Shown: in pieces, positions 1 to 55,643 of the stretch
Position numbering within the stretch: position 1 is the stretch's first letter
How the letters are laid out: each line of letters starts with the position of its first letter
Source: an uncultured Rhodospirillales bacterium
GTDB taxonomy: Bacteria; Pseudomonadota; Alphaproteobacteria; Acetobacterales; Acetobacteraceae
Reading direction: 5' to 3'
Length of the DNA stretch: 55,643 bases
NCBI GenBank assembly: GCA_903924855.1
Contig: CAIYCW010000083.1
Location: 1 to 55,643 of the forward strand
Position numbers and translations under genes: made by a program
The notes under the pieces: generated by a model
What the model saw: only the letters and a program-made list of their open reading frames with translations
What the model was told of the DNA's origin: nothing
The model's database searches: none

Positions 1-78
1 ATCGTCGCCTGTATGCATAAGCTGCTCACTGTCCTCAACGCCATGATGAAAAGCAGGACGACGTGGAAACACGCTTGA
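1..78 (+). CDS. IS110-family transposase, C-terminal end (partial)
   Basis: Only the last 25 residues lie in the window; the reading frame is open from base 1 and stops with TGA at 76-78. The visible tail contains KLLTVLNAMMKS followed by a Trp, which resembles the C-terminal end of the Transposase_20 domain of IS110/IS1111 recombinases. These enzymes are DEDD recombinases that move circular intermediates. Whether the full gene upstream is intact cannot be seen. The element probably ends shortly after the stop codon, because downstream bases 79-95 look like the short right end common in this family; that boundary is inferred. Confidence 0.6.
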   Translation: MVACMHKLLTVLNAMMKSRTTWKHA

Positions 79-102
79 CTGCCAAGACAGTCGCTGCACC
101 CA

Positions 103-120
103 CCAGGACTGCCGTCCTGG
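103..120. repeat. Small hairpin downstream of the IS110-type gene
   Basis: A perfect 7-bp stem (CCAGGAC / GTCCTGG) with a 4-base loop lies between the transposase stop and the large palindrome at 135-200. It could belong to the IS right end or be a weak terminator. No T-run follows it. Confidence 0.4.
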
Positions 121-134
121 ACCTGCATCAGTTT

Positions 135-200
135 ATCCCTGGTGTCTGAGGGGGGTGCGACCGGACTGGTCCGGTCGCAACCCCCTCAGACACCAGGGAT
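135..200. repeat. 66-bp near-perfect palindrome
   Basis: The two halves, 135-167 and 168-200, are reverse complements except at the pair 155/180 and at the two central bases. The outer part reads ATCCCTGGTGTCTGAG on the left and its complement on the right. As RNA it would form a stem of about 32 bp with almost no loop. It sits between the IS110-type end and the 3' end of leuA, so it could act as a terminator for leuA, be part of a dispersed extragenic palindrome family, or be the insertion target of the IS. Copy number elsewhere cannot be judged from this window. Confidence 0.75.
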
Positions 201-214
201 CAAAACACATGGGT

Positions 215-288
215 CAAGGGCCCCAGGCCCTTGCGGGTCCCGGGCGGAGCCCGGGTCGGGCCGAAGGCCATCCGGCCGCAAGGCCGGA
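215..288. terminator. Cluster of three GC-rich hairpins after leuA
   Basis: Three consecutive perfect hairpins lie just beyond the leuA stop: 215-233 (8-bp stem CAAGGGCC, 3-base loop), 239-255 (7-bp stem CCCGGGC, loop GGA) and 271-288 (7-bp stem TCCGGCC, loop GCAA). The nearest one lies about 14 bases past the leuA stop codon. None has a clear U-tract, so they look more like 3'-end stabilising structures or Rho-linked terminators than classical intrinsic terminators. Confidence 0.5.
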
Positions 289-301
289 CAGCGCGCCCCC
301 C

Positions 302-1876
302 TCAGGCCGAGAGGGCTTCCGGCTCGGTGCGGGCGCGTTTGACCAGGAGTTTGTTGAGGGCGTGGACGTAGGCGCGGGTGGCGGCGACGATTGTGTCGGT
401 GTCCGCCCCCTGCCCGTCCACCATTTTGCCGCCTTCTTCGAGGCGGACGGTGGTGCGGGCCTGGGCGTCGGTGCCTTCGGTGACGGCGCCGATGCTGAAC
501 AGCACGAGGCGGGCCTGGTGTGGGAAGATCTGTTGGATGGCGCTGAAGGTGGCGTCCACCGGGCCGTCGCCGCTGGCGGTGGCGGATTGGGTGGTGCCGT
601 CGATCTCGAGTTCGAGTTCGGCGCGGGCCGGGCCGCGGGAGCCGGCATGGACGTCGAGCGAGACGAAGCGGATGCGGTCGTGATCGCGGACGATCTCGTC
701 ATCCACCAGAGCCACGATGTCTTCGTCGTAGACGATCTTCTTGCGGTCGGCGAGGTCCTTGAAGCGGCGGAAGGCGTCGTTGACGTGGTTGTCGCCGAGT
801 TCGCCGTAGCCGAGGGCGCGCAGCTTGTCGCGGAAGGCGGCTCTGCCGGAATGCTTGCCCATGACGAGGGAGTTCTTGGTCAGGCCCACCGATTCCGGGG
901 TCATGATCTCGTAGGTGGCGGCGTTTTTCAGCACGCCGTCCTGATGAATGCCGCTTTCATGGGCGAAGGCGTTGCGACCGACGATGGCCTTGTTGGGCTG
1001 CACGTCGAAGCCGGTGATGGTCGAGAGCAGTTTTGAGGTGGCCATGATGCGTTCGGTGACGATGGCCGGTTTGCAGGGCACCGCGTCCGGTCGGGTGCGG
1101 ATGGCCATCACCACCTCTTCGAGGGCGGCGTTGCCGGCGCGTTCGCCGATGCCGTTGATGGTGCATTCGATCTGCCGCGCACCGGCCGCGACGGCTGCGA
1201 TGGTGTTGGCGACGGCGAGGCCGAGATCGTTGTGGTTGTGGGTGGAGAAGATGGCGCGCTCAGCCCCCGGCACGCGTTCGCGGACCATGGTGAAGATGCG
1301 GTGCATGTCTTCCGGCAGCGCGTAGCCCACGGTGTCGGGGATGTTGATGGTGGTCGCACCGGCCTTGATGGCGGCTTCGACGCAGCGGCAGAGGAAATCG
1401 GGGTCGGTGCGGCTGCCGTCTTCGGCGGACCATTCCACGTCGTCCGTGTGCTGGCGGGCGAGGGTGACGGAGTCGATCACCTGTTGCAGCACGGCGTCCG
1501 GCTCCATGCGCAGCTTGTATTTCATGTGCAGCGGCGAGGTGGAGAGGAAGATGTGGATGCGGCGGCGTTCGGCGTCGCGCACCGCTTCGGCCGCGCGCAG
1601 GATGTCGCCCTGGGCGCAGCGGGCGAGGCCTGCGATGACGGGGCCTTTGATGGCGCGTGCGATGGATTGCACGCTTTCGAAATCGCCCGGCGAGGCGATT
1701 GGGAAGCCGGCCTCGATCACGTCCACGCCGAGTTCGGCGAGGGCTTCGGCCATGCGCAGCTTCTCGGCCAGGTTCATCGAGAAGCCGGGCGATTGTTCGC
1801 CGTCACGCAGCGTGGTGTCGAAGATGATGACGCGGTCTTCGGCCAGCTTGCCGAAATTGGGATGATTGATGCTCAT
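302..1876 (-). CDS. leuA: 2-isopropylmalate synthase
   Basis: Condenses acetyl-CoA with 2-oxoisovalerate, the first committed step of leucine synthesis, in the cytoplasm. The 524-residue protein has the usual length for the bacterial type. The N-terminal catalytic barrel carries the metal-site signature DTTLRDGEQSPG near residue 20, the HNHNDLG motif near 210 and GIGERAGNAALEE near 240. The C-terminal third is the LeuA dimer domain that binds leucine for feedback inhibition. The ATG start is preceded by a GAGG ribosome site at a good distance. The gene is transcribed towards the IS end at 1-78. The region upstream (1877-2226) holds a possible leucine-rich leader peptide. No other leu gene is in the window. 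Confidence 0.96.
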   Translation of the reverse strand: MSINHPNFGKLAEDRVIIFDTTLRDGEQSPGFSMNLAEKLRMAEALAELGVDVIEAGFPIASPGDFESVQSIARAIKGPVIAGLARCAQGDILRAAEAVRDAERRRIHIFLSTSPLHMKYKLRMEPDAVLQQVIDSVTLARQHTDDVEWSAEDGSRTDPDFLCRCVEAAIKAGATTINIPDTVGYALPEDMHRIFTMVRERVPGAERAIFSTHNHNDLGLAVANTIAAVAAGARQIECTINGIGERAGNAALEEVVMAIRTRPDAVPCKPAIVTERIMATSKLLSTITGFDVQPNKAIVGRNAFAHESGIHQDGVLKNAATYEIMTPESVGLTKNSLVMGKHSGRAAFRDKLRALGYGELGDNHVNDAFRRFKDLADRKKIVYDEDIVALVDDEIVRDHDRIRFVSLDVHAGSRGPARAELELEIDGTTQSATASGDGPVDATFSAIQQIFPHQARLVLFSIGAVTEGTDAQARTTVRLEEGGKMVDGQGADTDTIVAATRAYVHALNKLLVKRARTEPEALSA

Positions 1877-2226
1877 TGTGACCTCGGATTTGCCCCGGAT
1901 TTTATCTTCACGGGCGCGTTCTCATGCGGCTTTGGTCCGGTATCCCCCACGCAATGGCCGACATCAAGTGTCCGGCGCTATGCCCAGGGGCGGGTAAGTC
2001 GAAGGAGAAGGCCGAGGGTTGCGAGCTGGGCGCCGGTGCGCAGCGTGGTGCGTACCACGCGCACGGCCCCCTTGGCCGCCACGATGGTGGCGGCGGTCCG
2101 CAGGGCATGCCGCGCGGGTTTGCGCGCGATACAGCATGCGAGGGGTGCACGGATCAGCATGGTTGGACGCTAGCGGCGCCCCAAAAACGATGCAAGCATT
2201 GCGGCACAAAGAACCGGGGAAACACC
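1877..2226. other. Intergenic region between leuA and a divergent dehydrogenase gene
   Basis: This stretch of about 350 bases separates leuA from the hydroxyacid dehydrogenase gene. On the minus strand it contains a short frame with a cluster of leucine codons (listed separately). It also has a weak promoter-like pair for leuA: TTGATG at 1967-1962 and GATACC at 1944-1939, with a 17-base spacer. On the plus strand GGGGA just before 2227 is the ribosome site of the dehydrogenase gene. No strong terminator/antiterminator fold could be recognised by eye between 1978 and 1876. Confidence 0.5.
1978..2064 (-). CDS. Candidate leucine-rich leader peptide of leuA
   Basis: A short frame ends with TAG 101 bases upstream of the leuA ATG. 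It may start at GTG 2064 or 2058 behind an AAGGGGG sequence; a longer version could start at ATG 2160. Near its end it encodes LGLLLRL, using CTC, CTT, CTC, CTT and CTT for leucine. CTT is scarce in the neighbouring genes, which use mostly CTG, and clustered rare codons for the end product are typical of ribosome-mediated attenuation leaders. The RNA switch that should follow is not obvious, so this is a candidate only; it could equally be a chance frame. Confidence 0.3.
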   Translation of the reverse strand: MRVVRTTLRTGAQLATLGLLLRLTRPWA

Positions 2227-3216
2227 ATGCACAAGCTCGTCTTCTGCCGTGCGTTGCACGCGGATGCCATGGATCTGTTGAAAGACCGCACCGATCTCGA
2301 TGTCCGCGTGCTGACAACCGCGTTTCGCGGGCCGCCGATGCAAAAGGAGCTGGCGGCCGAGATCGTTGATGCCGATGGCGTGGTGGTGGGGCTGGAAAAG
2401 CTGGATGCGGGGCTGCTGGGCACGGCGCGCAATCTGCGGGTGATCAGCCGGTTTGGCGTGGGGTATGACGCGATCGATGTGCCGGCCTGCACGAAGCAGC
2501 GCGTGGTGCTGGCGGTGGTGAACGGCGCCAATGATCTGTCGGTGGCCGAGCACACGATGATGCTGATGCTGGCGGTGGCGCGGCGCACGATCGAGATGGA
2601 TGCCTCGGTGCGGCGTGGCACCTGGATGATGCTGGAAGGCCGGCGCATGCGCGAGCTGGCCGGCCGGCGGGTGCTGATCGTGGGCTATGGCCGGATCGGC
2701 ACACGGGTGGCGAAGCTGTGCCAGGCGTTTGGCATGCACACGATGGTGCATGACCCCGCCTTCACCACGCCGCGGCTGGCGGCGGATGGGCATGAGCCGG
2801 TGCAGCATCTGATGGAGGCGGTGCCTCTGGCCGATGTGATCACGCTGCACTGCCCGCTGTCCGATGCGACGCATCGGATGGTGGATGCGGGCTTCCTTTC
2901 GAAGATGAAATCCGATGCCTGGCTGATCAACACCGCCCGCGGCGGGCTGGTGGATGAGGATGCGCTGGTGGAGGCGCTGCGGGCGCGGCGCATCGAGGCG
3001 GCCGGCATCGAGGTGATGGTGCAGGAGCCGCCGATGCCCGACCATCCGCTGTTCGCCTTGGACAATGTGGTGCTGTCACCGCATAACGCGGCAGCACCGC
3101 TGGAGTGCTATCGCAAGATGTCGCTGCGCGCGGTGCGCAATCTGCTCGATTCGATCGATGGGGTGATCGATCCGGGCTACACGGTGAACCCGGAGGTTCT
3201 GGGGCGCAATTCATGA
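2227..3216 (+). CDS. D-2-hydroxyacid dehydrogenase (NAD-dependent, SerA/CtBP-like)
   Basis: A 329-residue member of the D-isomer-specific 2-hydroxyacid dehydrogenase family, which oxidises 2-hydroxy acids to 2-oxo acids or the reverse. The nucleotide-binding loop GYGRIGTRV lies near residue 150. The catalytic trio follows in the usual order: Arg in NTARGGLVDEDAL, Glu in MVQEPPMPDHPLF and His in LSPHNAAAP. It lacks the C-terminal ACT domain of long SerA enzymes, so it may be a phosphoglycerate dehydrogenase of the short type or act on another hydroxy acid. The ATG at 2227 was chosen because GGGGA precedes it and the family N-terminus begins there. The next gene overlaps its stop by 4 bases. 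Confidence 0.88.
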   Translation: MHKLVFCRALHADAMDLLKDRTDLDVRVLTTAFRGPPMQKELAAEIVDADGVVVGLEKLDAGLLGTARNLRVISRFGVGYDAIDVPACTKQRVVLAVVNGANDLSVAEHTMMLMLAVARRTIEMDASVRRGTWMMLEGRRMRELAGRRVLIVGYGRIGTRVAKLCQAFGMHTMVHDPAFTTPRLAADGHEPVQHLMEAVPLADVITLHCPLSDATHRMVDAGFLSKMKSDAWLINTARGGLVDEDALVEALRARRIEAAGIEVMVQEPPMPDHPLFALDNVVLSPHNAAAPLECYRKMSLRAVRNLLDSIDGVIDPGYTVNPEVLGRNS

Positions 3217-4154
3217 TCGGGCGGCGCCTGGTGCTGGGGGGGATGGCGGGGCTCACGGCTTGCGCGTCCCAAGCCCGCACGCTGGCGCCGACACTTGTGG
3301 CGTATGACCGCAGCAGAATTGGGGGCGGCATGCGCATCGGCAGCCAATGGTCCGAGCCGGACGGCACGGTGCGGCATCTGTCGTTCACCCTGCCGCCGGA
3401 GGCCCTTACCGAGGCGGCGCGCCAGGTGGCACCACCTCGGCCGGAGCAGGTGCAGCACCAGGCGATGGCGGCCGCACAGGCTGTGGCTGATCATGCACCA
3501 GCGGGCGTGCAACTGGAGTTGCGACCCAAGCCGTTCGGGCTTGACCTGCACGGCACCGCGCCACCGGGCTACGATCTGACCGCGCTGATGAACACGGTGA
3601 TGGCGGCCTATCGCCAGGCCAACAACCAGGCGGTGATCGATGCGGGGTTCCGCTTCATCGCCGAGAATGTGGTGCAGCCGGATTATGCGCGCATCACCGC
3701 CGGACAGAGCGCGCTGCTGGACGACACCGCGCGGGAGATTGGCCGCCAGATGACGGGGCTGGATGCGCGCGGACGGGTGCAGTTTCTGCTGAGCTTTCTG
3801 CAGTCGCTCACCTATCAGGTGCTGCACAGCCGCGGGCAGCAGGCGATGCGCACACCGGCGGGGGTGCTGGCCGATGGCAGGGGGGATTGCGATGCCAAGA
3901 GCATAACCCTGGCCACGCTGTTGGCAGTGATCGATCCAGGGCTGTCCACCGTGCTGATCTATGATGATCAGCACGCCTTCCCGGGCGTGGCCCTGCCGGT
4001 GCTGCCGGGCGATCCGGCGTTCCAACTGGGCGGGCGCAGCTATGTGGCGGTGGAGCCGGTGGGGCCTGGCTGGTTCCCGGTGGGCCAGCTCTCCGACCAG
4101 TCGCGCGCCATTCTGGCATCCGGCATGGCGAAGACCACGCTGCTGCGCGGGTAG
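3213..4154 (+). CDS. Transglutaminase-like putative lipoprotein
   Basis: A 313-residue exported protein. The start carries an Arg pair, a short hydrophobic stretch and a lipobox-like LTAC, so it is probably a lipid-anchored lipoprotein. The C-terminal half has the features of a transglutaminase-like cysteine protease fold: Cys in GRGDCDAKS near residue 230, then His in DDQHAFPG near 255, and an acidic residue in VAVEPVG. Members of this superfamily include peptidases and amide-processing enzymes; the substrate is unknown. Its ATG overlaps the stop of the dehydrogenase gene (ATGA), so the two are translationally coupled. A hairpin terminator overlaps its stop codon. Confidence 0.7.
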   Translation: MIGRRLVLGGMAGLTACASQARTLAPTLVAYDRSRIGGGMRIGSQWSEPDGTVRHLSFTLPPEALTEAARQVAPPRPEQVQHQAMAAAQAVADHAPAGVQLELRPKPFGLDLHGTAPPGYDLTALMNTVMAAYRQANNQAVIDAGFRFIAENVVQPDYARITAGQSALLDDTAREIGRQMTGLDARGRVQFLLSFLQSLTYQVLHSRGQQAMRTPAGVLADGRGDCDAKSITLATLLAVIDPGLSTVLIYDDQHAFPGVALPVLPGDPAFQLGGRSYVAVEPVGPGWFPVGQLSDQSRAILASGMAKTTLLRG

Positions 4155-4186
4155 GACGGGCCGCCTTCCGGCGACCCGCCCGTCCT
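4153..4186. terminator. Bidirectional hairpin terminator between convergent genes
   Basis: A perfect 9-bp stem, AGGACGGGC at 4153-4161 and its complement at 4178-4186, surrounds a 16-base loop that itself contains pairing bases. It begins within the stop codon of the transglutaminase-like gene and lies just beyond the stop of the opposing outer-membrane gene (4191). No strong T-run is present. Confidence 0.6.
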
Positions 4187-4190
4187 GAGC

Positions 4191-5135
4191 TTACCTGAAC
4201 CAGTCGACCACCGGCCGCCCCAGCGATTTCGGGAAGATGTCGTCCAGGAAGAAGTGCAACTCTGCGATCACCCCGACATTGGTGCCGGTGTTCCGGTTGG
4301 CGGGGATCAGCGCCTCGACCGCAAACTGCCAGCTGTCTTCGCTGTAGACGACGCCGGGTGCGATCATCAGTTGCATCGGCACTGTCGACGGCCGGGTGAC
4401 CGGCGAGGAGTACGACAGCTCGACGATCGGTGTCAGTTTCTCAGCCCAGCCCGGCAGGTCATAGTGATGCACCTGGGATTGCAGATAGGGGATGCTGTAT
4501 TGCAGTGTCAGTCCGCCCACGATGCGGTTTTCGTACCCGCCATTGGTGGTATCGACGCTGGATGGTTTTTTGTCGGAGACCTGATACCCGACGGTGCCGG
4601 TGATGGCGAATGGCCGCAGCGCCTGGACCGGCAGATCGCCCATGCCCTTGCCGAAATACAGCGTGGGCTTGGTGTTGCCGACCGTGTCCGCACCGGTCTG
4701 GGCGCTGCCTGTGTGCGGCAGTTCCCGCGTCACACCCAGCGAGACCAGGACCTCGTGCGGAGCGTTGACATAGGCCTGGTATTTCGCGCCGACCGTGATG
4801 TCCTGCCAGCCGTTGCGGCCTTTGGCGTTGGCGACGTCGTAGAAGCTCTGGCCGAGCTGCACCGAGACGCCTAATCTGTCGGTGATGCGCTTGGCGTAGC
4901 TGGCGTTGACATCGATCTGGCTGGTGGGGCCCACGCCATTGGCGTCCACCCCCGATCGCGTATAGGTGACGGTGGGCAGTGCCAACTCGTCGGCCACCGC
5001 CGGGTCGTCGACGGTCAGAGTTGCCGGGAAGATGCGATCGCCGGCGATGCCATGCGCCATCGCCGAAAAGCTGGTCGCGGACAGAAGGCAGGAAACAGCC
5101 AGCGCAGCGCGCCGGGCAGAGCAAGATGAAGGCAT
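4191..5135 (-). CDS. Outer-membrane beta-barrel-like protein of unknown function
   Basis: A 314-residue protein with a signal peptide of about 27 residues ending at SFSAMAHG. The mature part alternates polar and hydrophobic residues with many aromatic positions (for example VTVGYQVSDKK and LTLQYSIPYLQSQ), as expected for a barrel of the porin or phenol-degradation MetA-like type. It begins with a strong GAGGAGAGG ribosome site. It follows a DUF2946 gene on the same strand, 45 bases downstream, so the two are probably one operon. DUF2946 proteins often occur near copper functions, so a metal-related role is possible but not shown. Confidence 0.7.
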   Translation of the reverse strand: MPSSCSARRAALAVSCLLSATSFSAMAHGIAGDRIFPATLTVDDPAVADELALPTVTYTRSGVDANGVGPTSQIDVNASYAKRITDRLGVSVQLGQSFYDVANAKGRNGWQDITVGAKYQAYVNAPHEVLVSLGVTRELPHTGSAQTGADTVGNTKPTLYFGKGMGDLPVQALRPFAITGTVGYQVSDKKPSSVDTTNGGYENRIVGGLTLQYSIPYLQSQVHHYDLPGWAEKLTPIVELSYSSPVTRPSTVPMQLMIAPGVVYSEDSWQFAVEALIPANRNTGTNVGVIAELHFFLDDIFPKSLGRPVVDWFR

Positions 5136-5180
5136 GAGCCTCTCCTCAGAACAGAAACAACAGCTGGGTGGAATGCGTGC

Positions 5181-5558
5181 TCAGGCCCTGAGGGGCGGTG
5201 CGCGCGGCTGTTGGCTGCCGAGGCGAAGACTGGGACGGATTGACGGCGCGGGCGGCGCTTCGGGTGTGACCCGGACCCAGAGGACAGGATGCGCCGGCTG
5301 GGCCGGGGCGGGGGGTGAGACGGCATCGCCCAGTGCCTGACACATCGGGCAGGCGTGATCGCCACGCTGCGGCAGGTCTTTATCCGGCGTGCCCTGATGC
5401 GTGGGCTGATCCGGCTGCGATGCGTAGCAGATGGCGCCAGCATCCGGCGCTGTCAGCATGGCCAGGCATTGCGCGGGTCCGCCAAGACCGAGCACCAGCA
5501 ACACCGCCGCAAGCATCGGCGCGATATGGGGGATGCAATGGCGGCGCAACATGCTCAT
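5181..5558 (-). CDS. DUF2946-type exported protein
   Basis: A protein of about 125 residues with an N-terminal hydrophobic helix (MLAAVLLVLGLGG) that may be a signal anchor. In the middle it has the pattern HACPMCQAL, the conserved His-Cys-Cys segment of DUF2946 proteins. The C-terminal tail is proline-rich. The family function is not established; the Cys/His pattern and frequent genomic company suggest metal handling. The start is uncertain: ATG at 5558 or 5552 fits best and no clear ribosome site is seen. It lies downstream of the ilvC terminator and upstream of the outer-membrane gene. Confidence 0.6.
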   Translation of the reverse strand: MSMLRRHCIPHIAPMLAAVLLVLGLGGPAQCLAMLTAPDAGAICYASQPDQPTHQGTPDKDLPQRGDHACPMCQALGDAVSPPAPAQPAHPVLWVRVTPEAPPAPSIRPSLRLGSQQPRAPPLRA

Positions 5559-5600
5559 CGGTCGCAATTGCGCCAGTACGTCGTTGTTTGCAAGACGACA

Positions 5601-5628
5601 CGATGGGGCGCATTGCTGCGCCCCATCG
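5601..5628 (-). terminator. Terminator of the ilv operon
   Basis: A perfect 12-bp stem (CGATGGGGCGCA and its complement) with the loop TTGC starts 8 bases beyond the ilvC stop codon. On the minus strand it is followed by TGTCGTCTTG, a modest T-rich tail. Its position fits the end of the miaA-ilvB-ilvN-ilvC transcript. Confidence 0.75.
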
Positions 5629-5636
5629 ATACGCTG

Positions 5637-6656
<1,020 letters not shown>

Positions 6657-6692
6657 TCACTCGGTCCTTTTGTCTTGAAACGATTTGCTGGG

Positions 6693-7214
6693 TTAGATCA
6701 CGCGGGTGCCGCGCGCAATGGCGGCCACCCCTGTGCGGGAGACTTCGGCCAGGCCCAAGGGGCGCATCAGGTCGACAAACGCATCGAGCTTGTCGGTCTG
6801 GCCGGTCATCTCGAAGACGAAGCTCTCGGTGGTCGCGTCCACCACGCGGGCGCGGAAGGCGTCCGCCAGGCGCAGCGCCTCGGTGCGGGCGTGGCCGGCC
6901 TGGGCCACGACCTTGATCAGCGCCATCTCGCGGGCGATGTGCGGGCCGTCCTGGGTGAGGTCGGCCACGCGATGGACGGGCACCAGGCGGTCGAGCTGCG
7001 CCTTGATCTGCTCGATCACCATCGGGGTGCCGGAGGTGACGACGTTGATGCGGCTGCGCGCGCGATCGGTCTCGACGGGGGCCACGGTGAGGCTGTCGAT
7101 GTTGTAGCCGCGGCCGGAGAACAGGCCGATGACGCGCGCGAGCACGCCAGACTCGTTTTCAACGAGCACGGAGATGGTGGCCGAGCGGATGGCCGTGTCC
7201 TGCAGATTGCTCAT
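6693..7214 (-). CDS. ilvN: Acetolactate synthase small (regulatory) subunit
   Basis: The regulatory partner of the catalytic subunit encoded just upstream, giving valine feedback inhibition and stability. The 173 residues contain an N-terminal ACT domain, beginning ATISVLVENESGVLARVIGLFSGRGYNI, and a second ACT-like C-terminal domain, as in the longer IlvH-type subunits. It begins with ATG at 7214, 21 bases after the large-subunit stop, so the two are cotranscribed and should be made in balance. The symbol ilvH would be equally suitable. Confidence 0.95.
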   Translation of the reverse strand: MSNLQDTAIRSATISVLVENESGVLARVIGLFSGRGYNIDSLTVAPVETDRARSRINVVTSGTPMVIEQIKAQLDRLVPVHRVADLTQDGPHIAREMALIKVVAQAGHARTEALRLADAFRARVVDATTESFVFEMTGQTDKLDAFVDLMRPLGLAEVSRTGVAAIARGTRVI

Positions 7215-7235
7215 GGTGCGTCTCTGGCTCCGGTC

Positions 7236-9071
7236 TCAGACCAGAACCAGCCCTTCATCGGTGAGGCCCGCGGCATTGCCCTTGTTGAGGCCGGTGCCGT
7301 GTTCGGGGCCCAGGATCATTTCATTGTGGGCGGCGCCCGACGGGATCATCGGGAAGCAGTTCTCGGTCTGATCGACACAGATATCGGCGATCACCGCGCG
7401 CGGCTCGGCGAGCATGGCGCGGATGACGTCGTCCAGCTCATCGATGCTGGTGGCGCGCATGCCGACGCCGTGGAACGCATCGGCGAGCCTGACGAAATCG
7501 GGCAGCGCCTCCGAGTAGCTTTCGGAGTAGCGGCTGCCGTGCAGCAGCTCCTGCCACTGGCGCACCATGCCCATATATTGGTTGTTGAGGATGAACACCT
7601 TCACCGGCAGGCGGTACTGGGCCAGCGTCGCCATCTCCTGGATGTTCATCAGGATGGAGGCTTCGCCCGCGATGTCGATGCAGAGTGCATCCGGATGGGC
7701 GATCTGCACGCCCATCGCGGCCGGCAGGCCGTAGCCCATGGTGCCGAGGCCGCCCGAGGTCATCCAGCGATTGGGCTTGTCGAAGCGGAAATACTGCGCC
7801 GCCCACATCTGGTGCTGGCCCACCTCGGTGGAGATGAAGGTGGGCTTGCCGGTCTTGGCCTCGTGCTCACGGGTGAGCTCGTAGAGGCGCTGGATGGCGT
7901 GCTGCGGCTTGATGATGCCGCCCTTTTCGGTGGTCTGGCGGAATTTCAGGCAGTTGACGGCGCGCCAGGCCTCGATCTGCGCCCACCATTCGGCCAGCGC
8001 TGCGGTGTTCTGGGTGGCGGGGTCGGCGTGCCAGGCCTCGATCATCGCCTCCAGCGCGAGGCCGGCATCGGCGATGACGGGCACTTCGACAGCGACGTTC
8101 TTGTTGATGCTGGAAGGGTCGATATCGACATGGATCTTGCGGCTGTTCGGCGCGAAGGCGTTGAGCCGGCCGGTGACACGGTCGTCAAACCGGGCACCCA
8201 TGTTGAGCATGACGTCGCTGCCATGCATGACGAGGTTGGCCTCGTAGGTGCCGTGCATGCCGAGCATGCCAAGGAACTGGCTGTCGTTGGAGGGATAGGC
8301 GCCAAGGCCCATCAGGGTGGAGGTGACGGGAATGCCGGTGAGCTTGGCGAAGCGGACCAAAGCGTCGCTTGCCTGGGGGCCGGAATTGATGACGCCGCCG
8401 CCCGAGTAGATCACCGGGCGCTTGGCGTTCTTCAGCAGGGAGATCGCCTTTGCGATCTGTGCTCCGTCCGGAGCGGTCTGCGGGCGGTAGGAGCGGTGCG
8501 CGGCCGCGGGCTTGGCGGTGTAGGGTGCCGGGTTGATCAGGATGTCCTTCGGCAGGTCGATCACCACCGGGCCGGGGCGGCCGGAGCGGGCGACGTAGAA
8601 GGCCTCGTGCACGACGCGGGCGAGGTCGGCGGATTTCTTGACCAGGTAGTTGTGCTTGGTGGCCGGGCGCGTGATGCCGGTGGTGTCGGCTTCCTGGAAG
8701 GCGTCGTTGCCGATCAGATGGGTTGGGACCTGGCCGGTGAGACAGACGACGGGGATGCTGTCCATCAGCGCATCGACGAGGCCGGTGACGGCGTTGGTGG
8801 CGCCGGGGCCGGAGGTGACGAGGACGACGCCCACCTTGCCGGTGCTGCGCGCATAGCCTTCAGCGGCGTGCACGGCGGCCTGTTCGTGGCGCACCAGGAT
8901 GTGGCGGATGGCGTTCTGCTGGAAGATGGCGTCGTAGATCGGCAAGACCGCGCCGCCCGGATAGCCGAAGATCACTTCGACCTCCTGCTCCTTGAGGGCG
9001 CGCAGGAGGATCTCAGCACCCGATTGGGTCTGGGCGATGTCGGACGGGGAGAGCGTGTCGGTCTGGGTCAT
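7236..9071 (-). CDS. ilvB: Acetolactate synthase large (catalytic) subunit
   Basis: A thiamine-diphosphate enzyme that condenses two pyruvates, or pyruvate with 2-oxobutyrate, at the head of valine and isoleucine synthesis. It has 611 residues when started at MTQTDTL (9071). The N-terminal ThDP domain has the catalytic Glu in VRHEQAAVHAAEG near residue 60. The central domain binds FAD. The C-terminal ThDP-binding loop reads IAGEASILMN...LNNQYMGMVRQW near 450-490. In that loop the usual GDG or GDA is GEA, a conservative Asp-to-Glu change at the metal ligand. It lies 32 bases after miaA and 21 before ilvN. An ilvI symbol is equally acceptable. Confidence 0.95.
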   Translation of the reverse strand: MTQTDTLSPSDIAQTQSGAEILLRALKEQEVEVIFGYPGGAVLPIYDAIFQQNAIRHILVRHEQAAVHAAEGYARSTGKVGVVLVTSGPGATNAVTGLVDALMDSIPVVCLTGQVPTHLIGNDAFQEADTTGITRPATKHNYLVKKSADLARVVHEAFYVARSGRPGPVVIDLPKDILINPAPYTAKPAAAHRSYRPQTAPDGAQIAKAISLLKNAKRPVIYSGGGVINSGPQASDALVRFAKLTGIPVTSTLMGLGAYPSNDSQFLGMLGMHGTYEANLVMHGSDVMLNMGARFDDRVTGRLNAFAPNSRKIHVDIDPSSINKNVAVEVPVIADAGLALEAMIEAWHADPATQNTAALAEWWAQIEAWRAVNCLKFRQTTEKGGIIKPQHAIQRLYELTREHEAKTGKPTFISTEVGQHQMWAAQYFRFDKPNRWMTSGGLGTMGYGLPAAMGVQIAHPDALCIDIAGEASILMNIQEMATLAQYRLPVKVFILNNQYMGMVRQWQELLHGSRYSESYSEALPDFVRLADAFHGVGMRATSIDELDDVIRAMLAEPRAVIADICVDQTENCFPMIPSGAAHNEMILGPEHGTGLNKGNAAGLTDEGLVLV

Positions 9072-9103
9072 GGGCCTTGGGTAGCCCGTGCTGCAGTGCG
9101 GCG

Positions 9104-10045
9104 TCAACCGCGATCTTGAATAAAATTCAGCAAAACCCCTGTTTCGCTTTCTGAAAATTGCTCTAGACCCGCGACACGCGCATGGATCGTATGCAGGGCG
9201 GTTTTATCAATCCAGGGCCGGTTGTGGAACCAGGTGGCCTGGCGCTTGGTGTACTGCCCGGTGGCGAGGCAGGCACGGCGCTGCGCCTCGGACAGCAGGA
9301 TCTCGCCGCGCAGATAGGCGGACAGCTCCGGCACGCCGTGCGCGCGCATGGCGGGCAGTGCGGGGTCGAGGCCAAGGGCCAGAAGGGATTGGACTTCCGC
9401 GATCGCGCCCTGCTCCAGCATGGCGGTGAAGCGGGTGGCGATGGACTGGCGCAGCGCGTCGCGCGGCGGGTCCAGCAGGATGGCGCGAAACCGCCAGCCC
9501 GAGTCCGGGGCCGGCATGGTCTGCCAGACAGAGAGCCCCTGCCCGGTGCTGCGCCAGACCTCCCAGGCGCGCGCGATGCGCTGGCCGTCGCTTGGGCGCA
9601 GGGCGAAGGCGGTTTTGGGATCATGCTCGGCCAGTCTTGCGTGCAACGCGGGTGCGCCGAGTTCGGCCAGCAGCGCGCGTGCCTCGGCCCGGCAGGCGGG
9701 ATCGGGTTCGGGGATGCCGGCGATGCCCGCGGTGAGGCTGGACAGATAGAGGCCGGTGCCGCCGCAGATGATGGGCAGGCCGGGGCAGGCTTCCATCTCG
9801 GCCAGGGCGGTTGCGCGCCACCAGGCGGCGTTGCCGGGCTCGGCGGCCGGGCGCACGCCGTAGAGACGGTGTGGGACGAGGGTTTCCTCCTCCGGCGAGG
9901 GCCGTGCGGTGAGGATGCGCAGCTCGCGATAGACCTGCATCGAATCGGCATTGATGACGGTGCCGCCAAGCAATTTGGCCAAACCAAGGGCCAGGGCGGA
10001 TTTGCCGCTGCAAGTCGGACCTGCGAGAATCAAGGCCTTACGCAT
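9104..10045 (-). CDS. miaA: tRNA dimethylallyltransferase
   Basis: Transfers a dimethylallyl group to A37 of tRNAs that read codons starting with U. The 313-residue protein starts with the P-loop GPTCSGKSALALGLA near residue 10. The conserved ADSMQVY comes next, then GGTGLYL near residue 95, and QYTKRQATWFHNR near the C-terminus. It is the first gene of the miaA-ilvB-ilvN-ilvC run, with 32 bases between it and ilvB. Only 27 to 36 bases separate its ATG from the divergent serB gene, so its promoter must overlap serB sequence. Confidence 0.95.
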   Translation of the reverse strand: MRKALILAGPTCSGKSALALGLAKLLGGTVINADSMQVYRELRILTARPSPEEETLVPHRLYGVRPAAEPGNAAWWRATALAEMEACPGLPIICGGTGLYLSSLTAGIAGIPEPDPACRAEARALLAELGAPALHARLAEHDPKTAFALRPSDGQRIARAWEVWRSTGQGLSVWQTMPAPDSGWRFRAILLDPPRDALRQSIATRFTAMLEQGAIAEVQSLLALGLDPALPAMRAHGVPELSAYLRGEILLSEAQRRACLATGQYTKRQATWFHNRPWIDKTALHTIHARVAGLEQFSESETGVLLNFIQDRG

Positions 10046-10081
10046 ATTGTCCCTGCTGCGCGCGGCCCGTAGATGCGTGCC

Positions 10082-10954
10082 ATGGCTTATATTCTGACGC
10101 TCGTGGCTGATCTCTCTGCCACCACGCTCCGCCCCGCCCTGATCGACCGCGTTCGCGGTGCCGTGCAGGGACAGGCGCCCATTGTGCTCTCAGACGGTGA
10201 GGCCGTCGACATGTCCTGTGGCACGGCCCCTGAGCGGGCGGTGATCGAGCAGGCGCTGGAGGGGGAGCGGGTGGATGCGATCGTCACCCGCAGCCGTGGC
10301 CGCCGGAAGGGGCTGCTGGTGGCGGATATGGACAGCACGATCGTGACCTCCGAGACTCTGGACGAGTTGGCCGCCTATGCGGGGCTGGGCGAGCAGATTG
10401 CGGCGATCACAAAGCGCAGCATGAACGGTGAGATCGATTTCGCCACCGCCTTGCGCGAGCGTGTGGGGATGTTGCGCGGGTTGCGGCTGGATGCGCTGGA
10501 GCAGACCTGGGCTGCCACCGAGCTGACGCCGGGGGCGCGCGAGCTGGTTGCGACCATGCGGGCGCACAACGCCACGACCGCGCTGGTGTCGGGTGGCTTC
10601 ACCTTCTTCACCGGGAGGGTGGCGGCGCAGATCGGGTTTGACGTGCATCACGCCAACACGCTGCTGGAGGATGGGGTTGCGCTGACCGGGGCGGTGGGTG
10701 AGCCGATTCTGGATCGCTCCTCCAAGCTCACCATCCTGCGTGAGCTGGCGGCGGCGCGCGGCCTGCAGATGACGGCGACGCTTGCGGTGGGGGACGGCGC
10801 CAATGATCTGGACATGCTGCGCGAGGCGGGGCTGGGGGTTGCCTTCCATGCCAAGCCGATCGTGGCGGCTGAGGCGAAGGCGCGGGTGGATTACGGCAAT
10901 CTGCGCGCGCTGCTGTTCGCGCAGGGGTATAAGGCCAGCGATTTCGTGACCTGA
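10082..10954 (+). CDS. serB: Phosphoserine phosphatase
   Basis: The last step of serine synthesis, removing phosphate from O-phosphoserine. The 290-residue protein has an N-terminal ACT-like region and a haloacid-dehalogenase phosphatase domain. Motif I is DMDSTIVTSE near residue 80, motif II is LVSGGFTFF near 170, and motif III/IV is VGDGANDLDML near 235. ATG 10082 is preferred; an in-frame ATG lies at 10073 and neither has a strong ribosome site. It is divergent from miaA and is followed by a hairpin. A hydroxyacid dehydrogenase that might supply its pathway lies at 2227 but is not adjacent. Confidence 0.94.
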   Translation: MAYILTLVADLSATTLRPALIDRVRGAVQGQAPIVLSDGEAVDMSCGTAPERAVIEQALEGERVDAIVTRSRGRRKGLLVADMDSTIVTSETLDELAAYAGLGEQIAAITKRSMNGEIDFATALRERVGMLRGLRLDALEQTWAATELTPGARELVATMRAHNATTALVSGGFTFFTGRVAAQIGFDVHHANTLLEDGVALTGAVGEPILDRSSKLTILRELAAARGLQMTATLAVGDGANDLDMLREAGLGVAFHAKPIVAAEAKARVDYGNLRALLFAQGYKASDFVT

Positions 10955-10965
10955 GAGAGAGCTTT

Positions 10966-10992
10966 GAGCCGAACAGAAATTTGTTTCGGCTC
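10966..10992 (+). terminator. Hairpin after serB
   Basis: An 8-bp stem (GAGCCGAA / TTCGGCTC) with an 11-base AT-rich loop starts 11 bases past the serB stop. There is no T-run immediately after it. It is probably the 3'-end structure of the serB transcript. Confidence 0.5.
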
Positions 10993-11035
10993 GATGCATT
11001 GAGCTGCCACTGAGCGGCACCACGCATCCGTGGAA

Positions 11036-11073
11036 AAAAGTTTTTTTGCTTCTTTTTGTTCACAAAAAGAAGC
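11036..11073. repeat. AT-rich palindromic dispersed repeat, copy 1
   Basis: The sequence is strongly AT-rich in otherwise GC-rich DNA. Its core is a perfect 12-base inverted repeat (GCTTCTTTTTGT / ACAAAAAGAAGC) around two bases, next to a run of seven T. In reverse orientation about 36 bases match 53562-53597 almost exactly, and related copies occur at 53668-53700 and 33934-33976. It lies between serB and vapC and could terminate either transcript. It looks like a small genome-wide extragenic repeat family. Confidence 0.7.
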
Positions 11074-11085
11074 CGCTTAAACTGA

Positions 11086-11475
11086 TCAAACTGCGCAAAC
11101 CGGTATCGATGAAACGCCCTCAGCCGCGCGGATGAACCGCTCGTCAAAGGTGAGCATCGCCTCGCACGGGCTGGCTTTGGCGAGATGCAGCGCGTCCGCC
11201 ACGTCCATCCCCTGCTCCACCCAGTCCAGTGCCTGGGCGATGCGGGCGGGCTCTTCCAGCACCGCGTTGGCCAGGCCGCCGAAGCGGCGCAGTGCGGCTG
11301 CGATGTCGTGCGGTGCTATGGCGTAGACGCTGCGCAGAACCCAGGCGGTTTCCAGCAGGACGGTGCTGGAGACATAGACCGGGCCTTGCATGATGGCGGC
11401 GCGGGCGCGGGCTGCCTGGTCCGGATCGTCTCCGGTGAGGAAGCGGACCAGCACATTGGTGTCAATCGCGCGCAT
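11086..11475 (-). CDS. vapC: VapC-type PIN-domain toxin ribonuclease
   Basis: A 129-residue PIN-domain protein, predicted to be a magnesium-dependent RNase that is inhibited by the antitoxin encoded upstream. The acidic active-site residues are all present: Asp5 in AIDTNVLVRF, Glu42 in LLETAW, Asp94 in MDVADALHLA and Asp111 in LTFDERF. Its ATG overlaps the antitoxin gene by 14 bases, the usual arrangement for translational coupling. An AT-rich repeat follows. The cellular RNA target cannot be read from the sequence. Confidence 0.9.
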   Translation of the reverse strand: MRAIDTNVLVRFLTGDDPDQAARARAAIMQGPVYVSSTVLLETAWVLRSVYAIAPHDIAAALRRFGGLANAVLEEPARIAQALDWVEQGMDVADALHLAKASPCEAMLTFDERFIRAAEGVSSIPVCAV

Positions 11476-11734
11476 GCAGCCGGGCCATCTCGGCTTCGAT
11501 GCCGGCCTCCATCTCGGCGATGCTCCGGGCCGGGCCCGTTGTCTTCAGGCAGGCGAAGACCTGGCCGATCTCGATGCGTGTGAAGGCGGGGGCTGCCCGC
11601 AGCGAGACACCGTCCGCGGTGTTTTCCACGACCAGCCTGGTGCCGGCATCCCAGCCCAGTCGGTCGCGGATCGGCTTGGGCAGGATGAGTTGGCCCTTGG
11701 TGGACAGCACGGTGGTTGGCGGTTCGGACAGCAT
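11462..11734 (-). CDS. vapB: VapB-type antitoxin (AbrB/SpoVT fold)
   Basis: A 90-residue protein whose first half, VLSTKGQLILPKPIRDRLGW, is the swapped-hairpin AbrB DNA-binding fold. The C-terminal half would wrap the toxin. Such antitoxins bind their own promoter and neutralise VapC. The gap to the upstream comM gene is only 35 bases, and it contains a direct repeat (GTAAGA twice, 11 bases apart on the plus strand at about 11751-11767) that could be the autoregulatory site. The pair may also be read through from radC-comM. Confidence 0.88.
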   Translation of the reverse strand: MLSEPPTTVLSTKGQLILPKPIRDRLGWDAGTRLVVENTADGVSLRAAPAFTRIEIGQVFACLKTTGPARSIAEMEAGIEAEMARLHARD

Positions 11735-11769
11735 CGCGGGGCTCTCGATGGTAAGACGAGTGTAAGATG

Positions 11770-13299
11770 TTATGAATCACTCCTGGATGCACGGGAAAAA
11801 TCGGATGGGCGTGCGTGGTTGCGCAGGCGGTAGCTGAGCGCCTCTGCCACGTGCACACGGGCGGTCTGCGAAAGCCCGGCCAGATCGGCAATGCTGCGCG
11901 CCACGCGCAGTGTCCGGGTGAAGCCGCGGGCGGAGAGGCCGAGGCGCTCGGCCGCCTGTTCCAGCAGGGCGCGTGCCTCGGGGCTGACATCCATGGCGTG
12001 GGGATCGGCCTCGGCATTGACCACCGGCCGGGCGCGCGACTGCTGCATCCGGCGGGCTGCCAGCACGCGGGCGGCGACGATCTCGCTGGTCTCGCCGATC
12101 GGGGCGCGGGAGAGTTCGGCGGGGGGGATGGGCTGCACCTCCACCACGATGTCGATGCGATCGAGCAGCGGGCCGCTGATCCGGCTTTGATATTGCTCCC
12201 CACAGCGTGGGGCGGAGCCGCACGCGCGGGCGGCGTCGGCCAGATGGCCGCAACGGCACGGGTTCATCGCGGCGATCAGTTGGAAGCGGGCCGGGTAGGT
12301 GATGTGGGCGGCGGCACGTGAGACGGTGGTGTGGCCGCTTTCCATCGGCTGGCGCAGTGATTCGAGGGCCGCGCGGGGGAATTCGGGCAGTTCGTCCAGG
12401 AACAGCACACCGCGATGGGCGAGTGACACCTCACCCGGCCGGGCGCGGTTGCCACCGCCGGCCAAGGCCGCCTGGCTTGCCGAATGGTGCGGTTCACGAA
12501 ACGGCGGGCGCTGCACCAGCCGGCCGCCATCGAGCATGCCGGCCACCGAATGCACCATCGAAACCTCCAGCGCCTCACGCGGGGAGAGGTCTGGCAGCAG
12601 GCCGGGCAATCTGGCGGCCAGCATGGATTTGCCGGCTCCGGGCGGGCCGATCAGCAGGAGGTTGTGGGCACCGGCGGCGGCAACCTCAAGCGCGCGCCGC
12701 GCACTGGCCATGCCGCGCACCTGGGCCAGATCCGGCACGTTGGCGGGTTTTGCCACACCTGCCGTGCTGGGCGGGCTCATCACCTGCAGGCCCCGGAAAT
12801 GGTTGATCAGGGCCAGCAGATCATGCGGCGCCAGTACCTCGATCCGGCCGGCCCAGGCGGCCTCTCCGCCTTGCGATTCGGGGCAGATCAGGCCGAGATC
12901 CATGGACGAGGCCGCGATCGCCGCCGGCAGCACGCCGGCCACCGGGTTGAGCCTGCCATCGAGGGACAATTCGCCGATGGCGGCGAATTCGCTGGCATCC
13001 TCCAGCGGGATCACCTCCATCGCCACCAGCACGCCGATGGCGATCGGCAGGTCGAAATGCGAGCCCTCCTTCAGCAGATCGGCCGGCGCCAGATTGATCA
13101 GGATGCGCTTGGGCGGCAGCGACAGGCCCATGGAGGTGAGGGCCGCGCGCACCCGCTCGCGCGCCTCGCCCACCGCCTTGTCCGGCAGGCCCACCACCAG
13201 AAAGGCCGGCAGGCCGGAGGCGATCTGCACCTGCACCTCCACCTTCTGCGCCTCGATGCCGGCGAAGCTGAACGTGGTCACCCGGGCGAGGCTGGTCAT
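11770..13299 (-). CDS. comM: YifB/ComM family Mg-chelatase-like AAA+ ATPase
   Basis: A 509-residue ATPase of the ComM family. In naturally transformable bacteria it is a helicase that promotes branch migration of incoming DNA; in others its role is less clear. It has the N-terminal ChlI-like domain starting at VTTFSFAGIEAQKVEVQVQ, Walker A GPPGAGKSMLAARL near residue 215, Walker B GVLFLDELPEF near 295, and a C-terminal Mg_chelatase_C region with a zinc-like CRCGH...C segment. The frame is complete. Its ATG overlaps the radC stop by 4 bases (ATGA), so both DNA-metabolism genes are coupled. Confidence 0.93.
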   Translation of the reverse strand: MTSLARVTTFSFAGIEAQKVEVQVQIASGLPAFLVVGLPDKAVGEARERVRAALTSMGLSLPPKRILINLAPADLLKEGSHFDLPIAIGVLVAMEVIPLEDASEFAAIGELSLDGRLNPVAGVLPAAIAASSMDLGLICPESQGGEAAWAGRIEVLAPHDLLALINHFRGLQVMSPPSTAGVAKPANVPDLAQVRGMASARRALEVAAAGAHNLLLIGPPGAGKSMLAARLPGLLPDLSPREALEVSMVHSVAGMLDGGRLVQRPPFREPHHSASQAALAGGGNRARPGEVSLAHRGVLFLDELPEFPRAALESLRQPMESGHTTVSRAAAHITYPARFQLIAAMNPCRCGHLADAARACGSAPRCGEQYQSRISGPLLDRIDIVVEVQPIPPAELSRAPIGETSEIVAARVLAARRMQQSRARPVVNAEADPHAMDVSPEARALLEQAAERLGLSARGFTRTLRVARSIADLAGLSQTARVHVAEALSYRLRNHARPSDFSRASRSDS

Positions 13300-14189
13300 C
13301 CGAGCAGGCCTTCGCGCCGGAAGCTGAGCCAGGCGCCGTTGCCGATGATGATGTGGTCGTGCAGCACCACGCCCAGCACGCGGGCGGCCTCGGCGATCTC
13401 GGCCGTCACCTCCAGATCGGCGCGTGAGGGGGTGGGGTCGCCGCTTGGGTGGTTGTGCACCAGGATGAGGGCGGTTGCGTGCAGTTCGAGCGCGCGTTTG
13501 ACCACCTCGCGCGGGTAGACCGGCGTGTGGTTGACCGTGCCGCGGGACTGCGCCTCATCGGCGATCAGGCGGTTGCGCGGGTCGAGGAACAGGATGCGGA
13601 ACTGCTCCACGCTTTCGCGGGCCAGCACGGTGGAGAGATAGTCCATCAGCCGGTCCCAGTTGTTGAGCACCGGCTGGTCCATCACCTCGGCGCGGGCGAG
13701 GCGGTGGGCTGCGTCCTGCACCAGCTTGATCGCCACCACGGCGTGCGGGCCGAGGCCCTGGGTTTCCAGCAATGTGTCGGTGGGGGCGCTGAGCAAGCGG
13801 GCCAAGCTTCCGAAGCGGTTGATCAGCGATTTGGCAAGCGGCTTGGTGTCGCCCTGTTTGAAGGCGAGGTAGAGCAGCATCTCAAGCAATTCGTAGTCGG
13901 CGAGCGTGCCGCAGCCATGGCGCAGCACGCGGGTGCGCATCCGGGCGCGATGGCCTTTCGGGCCGAGGCTGGCGAAGGGCAGTTCGCCCGGATCGGTGCC
14001 ATAGGCCGGGGCCGCCGAGGAAGGCTTGCGCGATTTGGCGAGCGGGGCGGTGCCCGGGGCCTCCGCGAAGGCGCGGGGTTGGTGGGGTGGTTGAACGTAG
14101 GTGTCGGTCTCGTGCTGCACGCCGCGCAGCCGGGACAGGAGGAGATCAAGGAAGGCGGGGGCGCGGGTCATGGCGCCACGCTGGGGCAT
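13296..14189 (-). CDS. radC: RadC/YeeS family JAB-domain protein
   Basis: A 297-residue member of the UPF0758 (RadC) family. An N-terminal extension is followed by a helix-hairpin-helix-like region around residues 80-165 and a JAB/MPN metalloprotease-like domain. The JAB motif reads HNHPSGDPTPSRAD near residue 240, with the two His and the Asp needed for zinc binding. The early DNA-repair assignment of RadC is disputed and the function is unsettled. Two starts are possible, ATG 14189 or 14171. It overlaps comM by 4 bases. Confidence 0.92.
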   Translation of the reverse strand: MPQRGAMTRAPAFLDLLLSRLRGVQHETDTYVQPPHQPRAFAEAPGTAPLAKSRKPSSAAPAYGTDPGELPFASLGPKGHRARMRTRVLRHGCGTLADYELLEMLLYLAFKQGDTKPLAKSLINRFGSLARLLSAPTDTLLETQGLGPHAVVAIKLVQDAAHRLARAEVMDQPVLNNWDRLMDYLSTVLARESVEQFRILFLDPRNRLIADEAQSRGTVNHTPVYPREVVKRALELHATALILVHNHPSGDPTPSRADLEVTAEIAEAARVLGVVLHDHIIIGNGAWLSFRREGLLG

Positions 14190-14247
14190 TGCCCGCGATG
14201 GGCGGTGACACGCCCATCAAACCGTCGGCAAATCTTGCAACCAGCGG

Positions 14248-15273
14248 CTAAAACGCGCCGAGGAAGCGCTTCAGCAAAGGCCCGATCTCGCTGACATTGT
14301 AGCCGCCTTCCTGGATGATCGCGACCTTGAGGCGGCTGCGCGCGATCAGCTGGGCGGCCTTGGCGAAGCCATCCGCCGTCACCGCCAGATATTGCAGCGG
14401 CTCATGCACCGAGGCGTCGAAGCCCAGGCTCAGCACCAGCGCATCGGCGCCAAAGGCGTGAATGGCGCTCATCGCGTGGTCCAGCGCGTCCAGCCAGTCG
14501 GCATCGTCGGTGCCGCGTTTCATCGGCAGGTTCAGGTTGCAGCCAAAGCCCCGCCCGCCGCCACGCTCATGCTCGTGGCCGACATAGAACGGGTAATAGC
14601 CGTTGGGATCGCCATGGATGGAGACGAACAGCACATCGGCCCGGCCCCAGAAGATGCCCTGCGTGCCATTGCCGTGATGGCTGTCCAGGTCAAGCACAGC
14701 CACGCGCGGAGCCCCTTGGTCGCGCAGCCTTTGGGCGGCGATGGCGGCGTTGTTGAGGTAGCAATGCCCGCCGGCGCGGGCGGGATAGGCGTGATGGCCG
14801 GGCGGGCGGCAGAGCGCATAGGCGTTGCGGCCGGCCATCACCTCATCGGCGGCGGCCACGGCACAGGAGGCAGCGGCAAGTGCCGCGGGCCAGGTGGCGG
14901 AGGTGATCGGGCAGGACGTGTCGGCAGTGTACCAGCCAAGCTGTCCCACGATGGATTTGGGCAGCCTGGCGCCATTGCCGAACATTTCAGGGGCTGGGTG
15001 GATATTGGCCACCGCCTCCGGCCCGTGATCCGGCTGGGCCGCCCAGGCGGCGGGCACATCGCGCAGGAAATCGAGATAGGCCGGGCTGTGCACCGCCTCA
15101 AGTGCCGCGCGATCGGCCTGGGAGGGGCGGATGATCTCCAGATTCATCTCCTGGCAGGCCGCCAGCAGCGATTCGGCGCGGGCCGGCTGTTCGAGATTCC
15201 GGCGGATCTGGCCGCGCTGCAGGAAGAATTGCGGCGCGTGGCGCAGTTGAACCGGATCCCAGAAAACCCTCAC
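14248..15273 (-). CDS. Histone-deacetylase-family (acetylpolyamine amidohydrolase-like) enzyme
   Basis: A 341-residue zinc amidohydrolase of the arginase/deacetylase superfamily. The zinc ligands are visible: Asp and His in DLDSHHGNGTQ near residue 195 and Asp in GFDASVHEP near 280. The paired His is in RPPGHHA near 160. Bacterial members remove acetyl groups from polyamines, lysines or small molecules. It starts with GTG at 15273, which overlaps the stop of the preceding acetyltransferase gene (GTGA). It is the last gene of the eda-kdgK-acetyltransferase-deacetylase run. The substrate is unknown. Confidence 0.88.
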   Translation of the reverse strand: MRVFWDPVQLRHAPQFFLQRGQIRRNLEQPARAESLLAACQEMNLEIIRPSQADRAALEAVHSPAYLDFLRDVPAAWAAQPDHGPEAVANIHPAPEMFGNGARLPKSIVGQLGWYTADTSCPITSATWPAALAAASCAVAAADEVMAGRNAYALCRPPGHHAYPARAGGHCYLNNAAIAAQRLRDQGAPRVAVLDLDSHHGNGTQGIFWGRADVLFVSIHGDPNGYYPFYVGHEHERGGGRGFGCNLNLPMKRGTDDADWLDALDHAMSAIHAFGADALVLSLGFDASVHEPLQYLAVTADGFAKAAQLIARSRLKVAIIQEGGYNVSEIGPLLKRFLGAF

Positions 15274-15818
15274 ACCACAACTCCATCCGACCGCTTTAAC
15301 CGATAGATCACGTGATCGTGCATTGCATGATCTTTCGGGACCCGTGGATGGCCGAAATCGCCGGAGATGTCACGTGTCATTCCGAGCCTTCGCATCACTG
15401 CCTGCGAAGGTTCATTGAGCGCTGCGGTGAAGGCCACGATCTCGTCCAGGCCGAGCCGGTCGAAACCATCCCGCAGCACTGCGCGCGCAGCCTCCGTGCA
15501 GTAGCCACGCCGCCACCAGGACGATCCGAAGGTCCAGACCGCCTCGATCGCGGGCGCGCAGGGCAGTTCGTCCGGCACGCGGGACAGGCCCACGAAGCCG
15601 ATCAACGGCGCAACGCCTGGCGCTTCCACCGCCATGATGCCGAAGCCGTGCTGGTCGTAATGCGCGCGCACCCGCGCCACCCAGGCATCCGATTGCGCCC
15701 GGCTGCGGGTGAGGTGGAAGAAGCGCATCACGCTGGGGTCGGCGGTGATGTCGGCAACCAATGGCAGATCATCATCCTGCCAGGGGCGGATGATCAGCCG
15801 CTCGGTGCGCAGTATCAC
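15270..15818 (-). CDS. GNAT-family N-acetyltransferase (RimJ/RimL-like)
   Basis: A 182-residue acetyltransferase. It opens with ILRTERLIIRPWQDDDLP, the standard entry of RimJ/RimL-type GNAT proteins. The acetyl-CoA region SSWWRRGYCTEAARAVL is near residue 100, and the FTAALNEPSQAVMRRLGM segment precedes the C-terminus. The GTG at 15818 is chosen because the conserved fold begins there and it lies 7 bases after the kdgK stop; an upstream ATG would overlap kdgK. The substrate (protein N-terminus, amino sugar or small molecule) cannot be told. Its stop overlaps the deacetylase start. Confidence 0.85.
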   Translation of the reverse strand: MILRTERLIIRPWQDDDLPLVADITADPSVMRFFHLTRSRAQSDAWVARVRAHYDQHGFGIMAVEAPGVAPLIGFVGLSRVPDELPCAPAIEAVWTFGSSWWRRGYCTEAARAVLRDGFDRLGLDEIVAFTAALNEPSQAVMRRLGMTRDISGDFGHPRVPKDHAMHDHVIYRLKRSDGVVV

Positions 15819-15825
15819 CGTCCGG

Positions 15826-16761
15826 TCACCGCAACCGGCCCAGCGCCTGCAGCACGCGGGGCGCGTGCGGCATCGGGGCGATGGCGCCATAGCCCTCGGT
15901 CTTCATCGCGGCGGCGGCACCGGCATAACGCGCGGCCTCGACCGGCGTGTCGCCGGCGAGCAGGCGTGCCAGGAAATTGCCGCAGAACGTGTCGCCAGCC
16001 CCGGTGCCGTCCACCGGGCGGCATGGGAAGGGGGCGATCGGCGTGTGCCCATCCGGCGTGCCGAGCAGCGCGCCCTGGGCGCCCAACTTCAGCACCACGA
16101 TGCGCGGGCCAAGACCGAGATAGAAATTGACGATATCGGCCGGGGCCTGCAGCTCGGTCAGCATCTGGGCGTCCTCCAGGCTGGGCAGGGCGATGTCGGA
16201 CTGGGCGACGGCCGCATGCATCACCGCGGCGGCACGGGCGGCAGGCCACAGGCGGGCGCGGTAATTGGTGTCGTAGGCCACCAGGCAGCCGGCCTGCCGG
16301 GCGATGGCGATGGCGTGGAACACCGCATCGGCGGCGCTGGCGGAGATCGCCTGGCTGATGCCCGAGACGAACAGCGCGCGCGCCCCTCGGATCATTGCCT
16401 CCGGTACGTCACGCGGGGTGATCGCACTCGCGGCGGAGCCTGCGCGGTAATACAGAAACTCGTGTCCGGCCGGGCCATGGGTGACGAAATACACCGCCGT
16501 GGGGTGGGTGGCGGAGCGGATCACCGCGGAGGCATCCACGCCCTCCTGCGCCCAGAGGGTTTCGAAGCGGCGGCCGGCCGGGTCGTCGCCGATGGCGGTG
16601 ACATAGGCCACGCGGCAGCCGGCGCGGGCGGCGGCGATGGCGGCGTTGCAAGTGTCGCCGCCGAAGCCTTCCAGATAGAGAACCCGGCCCTCTTCATCCG
16701 GCGCCTGCTGGTTGAACTCCAGCATCGGCTCGCCGAGGCAGACCAACTCAGGGGGGCTCAT
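15826..16761 (-). CDS. kdgK: 2-dehydro-3-deoxygluconokinase (PfkB family)
   Basis: Phosphorylates 2-keto-3-deoxygluconate to KDPG, which the aldolase encoded just upstream cleaves. The 311-residue protein has the PfkB fold: the entry VCLGEPMLEFNQ, the substrate-side GGDTCNAAIAAARAG near residue 35, and the ATP/anion-hole signature DGTGAGDTFCGNF with the catalytic Asp near residue 250. The start at 16761 overlaps the aldolase stop by 4 bases (ATGA). The pairing with a KDPG aldolase supports this substrate over other sugars. Confidence 0.9.
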   Translation of the reverse strand: MSPPELVCLGEPMLEFNQQAPDEEGRVLYLEGFGGDTCNAAIAAARAGCRVAYVTAIGDDPAGRRFETLWAQEGVDASAVIRSATHPTAVYFVTHGPAGHEFLYYRAGSAASAITPRDVPEAMIRGARALFVSGISQAISASAADAVFHAIAIARQAGCLVAYDTNYRARLWPAARAAAVMHAAVAQSDIALPSLEDAQMLTELQAPADIVNFYLGLGPRIVVLKLGAQGALLGTPDGHTPIAPFPCRPVDGTGAGDTFCGNFLARLLAGDTPVEAARYAGAAAAMKTEGYGAIAPMPHAPRVLQALGRLR

Positions 16762-17399
16762 GCCATGATCTGCCGGGCGGCGGCCTCGATGCCTGCGCGA
16801 TCGCCGGCGATGATGCGCGCCTCGTCGACCAAAGCGCCGCCCATGCCGACAAAGCCGGCACCCGCCGCGAGATAGGCCGCGATGTCGCCGGGGCTGATGC
16901 CACCGGTGGGACAGAAGGTGACATGCGGAAACACGCTGGCCAGCGCCTTGATATGGCTGGGCCCGCCCGCGCTGGAGGCGGGGAAGATCTTCACCGCATC
17001 GGCACCGGCGGAAAGTGCGGCGCGCACCTCGGTGGGGGTCATCGCGCCCAGCAGCAGGGCGGCACCGGCCGCCCGGCAAGGTGCTGCGAGCGTGGCGTCA
17101 ACCCAGGGGGCGACAATGAATTTCGCGCCGGCCTCCAGGCAGGTCTGCGCCATGGCGGCATCCGGCACGGTGCCGGCGCCGATCAGCAAGGACGGGTCGG
17201 AGGCCAGGTCGCGGATCAGCGCCGGCGCATCCGGGATGGTCATGGTCAATTCGAAGATGGTGATCCCGCAATCGCGCAACCAGCCAACCACCGTGGCGGC
17301 ATTGGCGGCGGTGTGGGTGCGCACCACCGGCACGACGCGGGCCTTGCGCAGGGCTGCGATGGTGGTGGCGACAGCGGAGGGCGAAGCTGGGTCGGACAT
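16758..17399 (-). CDS. eda: KDPG aldolase (2-dehydro-3-deoxy-6-phosphogluconate aldolase)
   Basis: A class I aldolase splitting KDPG into pyruvate and glyceraldehyde 3-phosphate. The 213 residues are the usual length. VPVVRTHTA, the catalytic Glu in FELTMTIPDA near residue 50, GAGTV near 75 and the Schiff-base Lys in ADAVKIFPASSAGG near 140 are all present, followed by CPTGGI. A good ribosome site (GAAGGGA) precedes the ATG. It is the first gene of a four-gene coupled operon. With zwf at 50761 it belongs to the Entner-Doudoroff route, although edd is not in the window. Confidence 0.92.
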   Translation of the reverse strand: MSDPASPSAVATTIAALRKARVVPVVRTHTAANAATVVGWLRDCGITIFELTMTIPDAPALIRDLASDPSLLIGAGTVPDAAMAQTCLEAGAKFIVAPWVDATLAAPCRAAGAALLLGAMTPTEVRAALSAGADAVKIFPASSAGGPSHIKALASVFPHVTFCPTGGISPGDIAAYLAAGAGFVGMGGALVDEARIIAGDRAGIEAAARQIMA

Positions 17400-17480
17400 T
17401 CTGGAAATCCCTTCGGTGCCTTCACTATGTCATGCGGCCCCGCGTGACGGAACCGGGGGGCTGCCCCCCCGGCAGGCAAC

Positions 17481-17780
17481 TCAGGGCGTGGGTTTGGTGT
17501 CCAGCCGCTGCTGGGCGGTGCGCAGGCTGCGACCCAGATCGGTCATGCTGCGATGCAACTCTCCAACGACCCCCTGGAATCGGTGCACAGCGTCACGCTG
17601 CTCCGCCCGGGCGGCCGCCAGGATCGCGAGTGCGCGGCGCAATCGCGCGGCGGGATCCTCTGGCAGGTCATCGGCTGAGGCCGTGGGCAACGCCTCCTCC
17701 GCCTGTGCCGCGATGGCGGGTGCGCTGCGGGGAAAGGGGATGATCTCCGCCGAATGCAGCGGCAATGGCTCATCAGACAT
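17481..17780 (-). CDS. Small hypothetical protein
   Basis: A 99-residue soluble protein of no recognised family. The first third is proline-rich (SAEIIPFPRSAP). The rest is predicted to be helical with many Ala, Arg and Gln (PAARLRRALAILAAARAEQRDAVHRFQ) and could form a coiled coil. ATG 17780 is preferred because GAGG stands about 11 bases before it; another ATG lies at 17795 inside the inverted repeat upstream. The perfect 33-bp operator-like repeat sits directly in front of it, suggesting dedicated regulation. Confidence 0.55.
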   Translation of the reverse strand: MSDEPLPLHSAEIIPFPRSAPAIAAQAEEALPTASADDLPEDPAARLRRALAILAAARAEQRDAVHRFQGVVGELHRSMTDLGRSLRTAQQRLDTKPTP

Positions 17781-17790
17781 GATAAAACGC

Positions 17791-17823
17791 CTCATACTGT
17801 CTCATTAATTGAGACAGTATGAG
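17791..17823. promoter_or_regulatory. Perfect 14-base inverted repeat, operator-like
   Basis: CTCATACTGTCTCA at 17791-17804 and its exact complement at 17810-17823 flank the spacer TTAAT. It lies 11 bases upstream of the small hypothetical gene start and 16 bases beyond the stop of the DUF3429 gene, both on the minus strand. The arms are only moderately GC-rich and no T-run follows. An operator, for instance for a TetR-type dimer, is therefore more likely than a terminator, though both are possible. Confidence 0.6.
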
Positions 17824-17838
17824 AATTTTGATGCGGTG

Positions 17839-18330
17839 TCAGCCCAAAAAATTCACGGACTGGAAACCAATGCCCAAAAGATGCATCAGCTCCACCGTCA
17901 TCAGCAGCAGCACCACGGTGGCGCTCAGCACCGTGCGCAGCCGCAGATAGCCATGCGGCAGCCAGCCGCAGGCGGCAAAACGATGTTCGGTGCCCCAGGT
18001 GAGCAGCACACCCAGCCAGATCAGCGTGAGACCGGCCATCGGCGCGCCGGCCTGGGTGATCACCAGCGCCAGAAAACCGATCAGCGACGGCAACACGCCC
18101 AAGGTCAGACGCAGCGCCGGGCGGCGCGGAGAGTCCGCGTCGCTGCCGAGCAGAAACCCCCAATGCACGGCCCCCAGAAAGGACAGGATGCAGGCGCCAT
18201 AGGCGATCAGGGCAGCCAGCGCCTGTGCCTGATACGACCAGGCGACCACCGTGAGCAGCGACAGCGCCAGAAACGGCAGCAATCCGGCCAGGCCCAGGAA
18301 GGTGGCAATCGCAATCGGGCTCAGGGTCAT
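17839..18330 (-). CDS. DUF3429 integral membrane protein
   Basis: A 163-residue inner-membrane protein with about five hydrophobic segments. The loop between the second and third reads SFLGAVHWGFLLGS, the conserved His-Trp-Gly feature of DUF3429 proteins, and TWGTEHRFAACGWLPHGYLRLR follows near residue 115. The function of the family is unknown. A clear GGAGA ribosome site precedes the ATG. It is divergent from the CNNM-like gene 143 bases away. Confidence 0.8.
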   Translation of the reverse strand: MTLSPIAIATFLGLAGLLPFLALSLLTVVAWSYQAQALAALIAYGACILSFLGAVHWGFLLGSDADSPRRPALRLTLGVLPSLIGFLALVITQAGAPMAGLTLIWLGVLLTWGTEHRFAACGWLPHGYLRLRTVLSATVVLLLMTVELMHLLGIGFQSVNFLG

Positions 18331-18473
18331 GATGTTCTCCAGCGTTTGGCGTTGTTCTAGCGCATCCGGGGCCCCTGCAAGAGGAGGATGATCCGCCGGC
18401 TGCGACTTGTGGCGGGATATCTGTATGATGCAGGCGGCCCAGAGGGCGGCTTGGCGATGGGATCGGTTGGATC

Positions 18474-19772
18474 ATGGAACTGGCGCTTGAACTTCTGACG
18501 GTGTTTCTGCTGATCCTGATCAACGGCGTGTTCGCGCTCGGCGAATTGGCGCTGGTCTCGGTCAACCGCGCCCGGCTTGCCGTGCTGGAACGCAAAGGCG
18601 TGGCCGGCGCGGCGCAGGCGCGCATTCTGGTGGATGAGCCGCAGAGCTTTCTGCCCACCTTGCAGGCCGGCATCACCGCGGTGGGCATTCTGTCCGGCGT
18701 GTTCGGCGGTGCGCAGATTGCCGGCCATCTGGAGCCGCTGATCGCCCAGATCCCGTCGCTCGCCCCGTTTGCCGGCAGCCTGGCGCTGGCGTTGGTGGTG
18801 GTGGCGATCACCTATCTCACGCTGGTGGTCGGCGAGCTGGTGCCCAAGCGCCTGGCGCTGCGCCATCCGGAACACGTGGCGGCGGCGGTGGCGCGGCCGC
18901 TGCTGCTGCTGGCGCGCATTCTGCGCCCGGCCGTGTGGCTGCTCGGCCAGTCCTCCAACCTGATCCTGATGCTGTTCGGCGTGCATCACGCGCAGTCCAA
19001 CACCGTCACCGAGGAGGAGTTGAAGGAGATCCTGCTGGAGGGTGAGGAGACCGGGGTGATCGAGTCCGAGGAGCGCGACATGATCGAGCGCCTGCTGCGC
19101 CTGGCGGACAAGCCGGTGCGCGCGATCATGACGCCGCGCACCGAACTGGCCTGGATCGACCGTACCGACCCGCCGCGCGAGATTGCGGCCGCGCTGAAAT
19201 CCGCCCCGCATTCGCGCTTTGTGGTGTGCGACGGGGCGGTCGACAATGTGGTGGGCGTGGTGCAGGCGAAGGATCTGCTGGACCGGATTCTGGAAGGCAA
19301 GGAGATGTCGATCTCCGCCTCGCTGCGCCAGCCGCTGGTGATGCCGGACACCGTGACGGCCCTTGATGCGCTGGAACGGCTCAAGGCCGATCCGCTCGGG
19401 CTCGCTCTGGTGATGGACGAATATGGCAGTTTCGAAGGCGTGGTGACCGCGGCCGACGTGCTGGAGGCGATCGTGGGCGACGCCGAGGTGGCGCAGGAAA
19501 GCCAGGGCGACGGCGCTGCCGGCGAGGATGCGATCTACAGCTTCGACGGCATGACGCCGGTGGATGAGCTGAAGGCCCGGCTCGACCTGCCAGACCTGCC
19601 GGCGGAGGGCAGCTATCACACCCTGGCCGGGCTGATGCTGGCGCTGCTGCGCCGGGTGCCGCGCCAGGGCGACCGCATCGCGTTTGGCGGTTGGCTGTTC
19701 GAGGTGCTGGAAATGGACGGACGGCGGGTGGAGCGGGTGCGCGCCACGCAGGATTCACACGGCGAGGGATAG
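18474..19772 (+). CDS. CNNM/CorC-family transporter-associated protein (hemolysin family, HlyC/CorC)
   Basis: A 432-residue inner-membrane protein with three parts. The N-terminal DUF21/CNNM domain has about four membrane helices (residues 1-185). A pair of CBS domains (about 200-335) contains MTPRTELAWIDR and LALVMDEYGSFEGVVT. A C-terminal CorC_HlyC domain (about 350-425) ends the protein. Relatives are linked to magnesium or cobalt efflux, while the older hemolysin name rests on weak evidence. The ATG at 18474 is followed at once by a hydrophobic helix. It stands alone between divergent and convergent genes. Confidence 0.9.
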   Translation: MELALELLTVFLLILINGVFALGELALVSVNRARLAVLERKGVAGAAQARILVDEPQSFLPTLQAGITAVGILSGVFGGAQIAGHLEPLIAQIPSLAPFAGSLALALVVVAITYLTLVVGELVPKRLALRHPEHVAAAVARPLLLLARILRPAVWLLGQSSNLILMLFGVHHAQSNTVTEEELKEILLEGEETGVIESEERDMIERLLRLADKPVRAIMTPRTELAWIDRTDPPREIAAALKSAPHSRFVVCDGAVDNVVGVVQAKDLLDRILEGKEMSISASLRQPLVMPDTVTALDALERLKADPLGLALVMDEYGSFEGVVTAADVLEAIVGDAEVAQESQGDGAAGEDAIYSFDGMTPVDELKARLDLPDLPAEGSYHTLAGLMLALLRRVPRQGDRIAFGGWLFEVLEMDGRRVERVRATQDSHGEG

Positions 19773-19798
19773 CGCCGCTCGCCTTCGCCTCGTGCGTG

Positions 19799-20326
19799 TC
19801 AGGTGCGTTGGGCGGCGCGTTCGATCAGGCTCTGTGGGATCCAGGCCCGCACCACGCGCCAATGCCCCTCCTGCAGAACCATGCGCAGCCGGAGATGCCC
19901 ATCATCCTCGTCCGTGTTGCGGATACTGACGAGGAAGCTGGTGGGCGTTTCGAAAAACGCGTGTTCCAGCATGGTGAGCGGGTTGGGCATCGCCTCCCCC
20001 CCCTGCATCTGGCGCATCACCGCGATGATGTTCTGCGGTGTCACCTCATGCTCGACCGCGGTCTCGGCGAGGCCCGAGGCAAAGGACGCCCCGAAGGGTG
20101 GCAGGGCGTTGCTGGCAAGCGCCCCGCTGGTGGGGCCGATGATGCCATCGGCGATGTCCTGCTTGAGGCCGGCCTTGACCGCGGCCCAATCCACATCCCG
20201 CTCCACCGCGAACCGGTCCCCGCGATCGAGCGACGCGGCAAGACGGCACAGCGCCACATAGGGCGATGCCATGTATCCGAGGACGATCCCCAGAACGGCC
20301 AGTGAAATGAACAGGCGGGCGCGCAT
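19799..20326 (-). CDS. DUF2939 family protein
   Basis: A 175-residue protein with one N-terminal membrane helix (LFISLAVLGIVLGYMAS) followed by the DUF2939 pattern SPYVALCRLAASLDRGD...VDWAAVKAGLKQDI. The rest is probably periplasmic and contains a C-terminal strand region (LRLRMVLQEGHWRVVRAW) reminiscent of NTF2-like folds. The family function is unknown. It converges with the CNNM-like gene, with only 26 bases between the stops. Confidence 0.75.
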   Translation of the reverse strand: MRARLFISLAVLGIVLGYMASPYVALCRLAASLDRGDRFAVERDVDWAAVKAGLKQDIADGIIGPTSGALASNALPPFGASFASGLAETAVEHEVTPQNIIAVMRQMQGGEAMPNPLTMLEHAFFETPTSFLVSIRNTDEDDGHLRLRMVLQEGHWRVVRAWIPQSLIERAAQRT

Positions 20327-20514
20327 GAGAGGCAGCCTTGCGTTCGAAGAAAAAGAGGGCGTTTCAGCTTCTTGGTGGTTCGTGGAGCAGGCACCGCCCT
20401 CTCCACCAACCCTTCATACAGCCATTTTCTGCTGAAAAGGTTTACAAATTATGTCATCACCAAGGCGTGACCAATCGCCCGGCCGCTTCACAACAATCGT
20501 TTTCAATCAATACG

Positions 20515-20952
20515 TTAAGCAGGGTCCCACGGGAAAACGATCCACGTATCCTGCGGAACCTTTCTGACAAACATGTCCGCCAAGGCCTCACCATCAGGCT
20601 TGGCATAGAGCACGACATGGCGTGCCTTGGGCAGCATGTCCCGCAGCATCAGCATCGTGGCACCCGAATCCACCAAATCGTCCACCACGATGAACCCCTC
20701 GCCATCCGCCGTGATCGCCTGCGGCTTGAGCAGCAGCGGCGCCTGGGCGTGCTCGCCCTGATAGGAGCTGATGCCGATGGTCTCGATCAGCTTGAGCCCC
20801 AGCTCACAGGCCAGGATGGCGGCCGGCACCAGGCCGCCGCGGGTGATGGCGATCAGGCCGCGATACGGCGCATCCGCGCGCAGCCTGCCGGCCAGGGCAC
20901 GGCTGTCGGCGGCGATCTCCTCCCAGCTCAGCCGCAGATAGGCGGTGGCCAT
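20515..20952 (-). CDS. gpt: Xanthine-guanine phosphoribosyltransferase
   Basis: Purine salvage: makes XMP or GMP from the base and PRPP. The 145 residues include AITRGGLVPAAILACELG near residue 37 and the PRPP-binding loop VVDDLVDSGATML near 90, and end in VFPWDPA. Trp and Asp near that C-terminal segment recognise the base in this family. The ATG overlaps the stop of csaA by one base (TGATG), so it is coupled to that gene. Confidence 0.9.
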   Translation of the reverse strand: MATAYLRLSWEEIAADSRALAGRLRADAPYRGLIAITRGGLVPAAILACELGLKLIETIGISSYQGEHAQAPLLLKPQAITADGEGFIVVDDLVDSGATMLMLRDMLPKARHVVLYAKPDGEALADMFVRKVPQDTWIVFPWDPA

Positions 20953-21284
20953 CAGAACAGCCGCCCGCCATCGGGCACCGCCTGGTCCGGGTGCAGCAGC
21001 ACCACCTCGCCTTGCGCATCCGGCACACCCAGCGTCAGCACCTCGCTGATGAACGGGCCGATCTGGCGTGGCGGGAAATTCACCACCGCCATCACCTGCC
21101 GGCCCAGCAGCGCCTCCGGCGTGTAATGCACGGTGATCTGGGCGGAGGATTGCTTCACGCCGATCTCCGCCCCGAAATCGATCCTGAGCTTGAAGGCGGG
21201 CTTGCGCGCCTTGGGAAACGGCTCGGCCGCCACGATGGTGCCGACACGAATGTCCAGCAGATGGAAATCGTCGATCGTCGCCAC
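20952..21284 (-). CDS. csaA: tRNA-binding domain protein CsaA
   Basis: A 110-residue OB-fold protein of the CsaA type, related to the C-terminal tRNA-binding domain of methionyl-tRNA synthetase and described as an export-related chaperone in Bacillus. Signature segments are LLDIRVGTIVAAEPFPKARKPAFKLRIDFG and VVNFPPRQIGPFISEVLTLG. A GTG at 21284 with GAGG in front is the best start, and the protein begins exactly with the fold. It forms a two-gene operon with gpt. Confidence 0.88.
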   Translation of the reverse strand: MATIDDFHLLDIRVGTIVAAEPFPKARKPAFKLRIDFGAEIGVKQSSAQITVHYTPEALLGRQVMAVVNFPPRQIGPFISEVLTLGVPDAQGEVVLLHPDQAVPDGGRLF

Positions 21285-21397
21285 AGCACACCTCGCAGAA
21301 CCGCCATTCAGATTTGCTGAACTCTGGCCGATTGCCAATGCAAAAGCCCCGTGCGAAGCGTGACGGATCGCCGACCCGCGTTCCGGAGACAGATGAC

Positions 21398-22984
21398 ATG
21401 CGTGATTTCCACCTGCCGGGCCGCAGCCCGGTGTTCTCCACCAACGCGATGGTCGCAACCTCGATGCCGCAGGCCACCCTGGCCGCGATCGACGTGCTGC
21501 GCGCCGGCGGCAACGCGCTCGATGCGGCGGTGGCCGCCGTGGCCGTGCTCTGCGTGGTGGAGCCGCAATCAACCGGCATCGGCGGGGATTGCTTCTGCCT
21601 CTACGCGCCGGCCGGCAAAACCCCGGTGGCACTCAACGGCTCCGGCCGGGCGCCGGCCGCGGCCACGATCGATTTCTACGAAAGCCAGGGGATCACCGAA
21701 CAGAAACCCGACTGGGCGCATTCGGTCACCATCCCGGGCGCCATCTCGGCGTGGGAAACCCTGCTCGCAGCGCACGGCACCAAAGGGCTGGACGAGTTGC
21801 TGCGCCCGGCCATCGGCTATGCCGAGAACGGCCATGTGCTGTCCCCGCGCGTGGCTTGGGATTGGGCCTCCTCCGAAGCCAAGCTGCGCGCCGGCGGGGC
21901 CGAGCCCTTCGTGCCGGCGCCGAAAGTGGGCGATGTGTTCCGCCACCCGCAACTGGCGGCAACCCTGAAGGCCATCGCCGCCCGCGGCAGCCGCGCCTTC
22001 TACGAAGGTGAGGTGGCAGCCGATATGGTGGCCACATTGCGCGCGCGCGGCGGGCTGCACACCGAGCAGGATTTCGCCGAAGGCCGCACCGCCGCCGAGT
22101 TCGTCACCCCCATCCACACCCATTTCCGCGGCCATGACGTCTGGCAGTGCCCGCCCAACGGCTCCGGCCTGCTGGTGCTGATGCTGCTCGGCCTGCTGCG
22201 CGGCTGGGACCCGGCGCCGGACGGCCCCCTCGGCGCCACCCGCCTGCATCGCCATATCGAAGCCGCCCGCCTGGTTTATCGCGACCGTGACGCCTTCCTG
22301 GCAGACCCATCCCAGGTCAGCGTGCCGGTCGAGCGCCTGACCAGCGATGCCTATCTGGACAGCATGCGCGCGCTGATCCGCGACGATGTGGCCATGCCCA
22401 TCCTGCCCGCCCCCGGCGAGGCGATGCTGCCGCCGCACAAGGACACCGTCTATCTCTGCGTGGTCGATCGCGACGGCAATTCCTGCAGCTTCATCAACTC
22501 GCTGTTCGAAGCCTTCGGCTCCGGCATCTGGGCGCCGAAATCCGGCGTGTTCCTGCAGAACCGCGGCTATTCCTTCCAACTCGACCGCAAGCACCCGAAC
22601 TGCATCGCACCCTATAAGCGGCCGATGCACACCATCATCCCCGGCATGGTCACCAAGAATGGCCGCGCGGTGATGCCCTACGGCGTGATGGGCGGGCACT
22701 TCCAGCCGATGGGCCAAAGCCTGCTGCTGTCCAACATGTTCGATTACGGTCTGGACATCCAACAGGCCATCGACCTCGCCCGCATCTTCCCCCGCCTCGG
22801 CCGCGTGCAGTCCGAACGCGGCATCCCACCCGAGATCCGCGCCCAACTCGCCGCCATGGGCCACGACATCGAAATGATCGACAAGCCGCATGGCGGTGGC
22901 CAGGCGATCTGGATCGATCACGAACGCGGAACCCTAACCGGCGGCTCCGACCCTCGCAAGGACGGCCTTGCTTTGGGGTATTGA
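21398..22984 (+). CDS. Gamma-glutamyltransferase family protein
   Basis: A 528-residue Ntn-hydrolase of the gamma-glutamyltranspeptidase family, normally cleaved at a Thr that becomes the nucleophile of the small subunit. The large-subunit entry MVATSMPQATLAAIDVLRAGGNALDAAVA and STGIGGDCFCLY are clear. The likely nucleophile is the Thr in HKDTVYLCVVDRDGN near residue 345, followed by SLFEAFGSGI. No signal peptide precedes the fold, so the protein is probably cytoplasmic, unlike classical Ggt. Relatives include oxamate- or acylase-like enzymes, so the true substrate is open. ATG 21398 is the natural start of the domain. Confidence 0.85.
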   Translation: MRDFHLPGRSPVFSTNAMVATSMPQATLAAIDVLRAGGNALDAAVAAVAVLCVVEPQSTGIGGDCFCLYAPAGKTPVALNGSGRAPAAATIDFYESQGITEQKPDWAHSVTIPGAISAWETLLAAHGTKGLDELLRPAIGYAENGHVLSPRVAWDWASSEAKLRAGGAEPFVPAPKVGDVFRHPQLAATLKAIAARGSRAFYEGEVAADMVATLRARGGLHTEQDFAEGRTAAEFVTPIHTHFRGHDVWQCPPNGSGLLVLMLLGLLRGWDPAPDGPLGATRLHRHIEAARLVYRDRDAFLADPSQVSVPVERLTSDAYLDSMRALIRDDVAMPILPAPGEAMLPPHKDTVYLCVVDRDGNSCSFINSLFEAFGSGIWAPKSGVFLQNRGYSFQLDRKHPNCIAPYKRPMHTIIPGMVTKNGRAVMPYGVMGGHFQPMGQSLLLSNMFDYGLDIQQAIDLARIFPRLGRVQSERGIPPEIRAQLAAMGHDIEMIDKPHGGGQAIWIDHERGTLTGGSDPRKDGLALGY

Positions 22985-23032
22985 TCCCTCCCTGACGCCA
23001 GCCTGATCGAATTGTCGTTATTTGTCGCGAAA

Positions 23033-23052
23033 CTTTCACGAAACCGTGAAGG
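23033..23052. promoter_or_regulatory. Hairpin between the GGT homologue and the PEP-CTERM gene
   Basis: An 8-bp stem with one wobble pair (CTTTCACG / CGTGAAGG) and loop AAAC is followed by ATAAAATG. It could be a terminator of the upstream gene or an operator near the promoter of the PEP-CTERM gene; GATAAAAT beside it resembles a -10 box. Confidence 0.35.
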
Positions 23053-23108
23053 ATAAAATGTCGTTGAGATGAGATTTCGGAGATCCGACACCCACCCGGA
23101 GCTCCGTC

Positions 23109-24683
23109 ATGCCGCGCCTGCCTGTTCGCCTGTCGCTTCTTGCGTCCGCCGCCATCCTGTATGGCGCCTCGGCCGGTGCACAAACCTTGCCGTTCTTCAC
23201 GCCGGGTGACCTCGTGGTCAGCTCCGTGCAGGACTCCTCGTCGAAAAATGGCGGTGCCGCCCTGGACACGGCGTCGCCGATCACGCTGACCGAATACGCG
23301 CTGTCGGGCACCGGCAGCTCGGCATCCGCCTCCGCCGTGGGAACGCTGGTGCTGCCGCAGACCAGCAACGGCGTGCAGAGTGCCATCTCGGGCGAATGGG
23401 GATCGGCGTCCGAAGGCATGCTGGAAAACTCGGTCAACGGCCAGTACCTGACCATTGTCGGCTATGGCGTGAACGCCAACACGTTCAACAGCTACACCAG
23501 CGCCAACACCTCGCCCTATGGCACCTTGGCGCTGGGCCAGACCAACAGCCTGACCGGCCAGACCACGACCACGGTTCCGCGCGTCGTGGCGCTGATCAAC
23601 GGCAACGGGCTGGTCGACACCAGCACGGCCCTCACCGGCGTGTTCAACCAGAACAATCCGCGCAGCGCCGCAACCGTGGATGGCTCGCAGATCTACGTCT
23701 CCGGCCAGGGTGTGACGGGTGACGGCACCGGCGGCGTGTTCCTGGCCAACCGGGGCGCCACCACGGCGACGGCGATCAACGTCAACACCACCGGCGCCGG
23801 CGCGAACACCACCTCCGCCACCGTCGCCACCGAAACCCGCGCTGTGGAGATCGTCAACACCGGCAGCGGCAACACGCTTGAAGTCTCGCGCGACTTCAAA
23901 GTGTCCGGCACGCCCAACGACGCAACCGATATCCGCATCCTGACCGCGCCTGGCGGCGGCCTGCCGACCACGTCCACCGGTCTTGTGGCCACCCGGGTGT
24001 TCAACACCAACACAAGCACGGGCGAGAGCGGCAACTCACGCGGCGGCAACACGTCGTCGATCAACCTGGGTGCCACCACGACGAGCACCACCAGCGCGCT
24101 CAACAACGGCGTCAACAACGGCCGCGACGGCAAGTTCGTCTATCTGAGCCCCGAGCAGTTCTACTATGCCAATGCGACGACGCTCTACGTCGCCGATAGC
24201 GGCTCGCCGAAGAACGGCTCGCCCAACACGGCCCAGCTGGGTGAGGGTGGCCTGCAGAAATGGTCGCTGGTCGGCGGTGTCTGGACACTGGACTACGACA
24301 TCTATCTGTTCAACGACGGCCTGTCGCTGGCCAACAACGCCAACGCCAACTCGGGGACGCCCACCGCCGCCGGCATCACCGGCCTGTTCGGTCTCGCCTG
24401 TCAGCAGGTGGGGCTGTATACGGACTGCTACGCCACCACCTATGGGCTGAACGAGCTGTCGGCCAGCTATCTCGTGGGTGTCAGTGACCTGACATCCAAC
24501 ACCGATGCCTCGACCGGCTCCGGCGAGGTGCTGACGGTGCTGGAATCGGGTGGAACCGACAGCAACGGCAACAACATACTCTTGCGCGGCGTGGCCTTCG
24601 CACCGGTGCCGGAGCCCGCCTCGCCGGCGCTGTTCGGTGTGGGGGCCGCGGCCATCGGCCTGATCCGCCGCCGCCGTCGCTGA
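23109..24683 (+). CDS. PEP-CTERM sorting domain-containing exported protein
   Basis: A 524-residue secreted protein. Residues 1-25 are a signal peptide ending ASAGA. The body is rich in Thr, Asn, Gly and Ser and probably folds as beta structure, with repeated strand-loop units such as RVVALINGNGL and IYVSGQGVTGDGTGG. The C-terminus is a textbook PEP-CTERM tag: VPEPASP, a hydrophobic helix and a run of Arg. Such proteins are cut and anchored or released by an exosortase, usually together with exopolysaccharide. No exosortase is in the window. A GGAG ribosome site precedes the ATG. The function of the body is unknown. Confidence 0.85.
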   Translation: MPRLPVRLSLLASAAILYGASAGAQTLPFFTPGDLVVSSVQDSSSKNGGAALDTASPITLTEYALSGTGSSASASAVGTLVLPQTSNGVQSAISGEWGSASEGMLENSVNGQYLTIVGYGVNANTFNSYTSANTSPYGTLALGQTNSLTGQTTTTVPRVVALINGNGLVDTSTALTGVFNQNNPRSAATVDGSQIYVSGQGVTGDGTGGVFLANRGATTATAINVNTTGAGANTTSATVATETRAVEIVNTGSGNTLEVSRDFKVSGTPNDATDIRILTAPGGGLPTTSTGLVATRVFNTNTSTGESGNSRGGNTSSINLGATTTSTTSALNNGVNNGRDGKFVYLSPEQFYYANATTLYVADSGSPKNGSPNTAQLGEGGLQKWSLVGGVWTLDYDIYLFNDGLSLANNANANSGTPTAAGITGLFGLACQQVGLYTDCYATTYGLNELSASYLVGVSDLTSNTDASTGSGEVLTVLESGGTDSNGNNILLRGVAFAPVPEPASPALFGVGAAAIGLIRRRRR

Positions 24684-24701
24684 CGCTATCCGATCCGGGT
24701 G

Positions 24702-24721
24702 GCCCTCCTTGGTGGGAGGGC
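24702..24721. terminator. Bidirectional terminator hairpin
   Basis: A perfect 7-bp stem (GCCCTCC / GGAGGGC) with loop TTGGTG lies in the 44-base gap between the converging PEP-CTERM and LysR genes. A short T-rich stretch follows further on. Confidence 0.6.
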
Positions 24722-24727
24722 GCCTGA

Positions 24728-25645
24728 TCAGGATATTTCAGACTGCGGCCCCGGCCGCACGGCAATGTCCTGCGCGATCTCGATCAGCTCGCGGGTCAGG
24801 GCCGATTCCCGCTCCTGGTTCCAGGCAACCGCGACGCCCACCGCCTCCACCGGGGCGGTGAGCGGGCGGAAGGCGACGCCTGGCGGGGAGAAGGCGGCCA
24901 TGCCGGAGGAGACCAGGGCCACGCCGAGGCCGGAGGCGACGAGGGCGAGTTGTGCCATGCCGGAGTTCACTTCGCGGGCCGGCACCGGGGCGAAGCCGGA
25001 ATCGTGGCAGGCGGTGACCACGCCGTCGAAATAGGCTGGGCTGATGGCGCGCGGCAGCATCACCAGCGGCCGGTTGGCGAACATGACGAGGTCGATTTCC
25101 GGCAGGGCGGCGAGTGGGTCGCCTTCCGGCAGAGCGGCGATCAGGCGGTCCGGGGCGAGGGCCTGTTTGCGGATCGGGAAGACGTCGCGTTCGACGCGGG
25201 CGAAGGCGAGGTCGATCTCGCCGCGGCGCAGGGCTTCGAGCGTGTCTGACGTGTCGAGTTCGCGCACGGCGATCACGGTTTCGGGCCGGCGTCTGCGGAA
25301 TTCGCGCATCACCGGGGGGAGTGTTGCGAACATCGCCGAGGTGATGCAGCCGATGGTGACGAGTTCGCGTTTGCCCAGGCGCACCTCGCGCGCCAGGGCT
25401 TCCACGGCGAGGGCGGATTCTTCGAGGCGGCGCACGGCGGGCAGCAGCAGCTCGCCTTCCCAGGTGGGGCGGGCGCCTTGGCGGGTGCGTTCCAGCAGTT
25501 TTACGCCGAGTGCGCGTTCCAGCAGCTGGATCTGGGCGGTGAGCGGCGGTTGAGACATGCCGAGGCGGGCGGCGGCGCGGCCGAAATGGCCTTCCTCCAC
25601 CACCGCCAGAAAATGTCCGAAACGTTTGATCAGGCTGCGATCCAT
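24728..25645 (-). CDS. LysR-family transcriptional regulator next to the prp operon
   Basis: A 305-residue LysR-type regulator. The winged helix-turn-helix covers residues 1-60 ([31 protein letters not shown]), followed by the linker helix and a periplasmic-binding-like effector domain. It is divergent from prpD with 112 bases between the starts, the classic LysR layout, so it probably activates the methylcitrate operon and binds in that gap; the effector might be methylcitrate or a propionyl derivative. This replaces the sigma-54 or GntR regulators of prp known in other bacteria. ATG 25645 fits the family N-terminus. Confidence 0.9.
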
Positions 25646-25757
25646 GGTGATATGGAAATCGTATCGCCACGCTCTGTCAATCGGATTGGACCATTGGGAA
25701 ATGTGGCGGCACAAAGGCAGCAGAAGAACAACCCGTACCCCTGGGGAGGGGGAGATC
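25646..25757. promoter_or_regulatory. Divergent control region between the LysR gene and prpD
   Basis: The 112-base gap must hold both promoters and the LysR site. Short dyads are visible (GATA...TATC at about 25648-25661, TGG...CCA around 25689-25695), but no unambiguous T-N11-A box could be fixed by eye. GGGGAGGGGG just before 25758 is the prpD ribosome site. Confidence 0.45.
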
Positions 25758-27257
25758 ATGATTCTGCACGATGTGAAGGTTCATCCGGAAAGCGACCGCC
25801 TGGCGCGGGAGGATCAGCTGGCGTGGAAGATCGCCGCTGTGGCCACGGACAAGGTTGGCCTGGATGACGACGTGGTGGACATGATCATCAACCGGGTGAT
25901 CGACAATGCGTCGGTGGCGATCGCCGCCATCAACCGCCATCCGGTGACCTCGGCACGGGCGCAGGCGCTGGCGCATCCGCGGGCAGGCGGTGCCACGGTG
26001 TTCGGTGCCGCGCCGGATGTGCGGGTGCATGCCGAATGGGCGGCCTGGGCCAACGGCACGGCGGTGCGCGAGCTCGACTATCACGACACGTTCCTTGCCG
26101 CCGATTACTCCCATCCCGGCGACAACATCCCGCCGATCCTGGCGGTGGCGCAGCAGACCGGATGCAGCGGCGCACAGCTGATCCGCGGTCTCGCCACCGG
26201 CTATGAGATCCAGGTCAATCTGGTGAAGGCGATCTGCCTGCACGCCCACAAGATCGACCACGTGGCGCATCTGGGCCCGTCGGCCGCGGCCGGCATCGGC
26301 ACCATGCTGGGGCTGAACACCGCGACGATCTATCAGGCGGTGCAGCAGGCGCTGCATGTGACGACCTCCACCCGGCAGAGCCGCAAGGGCGAGATCAGCT
26401 CCTGGAAGGCGTTTGCGCCGAGCCATGCCGGCAAGCTCGCCATCGAGGCGGTCGACCGTGCGATGCGTGGCGAGGGTGCGCCGAGCCCGATCTATGAGGG
26501 TGAGGATTCGGTGATCGCCTGGATGCTGGACGGCAAGAACGCGCATTACCAGGTGCCGCTGCCCGCCCAGGGCGAAAGCAAGCGCGCCATCATGGACACG
26601 TTCACCAAGGAGCATTCGGCGGAATATCAGAGCCAGGCGCTGATCGACCTGTCCTTCCGCATGGGCTCCAAGGTGGCGAACTGGGACGATGTGGCGGAGG
26701 TGGTGATTGAGACCTCGCACCACACGCATTACGTCATCGGCACCGGCTCCAACGATCCGCAGAAATTTGATCCCACGGCGTCGCGCGAGACGCTCGATCA
26801 CTCGATCATGTATATCGTGGCGGTCGCCCTGCAGGACGGTGAGTGGCATCACGTGCGCAGCTACGATCCCGCCCGCGCGCAGCGGCCGGACACGGTGCGG
26901 CTGTGGCAGAAGATCCGCACCGTCGAGGATCCGGCCTGGACGGCGCGGTATCACTCGATCGATCCGAACGTGAAGGCGTTTGGCGGCAAGATCATCATCC
27001 GCATGAAGGATGGCAGCGAGATCGCCGATGAGATGGCGGTGGCCAATGCCCACACGCTGGGGGCAACACCCTGGCAGCGCGCCAACTATGTGCGCAAGTT
27101 CCGCATCCTGACCGAGGGCATTCTGGCGCCGGCGGAGATCGAGCGCTTCCTTGATGTGGCGCAACGCCTGCCCACGCTTTCGGCGGCAGAACTGGCCGGG
27201 CTGACCATCAGCCTGCCTGAGGGCGCGCTTGCGGTGGGCAAGCCTGGCCTGTTCTGA
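25758..27257 (+). CDS. prpD: 2-methylcitrate dehydratase (MmgE/PrpD family)
   Basis: Dehydrates 2-methylcitrate to 2-methylaconitate in the propionyl-CoA (methylcitrate) pathway. The 499-residue protein shows the PrpD pattern: [28 protein letters not shown] near residue 105, [12 protein letters not shown] near 175, [13 protein letters not shown] near 215 and [10 protein letters not shown] near 305. It is a cofactor-free enzyme of usual length. A strong purine-rich ribosome site precedes the ATG. It is the first gene of prpD-prpC-prpB-prpE; no acnD or prpF is present, so hydration back to methylisocitrate needs a housekeeping aconitase. Confidence 0.94.
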
Positions 27258-27315
27258 ACCTTGCGGAAATATGGCGGAGGGGCTGCGCCCTTCCGCCCGA
27301 CAGGAGAGAGCATCG

Positions 27316-28479
27316 ATGAGCGAGACCATCGCAAGCGGGCCGAAGCCGAAGAAGAGCGTGGCGCTGTCCGGTGTTGTGGCCGGCAACACGGCGCTGTGCA
27401 CGGTGGGTCGCACCGGCAACGATCTGCATTATCGCGGCTACGACATTCTGGAATTCGCCGACAAGGCGACCTTCGAGGAGATCGCCTTCCTGCTGGTGCA
27501 TGAGCGCCTGCCGAATGAGGCCGAGCTGCGCGCCTATCTCGCCAAGCTGAAGGCGCTGCGCGGCATTCCGGCCAGCGTGAAGACGGTGCTGGAGCAGCTG
27601 CCGGCGTCGAGCCATCCGATGGATGTGATGCGCACCGCGGTGTCCGCCCTGGGCTGCGCCATTCCGGAGGCGCATGACCACAACCCGGCCGGTGCGCGCG
27701 ACATCGCGGACCGGTTGATGGCCTGTCTCGGCTCGATGCTGCTCTATTGGTATCACTTCGCGTTCAACGGCAAGCGCATCGAGGTCGAGACCGACGATGA
27801 GACGATCGGCGGGCATTTCCTGCATCTGCTGCACGGCCACGCCCCGCGGGAGAGCTGGGTGCGGGCGATGCACACCTCGCTGATCCTCTATGCGGAGCAT
27901 GAGTTCAACGCCTCGACCTTCACCGCACGGGTGATCGCGGGCACCGGGTCTGACATGTATTCCGCCATCACCGGCGGCATCGGCGCGCTGCGCGGGCCCA
28001 AGCATGGCGGGGCGAACGAGGTGGCGCTGGAAATTCAGCAGCGCTATCGCGGCCCGGATGACGCGGAGGCCGATATCCGCGCCCGCGTCGCCAACAAGGA
28101 GGTGGTGATCGGCTTCGGCCATCCGGTCTACACCGTCTCCGATCCGCGCAACGTGGTGATCAAGGGTGTCGCGCATCGCCTGTCCGAGGAGAATGGCGAT
28201 CTCACGCTGTATCGCATCGCCGATCGGCTGGAGGGCGTGATGTGGGATCTGAAGAAGATGTTCCCCAATCTCGACTGGTTCAGCGCGGTCTCCTATCGCC
28301 AGATGGGGGTTCCGACCTCGATGTTCACGCCGATCTTTGTCATTGCGCGCACCAGCGGCTGGGCGGCGCATGTGATCGAGCAGCGCCAGGACGGCAAGAT
28401 CATCCGTCCGACCGCCAACTACACCGGGCCGGAAGACCTGGCATTCGTTCCCCTCTCTCAGCGCGGGAGCGTTGCATGA
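27316..28479 (+). CDS. prpC: 2-methylcitrate synthase / citrate synthase II
   Basis: Condenses propionyl-CoA with oxaloacetate. The 387-residue size matches methylcitrate synthases rather than long type II citrate synthases. Key residues are visible: His in [19 protein letters not shown] near residue 225, His in [17 protein letters not shown] near 270 and Asp in [16 protein letters not shown] near 325. GAGAGAG precedes the ATG. The gene lies 58 bases after prpD, and its stop overlaps the prpB start (ATGA). Confidence 0.94.
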
Positions 28480-29396
28480 CCTATCTTGTCGGCGCCAATC
28501 ATTCCGATATCCCGGCAGGCGAGCGCTTCCGCGCATTGCTGAGCCGGCCCGATATTCTGCAGCTGCCTGGCGCCCATAACGGCCAGGCGGCGATCCAGGC
28601 GCGCAATGCCGGCTTTTCGGGGCTGTACCTGTCCGGTGCCGCGATGACCGCCTCGATGGGGATTCCTGATCTGGGCATCATCACCATCGATGAGGTGTGC
28701 TTCTTCATCCGCCAGATCGCCCGCGCCTCCGGCCTGCCGCTGCTGGTCGATGGCGACACCGGCTATGGCGAGGCACTGAACGCGATGCACATGGTGCGCA
28801 GCTTCGAGGATGCCGGCGCCGCTGCCGTGCATATCGAGGATCAGCTGCTGCCGAAGAAATGCGGCCATCTGAACGACAAGAAGATTGCTGATGCGCATGA
28901 CATGGCGGCGAAGGTGGCCGCCTGTGCGAAGGCGCGGCGGCATCTGGTGGTGATCGCGCGCACCGACGCCGCTGCCTCCGAGGGGATGGACGGGGCGGTG
29001 GCGCGCGCCAAGCTGTATATGGAGGCCGGCGCTGACGCGATCTTCCCCGAAGCGCTGAACACGGCTGAGATGTTTCGCGAATTCGCCCGCCGCATGCCCG
29101 GCGTGCCGTTGCTCGCCAACATGACCGAGTTCGGCCGCACGCCGTTCTTCACCGCGGCCGAGTTCCAGGAGATGGGCTACAAGATGGTGATCTGGCCGGT
29201 CTCCTCGCTGCGGGTGGCCAACAAGGCGCAGGCGGATCTCTATGCCGCGATCGCCCGCGACGGCGGCACCCACAACATGGTGGACCGCATGCAGACCCGT
29301 GCGGAGCTGTACGAGACCATCGACCTGGCCGGCTTCGAGGCGCTCGATGCCTCGATCATCAGCACCATCGTGCCGGAGGCGATGCCGCAGAGCTGA
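28476..29396 (+). CDS. prpB: Methylisocitrate lyase
   Basis: Cleaves 2-methylisocitrate to pyruvate and succinate, the last step of the cycle. The 306-residue protein belongs to the isocitrate lyase/PEP mutase superfamily. It has [15 protein letters not shown] near residue 50, the metal-site Asp pair in [11 protein letters not shown] near 85, [13 protein letters not shown] with the catalytic Cys near 125, and [11 protein letters not shown] near 210. Its ATG overlaps the prpC stop by 4 bases. Confidence 0.95.
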
Positions 29397-29436
29397 TCGC
29401 CGCAGCAAGACGGCGACAGGTTCAAGGGAGGGCGTG

Positions 29437-31320
29437 ATGACGACAGCATATGATCAGGCCTATGCCGACTGGACCGCCAACCCGTCCGGCTGGTGGGAAG
29501 ACGCGGCCAAGGGGCTTGAGTGGTCAAAGCCTTGGGACCGGGCGTTCGACCCCGCCCTTGGCGCGTTTGGCCAGTGGTTCGCAGGCGGTGAGCTCAATGT
29601 CTGTCACAACGCGCTTGATCGCCATGTGGCGGCGGGGCGGGGCGAGCGGACGGCGCTGATCTGGGACAGTCCGGCCGCAGGCACGCAGCGCCGCATCTCC
29701 TATGCCGAGCTAACCGATGCGGTGGCGCGGCTGGCCGGGGCGCTGGTTGCGCGCGGCGTGGGGCGCGGCGATCGGGTGGTGATCTACATGCCGATGGTGC
29801 CGGAGGCGGCGATGGCGATGCTGGCCTGTGCCCGCATCGGCGCCATTCATTCGGTGGTATTTGGAGGCTTCGCAGCACCCGAACTGGCCAAGCGCATCGA
29901 GGACGCCAGGCCGGTCGCGGTGATCTCGGCCAGTTGCGGCATCGAGCCGGGGCGGCTGGTGCAGTACAAGCCGATGCTGGACGAGGCGATCGCGCTCTCC
30001 GCCCACAAGCCGGAATTCTGCCTGATCCTGCAGCGCCCGATGCTGCAGGCCGAGCTGACCCCGGGCCGGGACGCCGATCTGCTGGCGGCGATGGCTGAGG
30101 CCACACCTTGCGCCTGCGTGCCGGTTGCGGCCACCGACCCGCTTTATATACTCTACACCTCCGGCACGACCGGCAAACCCAAGGGTGTTGTGCGCGATTG
30201 CGGCGGCTATGCGGTGGCGCTGCATCGCTCGATGACAATGATCTATGGCGTGACACCGGATGATGTTTACTGGTGCGCCTCCGATGTCGGCTGGGTGGTG
30301 GGGCATTCCTACATTGTCTACGGCCCGCTGCTGCTGGGTTGCACCACGGTGATGTATGAGGGCAAGCCGGTTGGAACGCCGGACGCCGGGGCGTTCTGGC
30401 GGGTCTGCGCCGAGCATGGCGTGCGCGTGCTGTTCACCGCGCCCACGGCGCTGCGCGCGATCCGCCAGCGTGATCCGGAGCTGGGCTTTCTCGCGCAGCA
30501 CGATCTGTCGAAGCTGGAGGCGCTGTTTCTGGCGGGTGAGCGCTGTGATCCGCCGACCGCGATCTGGGCTGCGGCACATCTGGGCAAGCCTGTGGTCGAT
30601 CATTGGTGGCAGACCGAGACAGGCTGGGCGATCACCGCGGGGTTTCGCGGCTTTGGCCTGTTCGCGCCGGCGCCGGGCAGTGGCGGGCGGCCCTGCCCTG
30701 GCTATCATCTGTCGGTGCTCGACGATCATGGTGCGGAGCTGCCACGCGGCACGCAGGGCAATCTCGCCATCCGCCTGCCGCTGCCGCCGGGCTGTGCGCC
30801 CACGCTGTGGGAATCGGATGACGCCTACAGGCGGTCCTACCTGTCGGACTTCCCGGGCTGGTATCGCACCGGCGATGCCGGCGAGATCGATGCGACAGGC
30901 GATGTGTGGGTGATGGGCCGCACCGATGACATCATCAACGTGGCGGGACACCGGCTTTCCACCGGGCAGATGGAGGAGATTCTCTCCGGCCATCCGGATG
31001 TGGCGGAATGTGCCGTGATCGGTGCCGCGGATTCGTTGAAGGGCCAGACGCCGCTGGGCTTTGTGGTGCTGAAGGCTGGGGTTGACCGCAACGAGGCGGA
31101 GATCGCACGCGAGCTGGTGGTGCTGGTGCGCGAGAAGCTGGGGCCGGTTGCCGCCTTCAAGGATGCGCTGATCGTGCCGCGCCTGCCCAAGACCCGCTCC
31201 GGCAAGATATTGCGCGCCTCGATCCGCAGGCTTGCCGATGGCCAGCCCGCCAACCCGCCGCCGACGATCGACGATCCGGCAGCACTCGACGACATCGCCC
31301 AGGCATTGTCCGCCGCCTGA
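29437..31320 (+). CDS. prpE: Propionyl-CoA synthetase (acyl-AMP ligase)
   Basis: Activates propionate to propionyl-CoA through an adenylate. The 627-residue protein has the ACAS N-terminal region, the AMP-binding signature YTSGTTGKPKGVV near residue 245, the WWQTETGW adenosine site near 390, YRTGDAGEID near 470, and the C-terminal lysine motif KTRSGKILR near 590 that is often regulated by acylation. Placement directly behind prpB supports propionate over acetate. AGGGAGG precedes the ATG, 40 bases after prpB. A strong hairpin ends the operon. Confidence 0.92.
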   Translation: MTTAYDQAYADWTANPSGWWEDAAKGLEWSKPWDRAFDPALGAFGQWFAGGELNVCHNALDRHVAAGRGERTALIWDSPAAGTQRRISYAELTDAVARLAGALVARGVGRGDRVVIYMPMVPEAAMAMLACARIGAIHSVVFGGFAAPELAKRIEDARPVAVISASCGIEPGRLVQYKPMLDEAIALSAHKPEFCLILQRPMLQAELTPGRDADLLAAMAEATPCACVPVAATDPLYILYTSGTTGKPKGVVRDCGGYAVALHRSMTMIYGVTPDDVYWCASDVGWVVGHSYIVYGPLLLGCTTVMYEGKPVGTPDAGAFWRVCAEHGVRVLFTAPTALRAIRQRDPELGFLAQHDLSKLEALFLAGERCDPPTAIWAAAHLGKPVVDHWWQTETGWAITAGFRGFGLFAPAPGSGGRPCPGYHLSVLDDHGAELPRGTQGNLAIRLPLPPGCAPTLWESDDAYRRSYLSDFPGWYRTGDAGEIDATGDVWVMGRTDDIINVAGHRLSTGQMEEILSGHPDVAECAVIGAADSLKGQTPLGFVVLKAGVDRNEAEIARELVVLVREKLGPVAAFKDALIVPRLPKTRSGKILRASIRRLADGQPANPPPTIDDPAALDDIAQALSAA

Positions 31321-31369
31321 CACGCGTCACCAGATCACGGCAGCAAGGCCCCCCTTCCTGCTGTCGTGC

Positions 31370-31416
31370 AAGATGGACCCTTCGATCATCCCCCCCTGGA
31401 TCGGAGGGTCCATCTT
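31370..31416. terminator. Strong bidirectional terminator after prpE
   Basis: An 18-bp stem with a single G-U wobble (arm AAGATGGACCCTTCGATC at 31370-31387, partner 31399-31416) closes an 11-base C-rich loop. It lies 50 bases after the prpE stop and 10 bases from the stop of the converging gene at 31426, so it can serve both directions. Confidence 0.8.
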
Positions 31417-31425
31417 CTATACCGG

Positions 31426-32295
31426 TCAGCGGTTTGCCAGCGTTCCGCCGTAGAGAACCTGGCCCGCGATCTTGCCGGCGGGGCTGCCGCCATGCGGCTC
31501 CAAGGAAATCACGAAACGCGCGCCCTCCTGCGGAGTCTGCGGAAGGGTGAAGATGCCGCCCTTTGCGGGCAGCACGCCCAAGGTGATGGGTTTGTCGGAA
31601 TTGGCCATGAACATCCACAGCTGCAGATCGTTCTTCTCGGGCACCTCGATGATGGCGAGCGGCGTCATGCGCAGGCGGTCGCCGCCGATTTCGGCGAGGA
31701 AGATCGGGGCCGGCGTGTTCACCACGCCGATCGGGGCAAGGGCCGTGTCGAACCGCTCCGGGGCGCGTGCCAGCAGGGTGGCGAGCACGAGGCAGCCGAG
31801 CAAGGCAAGGGCGGTTGCGATCTGCCAGAGCCGGACGGTCCGGCTGCCGGTGCGCGGTGCCGTGGTGACAGCCGGGGCGGGTTTCGGAGCTGCACCCTGC
31901 ATGGCGCCCTGGGGGGCCGGGCTGGCGCTTTCGGGTTGGAATCTTGCGGGTTGGGGCGCGGCCTGGCTCTCAGGGGCTGGCGGGGCTTGCTCCGGCCGGG
32001 ATTGGGTCACCGGCTGGGCCGCAGCCTGGCGGGGCGCCTGTTGGGGCTGCTGCACACCCACGCGCTGCACCTGCCAGGCGCCGATGGCGCCCAGCGTCAT
32101 CGGGTCGATCTTGCCGGTTGCGGCATCGCCCCCTGCGGCTGCGACCGCGGCGCCTGGGCTGGTGGCGGCATGGAAATCCGACAGCGATTCCAGCATCGCG
32201 GCACGGGACGGGGCCACAGAGGCGGGCCCATCCGGCGGCGGTGTGGCCGTGGTCGAGGACGGCACGGGCGGCGGGGTGAGCTCGTGGTCAGACAT
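31426..32295 (-). CDS. Membrane protein with RskA-like (anti-sigma-K) C-terminal domain
   Basis: A 289-residue protein. Residues 1-150 are low-complexity, rich in Pro, Ala and Gln. A single membrane helix follows near residue 160 (IATALALLGCLVLATLLA). The C-terminal 110 residues resemble the extracytoplasmic domain of RskA anti-sigma factors (LQLWMFMANSDKPITLGVLPAKG, then FVISLEPHGGSPAGKIAGQVLY). The usual N-terminal zinc-binding anti-sigma domain is missing and no sigma factor gene is adjacent, so sigma-factor control is doubtful. It converges with prpE and diverges from the glutamate-synthase-domain gene. Confidence 0.65.
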   Translation of the reverse strand: MSDHELTPPPVPSSTTATPPPDGPASVAPSRAAMLESLSDFHAATSPGAAVAAAGGDAATGKIDPMTLGAIGAWQVQRVGVQQPQQAPRQAAAQPVTQSRPEQAPPAPESQAAPQPARFQPESASPAPQGAMQGAAPKPAPAVTTAPRTGSRTVRLWQIATALALLGCLVLATLLARAPERFDTALAPIGVVNTPAPIFLAEIGGDRLRMTPLAIIEVPEKNDLQLWMFMANSDKPITLGVLPAKGGIFTLPQTPQEGARFVISLEPHGGSPAGKIAGQVLYGGTLANR

Positions 32296-32472
32296 GGGGA
32301 TAAGCTGCCAGATTATTTACCAGGCGGTTCGACCGCCCTGTCGCACCATGCTTTGCCATGAAAGCCGGAGCGGGGAAAGCGGTTCCGATGGCCGCAGCGG
32401 CACAGCCGCAGAGACTTCACATGCAGCACCGATACGCGGTGCTAGATTCATAACAAACCGGGAGAGACTGCC

Positions 32473-33933
32473 ATGATGCCGATGATGGATCTGCTTGCCC
32501 AGGTACTGCAGGTCATGGCGATCATCGCCTTGATGATCGCGCTGTTCCTGGCTGGTGTTTATGTTCACGACGTCACCCAGAAGCGCCACACCATCCTGCG
32601 CAACTTCCCGGTGGTGGGCCATTTCCGCTATTTCGCCACCCATTGGGGCGAATATATGCGCCAATATCAGTATCTTCCGGATTGGGAGGAGCGCCCGTTC
32701 AACCGGCTGGAGCGCAACTGGGTGGGGCGTTCCGCCAAGGGGGAGTCAAACCTGATCAGCTTCGGCTCCGAAGCCTCGCCGGCCTTTGCCTTCCGCAACG
32801 CGCCGTTCCCGGTGCTGGATGAGGAGAAGCATGGCTTTCCCGGCAAGCTGATCGGCGTGGCGGAAGGGCCGGGTTCGTCCACGCCCTATCTTGCCAAGAG
32901 CTTCTTCAACGTCTCCGGCATGAGCTACGGCGCACTTTCGTCGGCGGCCGTGCTGGCGCTGTCACAGGGGGCGAAGGCGGCGGGGATCTGGATGGCCACC
33001 GGGGAGGGCGGGCTGTCCAGCTATCACCTGGAGGGCGGTGCTGACATCATCATGCAGATCGGCACCGCCAAATACGGCGTGCGCAACGCGGATGGCACGC
33101 TGTCCGAGGAACGTCTGCGCGAGATCGCGGCCCACCCGCAGGTGAAGATGTTCGAGGTGAAGCTGGCGCAGGGCGCCAAGCCCGGCAAGGGCGGCATTCT
33201 GCCCGGGCACAAGGTGACGGCGGAGATCGCAGCCATCCGTGGCATTCCGGAAGGCCAGGACAGCATCAGCCCGAACCGGCATCTGGATATCGGCAACATC
33301 CACGAGCTTGGCGCATTCGTGCAGCGGGTGCGCCGCGTGACCGGCAGGCCGGTGGGGGTGAAGTTCGTGGCGGGGCAGCCCGGGTTTCTGGATGACTGGA
33401 TGACGGATTGCGCGCTGCATCCGGAGCATTGCCCGGACTATATCCACATCGATGGCGGCGAGGGTGGCACCGGGGCGGCGCCGGCCGCACTGGCCGATTA
33501 CGTCGGCATGCCGATCACCCAGGCGCTGCCTTTGGTGGTGGCGGCACGCGAGCGGCACGGGCTGCAGGAGCGCATCCGCATCTTCTCCGCCGGCAAGCTG
33601 ATCACCCCGGACAAGGTGGCCTGGGCGCTGTGCATGGGCGCGGATTTCGTGGTGTCCGCCCGCGGCTTCATGTTCGCGCTGGGCTGCATCCAGGCGATGA
33701 AATGCGGCAGCGGGCGCTGCCCGACCGGGGTGACCGCGTCCGAGAAGAAGCTGATCGCGGGGCTCGATCCGGCCGACAAATCGGTGCGCGTCATGCACTA
33801 CGCCCAGCGGCTGCGCGAGGAGGTGGAGATCATCGCGCATTCCTGCGGGCTGAAGGACCCGTCCGAGTTCACCGAAGCGCATGTGACGGCGATCGAGCGC
33901 GGGGTGGGCGGGTTCCGCAACCAGGTGGCGTAG
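32473..33933 (+). CDS. FMN-binding glutamate synthase domain protein, membrane-anchored
   Basis: A 486-residue protein with one N-terminal membrane helix (IIALMIALFLAGVYV), then the FMN/iron-sulfur central domain of glutamate synthase: SGMSYGALSSAAVLALSQGA near residue 145, GEGGLSSYH near 175, HIDGGEGGTGAAP near 320 and a Cys cluster GCIQAMKCGSGRCPTGV near 410. The glutaminase half is absent, so it probably acts on ammonia or another amino donor, or on a different substrate. GGAGAG precedes the ATG. It is a stand-alone gene followed by a hairpin. Confidence 0.85.
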   Translation: MMPMMDLLAQVLQVMAIIALMIALFLAGVYVHDVTQKRHTILRNFPVVGHFRYFATHWGEYMRQYQYLPDWEERPFNRLERNWVGRSAKGESNLISFGSEASPAFAFRNAPFPVLDEEKHGFPGKLIGVAEGPGSSTPYLAKSFFNVSGMSYGALSSAAVLALSQGAKAAGIWMATGEGGLSSYHLEGGADIIMQIGTAKYGVRNADGTLSEERLREIAAHPQVKMFEVKLAQGAKPGKGGILPGHKVTAEIAAIRGIPEGQDSISPNRHLDIGNIHELGAFVQRVRRVTGRPVGVKFVAGQPGFLDDWMTDCALHPEHCPDYIHIDGGEGGTGAAPAALADYVGMPITQALPLVVAARERHGLQERIRIFSAGKLITPDKVAWALCMGADFVVSARGFMFALGCIQAMKCGSGRCPTGVTASEKKLIAGLDPADKSVRVMHYAQRLREEVEIIAHSCGLKDPSEFTEAHVTAIERGVGGFRNQVA

Positions 33934-33976
33934 GAAAGAAGGCCTTCTTTCTTGTGCAAAAAGCAGCTTTTGCCTT
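33934..33976. terminator. Hairpin and diverged AT-rich repeat, copy 4
   Basis: Immediately after the preceding stop codon is a perfect 18-base palindrome, GAAAGAAGG/CCTTCTTTC (33934-33951), followed by TTGTGCAAAAAGCAGCTTTTGC. Base order matches the repeat at 53562 (GAAGAAAG, CTTCTTT, TTGTG, AAAAAG, AGC), so this is a diverged member of the same family. It is placed as a terminator between two convergent genes. Confidence 0.55.
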
Positions 33977-33988
33977 GCTGCCTTGAGG

Positions 33989-34876
33989 CTACCCACCCTC
34001 CGCAACCAACCCCTCGCGGATCGCCCGCAGCTCTTGCAGGCGATCCGCGGACAGTTCGGGGTAGCGCATCCCCAGAGCTTCCAACGTGTCGACCACGATC
34101 TGGGAGACAATCAACCTTGCGTTCTTCTTGTCGTCGGCCGGGACCACATACCAGGGCGCATGATCGGTGCTGGTCGCTGACAGACAGTCCTCGTAGGCGG
34201 TTCTGTATTGCTCCCAATACAGGCGCTCCTTGATGTCGTCCTGGCTGAACTTCCAGTTCTTGTCCGGCTGATCGATCCGGTCCAGGAACCGTTTGCGCTG
34301 CTCCTCCTTCGAGAGATGGAGGAAGATTTTCACGATCTGGGTGCCGTTGTGGTGCAGGTGGCGCTCCAGATCGAGGATGGACCGAAAGCGCTCCTGCCAG
34401 AGATGGCCATCGTGGCGCGGCCGGTCGGGGATGTTTTCGCTGCGCAGAATATCGCGGTGCACGCGCACGATCAGCACCTCCTCGTAGTAGGAGCGGTTGA
34501 AGATGCCGATCCGTCCGCGCTCCGGCAGGTTGCGTGTGGTCCGCCACAGGAAGTCGTGCTGCAATTCGGTGGCGCTGGGGTGTTTGAAGCTGAACACCTG
34601 GCAGCCCTGGGGATTGACGCCGGACATCACGTGCCGGATCGCACCGTCCTTTCCGGCACTGTCCATGCCCTGAAAGATCAGCAGAACGGCGTTCTGATTG
34701 GCGGCGTATTGCAACTGCTGCAGCTCGCTCAGCCGTTCGACATGGGCCGCCAGGATTTTCCTGTAGTGGTCCTTGGAGCCGTACACCTTGTCGATCGAGG
34801 TCGGCCAGGATGTGAGATCGACCGTATCACCTTGGCGAACCTGGTGATCTTTGATGCGGATCGCTTTCATGTTCAT
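33989..34876 (-). CDS. ppk2: Polyphosphate kinase 2 family protein
   Basis: A 295-residue PPK2-type enzyme that transfers phosphate between polyphosphate and nucleotides. The Walker A segment [19 protein letters not shown] is near residue 70, the Walker B-like [17 protein letters not shown] near 125, and the lid-module residues [18 protein letters not shown] near 185. The short single-domain length fits the class that converts AMP or ADP to the higher nucleotide; the exact class cannot be fixed. ATG 34876 or the second ATG at 34870, which has GGA in front, may be the start. Confidence 0.92.
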
Positions 34877-34965
34877 TCCACGCGGCAGGCGCGGGTGCCG
34901 CGCCCTGTTGGGGGACAGTAGCGCAAATCCGCGGGGGCGCCGGGAATTCGATGGCGCCGGGCATG

Positions 34966-35036
34966 ATTATTTTTATTGTTTTTCTGGAGTTTTTTAATCA
35001 AATTTCCTACGATAATCGAAATTCATAGGTGATTTT
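34966..35036 (+). promoter_or_regulatory. AT-rich putA promoter region
   Basis: This stretch is unusually AT-rich for the window. It holds a good -10 box (GATAAT at 35011-35016), a weak -35 area in the T-run upstream, a dyad AATTTC...GAAATT around 35001-35022, and the AGGTGA ribosome site just before the ATG at 35037. AT-rich dyads of this kind suit Lrp-type regulators, and such a gene follows putA. The exact start of transcription is inferred. Confidence 0.45.
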
Positions 35037-38000
35037 ATGAACCCGTCGCCCCATCGCCTCGCCATCCGTGCCCGGATCCGCGCGCCGGAGGAGAGCATCC
35101 TGGATCTGGCCCGCGAGGCGGCGCTTGCGCCGGACCTGCTGGGCGCGGCGCAGGCCCGCGCCAGGGAATTGGCCGCCGGCGTGCGCCATGCGCGGCGCGG
35201 GGCGTCCGGCATCGACGCGCTGATGCATGAATTCGCGCTGTCCAGTGCCGAGGGTGTGGCGCTGATGTGCCTGGCGGAGGCGCTGCTGCGGATTCCGGAT
35301 GCCGCGACCCGCGACCGGCTGATCGCCGAGAAGATCGGCGGTGGCGATTGGGCGTCCCATCTCGGGCATTCGGCGTCGATGTTCGTCAACGCCACTGCCT
35401 GGGGGCTGCTGCTGACCGGGCGGCTGATGCCACGCGCGGAGCTTGGCGGGCTGGGCTCCACCCTGTCCGGCCTGCTGCGGCGCGGCGGTGCGCCGCTGGT
35501 GCGTCAGGCGGCGGAGCTGGCGGTGCGGCTGCTGGGGCGACAATTCGTCACCGGGGAGACGATCGAGGATGCGCTGCGCCATGCGCCGTCCCGCGAGGCG
35601 CGCGGCTATCGGTTCTCCTACGACATGCTGGGCGAGGCTGCGATGCATGCGGCCGATGCGGATCGGTATTTCCGCGCCTATGCGCATGCGATCGATGCGA
35701 TCGGCCGGCATGCCAAAGGCGCGGGGCCGATCCGGGGGGCCGGGATTTCGGTGAAGCTCTCCGCTTTGCATCCGCGCTACAGCCGGGCGCAGCGCAGTCG
35801 GGTAATGACCGAGCTGCTGCCGCGGCTGAAGGCGCTGCTGGAGATGGCGCGCGCGCATGATATCGGGCTGAACATCGATGCCGAGGAGAGCGAGCGGCTT
35901 GATCTGTCGCTGGATCTGCTGGAGGCATTGGCCACCGATCCGGAATTCACCGGCTGGGATGGCATCGGCTTTGTGGTGCAGGCCTATCAGAAGCGGGCGC
36001 GCGCGGTGATCGATGCGATCGTGGCGCTGGGCCAACGCACCGGGCACCGGCTGATGGTGCGGCTGGTGAAGGGCGCCTATTGGGACACCGAGATCAAGAA
36101 CGCGCAGATCGGGGGTTTTTCCGATTATCCGGTGTGGACGCGCAAGGACCACACCGATGTGTCCTATCTCGCCTGCGCGCGCGCCATGCTGGCGGCACCG
36201 GAGGCGATCTATCCGCAATTCGCCACCCACAATGCGCTGACCATCGCCGCGATCGAGACCTTGGCGGGAGAGGCGGAGTACGAGTTCCAGTGCCTGCATG
36301 GCATGGGCGAGGGTGTGTATGACGGACTGGTGTCTCCCAACGGGCGGGCCTGCCGCATCTATGCGCCGGTGGGCTCGCATGAGACGCTGCTGGCCTATCT
36401 GGTGCGGCGACTGCTGGAGAACGGCGCCAACACTTCCTTTGTGAACCAGATCGTCGATCCCGCGATCGATCTCGACCGGCTGGTGGAGGACCCGGTGGTG
36501 CGCACCTTGGCGCAGGGCGGCACGCGGCATCCGGCCATCAGGCTTCCGGCCGATCTCAGGCCCGGGCGGCGCAATGCGGCGGGGGTCGATCTGGCGGATG
36601 AGGTCGTGCTGACGCAGCTGGAGGCCGAGCTTGCCGCCGTGCCGTCGCACTTTCACGCAGCACCCGCATTGGTGACGACAGGCCAGGCGGAGGCGGTGCG
36701 GGTGGTGCGCAATCCGGCGACCGGCGCCGTGATCGGCGAGGTGGCGGAAGCCACGGTGCCGATGGCTCGGCAGGCGGTGGCGGATGCGCGGTTCGACGCG
36801 GAGCTGGAGACGCGCTGCGCCATGCTGGAGCGCTGGGCCGATGCGCTGGAGGCGAACCGCCCTGCCCTGTTCGCCCTGCTGCTGCGCGAGGCCGGCAAGA
36901 CGCTGCCCAACGCGGTCGCGGAGCTGCGCGAGGCGGTGGATTTCTGCCGCTATTACGCGGCCACCGCCCGCGCCGATCTGCGGCACGCAACCCCGATCGG
37001 CCCGGTTGTCTGCATCTCGCCGTGGAACTTCCCGCTCGCCATCTTCGTGGGCCAGATCGCGGCGTGTCTGGCGGCCGGCAATCCGGTGCTGGCCAAACCC
37101 GCCGAGCAGACGCCGCTGATCGCGGCCGAGGCGGTGCGGCTGGCGCATCTGGCCGGCATTCCCGCCGCCGCCTTGCAGCTGTTGCCAGGGGCCGGTGAGA
37201 CGGTGGGAGCCGCCTTGACCGCCGATTTGCGCATTGCCGGCGTGATGTTCACCGGCTCCACTCAGGTTGCCAAGCTGATCGAGCGGGCGCTTGCGTCACG
37301 CGCGGATGATCCGGTGCTGATCGCCGAGACCGGCGGGCTGAATGCGATGATCGTGGACAGTTCGGCCCAGCCGGAACAGGTGGTGGGGGATGTGCTGGCC
37401 TCCGCCTTCGACAGTGCGGGCCAGCGCTGCTCGGCGCTGCGCATCCTGTGTCTGCAGGAGAGCTGCGCGGATGCGGTGCTGGCGATGCTGAAAGGGGCGA
37501 TGGCGCAGCTGCGCCTGGGCGATCCGGCGGAGCTTGCCACCGATATCGGCCCGGTGATCGACGAAGAGGCGCGCGAGGCGCTGCTGGCGGCGATCCGGGC
37601 CGCAGGCGCGACACCGGGCAAGGTGCCCGAGGGCGGCATGTTCGTGGCGCCGGTTGTGATCGAGACCGATCTCGATCATCTGCCGACGCGTGAGATATTC
37701 GGCCCGGTGCTGCATGTGGTGCGCTGGCATGGCGAGGCACTGCCGGCGCTGATCGATCGGCTGAACGCGCTGGGCTATGGTCTGACGCATGGCGTGCATT
37801 CCCGCCTTGACGGGGTGGTGGCGCAGGTGACCGGCCGGATCCGGGCCGGCAACATCTATGTCAACCGCAACATCGTGGGGGCTGTGGTGGGCGTGCAGCC
37901 CTTTGGGGGCGAGGGTCTGTCCGGCACCGGGCCCAAGGCGGGTGGGCCGCTGATCCTGCATCGGCTGGTGCGCGGCACCGATCCTGCCCTGCCGGAGTCT

Positions 38001-38351
38001 CTGGTGCTGCCGGGGCCGACCGGGGAGGAGAATATCTGGTCGCTGCATCCGCGCGGCAAGGTGCTGTGCCTGGCCTCCAACGAGGTGGAGCGGGCGGCGC
38101 AATATGAGGCGGCCTCGCGGGCGGGCTGCCCGGTTGCAACCGAATCCCCCTCGGCCATTCTGACCGATGCAACGGGCGACGCGCTGGTGACGCTGCGCAG
38201 GCGGATGGCGGCGCAGGAGGGGGCGATCGTGCCCATCATCACCCGCCAGGATGGTGCCTATCCGGTCTGGCGGCTGCGCGCGGAGCGCTGCGTCAGCACC
38301 AACACCGCGGCCGCCGGCGGCAATGCGGCGCTGCTGGGGCAGATGGCATGA
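35037..38351 (+). CDS. putA: Bifunctional proline dehydrogenase / L-glutamate gamma-semialdehyde dehydrogenase
   Basis: Oxidises proline to glutamate in two steps, feeding electrons to quinone through FAD. The 1104-residue protein has an N-terminal helical arm, the PRODH barrel (about 160-480: VKLSALHPRYS, RLVKGAYWDTEIK, YAPVGSHETLLAYLVRRLLENGANTSFVN) and the aldehyde dehydrogenase domain (about 560-1030: PWNFPLAIFVGQ, FTGSTQVAKLI, the Glu in ETGGLNAMIVD and catalytic Cys in GQRCSALR). The ribbon-helix-helix DNA-binding domain of trifunctional PutA is absent, so regulation must come from elsewhere, probably the coupled Lrp-type gene. It is peripherally membrane-associated in this family. Confidence 0.96.
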   Translation: MNPSPHRLAIRARIRAPEESILDLAREAALAPDLLGAAQARARELAAGVRHARRGASGIDALMHEFALSSAEGVALMCLAEALLRIPDAATRDRLIAEKIGGGDWASHLGHSASMFVNATAWGLLLTGRLMPRAELGGLGSTLSGLLRRGGAPLVRQAAELAVRLLGRQFVTGETIEDALRHAPSREARGYRFSYDMLGEAAMHAADADRYFRAYAHAIDAIGRHAKGAGPIRGAGISVKLSALHPRYSRAQRSRVMTELLPRLKALLEMARAHDIGLNIDAEESERLDLSLDLLEALATDPEFTGWDGIGFVVQAYQKRARAVIDAIVALGQRTGHRLMVRLVKGAYWDTEIKNAQIGGFSDYPVWTRKDHTDVSYLACARAMLAAPEAIYPQFATHNALTIAAIETLAGEAEYEFQCLHGMGEGVYDGLVSPNGRACRIYAPVGSHETLLAYLVRRLLENGANTSFVNQIVDPAIDLDRLVEDPVVRTLAQGGTRHPAIRLPADLRPGRRNAAGVDLADEVVLTQLEAELAAVPSHFHAAPALVTTGQAEAVRVVRNPATGAVIGEVAEATVPMARQAVADARFDAELETRCAMLERWADALEANRPALFALLLREAGKTLPNAVAELREAVDFCRYYAATARADLRHATPIGPVVCISPWNFPLAIFVGQIAACLAAGNPVLAKPAEQTPLIAAEAVRLAHLAGIPAAALQLLPGAGETVGAALTADLRIAGVMFTGSTQVAKLIERALASRADDPVLIAETGGLNAMIVDSSAQPEQVVGDVLASAFDSAGQRCSALRILCLQESCADAVLAMLKGAMAQLRLGDPAELATDIGPVIDEEAREALLAAIRAAGATPGKVPEGGMFVAPVVIETDLDHLPTREIFGPVLHVVRWHGEALPALIDRLNALGYGLTHGVHSRLDGVVAQVTGRIRAGNIYVNRNIVGAVVGVQPFGGEGLSGTGPKAGGPLILHRLVRGTDPALPESLVLPGPTGEENIWSLHPRGKVLCLASNEVERAAQYEAASRAGCPVATESPSAILTDATGDALVTLRRRMAAQEGAIVPIITRQDGAYPVWRLRAERCVSTNTAAAGGNAALLGQMA

Positions 38352-38818
38352 GGCCGCTCGATCCGATCGACCGCGCCATTCTGGCCGCCCTGCAGCTTGA
38401 TGGCCGCACCGCGATCTCGGCGCTGGCGCGGGAGGTCGGCCTGTCCAACACCGCCTGCACCGAGCGGGTGCGCAATCTGGAATCGGCGGGGATCATCACC
38501 GGCTACACCGCGGTGCTGGATGCAGCGAAGCTGGGTCTGGGGCTGACCGCCTTCATCGAGGTGTCGCTGGAGCGGATCTCGACCGAGACCTTCGAGCAGT
38601 TCAAGGCGGCGATCCTTGCGATCCCGCAGATCGAGGAATGCCATATGGTGGCCGGCGGGTTCGACTATCTGCTGAAGGTGCGGGTGGCGGATATGGCGGA
38701 ATACCGCCATTTTCTGGGCACCGCGCTGTCACAGGTGCCCGGCATCCGGCAGACCCATTCCTATCCGGTGATGGAGGAGCTGAAGACCGGGCCGCATCTG
38801 GCGATACTCTCCGCCTGA
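38348..38818 (+). CDS. Lrp/AsnC-family regulator, probable PutR
   Basis: A 156-residue feast/famine regulator. The N-terminal helix-turn-helix is DGRTAISALAREVGLSNTACTERVRNLESAGIITGYTAVLD, followed by the RAM ligand-binding domain with GGFDYLLKVRV near residue 105. The ATG overlaps the putA stop (ATGA), so it is translated with putA. Lrp-type activators called PutR respond to proline in other alphaproteobacteria but are usually divergent; here it is downstream. Binding in the AT-rich region before putA is the natural expectation. Confidence 0.9.
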   Translation: MRPLDPIDRAILAALQLDGRTAISALAREVGLSNTACTERVRNLESAGIITGYTAVLDAAKLGLGLTAFIEVSLERISTETFEQFKAAILAIPQIEECHMVAGGFDYLLKVRVADMAEYRHFLGTALSQVPGIRQTHSYPVMEELKTGPHLAILSA

Positions 38819-38826
38819 TCGAAATC

Positions 38827-38854
38827 GTATGATGAGTTTCTGATTTCATCATAC
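38827..38854. promoter_or_regulatory. NikR-type operator 1
   Basis: GTATGA (38827-38832), sixteen bases, then TCATAC (38849-38854). This is exactly the GTATGA-N16-TCATAC arrangement of the Escherichia coli nik operator bound by nickel-loaded NikR. The symmetry extends to 13-base arms (38823-38835 and 38846-38858). It lies about 70 to 97 bases upstream of the TonB-dependent receptor start and 9 bases after the Lrp-type gene. Confidence 0.75.
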
Positions 38855-38879
38855 GATTCGGATTGAGCTTTGTCATACA

Positions 38880-38907
38880 GTATGCAAAACCCTTCAAAAC
38901 GTCATAC
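38880..38907. promoter_or_regulatory. NikR-type operator 2
   Basis: GTATGC (38880-38885), sixteen bases, then TCATAC (38902-38907), one mismatch from the NikR consensus. An extra TCATAC precedes it at 38873-38878. The centre is 53 bases from the centre of operator 1, about five helical turns. A dyad AAAACGT-CAT-ACGTTTT (38896-38912) overlaps its right arm, directly before the GGAGG ribosome site. Binding here would block the promoter and translation start region of the receptor gene. Confidence 0.65.
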
Positions 38908-38923
38908 GTTTTGGAGGATGCAA

Positions 38924-41053
38924 ATGAGGCTGCGCTATCCCGGGACCATCTGGATCGCACTTGTCCTGGCATTGTCAGCCCGCCCGAGCGCAGCCCAGGA
39001 GACGCCATCAGCCCCGAAGGATGCCGGCACCGATATCGGCACGGTCTCGGTGGTCAGCTCCCGGGCCGATGTGCTGGGGATCGCCGGCACGGCGAGCGAG
39101 GGAAGCGTGACGAAGGAGGAACTGGCGCTGCGCCCGGTCTACCGGGTTGGCCAGTTGCTGGAGACGGTGCCTGGCCTGGTGGTCACCACCCATGCCGGTG
39201 AAGGCAAGGCGAACCAGTATTTCATCCGTGGCTTCAATCTGGATCACGGCACCGATTTCGCGACCTATGTCGATGACATGCCGGTCAACCAGTCCACCCA
39301 CACGCATGGGCAGGGCTATTCGGATGTCCATTTCATCCTGCCGGAGATGCTGAGCGGGCTCGATTACACGAAAGGGCCGTTCTATCCCGAGATCGGCGAT
39401 TTCGGGGCGCTGGGCTCCGCCCATATGCAGCTGGCCGACACGATCCCCACCCAAGTCTCCGTCAGCGCCGGCACGCTGGGCGAGCAGCGCGTGTTCCTGG
39501 GTGGCACCGAGATGCTCGCCAATGGCGACCGGATCCTGGGCGCCCTGGCCTATGGCCATCTCGACGGCCCCTGGTCCCATCCGGACAACTATGTCAGCTA
39601 CAACGGCGCGCTGCGCTACACGCATGGCGACAGGTCGGACGGGTTCGACCTCACCGCCATGGCCTATCGCGGCACCGGCAACTTCACCACAGACCAGCCG
39701 GTGAGCGCCTATCAGAACCGGCTGATCACCCGGTTCGGCTCGCTGGACCCGAGCGATGGCAACATCACCGAGCGGCAGAGCCTGTCAGGCCATGTCTTCA
39801 AAAGCGGCGATGACTGGCAATGGGTCACCAGCGCCTATGTCATCCATTCCCGCCTCACGCTGTGGAACAACTACACGCATTATCTGGTCGATCCGGTCCT
39901 TGGCGATCAGGAAGAGCAGAACGAGAACCGTCTCACCCTTGGGGCGCAGAGCGTGTTCCAACACGACCACAGCATCGCCGGGTTCGAGACGGAGAACGAG
40001 ATCGGCATCATGGCGCGCCACGATTCCGAATATATCGACCGCCGGCACACGCAGTTCCGCAAGGTGCTGGCGGACTGTCCCAACAGCCCGTTCGGCGGTG
40101 GCGCCTATACGTGCAACGCCGATCGCGTGTCGCTTGACGATGTGGGGATCTGGATCAGCAACACCACGCATTGGACGCCCTGGCTGCGCAGCGTGGTCGG
40201 GCTGCGCGAGGAATATTACGCGGGGCATGATCGCAGCCTGGTGACCGGCTTCGTGGGCCATGCCAGCCAATCCATGCTGCAGCCGAAAGGCAGCCTGATC
40301 ATCGGCCCGTTCGCGGACACCGAGCTTTATATCAGCGCCGGCCAGGGGTTTCACAGCAACGATCTGCGCGGCGTGCTGGGCACGGTGCCGACGCTTGGCG
40401 TGTCCAACCCCAATCAGACAACGCCGTTGATGACCAAGATCGTCAGTGAGGAGATCGGGCTGCGCAGCAACGCGATCCCGGGGACGATCCTGACAGCCGC
40501 GCTGTTCCGCGAGGATTTCGACAGTTTCCTCACCTATGACGCCGATAACGGCGTCGACAATTCCGGCCCGCCGGCGCGGTTGGAGGGGGTGGAGCTGTCC
40601 GCCCAGGTGCATCCCACGCCGTGGCTGGAGTTGAATGCCGATCTGAACTTCACCCATAGCCGCTATCATGTCGGCAATCTGGACGCGTACGGGCTGGGCG
40701 GGCGTTTCATTCCGCAATCGCCGAATTTCATCGGCTCGATCGGCGCGCTGGTGGACAATCTGGGGCCGTGGTTTGGCGGTGTCGAGATGCGCTGGCTCGG
40801 GGCCTATCCGCTGGTCGATGACAACTCGTTGCGCTCACCGGGCTACAAGGAGGTCAATCTGGATGTGGGATACAAGTTCAGTGAGCATGCGAAACTGCAG
40901 CTGAGCGTGTTCAACCTGTTCAACACCCGCGCGGCGGCGTCGCAATATGCTTACACGTATCAGGTGAGCCCAGGTGCGGCGCCTGAGACCGGTGCCACCT
41001 ACCATCCGCTGGAGCCGCTGTCGGCGCGGGTGACGTTCACGCAGACATTCTGA
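38924..41053 (+). CDS. TonB-dependent outer-membrane receptor, probable nickel receptor
   Basis: A 709-residue outer-membrane barrel. Residues 1-24 are a signal peptide. A TonB-box-like DIGTVSVVSS follows, then the plug domain (about 60-170: GQLLETVPGLVVTTHAGEGKANQYFIRGFNLDHGTDFATYVDDMP). A His-rich loop, QSTHTHGQGYSDVHF, lies near residue 125. The barrel ends in a terminal Phe (ARVTFTQTF). GGAGG stands just before the ATG. The substrate is not evident from the protein family. The two NikR-type operators upstream point to nickel or a nickel chelate. No inner-membrane transporter or nikR gene lies nearby. Confidence 0.85.
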   Translation: MRLRYPGTIWIALVLALSARPSAAQETPSAPKDAGTDIGTVSVVSSRADVLGIAGTASEGSVTKEELALRPVYRVGQLLETVPGLVVTTHAGEGKANQYFIRGFNLDHGTDFATYVDDMPVNQSTHTHGQGYSDVHFILPEMLSGLDYTKGPFYPEIGDFGALGSAHMQLADTIPTQVSVSAGTLGEQRVFLGGTEMLANGDRILGALAYGHLDGPWSHPDNYVSYNGALRYTHGDRSDGFDLTAMAYRGTGNFTTDQPVSAYQNRLITRFGSLDPSDGNITERQSLSGHVFKSGDDWQWVTSAYVIHSRLTLWNNYTHYLVDPVLGDQEEQNENRLTLGAQSVFQHDHSIAGFETENEIGIMARHDSEYIDRRHTQFRKVLADCPNSPFGGGAYTCNADRVSLDDVGIWISNTTHWTPWLRSVVGLREEYYAGHDRSLVTGFVGHASQSMLQPKGSLIIGPFADTELYISAGQGFHSNDLRGVLGTVPTLGVSNPNQTTPLMTKIVSEEIGLRSNAIPGTILTAALFREDFDSFLTYDADNGVDNSGPPARLEGVELSAQVHPTPWLELNADLNFTHSRYHVGNLDAYGLGGRFIPQSPNFIGSIGALVDNLGPWFGGVEMRWLGAYPLVDDNSLRSPGYKEVNLDVGYKFSEHAKLQLSVFNLFNTRAAASQYAYTYQVSPGAAPETGATYHPLEPLSARVTFTQTF

Positions 41054-41080
41054 TCGCCTGATTTGGCGTGGACGCGGTCG

Positions 41081-41115
41081 GGCCGGGCTTGTGCGGGACC
41101 CCGTCCGGCCCGGCC
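41081..41115. terminator. GC-rich hairpin after the TonB receptor gene
   Basis: An 8-bp stem (GGCCGGGC / GCCCGGCC) closes a 19-base loop, starting 28 bases beyond the receptor stop and 48 bases from the end of the convergent DUF2474 gene. It is probably a shared 3'-end structure; no T-run is seen. Confidence 0.4.
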
Positions 41116-41162
41116 GGCTGGCAGCCTGCGTCTCGGCGCTTTCGAGGACGGTGTGTGGCGCG

Positions 41163-41282
41163 TCAGCGGGCCAGCAGCAGGGCCTTCAGGACGGTGCGGA
41201 GCAGCAAGGCGAGCGTGCCGACCACTGCGACGCCTGCCACCCAGAGCAGCAGGAACCAGCCGAGCCTGCGTGCGGTGCTCAA
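41163..41282 (-). CDS. DUF2474 / CydX-like small oxidase subunit
   Basis: A 39-residue peptide that would read STARRLGWFLLLWVAGVAVV and continue into a second hydrophobic half: one membrane helix with Arg residues at both ends. This is the pattern of DUF2474 peptides found after cioB/cydB and comparable to CydX. The start is TTG at 41282, overlapping the cydB stop (TTGA), so translation is coupled. It would be an accessory or stabilising subunit of the bd-type oxidase in the inner membrane. Confidence 0.75.
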   Translation of the reverse strand: MSTARRLGWFLLLWVAGVAVVGTLALLLRTVLKALLLAR

Positions 41283-42301
41283 TGGTAATGCACGCCCGGC
41301 TTCACCTTGCCGCGGAACACCCAATAGGCGGTGGCGGTGTAGACCAGGATGATCGGCACCAGCACGCCGGCGCCGACCAGCAGGAAGAGCTGGCTGTCAT
41401 GCGGGGCGGCGGCGTCCCAGATGGTGATGTCCGGCGGGACCATCAGCGGGAACATCGAGATGCCAAGCCCCGCGAAACACAGCACGAACCAGCCGAGCGC
41501 GCAGGCGAAGGGGCGGATATGGCTGTCGCTGTCCCGCAGCGCGCGCCAGCCGAGCCAGGCCAGCAGCGCCACCAGGATCGGCACCGGGCTGGTGAGTGCT
41601 ATGCCCGGCCAGCCGAACCAGCGTTCGGTGAAGCGCGGATGCAGGAACGGCGTCCACAGGCTGACGACGGCGATCAGGCTCAGCGTGGCGACGCCAAGCA
41701 TACGGGCATAGCGCCTGCACCGATGCTGCAACGCGCCTTCGGTGCGCCAGATCAGCCAGGTGGCGCCCAGCAGCGCATAGCCCACCACCAAAGCCACGCC
41801 GCAGAGCAAAGTGAACGGGGTCAGCCAGTCCCACCAGCCGCCGGCATAGCCGCGATCCACCACCTTGATGCCCTGCAGCAGCCCGCCCAAGGCGAGCCCC
41901 TGGCAGAACGCCGCGAGCGTGGAGCCGAGCAGGAAGGAGAGGTCCCAGGCGGTACGCCCCCAGCCGGTCTCGGCGCGGAAGCGGAACTCGAAGGCGACGC
42001 CACGGAACACCAGGGCCAGCAGCATGCCGATCATCGCCGGATACAGCGCCGGCAGGATGGTGGCATAGGCGAGCGGAAACACCGCGAACAACCCGCCGCC
42101 GCCGAGGACCAGCCAGGTCTCGTTGCCGTCCCACACCGGGGCGATGGAGTTCACCATCACATCCCGGCATTCCGGGTCGCGTTCGACGCCGAACAGGATG
42201 CCGACGCCGAGATCGAACCCGTCCAGCACCACATAGGCGAGCACGGCGAAGGCGATCAGGCCGGCCCAGATCAGCGGCAGGTCCCAGGAGGCGGTGTCCA
42301 T
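41279..42301 (-). CDS. cydB: Cytochrome bd-type quinol oxidase subunit II
   Basis: A 340-residue inner-membrane protein starting at MDTASWDLPL with about eight to nine membrane helices. The conserved entry LIAFAVLAYVVLDGFDLGVGIL and the WDGNETWLVLGGGGLFAVFP segment near residue 60 define subunit II. It pairs with subunit I encoded 4 bases upstream. The ATG at 42301 has GGGGAA in front, within the end of cydA. Together with the short Q-loop of subunit I this suggests the cyanide-insensitive (CioB) branch. Confidence 0.94.
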   Translation of the reverse strand: MDTASWDLPLIWAGLIAFAVLAYVVLDGFDLGVGILFGVERDPECRDVMVNSIAPVWDGNETWLVLGGGGLFAVFPLAYATILPALYPAMIGMLLALVFRGVAFEFRFRAETGWGRTAWDLSFLLGSTLAAFCQGLALGGLLQGIKVVDRGYAGGWWDWLTPFTLLCGVALVVGYALLGATWLIWRTEGALQHRCRRYARMLGVATLSLIAVVSLWTPFLHPRFTERWFGWPGIALTSPVPILVALLAWLGWRALRDSDSHIRPFACALGWFVLCFAGLGISMFPLMVPPDITIWDAAAPHDSQLFLLVGAGVLVPIILVYTATAYWVFRGKVKPGVHYH

Positions 42302-42305
42302 GGCG

Positions 42306-43694
42306 TTATTCCCCGGCAATGACGGGGCCGGGCATCAGCCCTGCCACGCGCTGTGGCAGCTTGGACGGCCCCTGTTCGCCCGGCGTCGGCGGATCGGCGA
42401 GCAGGCGCAGCACCAGGCCGACACCGGCGCCAAACACCAGCAGATAGACCACCACAAAGGCCGCCAGCGACACGCCAAGCCCCGGAGCGCCGATCGGCGA
42501 GACGCTTTGCGCGGTGCGCAGCACGCCATAGACGGTGTAGGGCTGGCGGCCGACCTCGGTGGTGACCCAGCCGGCGAGCAGGGCGATCAGGCCGGAGGGC
42601 GCCATCAGCACCGAGGCGCGCAGCAGCAGCGTGTGGTCATACAGGCGGCGCTTCCAGCGCAGCCACAGGCTGGCGAGCCCGAGTGCCGCCATCGCGGTGC
42701 CAAGCCCCACCATCAGACGGAACGACCAGAACAATATCTCCACCGGGGGACGGTCTTCCGGCTTGAAGTCCGACAGGCCCGGCGTGTGGCCGCTCCAGCT
42801 ATGGGTGAGGATGAGGCCCGAGAGATGCGGGATGGCGATCTCATCATCCATCCGGCCGGCCGCGTTGTTGGGAATGCCGAACAGGATCAGCGCAGCGCCG
42901 TCCTGCGGCTGATAATGGCCTTCCATGGCGGCGATCTTGGCGGGCTGGTGTTGCAGCGTGTTCAGCCCGTGCGCATCCCCCACCAGGATCTGCGCCGGGG
43001 CGGCCAGGGCCGCCATCCACATCGCCATGGAGAACATGGTGCGTGCCGCCTCGTTGCGCCGGTCATGCAGCAGATGCCAGGCGCCGGTGGCGCCGACGAC
43101 GAAGGCGACCGACAAATAGGAGGCCAGCACCATGTGCGGGAAGCGCACCGGAAAGCTTGGGTTGAAGATGATGGCCAGCCAATCGGCCGGCAGCATGCGT
43201 CCATCGGCATCCAGCGTGAAACCGGCTGGTGTCTGCATCCAGGAATTCACCGACAGGATCCAGAACGCGGAGAGCAGGGTTCCGAACGCCACCACGCAGG
43301 TGGCGATGAAATGCAGCGTGGGCCCCACCTTCTCCTGGCCGAACAGCATGACGCCGAGGAACCCCGCCTCCAGGAAGAAGGCGCTCAGCACCTCATAGCC
43401 CATCAGCGGGCCGATCACGGGCCCCGCCTTGTCGGCGAAGACCGACCAGTTGGTGCCGAACTGGTAGGACATCACCAGGCCCGAGACCACGCCCATGCCG
43501 AAGACCAGCGAGAAGGGTTTGAGCCAGTATTTGAAGAGGTCGAGATAGACCCGGCTGCCGGTCTTCAGCCACATCCCCTCCAGCACCGCCAGATAGCTGG
43601 CAAGGCCGATCGAGAGTGCGGGGAAGATGATATGCGCCATCACCGTGAAGGCGAATTGCACACGGGCGAGGTGAAAGGCGTCCAGACCGAACAT
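42306..43694 (-). CDS. cydA: Cytochrome bd-type (cyanide-insensitive) quinol oxidase subunit I
   Basis: A 462-residue membrane subunit carrying the hemes and quinol site; reduces oxygen to water without proton pumping. Conserved pieces are the His ligand in RVQFAFTVMAHIIFPALSIGLA near residue 20, GTNWSVFADKAGPVIG near 80, SVNSWMQTPAGF near 145 and GWVTTEVGRQPYTVYGVLRT near 385. The length is that of CioA forms with a short Q-loop. A GGGAAA ribosome site precedes the ATG. Operon order is cydA-cydB-DUF2474. The symbol cioA would also fit. Confidence 0.94.
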   Translation of the reverse strand: MFGLDAFHLARVQFAFTVMAHIIFPALSIGLASYLAVLEGMWLKTGSRVYLDLFKYWLKPFSLVFGMGVVSGLVMSYQFGTNWSVFADKAGPVIGPLMGYEVLSAFFLEAGFLGVMLFGQEKVGPTLHFIATCVVAFGTLLSAFWILSVNSWMQTPAGFTLDADGRMLPADWLAIIFNPSFPVRFPHMVLASYLSVAFVVGATGAWHLLHDRRNEAARTMFSMAMWMAALAAPAQILVGDAHGLNTLQHQPAKIAAMEGHYQPQDGAALILFGIPNNAAGRMDDEIAIPHLSGLILTHSWSGHTPGLSDFKPEDRPPVEILFWSFRLMVGLGTAMAALGLASLWLRWKRRLYDHTLLLRASVLMAPSGLIALLAGWVTTEVGRQPYTVYGVLRTAQSVSPIGAPGLGVSLAAFVVVYLLVFGAGVGLVLRLLADPPTPGEQGPSKLPQRVAGLMPGPVIAGE

Positions 43695-43797
43695 GCCGGG
43701 TTTCCCAGGTCAGAGGCAGCGCTTGACCCTTATTCTAGTCCGGCACGCCCCCTTGCGCCACCAGGGCGGCAAGGGGGATTCGGCACGGCAGGGCTGA

Positions 43798-44373
43798 TCA
43801 GCCGCGGGTCTTGACGGCGTATTCCGCGACACGGATGCCGAACAGCCGGGCGGTCTCCAGATCGCCGGGCAGCGGCGCCTCATCGGGCGACGCGTCGGAG
43901 GGGGATTGCGCCAGCGCGCCGCTGAAGCCGCCCACATAGTTCACATCGTTGCGGGTGGCGGCCTTGGTGTTGGACGGCATCATGCCGGTGCCGATCCAGA
44001 CCATCGAATGCTGCATGGCCAGGGTGATCATGTATTGGATGGTGCTGAACTTGTCGCCGTTCATGGTGGCGGAGTTGGTGAAGCCGGCGGCGATCTTGTC
44101 CTTCCAGACCTGGCCGAACCAGGGCTTGGAGGAGGCGTCGGCGATCTTTTTGAACTGCCAGGAGGCGCCGCCCATATAGGTGGGGGCGCCGAAGATGATG
44201 GCATCCGACGCGGCGAGCGCCGCCCAATCGTCATCGGTGATGGTGCCGTCAGCGCTGATCGCGATCAGCGCCGCGGAGGCGCCGGAGACCGAGCCGGCGC
44301 CGCTGGCCACCGATTCCGCCTGTTTTTTGGTGTGGCCGTAGCCGGAATGGAACAGCACGCTGATCTTCGCCAT
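43798..44373 (-). CDS. Flavodoxin-like / NAD(P)H:quinone oxidoreductase family protein
   Basis: A 191-residue flavodoxin-fold protein. The FMN phosphate loop is LFHSGYGHTKKQAESVA near residue 8, and the second flavin loop is FGAPTYMGGASWQFKK near 62, followed by FTNSATMNGDKFSTIQ, as in WrbA and related quinone reductases. It is shorter and more divergent than typical WrbA, so the exact activity is open. AGGAGG lies 7 bases before the ATG and is part of a large inverted repeat, so a repressor bound there would also cover the ribosome site. Confidence 0.82.
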   Translation of the reverse strand: MAKISVLFHSGYGHTKKQAESVASGAGSVSGASAALIAISADGTITDDDWAALAASDAIIFGAPTYMGGASWQFKKIADASSKPWFGQVWKDKIAAGFTNSATMNGDKFSTIQYMITLAMQHSMVWIGTGMMPSNTKAATRNDVNYVGGFSGALAQSPSDASPDEAPLPGDLETARLFGIRVAEYAVKTRG

Positions 44374-44377
44374 GAAA

Positions 44378-44415
44378 GCCTCCTATATTGTTCGATATCG
44401 AACGACATAGGAGGC
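44378..44415. promoter_or_regulatory. 38-bp inverted repeat overlapping the flavodoxin gene ribosome site
   Basis: A perfect 14-base core, GTTCGATATCGAAC (44390-44403), extends outward with a few mismatches to GCCTCCTAT / ATAGGAGGC at the ends. It lies between the MFS stop (44446) and the flavodoxin gene start (44373), both on the minus strand. The core resembles operators of dimeric redox- or quinone-sensing repressors. A terminator for the MFS gene is the alternative, but no T-tract is present. Confidence 0.6.
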
Positions 44416-44445
44416 CGAGCCGGCGTTTCAAAGGGGGGCGGTCGA

Positions 44446-45651
44446 TTATTCCGCCGGCAGCGGCACCCGTGCCGCTGCCCGGTTGCCGGCCGCCACACGG
44501 GCGGTGCCGACACAGCACAGGCTGAGCAGCAGCACCATGGCGATGATCGGCAGCACCCATTCCGGATGGCCGCGGTCCAGCACCCAGCCGAGCGGCACCG
44601 GGGCGATGGCGCTGCCGAGCGGCAGGCCGCTGGAGATGAAGCCGAACACCTTGCCGACCTGGCCCGGGGGCGCTGCGTCCCGCACCATCATGTCGCGCGG
44701 GGTGCGGCTGCTGCCGAGTGCCACACCGGAGGCGAACATCAGGGCAAACAGCAGCACATCCGGCATGCTGATCCAGGCGACCAGCACCAGCAATATGGCA
44801 GAGAACACGGTGAGTATGGTGGCAAAGGTCAGATGCGCCTTGATCCGGTCAGCCGCCCAGCCGCCCACCAGCACGCCGGCGGTGGCGCCGGCCATGTAGA
44901 TGGTCAGCGTGGTTGAGCCGAGCTCCGCCGAAATACCCTTGGATTGATGCAAAGCGGTGATCAGCCAGGATTGCAGCCCGCCGGTTGCGACCGAGGACAG
45001 GAAGAAGAAGCCGAAGAACAGCAGCATCGGCTTGGTCATCAGCAATTCACGGCCGGACATCTCCTGATCGGCGGTGCGCTTGACCCGTACCTGATCGACC
45101 AGAATGCTGCTCTGCGCCAGGATGGTGGCGACCAGGGGAATGCCGAGCAGGCCCACCAGGATCAGCGACCCACGCCAGCCGAGCAGCGGCGTGAGGGCTG
45201 CCATCGCCATCGGGCCGAAGAAGAAGCCGAGATTGCCGTTGAAAGTGTGCACGGCGAAGGAGCGGCCCATCTTCTCCTTCGGGATCGAGCCGGCCAGGAT
45301 GGCATAATCGGCCGGGTGGATCACCGAATTGCCGATGCCGGACAGGGCTGACAGCACCAGGATCTGCCAGAACGATGTTGCAAGCCCCATGGCGGCGATG
45401 GTCAGTGTCATCAGCAGGGTGCCGCCGACCAGGAATTTGCGGGCACCATGCTTGTCCACCAGAAACCCCACCGGCGTCTGCAGCGCCGCGGTGACGCCCG
45501 ACATCAGCATGACGGTGATGCCGAGATGGGCGTAGGAGACGTCGAACTCATGCTGCCAGAGCAGGAACATCGGCGGCAGGCAGAGCACGTAGAAATGGGA
45601 CAGGAAATGACCGGTGCCGATCAGCAGATTGACGCGGGTGGTCCGATCCAT
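44446..45651 (-). CDS. Major facilitator superfamily transporter (Fsr-like)
   Basis: A 401-residue inner-membrane transporter with twelve predicted helices. The MFS loop motif appears as PVGFLVDKHGARKFLVGG near residue 65, and the helix-four/five pattern as LSALSGIGNSVIHPADYAILAGSIPKEKMGRSFAVHTF near 110. The family resembles fosmidomycin-resistance (Fsr) type exporters, but the substrate is unknown. ATG 45651 begins the first helix. A GntR-type palindrome lies 31 bases upstream of the start. Confidence 0.8.
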   Translation of the reverse strand: MDRTTRVNLLIGTGHFLSHFYVLCLPPMFLLWQHEFDVSYAHLGITVMLMSGVTAALQTPVGFLVDKHGARKFLVGGTLLMTLTIAAMGLATSFWQILVLSALSGIGNSVIHPADYAILAGSIPKEKMGRSFAVHTFNGNLGFFFGPMAMAALTPLLGWRGSLILVGLLGIPLVATILAQSSILVDQVRVKRTADQEMSGRELLMTKPMLLFFGFFFLSSVATGGLQSWLITALHQSKGISAELGSTTLTIYMAGATAGVLVGGWAADRIKAHLTFATILTVFSAILLVLVAWISMPDVLLFALMFASGVALGSSRTPRDMMVRDAAPPGQVGKVFGFISSGLPLGSAIAPVPLGWVLDRGHPEWVLPIIAMVLLLSLCCVGTARVAAGNRAAARVPLPAE

Positions 45652-45681
45652 GGTGCGGTCTCCGGCAGGGCAATGATCTTC

Positions 45682-45696
45682 GTTTGTCCGACAAAC
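45682..45696. promoter_or_regulatory. GntR/FadR-type operator candidate before the MFS gene
   Basis: GTTTGTC-C-GACAAAC is a perfect 15-base palindrome. Its inside, TTGTCCGACAA, fits the T-N-GT-N3-AC-N-A consensus of FadR-subfamily GntR regulators. It lies 31 bases upstream of the MFS start, in the divergent gap before the AlgD-like gene. No GntR gene is in the window. Confidence 0.5.
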
Positions 45697-45859
45697 CGAC
45701 CCTGCAATGCAAGTCTTTGGCTGAGGGACGCGCAGGATTTGGGCCAATTCACCGCCAATTGGTGCATCGCGGCATGGCGAAGCCCTGGTTTTGCCCCTAG
45801 AACGCTTGACGTCACCCGCATCCGCAGGCCCCGTCTGCACCCATCAAGGCCTTGACCAC

Positions 45860-47176
45860 ATGCGTATCTCGATCTTTGGCATCGGCTATGTCGGTGCGGT
45901 TTCCTGTGGCTGTCTGGCGGAGCTGGGCCATGAGGTGGTGGGGGTCGATGTCTCGGCCGAGAAGGTGGCCATGCTGGCGGCGGGTCGGTCGCCGATCATC
46001 GAGGAATCGATCGGCGAGCTGATCGCGTGCAACGTGGCGGCGGGCCGGCTGCGGGCGACCTCCGACGTGGCGGAGGCGGTGGCCAACAGCGAGATCTCCT
46101 TCATTGCGGTGGGAACGCCTTCGGCGCCGGATGGCAGCGTGTCGCTTGCGGCGATCGATGCCGTGCTGGCCTCGATCGGGGCTGCGATCGGTGCGAAATC
46201 CGGCCCGCATGCGGTGGTGATGCGCTCCACCGTGCCGGCCGGCACCGCCGAGACGCGCTGCATCCCAGCACTTGAGGCCAGCTCCGGCCGCAAGCTGGGC
46301 GCGGGCCTGTCCTACTACTCCAACCCGGAATTCCTGCGCGAAGGCACCGCGGTGCGCGACTTCCACGGGCCCGCGATGACGCTGATCGGAGCACCCGCAG
46401 GCGATGACGCGGCCCTGCTGCGCGAGATCTACTCGCCGATCGAGGCCCCGGTGCATGTGGTGCCCTACAAGATCGCCGAGAGCGCCAAGCATCTGGCCAA
46501 TCTCTATCACGCAACCAAGCTCGCCTTCGCCAACGAGGCCGGCGCCGTGCTGGCAGCCCTTGGCGTGGATGCGCGCGAGGCGTTCCGGCTGTTCTGCGAG
46601 GATCGCATCCTCAACATCTCGGCCGCCTATCTGCGGCCGGGCTTCGCCTTTGGTGGCTCCTGCCTGCCGAAGGACACGCGCAGCTTCCTGGCGCTTGCCG
46701 AACAGACCGGCGTTGCGATCCCGTTCCTGCGCCAGATCATGCCGAGCAACGAGGCGGTGGTGGAGCGCGCCTTTGCCGCCATTGCGGCGCATGGCCGCAA
46801 GCCGGTGGCGCTGTTTGGCCTGGCGTTCAAGCCCGGCACCGATGATTTGCGCGAATCGCCCTATGTGACGCTGGCCGAGCGGCTGATCGGGCGCGGCTAT
46901 GCGCTGCGCATCTTTGACAGCTCGGTGCGACTGGCCAGCCTGCTGGGCGCCAACCGCGCCTATATCGAACGTGAGATCCCGCATATCGACGCGCTGCTGG
47001 TGCCCGATGTGGCAACCGCCCTGGAGGGTGCCGGCATCGTGGTGATCGGCCATGTAAGCGGCAAGGACCGGGACGCGCTGCTGGCGGCGCTGACCGATCA
47101 GATCGTGATCGATCTGGCGGGGATCGGCCCGCTCGCCGCCCTGCCCGGCATCACCTATCAGGGTTTCTGCTGGTGA
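45860..47176 (+). CDS. Nucleotide-sugar 6-dehydrogenase (GDP-mannose 6-dehydrogenase-like)
   Basis: Oxidises an NDP-sugar to its uronic acid with two NAD. The 438-residue protein has the Rossmann entry ISIFGIGYVGAVSCGCLAELGH, SNPEFLREGTAVRDF near 155, and GFAFGGSCLPKD with the catalytic Cys at residue 268, the same position and context as in Pseudomonas AlgD. Length also matches AlgD rather than UDP-glucose dehydrogenase. The ATG at 45860 begins the fold. The stop overlaps the GTG of the glycosyltransferase gene, forming an exopolysaccharide pair; other alginate genes are not present. Confidence 0.9.
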   Translation: MRISIFGIGYVGAVSCGCLAELGHEVVGVDVSAEKVAMLAAGRSPIIEESIGELIACNVAAGRLRATSDVAEAVANSEISFIAVGTPSAPDGSVSLAAIDAVLASIGAAIGAKSGPHAVVMRSTVPAGTAETRCIPALEASSGRKLGAGLSYYSNPEFLREGTAVRDFHGPAMTLIGAPAGDDAALLREIYSPIEAPVHVVPYKIAESAKHLANLYHATKLAFANEAGAVLAALGVDAREAFRLFCEDRILNISAAYLRPGFAFGGSCLPKDTRSFLALAEQTGVAIPFLRQIMPSNEAVVERAFAAIAAHGRKPVALFGLAFKPGTDDLRESPYVTLAERLIGRGYALRIFDSSVRLASLLGANRAYIEREIPHIDALLVPDVATALEGAGIVVIGHVSGKDRDALLAALTDQIVIDLAGIGPLAALPGITYQGFCW

Positions 47177-48378
47177 GCTCCCGCCCGCGCCTGCTCTTCG
47201 TCTCGCCACGCTTCCTGTTTCCGATGGATGAGGGTGGCAAGATCCGCACGGCGAATATTCTGCGCGGGCTGAAGGATGGCGCGTTCGACATCACCCTGGC
47301 CTCGCCGCTGCCGGAGGGCTGGGAGGCGCACAAGGACGAGATTGCCGCGATCTGCGACCATTTCGTGGGCTGGCCCGCGCCGCATATGCCGTTTCACCTC
47401 AAGCTGCTCGCCCTGGGCGGCAAGCTGCCGGTGCCGGTGGCCACCGATTGGAGCGAGGAGGGCTGTGCGGTGGTGCAGGCCGAGCTGAAGCGAAGGCCCG
47501 AGGTGATGGTGGTGGATTTCCCGCATGCGGATGTGCTGTTGCCGTTGGCGCTGCCGGGCGCCACGCGGCGGGTGATGTTCACCCACAATGTGGAGGCGGA
47601 GATCTTCGAGCGCCACGCCAGCGTGGCGCGGTTTCCGATGAGCCTGATCTGGCGGTCTCAGTCGCGCAAGATGCGCCGCTTCGAGGGCGAGGCGCTGCGC
47701 AACTACCACCATGTGATCGCGGTCTCGGAGCGCGATGCCAAGGCGTTGACCGCCGCCTATGGGCTGCGCAGCGTGAGTGCGATCGACACCGGGGTGGATC
47801 TGGATTTCTACCGCTTCAGTGCGCCGCGCGCCGTGCCGGAGGCGGGTGGGCGCATCGTGTTCTGCGGGGCGATGAACAGCCGCTCCAACATCGATGGCGT
47901 GACGTGGCTGCTGGAGGCGATCTGGCCGCTGGTGCGCAAGGCGCGCCCGGCGGCCGAGGCGCTGATCGTGGGGCGCAACCCGCCCGATGACCTGGTGGCG
48001 CGGTTCGCCGGCCAGGGCGTGCGCTTCACCGGGTTTGTCGATGACATCCGTGAACACGTGGAAAGCGGCGATGTGTCGGTGATCCCGCTGCGTGTGGGCA
48101 GCGGCACGCGGATCAAGGCGTTCGAGGCGATGGCGCTGGGACGGCCGGTGGTGTCGACCCGGATCGGCATCGAGGGGCTGGATATCACCGAGGGCGAGCA
48201 TTTCCTGCCCGCCGATGGCGAGGCCGAGTTTGCGGCCGCCATCCTGGCGCTGCTGGAGGATGCTCCGCGTGGCGCCGCCATGGCCCAGGCGGCGCGGCAC
48301 TTGCTGGAGGCGCGCTTCTCCTGGAGCCATGTGGCGCGGCAGTTCGAGGCGATCTGCCTGAAGGCCGGGATGATTTAG
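47173..48378 (+). CDS. Glycosyltransferase family 4 protein
   Basis: A 401-residue GT-B fold glycosyltransferase. The N-terminal domain starts LLFVSPRFLFPMDEGGKIRTANILRGL, and the C-terminal nucleotide-sugar domain contains GAMNSRSNIDGVTWLLEAI near residue 230 and the acceptor EX7E-like region IPLRVGSGTRIKAFEAMALGRPVVST near 300. The start is GTG at 47173, overlapping the stop of the dehydrogenase gene by 4 bases. It probably adds a sugar during exopolysaccharide assembly, possibly using the uronic acid made by the partner enzyme. Confidence 0.88.
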   Translation: MSSRPRLLFVSPRFLFPMDEGGKIRTANILRGLKDGAFDITLASPLPEGWEAHKDEIAAICDHFVGWPAPHMPFHLKLLALGGKLPVPVATDWSEEGCAVVQAELKRRPEVMVVDFPHADVLLPLALPGATRRVMFTHNVEAEIFERHASVARFPMSLIWRSQSRKMRRFEGEALRNYHHVIAVSERDAKALTAAYGLRSVSAIDTGVDLDFYRFSAPRAVPEAGGRIVFCGAMNSRSNIDGVTWLLEAIWPLVRKARPAAEALIVGRNPPDDLVARFAGQGVRFTGFVDDIREHVESGDVSVIPLRVGSGTRIKAFEAMALGRPVVSTRIGIEGLDITEGEHFLPADGEAEFAAAILALLEDAPRGAAMAQAARHLLEARFSWSHVARQFEAICLKAGMI

Positions 48379-48409
48379 TCAGCTTGGGCTTGCGGTTTGG
48401 CTGCTGCGG

Positions 48410-50167
48410 TCAGTCGAAGGTCACGCAGGCGGTCTCCAGCCATCGCCTGGCCGGGGCGTCCAGATAGGGGGTGACCGTCTCGCGCACCCTTGTGTGATAG
48501 GCGCTGATCCAGGCGCGTTCATCCGGGGTGAGCAGGGATGGCTCGATCAACCGGGCATCGATCGGCGCCAGAGACAGCGTCTCGAAGCCGAGGAACAGCT
48601 TCTGCGCCTCCGGCAGCTCCATCGGGCGGACCAGCAGCAGGTTCTCAATGCGGATGCCGTAGGCGCCCTGCAGGTAATAGCCGGGCTCGTTGGACAGGAT
48701 CATGCCGGGGGCCAGCGGCACCGGGCGGGCCGCGCGCGACAGGCTGACCGGGCCTTCATGCACCGAGAGAAAACTGCCGACGCCATGGCCGGTGCCGTGG
48801 TCGTAGTCGAGCCCCATCTGCCACAGTGCTGCGCGGGCGAAGGCGTCGATATGGGCACCGCAGACGCCGGCGGGGAAGACCAGCCGGGCGATGGCGATGT
48901 GCCCGCGCAGCACGCTGGTGTAGCGGGCGCGCAGTTCGGCGGGGGCGGGCAGCGGGCCGGTCCACAGCGTGCGGGTGATGTCAGTGGTGCCGCTTTGATA
49001 CTGGCCGCCGCTGTCGATCAGATAGACCTCGTTGCGGCCGATCAGCCGGTTGCTGTCCGGTGTCGCGCGGTAATGCACGATGGCGCCGTTGGGGCCGGAG
49101 CCGGTGATGGCGGGGAAGCTTTCATAGCGAAACCCGTCCATCTCCTGGCGGAACGCGAGCAGCCTTGCCGCCACGGACAGCTCGGTCTGGCCTTCGCCGG
49201 CATTGTCGAACCAGTGCAGGAAGCGGCACATGGCGATGGCGTCTCGCAGATGGGCGGCGCGGCTGCCCGCCTGCTCCACGGCGTTCTTGCAGGCCTTGGG
49301 CAGCAGGCAGGGATCGGCGCCTGCCACCACCTCGGCGCCTGCCGCGCGCAACGTCTGGCCGAACCAGGCCGGGCTTGCCGCAGGATCGACCCGCACGCGA
49401 CGGCCGCCAAGCTGGCCCAGCGTGCGGGGCAGCATGGCGGGCTCGATGATCTCCACCTGATTGCCCAGCCAGGCGCGGCTTTCCGCCGGCAGCTTGGCGC
49501 CGTCCATGAACAGCATGGCCGAGCCATCCGCCAGCACCATGGCGAAGCCGAGCGCGAAGGGTGTGTGCGGCACGTCGCTGCCGCGCAGGTTGAACAGCCA
49601 GGCGACCGAGGCCGGATCGGTGATGACGCAGGCGGCCTCGTTGGATTTGACCAAGGTTGCGGCGATCTCGGCGCGCTTGTCCTGGGAGGACAATCCGGCC
49701 AGCTCCAGCGGGTGTGGCAGTGCCGCCCCCATCGGCCGGCGCGGCTGGTCGAGCCAGATCTCATCGACCGGGTTGGAGGGCAGCGGCACCATGACGAGGC
49801 CCAAATCGAGATAGGGTTTCAGCCCGTCTTCGGAGATCAGCCAGGGATCGTAGCCGATGCGCTTCGCCCCGGCCTCCACCAGGAACAGGGCGGCCGGCTG
49901 CTCCACCATGTGGCGGCGCTCCCACAGCGCGGGGTCGGTCTGGGTGGCCAGTTGCAGCGTGTAGCGGCCGTCCGAGAACACGCAGGCGCGTGTGGCGCTA
50001 ACGGCGGCCAGGCCCGCGCTGCCGGTGAAGCCGGTCAGCCATGCCAGGCGTTCAGCCCTTGCGGGCACGTATTCGCCAAGGTGCTCGTCCGCACGGGGCA
50101 CGATCACGGCATCAACGCCGAATTGTGGCAAAACCAGGCGCAAAGCCGCCAAACGCCCAGCATTCAT
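48410..50167 (-). CDS. Xaa-Pro aminopeptidase (M24B family)
   Basis: A 585-residue metallopeptidase removing N-terminal residues before proline. It has two creatinase-like N-terminal domains (about 1-300) and a C-terminal pita-bread catalytic domain. The metal ligands are seen as Asp in YLIDSGGQYQSGTTDITRT near residue 385, His in GTGHGVGSFLSVHEGP near 460, Glu in LSNEPGYY near 495 and Glu in GIRIENLL near 510. The large three-domain size matches cytosolic eukaryote-like AMPP. It converges with the glycosyltransferase gene and diverges from the DUF1127 gene. Confidence 0.93.
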   Translation of the reverse strand: MNAGRLAALRLVLPQFGVDAVIVPRADEHLGEYVPARAERLAWLTGFTGSAGLAAVSATRACVFSDGRYTLQLATQTDPALWERRHMVEQPAALFLVEAGAKRIGYDPWLISEDGLKPYLDLGLVMVPLPSNPVDEIWLDQPRRPMGAALPHPLELAGLSSQDKRAEIAATLVKSNEAACVITDPASVAWLFNLRGSDVPHTPFALGFAMVLADGSAMLFMDGAKLPAESRAWLGNQVEIIEPAMLPRTLGQLGGRRVRVDPAASPAWFGQTLRAAGAEVVAGADPCLLPKACKNAVEQAGSRAAHLRDAIAMCRFLHWFDNAGEGQTELSVAARLLAFRQEMDGFRYESFPAITGSGPNGAIVHYRATPDSNRLIGRNEVYLIDSGGQYQSGTTDITRTLWTGPLPAPAELRARYTSVLRGHIAIARLVFPAGVCGAHIDAFARAALWQMGLDYDHGTGHGVGSFLSVHEGPVSLSRAARPVPLAPGMILSNEPGYYLQGAYGIRIENLLLVRPMELPEAQKLFLGFETLSLAPIDARLIEPSLLTPDERAWISAYHTRVRETVTPYLDAPARRWLETACVTFD

Positions 50168-50362
50168 GTCCAGAGCCCGCCCATCAGATCAACCAAAACT
50201 GCATACCTCAACCTGCAACACAGCGTCCAGCGCATAGCTGGGCGACGGAGTTCGCCCTACAAATGCACCACGGCCCCTCTATGTTGCGCTGCACAACATG
50301 CCGCGTGACGCTGCCTTCCAAGGCCCTGCGCCCGCCACGGCTTTCAGACAGGAACTTGAACG

Positions 50363-50677
50363 ATGAACATGCGCGTTGCCAAGGAAGAGATCGCTCTGCT
50401 GATGCCGGCCAGCCTTTCGCACTATGCGGATGAGCCGCGCCTGAACGAAACCCAGGCCCGCCCGGGCCTGTTCGGTGCGGTGGCCCGCGCCGTCAACTAC
50501 CTGCTCGACCTGCCGCGTCGTCATGCCGTGGTGGCCGAGCTGGCCGCCCTCAGCGACCGCGAGCTGACCGATATCGGCCTGTCGCGCGCCGATCTGGCCC
50601 GCGTGTTCGACCCGAACTTCGCAGCCCGCCAGACCGGCAACCGCGCCCGCACACTGGGCGGCGTTTCGCTGGGCTGA
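50363..50677 (+). CDS. DUF1127 domain small protein
   Basis: A 104-residue protein whose C-terminal half holds the DUF1127 motif, RRHAVVAELAALSDRELTDIGLSRADLARV, a short Arg-rich helical segment. DUF1127 proteins in alphaproteobacteria have been linked to RNA binding and to phosphate and carbon metabolism, and are often stress-induced. The N-terminal extension is longer than in the shortest members. AGGAA precedes the ATG. A strong hairpin follows. Confidence 0.82.
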   Translation: MNMRVAKEEIALLMPASLSHYADEPRLNETQARPGLFGAVARAVNYLLDLPRRHAVVAELAALSDRELTDIGLSRADLARVFDPNFAARQTGNRARTLGGVSLG

Positions 50678-50708
50678 TCCCGGTCTGAGACCCTGAGACC
50701 TGTCTGTG

Positions 50709-50735
50709 TCCCGCACCGCCCCAGGCGGTGCGGGA
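50709..50735. terminator. Hairpin terminator between the DUF1127 gene and zwf
   Basis: A perfect 12-bp stem (TCCCGCACCGCC and its complement) with the loop CCA lies 32 bases past the DUF1127 stop and 26 bases from the zwf stop. There is no T-run, but its strength and position suit a bidirectional terminator. Confidence 0.65.
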
Positions 50736-50760
50736 AGCAGGCCAGACCGATACGACACGC

Positions 50761-52230
50761 CTACGCCATTTCCTCGTGCCAGCTGCGCTTGTCCCGCTCG
50801 ATCAGCGCAACCGAGGCCGTGGGGCCCCAGGTGCCGGCCGTGTAGGCCCGCGGCGCCTCATCCGCCCCGGCCCATGCCTCCAGAATCGGCTCCACCCAAC
50901 GCCACGCGGCCTCGACCTCGTCGCGGCGCATGAACAGGGTCTGGTTGCCGCGCACCACATCCATCAGCAGCCGTTCATAGGCATCCGGATTGCGCACCGC
51001 GAAGGTCTCGGCAAAGGACATGTCGAGCGGCACGCGGCGCAGGCGCATGCCGCCGGGGCCTGGGTCCTTGATCATCAGGAACAGCTTGACCCCTTCATCG
51101 GGCTGCAGGCGGATCACCAGGCGGTTGCTGCGGATCGGGCCGGCGCTGGTGTCGAACACCGAATGCGGGATCGGGCGGAAGGCCACCACGATCTCGGACA
51201 GGCGGGCCGGCAGGCGCTTGCCGGTGCGCAGATAGAACGGCACGCCGGCCCAGCGCCAATTGGCGATCTCGGTGCGCAAGGCCACGAAGGTCTCGGTGCC
51301 GCTTGCATGGCCCAGTTCGTCCAGATAGCCGCGCACCGCCCCCGAGGCGGAGGCGCCGGGGCCGTACTGGCCGCGCACCACGGATTGGCGCACCTGATCA
51401 TGCGAGAGCGGCTGCAGCGCCTGCAGCACTTTCAGCTTTTCATCGCGCACCGCATCGGCGGCGAGCGAGGTTGGCGGCTCCATCGCCACCAGGCAGAGCA
51501 GTTGCAGGATGTGGTTCTGCAGCATGTCGCGCAGGGCGCCCGCGGTGTCGTAATAGCCGGCCCTGCCCTCCACACCGAGGGTCTCGGCCACCGTGATCTG
51601 CACATGGTCGATATGGGCGGCGTTCCACAGCGGCTCGAACAGCGCGTTGGCGAAGCGCAGCGCCATCAGGTTCTGCACCGTCTCCTTTCCCAGATAGTGA
51701 TCGATGCGATAGACGCGGCTTTCCGGGAAATGACGGCCGATCGCGTCGTTCACCGCGCGGGCGGAGGCGAGGCTGGTGCCGATCGGCTTTTCCACCACCA
51801 CACGGGCGCGCGCGGCCAGCCCGCAGGCACCAAGGCGGTCGCAGATCGGGCCGAACAAATCGGGGCCGACCGAGAGGTAGCAGATCAGGATGCGCGTGCT
51901 TGCGGCGAGTGAGGCCGCGAGGTCCTGCCATCCGGCCTCTCCGGTCACGTCCACCGGCTGGTAGGTCAGCCGGGCCAGGAAGCGGGCGATGGCATCGGCG
52001 GTCTGGTCCTGGGCGCTGACATGCTCGGCGATCGCCTGGCGTGCCAGATCGCGGAACGCCTCGCTGCTCAGCTTGCGGCGCGAGACGCCGATGATGCTGG
52101 CCTCCAGCGGCATCTGCCCGTCCGCATCGCGGTGATACAAGGCGGGGATGAGCTTGCGGATGGCAAGGTCTCCGGTGGCGCCGAACACCACAAGGTCGAA
52201 CGGTTCGACGGCAATCACCTGTGCGACCAC
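50761..52230 (-). CDS. zwf: Glucose-6-phosphate 1-dehydrogenase
   Basis: Oxidises glucose 6-phosphate to 6-phosphogluconolactone with NAD(P), the entry to the pentose phosphate and Entner-Doudoroff pathways. The 489 residues start at a GTG with AAGGAGA in front; earlier in-frame starts would add an atypical tail. The coenzyme loop FGATGDLAIRKL is near residue 16, EKPIG near 147 and the catalytic signature RIDHYLGKE at 175-183. pgl and edd are not adjacent. It diverges from the first M20 gene by 145 bases. Confidence 0.95.
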   Translation of the reverse strand: MVAQVIAVEPFDLVVFGATGDLAIRKLIPALYHRDADGQMPLEASIIGVSRRKLSSEAFRDLARQAIAEHVSAQDQTADAIARFLARLTYQPVDVTGEAGWQDLAASLAASTRILICYLSVGPDLFGPICDRLGACGLAARARVVVEKPIGTSLASARAVNDAIGRHFPESRVYRIDHYLGKETVQNLMALRFANALFEPLWNAAHIDHVQITVAETLGVEGRAGYYDTAGALRDMLQNHILQLLCLVAMEPPTSLAADAVRDEKLKVLQALQPLSHDQVRQSVVRGQYGPGASASGAVRGYLDELGHASGTETFVALRTEIANWRWAGVPFYLRTGKRLPARLSEIVVAFRPIPHSVFDTSAGPIRSNRLVIRLQPDEGVKLFLMIKDPGPGGMRLRRVPLDMSFAETFAVRNPDAYERLLMDVVRGNQTLFMRRDEVEAAWRWVEPILEAWAGADEAPRAYTAGTWGPTASVALIERDKRSWHEEMA

Positions 52231-52375
52231 GGCGCTCTCCTTCGCATCTGCAGCACGAGCATACCCACCCTTCGCGGTGATGCGCGCGGAATCTCGAAAA
52301 AAATGGCGCTGGGCTGTCGCCTGATGGCGCGGATTGTGCTGCCATCGCGGCAATAGACCCTGCCAGGAGTGCCGC

Positions 52376-53545
52376 ATGTCCGTTCTTGATACGATCCGTG
52401 GTTTTCACGCGGAGCTCACCGCGATCCGCCAGGACATCCACGCGCATCCCGAGATCGGCTTCACCGAACACCGCACGTCCGACATCGTGGCGGCGAAGCT
52501 GGCCGAATGGGGCATCGAGGTGCACCGCAATGTGGGCGGCACCGGTGTGGTGGGGGTGCTGCGCAAGGGCAATGGTGCCGCCAGCATCGGGCTGCGCTGC
52601 GACATGGACGCGCTGCCGATCACCGAGGCGACCGGCCTGCCCTATGCCAGCAAGAACCCCGGCGTGATGCATGCCTGCGGCCATGACGGCCACACCGCCA
52701 TGCTGCTTGGCACCGCGCGCTATCTGGCGCAGCACGGCACCTTCGCCGGCACGGTGAACTTCATCTTCCAGCCGGCCGAGGAAGGCCTGGGCGGCGCGCT
52801 GGCGATGCTGAAGGATGATCTGTTCGCCCGCTTCCCGTGCGAGAGCGTGTATGGGCTGCACAACTGGCCGTCCCTGCCGGTGGGGCATTTCGCGATCCGC
52901 CCGGGCCCTGCGATGGCCGGCGGCGGGTTCTTTGACATCACCATCACCGGCCGCGGCGCGCATGGGGCGATGCCGCATATGGGCGTTGATCCGGTTGTGG
53001 TGGCAGCCGGCATCATCAACGCGACGCAAAGCATCGTGGCGCGCAACGTGGTGCCGACCGATCCCGCGGTGGTCAGCATCACCATGGTGCATGCGGGCGC
53101 CGCCTATAACGTGATCCCGGAGACCTGCGTGCTGAGCGGCACCGCACGCGCCTACAGCACCGAGACGCTGAAGCTGATCGAAAGCCGCATGCGCGAGATC
53201 GCAACCGGGGTTGCGGCAGCCCATGGCGCCACGGCAGAGCTGGATTTCCGCATTCTGTTCGCCCCTCTGGTGAACGAGGCGCAGGCAACCGTGGAATATG
53301 CCGATGCGGCGGCGCGGCTGGTGGGGGGTGAACAGGTGACGCGCGACTACCGCCAGGTGAGCGGCTCGGAGGATTTCTCCTTCATGCTGGAGGCCTGCCC
53401 GGGTGCGTATATCTTCATGGGCAATGGCGAGACGTCATCCCCCGTGCATCATCCGCTTTACAACTTCAATGATGAGGCAATCCCCTATGGGGCGGGCGTG
53501 ATGGCGGAGCTGGTGGAGACCAAGCTTGCGCCGAAGCCTTTGTAA
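52376..53545 (+). CDS. M20 family amidohydrolase (hippurate hydrolase-like), copy 1
   Basis: A 389-residue zinc-dependent aminoacylase/carboxypeptidase. Metal-binding pieces are RQDIHAHPEIGFTEHRTSD, MHACGHDGHTAMLLGTARYL near residue 100, QPAEEGLGGA near 135 with the catalytic Glu pair, and SGSEDFSFMLEACPG near 335. The dimerisation domain lies between about 185 and 295. It probably hydrolyses an N-acyl amino acid. CAGGAG precedes the ATG. A close paralogue follows 187 bases downstream. Confidence 0.92.
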   Translation: MSVLDTIRGFHAELTAIRQDIHAHPEIGFTEHRTSDIVAAKLAEWGIEVHRNVGGTGVVGVLRKGNGAASIGLRCDMDALPITEATGLPYASKNPGVMHACGHDGHTAMLLGTARYLAQHGTFAGTVNFIFQPAEEGLGGALAMLKDDLFARFPCESVYGLHNWPSLPVGHFAIRPGPAMAGGGFFDITITGRGAHGAMPHMGVDPVVVAAGIINATQSIVARNVVPTDPAVVSITMVHAGAAYNVIPETCVLSGTARAYSTETLKLIESRMREIATGVAAAHGATAELDFRILFAPLVNEAQATVEYADAAARLVGGEQVTRDYRQVSGSEDFSFMLEACPGAYIFMGNGETSSPVHHPLYNFNDEAIPYGAGVMAELVETKLAPKPL

Positions 53546-53561
53546 AAAAGGAAGAAAGAGT

Positions 53562-53597
53562 CTTCTTTTTGTGAACAAAAAGAAGCAAAAAAACTTT
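53562..53597. repeat. AT-rich palindromic dispersed repeat, copy 2
   Basis: It lies just beyond the stop of the first M20 gene and contains CTTCTTTTTGTG, AACAAAAAGAAGC and a run of A. It is almost identical over about 36 bases to the reverse complement of 11036-11073. The self-complementary arms can form a long A/T hairpin, so it may serve as a terminator for the first M20 gene. Confidence 0.7.
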
Positions 53598-53667
53598 CTT
53601 CTTTCGGCTGATGGCACGGACCGCTTCTAACGGGTCCGGCCTCGGCTGGGGGTAAGGGGAAACGGAT

Positions 53668-53700
53668 GAAAGTTTTTGCTTCTTTTTTCAAAAAGAAGCG
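53668..53700. repeat. AT-rich palindromic dispersed repeat, copy 3
   Basis: GAAAGTTTTTGCTTC followed by TTTTTTCAAAAAGAAGC, an inverted copy relative to copy 2 seventy bases away and in the same orientation as copy 1. It has lost a few central bases. It stands 32 bases before the start of the second M20 gene, so the two copies form an inverted pair between paralogues. Confidence 0.65.
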
Positions 53701-53732
53701 CTTGTGTTGCTCCATTCCAACAGGAACCAGCC

Positions 53733-54905
53733 ATGTCCGCCGAAGCCGCCATCCGCGCCTATCATGACGAACTGACCGCCATTCGCCGTGACATTCACGC
53801 GCATCCGGAGATCGGCTTCACGGAGCACCGCACGTCGGACATCGTGGCGGCGAAGCTGGCCGAATGGGGCATCGAGGTGCATCGCGGCGTGGGTGGCACC
53901 GGCGTGGTGGGGGTGCTGCGGCGCGGCGATGCCGGCAGCAACCGCCTGCCCAGCATCGGACTGCGCGCGGATATGGATGCGCTGCCGATCGAGGAAGCGA
54001 CCGGCCTGCCGCATGCCAGCACCAGGCCCGGCATCATGCATGCCTGCGGGCATGACGGGCACACCACCATGCTGCTGGGCGCCGCGCGGTATCTCGCCGA
54101 GCAGGGCAATTTCAAAGGCACGGTGAACTTCATCTTCCAGCCGGCTGAGGAAGGGCTGGGCGGGGCGAAGGCGATGATCGCGGACGGGCTGCTGACCCGG
54201 TTTCCGTGTGACCGGGTGTTCGGCATGCACAACCGGCCCGGTCTTGAGGTGGGCAAGTTCGCCATCCGGCCGGGGGCGATGATGGCGGGTGGCGCGTTCT
54301 TTGACATCACCATCACCGGCAAGGGGGCGCATGGCGCGCGGCCGGAGAGCGGGGTTGACCCGGTTGTGGTGGCGGCCTCGATCATCAGCGCGGTGCAGAC
54401 CGTGGTGTCGCGCAACATCATGGCGACGGACACCGCGGTGGTGAGCATCACCACCATGCAGGGCGGCAACGCCTATAACGTGATTCCGGAGCGCGCCCTG
54501 CTGGGCGGCACCGCGCGCGCCTTCAAGCGCGAGACGATGGAGATGATCGAGACGCGGATGCACGCGCTGGTGACCTCCATCGCGGAGGGGTATGGCGCGC
54601 GCGCCGAGCTGGATTTCCGCTTCCTGTTCGCCCCGCTGGTGAACACGCCGGAGGAGACGACGCGCTATGCCGATGCGGCGGCGCTTGTGGTGGGTGAGGA
54701 GAATGTGGAGCGCTTCGGGCCGGCGGTGATGGGCTCGGAGGATTTCTCCTTCATGCTGGAGGCCTGTGGCGGCGCGCATATCAATATCGGCAATGGCGAG
54801 AATTCGGCGCCGGTGCACAATGACCGGTTCGACTTCAACGACGAGGCGATCCCTTATGGCAGTGCGGCCTGGGTGAGCCTGGTGGAGACGCGTCTGCCGG
54901 CGTGA
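53733..54905 (+). CDS. M20 family amidohydrolase (hippurate hydrolase-like), copy 2
   Basis: A 390-residue paralogue of the preceding gene, with the same motifs (DIHAHPEIGFTEHRTSD, MHACGHDGHTTMLLG, QPAEEGLGGAK, MGSEDFSFMLEACGG). The N-terminal third is nearly identical in protein and shares a run of more than 40 identical bases with copy 1, while the C-terminal half differs more. CAGGAA precedes the ATG. It may act on a different N-acyl amino acid, or the pair may raise dosage. Confidence 0.92.
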   Translation: MSAEAAIRAYHDELTAIRRDIHAHPEIGFTEHRTSDIVAAKLAEWGIEVHRGVGGTGVVGVLRRGDAGSNRLPSIGLRADMDALPIEEATGLPHASTRPGIMHACGHDGHTTMLLGAARYLAEQGNFKGTVNFIFQPAEEGLGGAKAMIADGLLTRFPCDRVFGMHNRPGLEVGKFAIRPGAMMAGGAFFDITITGKGAHGARPESGVDPVVVAASIISAVQTVVSRNIMATDTAVVSITTMQGGNAYNVIPERALLGGTARAFKRETMEMIETRMHALVTSIAEGYGARAELDFRFLFAPLVNTPEETTRYADAAALVVGEENVERFGPAVMGSEDFSFMLEACGGAHINIGNGENSAPVHNDRFDFNDEAIPYGSAAWVSLVETRLPA

Positions 54906-55020
54906 AGGCGTTGAATTTGCGCTGAAATGACGCGTGATTCTCGGCATTCGGCCTGAGCGGTTAAGCCCTTGTTCAGCTTCTGCGCGCACTCTGGCCGCAC
55001 GGCACAGAGGGAGCGTGGGG

Positions 55021-55455
55021 ATGCCCGGGACCGGAAGTCGGCTGTTGATCGTGGAGGACCAGGAGATGGTTGCCATGACGATCGCCTCCATCGTGCTGCG
55101 CCTGAACTATGAGCTGGTGGGATCGGCGGCCACGGCGGAGCGAGCGCTGGTGCTGGCGGAGGAGTATCGGCCGGAGGTGGTGGTGATGGATCTCAGCCTG
55201 CGCGGCGGGCGGGATGGGGTGGAGACGGCGCGTGCCATTCTGGCGCGGCATCCGGCGCAGATCGTGTTTCTGACCGCATCCGGCGATGTGGAGTCGGTGG
55301 CCAGGATGCGATCGGTGGGGCCGTGCGGCATTCTGCTGAAGCCGTTTCGGCGCACCGAGTTGACCAGGCATCTGACAATTGCGGCCGAGGCGGCACGGCG
55401 GATGGCGCTGGCCGAGCCGGCCCGCCCGGCATGGGAGGCGATGCCAGGAGACTAG
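55021..55455 (+). CDS. Single-domain response regulator
   Basis: A 144-residue receiver (CheY-like) protein without an output domain. The acidic pocket is VEDQE near residue 10, the phospho-acceptor Asp lies in VVVMDLSLRGG near 55, the Thr in VFLTASG near 84 and the Lys in ILLKPFRRTEL near 105. GGGAG lies close before the ATG at 55021; a longer frame exists upstream but does not fit the domain. The stop codon TAG sits at the edge of an IS5-type element, so the C-terminus might have been altered, although the receiver domain is complete. No histidine kinase is nearby. Confidence 0.85.
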   Translation: MPGTGSRLLIVEDQEMVAMTIASIVLRLNYELVGSAATAERALVLAEEYRPEVVVMDLSLRGGRDGVETARAILARHPAQIVFLTASGDVESVARMRSVGPCGILLKPFRRTELTRHLTIAAEAARRMALAEPARPAWEAMPGD

Positions 55456-55643
55456 GCACGAGACTCAATCAGCCCACCAAGTGACGATTGCTGCGAGCGC
55501 CACGGCTGCGGCGAAGTTTTGCGCGAGTTTATCGTAGCGTGTGGCAATTCGCCGGAAGTCCTTGAGACGCGAGAACATCCGTTCGATCAGGTTGCGCTGC
55601 CGATACGCGGCCCTGTCGAACGGATGATGGTTTTTGCGCGTTG
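55456..55643 (-). mobile_element. IS5-family insertion sequence, one end (partial)
   Basis: The element runs off the window. Its likely outer end begins at GGCACGAGACTC (55456), directly after CTAG at 55452-55455. Elements of the IS427 subgroup favour CTAG targets and duplicate TA. The exact boundary is inferred because the other end is not visible. Confidence 0.55.
55465..55643 (-). CDS. IS5-family transposase, C-terminal part (partial)
   Basis: The last 58 or so residues of a DDE transposase, ending in a Trp-Trp-Ala-Asp stop. YRQRNLIERMFSRLK fits the Y-x2-R-x3-E-x6-K signature of IS4/IS5 transposases exactly and contains the catalytic Glu. The gene starts beyond the right edge, so its integrity is unknown. 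It points towards the response regulator gene. Confidence 0.85.
   Translation of the reverse strand, partial: TRKNHHPFDRAAYRQRNLIERMFSRLKDFRRIATRYDKLAQNFAAAVALAAIVTWWAD

Follow-up and report, generated by a model that had tools for sequence, protein, structure and literature searches.

What regulates the TonB-dependent receptor gene at positions 38924–41053 (plus strand) of the window, the whole 55,643-nucleotide stretch of an uncultured Rhodospirillales bacterium analysed here, and which metal does the receptor carry? Profile searches divide the predicted protein of 709 amino acids into a plug domain (PF07715, 47.2 bits) and a beta-barrel (PF00593, 102.3 bits), and the plug contains the motif HTHGQGY, which includes His126 and His128. 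The closest PDB matches of a structure model (mean pLDDT 77.6, pTM 0.80) are YncD (6v81), PqqU (9c4o) and FecA (1kmp), at 15–18% identity. The gene is preceded by putA and a gene for an Lrp-type regulator and followed by genes judged by eye to be cytochrome bd-like; among these neighbours, neither a nickel gene nor nikR was found. An orthologue of the receptor is absent from seven of seven other genomes of the same genus that were searched, and an Rfam scan of positions 36000–43000 detected no cobalamin riboswitch (RF00174) in front of the gene. The 105-base gap upstream of the receptor gene suggests an answer. Nickel-loaded NikR of the host likely binds two operators in this gap and represses a receptor whose predicted role is to bring nickel, free or chelated, through the outer membrane, a reading to which we assign a probability of about 0.75.

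Operator 1 (GTATGATGAGTTTCTGATTTCATCATAC, positions 38827–38854) was identified by inspection and by a genome-wide pattern scan, and it matches GTATGA-N16-TCATAC without a mismatch. Operator 2 (GTATGCAAAACCCTTCAAAACGTCATAC, 38880–38907) reads GTATGC-N16-TCATAC and thus deviates by one base; the same variant occurs, adjoining nikR, in front of two Rhodopseudomonas orthologues (L085 and L103). The centres of the two operators are separated by 53 bp, and operator 2 ends 5 bases upstream of GGAGG (38913–38917, plus strand), the likely Shine-Dalgarno sequence of the receptor gene. The earlier note, based on the sequence alone, had placed both sites here at this distance, with the second just ahead of the ribosome site, and had assigned operator 1 to the architecture of the E. 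coli NikR operator; all of this was reproduced, the half-sites and spacing being those bound by E. coli NikR at nikABCDE in the available text of PMC7055735. Because operator 2 adjoins the ribosome site, a promoter is suggested nearby. The sole promoter-like match in positions 38700–39000 lies on the minus strand (38876–38848) and was not used. An additional half-site, TCATAC, is located between the operators on the minus strand (38873–38878) and belongs to no 21-bp pair. Taken together, both sites are very likely NikR operators.

A regulator predicted to read such sites is encoded in the same genome, a draft that is 84.5% complete with 1.9% contamination. The earlier note had proposed to look for nikR, and a single copy was found on contig C149 (5.4 kb, separate from the window), its product of 136 amino acids scoring 185.9 bits against TIGR02793 (cut-off 175.45). 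The protein and E. coli NikR can be aligned over their whole length and both start with MQRVTIT; the host protein retains H76, H87, H89 and C95 as well as R3, T5 and T7, which we take to be the nickel ligands and the DNA-contact positions, respectively, of the E. coli protein. The operators and a nikR gene with the E. coli reading head are hence found in one draft genome, on separate contigs. The nikR contig resembles the window in GC content (0.658 versus 0.665) and tetranucleotide usage (r 0.976), a tie that is weak because another member of the same family gives r 0.956. No NikR-type site was found at nikR itself in the host genome. The genome further encodes a NiCoT permease on contig C40 (TIGR00802, 412 bits against a cut-off of 333) and the urease alpha subunit on C122. 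A search for a hydrogenase large subunit recovered no whole one, only a partial match over 62 positions (31.5 bits) that was not counted as a hydrogenase. The sole cobalamin riboswitch found in the genome (C38:50268–50469, L157) adjoins genes that, judged by eye, are of the cobalamin type.

To place the locus among its relatives, 111 receptor loci were gathered, followed by 14 more; the named loci number 80, represent the best 80 of 468 and come mostly from Bradyrhizobium. Some loci are redundant (L066 and L080 repeat L025 and L027, and L204 repeats L042), and 3 of the 111 were too short for labelling, leaving 108 usable upstream regions. The window's own branch comprises 31 loci (17 plus 14) with at least 47% identity to its receptor, and 91 loci fall below 47%. 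An inverted site with at most one mismatch is present within 700 bp in 46 of the 108 upstream regions, window included. By scan, the 91 distant loci comprise 45 with an inverted site, 7 with a direct repeat (discussed below) and 29 with neither a site nor a riboswitch, where riboswitch labels denote two conserved motifs of alignment A1 and the Rfam check covered L024, L026, L028 and L039 only. nikR lies within 3 kb at 37 of the 45 distant loci with an inverted site, and at the remaining 10 of the 91 an inverted site precedes a NiCoT gene that itself precedes the receptor. The spacing is specific: exact inverted pairs occur at N16 in 40 of 106 distinct upstream regions and in at most one region at any other spacing from 0 to 40. 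Across 397 genomes of the family, the exact inverted site was found in 27 genomes (29 sites), compared with 6 for a reversed-pattern control, and at 13 of 26 loci examined, drawn from the 28 sites outside the window, nikR, NiCoT or hypB lies within about 1.5 kb.

Individual loci illustrate this context. On plasmid pHCG3 of Afipia carboxidovorans (L036), the receptor adjoins nikR and hyp genes and has an operator with one mismatch; in Paraburkholderia acidisoli, nikR and NiCoT are followed by the receptor orthologue; and in Bradyrhizobium sp. 62B, the orthologue lies 3' of NiCoT and 5' of a gene for a hydrogenase b-type cytochrome. Other half-site pairs at the same spacing were observed next to nikR (GTAAGA-N16-TCTTAC in L083 and TTATGC-N16-GCATAC in L105), and GTATGC-N16-GCATAC occurs in L097, where no nikR was found by scan. 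The earlier note's expectation that paired half-sites would be conserved before orthologues therefore holds in part: it is borne out at the 45 distant loci, 37 of them with nikR nearby, but not in the window's own branch, where the window alone has inverted operators. Judged from these sequence comparisons, control of the receptor by NikR is well supported.

The own branch, in turn, bears on the identity of the cargo. Its 31 loci comprise 20 with a cobalamin riboswitch, all confirmed by Rfam (RF00174), 4 with a direct repeat adjacent to nikR, the window with its inverted operators, and 6 with neither type of switch. A riboswitch also predominates among the closest orthologues with readable upstream DNA (48–58% identity), a set that excludes the nearest homologues at 63–73% (P0002–P0033). 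In the tree, every riboswitch locus found groups in one branch together with the window, which sits next to homologues outside the upstream labelling; a careful tree of the labelled rows requires three switches in control, and the window is flagged there as a long branch. Because 20 of the 31 loci are riboswitch-controlled and 4 have a direct repeat, the cobalt type is as well represented as the nickel type among the relatives of the window's receptor. Two genomes, G401 and G427, each encode two receptors, one with a divergent nikR and a direct repeat (L197 and L200) and one behind a riboswitch (L205 and L207), and in the riboswitch loci L202 and L203 a NiCoT gene directly follows the receptor. 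More generally, what is observed is a split in control, and it looks like one receptor family would serve nickel or cobalt, told apart by the control switch. As side observations, L196, L199 and L201 contain, close to the receptor riboswitch but on the other strand, a second, weaker RF00174 match (34–39 bits), and L206, the additional receptor copy of G404, is interrupted by one internal stop and has neither a riboswitch nor a NikR site in its upstream region.

Residue 126 of the plug largely follows this split. It is a histidine in 67 of 67 NikR-linked receptors (the window, 4 of 4 close and 62 of 62 distant ones), and among 20 riboswitch receptors it is an asparagine in 15 and a histidine in 5. 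Each of the paralogue pairs in G401 and G427 combines a nikR-linked copy with His126 and a riboswitch copy with Asn126, and five unlabelled close loci placed on the tree all have Asn126. Since the residue changes only twice on the tree, the counts of 67 of 67 and 15 of 20 are far from independent, and the five riboswitch receptors that keep His126 mean that it is no strict divider. As a candidate marker for nickel or cobalt, residue 126 is a lead, not proof.

Three other explanations need to be weighed against nickel-dependent repression by NikR. That the operators are chance matches to a short pattern is suggested by the behaviour of looser searches, which run at background: at up to three mismatches the window contains 8 sites (6.6 expected), and at up to two the genome contains 15 (11 in the control), so that only sites with no or one mismatch carry weight. 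At that stringency, the entire 3.9-Mb genome has four inverted sites, two of which are the operators in the receptor gap; the other two, each with one mismatch, lie at C55:9605–9632 and C131:17958–17985. The 105-base gap was shuffled 100,000 times with dinucleotides preserved: 47 of the shuffles contained at least one site with at most one mismatch, 2 contained an exact site, and none contained two sites, in line with the earlier note's judgement that two matches are improbable by chance. A pure chance origin was rejected on the last of these counts; with the operator conserved in orthologues and nikR present in the genome, it is very improbable indeed. An explanation with somewhat more in its favour is that the repeats act in RNA, operator 1 as a hairpin after the stop codon of the lrp gene and operator 2 within a leader hairpin that would mask the Shine-Dalgarno sequence and thereby control translation. 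Operator 1 is enclosed by an inverted repeat (38818–38863) with 18-nucleotide arms, 16 of 18 positions being paired, such that its symmetry extends well beyond the NikR half-sites, and this stretch folds at –22.6 kcal/mol (z –4.9 versus shuffles). Overlapping operator 2, a potential leader hairpin on the plus strand (38891–38917, arms 38891–38902 and 38906–38917, 12 pairs) folds at –15.4 kcal/mol (z –5.65 versus shuffles), so both stretches fold far better than shuffled sequences, and the leader hairpin, if transcribed, would pair with the Shine-Dalgarno sequence of the receptor gene. Against this stand the exact NikR half-sites at exactly the NikR spacing, twice, and the orthologues, which keep only the half-sites: their spacers are unrelated, and the lists examined contain no hairpins of this kind. 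A scan for an intrinsic terminator after lrp found none, and a transcript beginning inside operator 2 would be unable to form the second hairpin. RNA as the sole basis of control is accordingly improbable; the hairpins in the gap might add a level of control that supplements, rather than replaces, that by NikR.

The third explanation accepts NikR as the regulator and concerns the cargo, proposing cobalt itself or a chelate shared by the two metals. In this view, a receptor of the riboswitch branch would have come under nickel control, with nickel limiting the entry of a shared metal chelate. The window's place in the branch with every riboswitch-labelled locus found is consistent with this, as are the NiCoT genes directly after the receptors of L202 and L203, which suit cobalt, and the five riboswitch receptors with His126. 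However, the only riboswitch found in the host genome lies on C38 between cobalamin-type genes, the genome has urease, and the window's receptor has His126, as do the nikR-linked paralogues of G401 and G427. We consider a cobalt or mixed cargo unlikely, though less so than control in RNA, and nickel import remains the best reading of the receptor's predicted function.

Is the inverted repeat the only form of site that NikR would read in this family? In the host genome, GTATGACGATCGCACAAGATCGTATGA (G000:C40:125978–126004, corresponding to L159 2979–3005) is an exact GTATGA-N15-GTATGA direct repeat whose end lies 17 bases upstream of the presumed NiCoT start. When exact half-site pairs were counted in every orientation and at every spacing from 0 to 40 in the 106 regions, the only peak besides inverted N16 was direct N15 (4 regions), all others reaching at most 1; with one mismatch allowed, the counts were 46 for inverted N16 and 7 for direct N15, and the next highest was 4, for direct N10. 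In Acetobacteraceae, the direct repeats are located between nikR and the receptor. The direct repeat is supported by position only, because the exact pattern shows no enrichment in the 397 family genomes (57 sites in 50 genomes versus 46 in 36 for the reversed control, by hand count). Of the 57 sites in total, 30 loci were examined, and 4 of these are at nikR and the receptor or at NiCoT; a fifth site (G112) is the operator of L028. A geometric argument suggests how both arrangements could be accommodated: with the two-fold axis of the NikR dimer on the T of GTA-T-GAY, inverted N16 and direct N15 would both space the dimers by 21 bp. Residue 2 of NikR is a glutamate in many genomes with direct repeats and a glutamine in many with inverted sites, but does not divide the two classes because the host has glutamine and both kinds of site. 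A wider model can be put forward tentatively, at somewhat less than even odds. NikR would read GTATGA in either orientation provided that the dimers are 21 bp apart; one receptor family would switch between nickel duty (a NikR site and His126-x-His128) and cobalt duty (a B12 riboswitch and often Asn126), sometimes as paralogues in one genome; and the window's receptor would have been brought under NikR control independently, through two inverted operators.

Based on these data, the proposed mechanism would be that, when nickel is sufficient, one NikR tetramer per operator blocks the promoter, and that, when nickel is scarce, NikR releases the operators, such that the receptor and NiCoT are made together. 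Nickel would then pass the outer membrane and subsequently the inner membrane on its way toward urease. Binding, repression and joint control of NiCoT are predicted steps of this scheme. Its interest lies in that nickel import through the outer membrane outside Helicobacter is almost wholly based on prediction, and the window provides a receptor gene preceded by a double NikR switch, while its genome also encodes NikR, NiCoT and urease. Should the direct-repeat operator prove genuine, searches for inverted repeats will have missed NikR sites, and it would offer a clean test of how far a ribbon-helix-helix tetramer tolerates changes in half-site orientation. The paired nikR-linked and riboswitch-linked paralogues in single genomes constitute a natural experiment on the choice between nickel and cobalt.

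Several known systems provide a frame for comparison. In Helicobacter, NikR represses the TonB-dependent receptors FrpB4 and FecA3, and also NikH of H. mustelae, according to the accessible text of PMC3856676. The window shares with FrpB4 and FecA3 a NikR site before a TonB-dependent receptor and a proposed nickel cargo, the receptors being compared by description, but its half-sites GTATGA/TCATAC differ from those of H. pylori operators, given in an excerpt of PMC5385501 as TRTTA and TAWTA, 15 nucleotides apart. The earlier note drew the analogy to Helicobacter for an alphaproteobacterium; this is not new, as alphaproteobacterial relatives are already in print. The core prediction is likewise published, since the available portions of PMC3400609 and PMC7142613 list relatives as predicted nickel receptors (Bll6948, Daro_3944, RPA_4757 and pHCG3_081) or as a predicted cobalt receptor (Daro_1684). 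The present orthologues from pHCG3, Bradyrhizobium and Rhodopseudomonas are linked to that cluster, as far as the partial text goes, by replicon or genus rather than by locus tag. The window's receptor is homologous over its full length to the pHCG3 receptor adjoining nikR (37.5% identity; published tags unmatched); it is only 36–41% identical to the published-cluster side and falls in another well-supported branch. A riboswitch-led cobalt receptor has been predicted in Novosphingobium aromaticivorans (PMC7689651, partial text); riboswitch-controlled predicted cobalt receptors share the window's branch, yet the window's receptor lacks a riboswitch. Within the open literature searched, no description of a NikR direct-repeat operator was found, nor any of the paralogue split or of residue 126. 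That the orientation of NikR half-sites can change is indicated by the deltaproteobacterium Desulfotalea psychrophila, for which the available part of PMC545781 gives GTAACAC-N13/14-GTGTTAC; those half-sites are everted, whereas the Acetobacteraceae sites are direct repeats of GTATGA. Finally, operator 1 has the same half-sites and spacing as the E. coli nikABCDE operator, in so far as the cited text describes it, but the window differs from that system in its tandem operators, in the GTATGC of operator 2, and in a target that is an outer-membrane receptor rather than an ABC importer. The window thereby adds a doubled-operator member to an already predicted receptor family.
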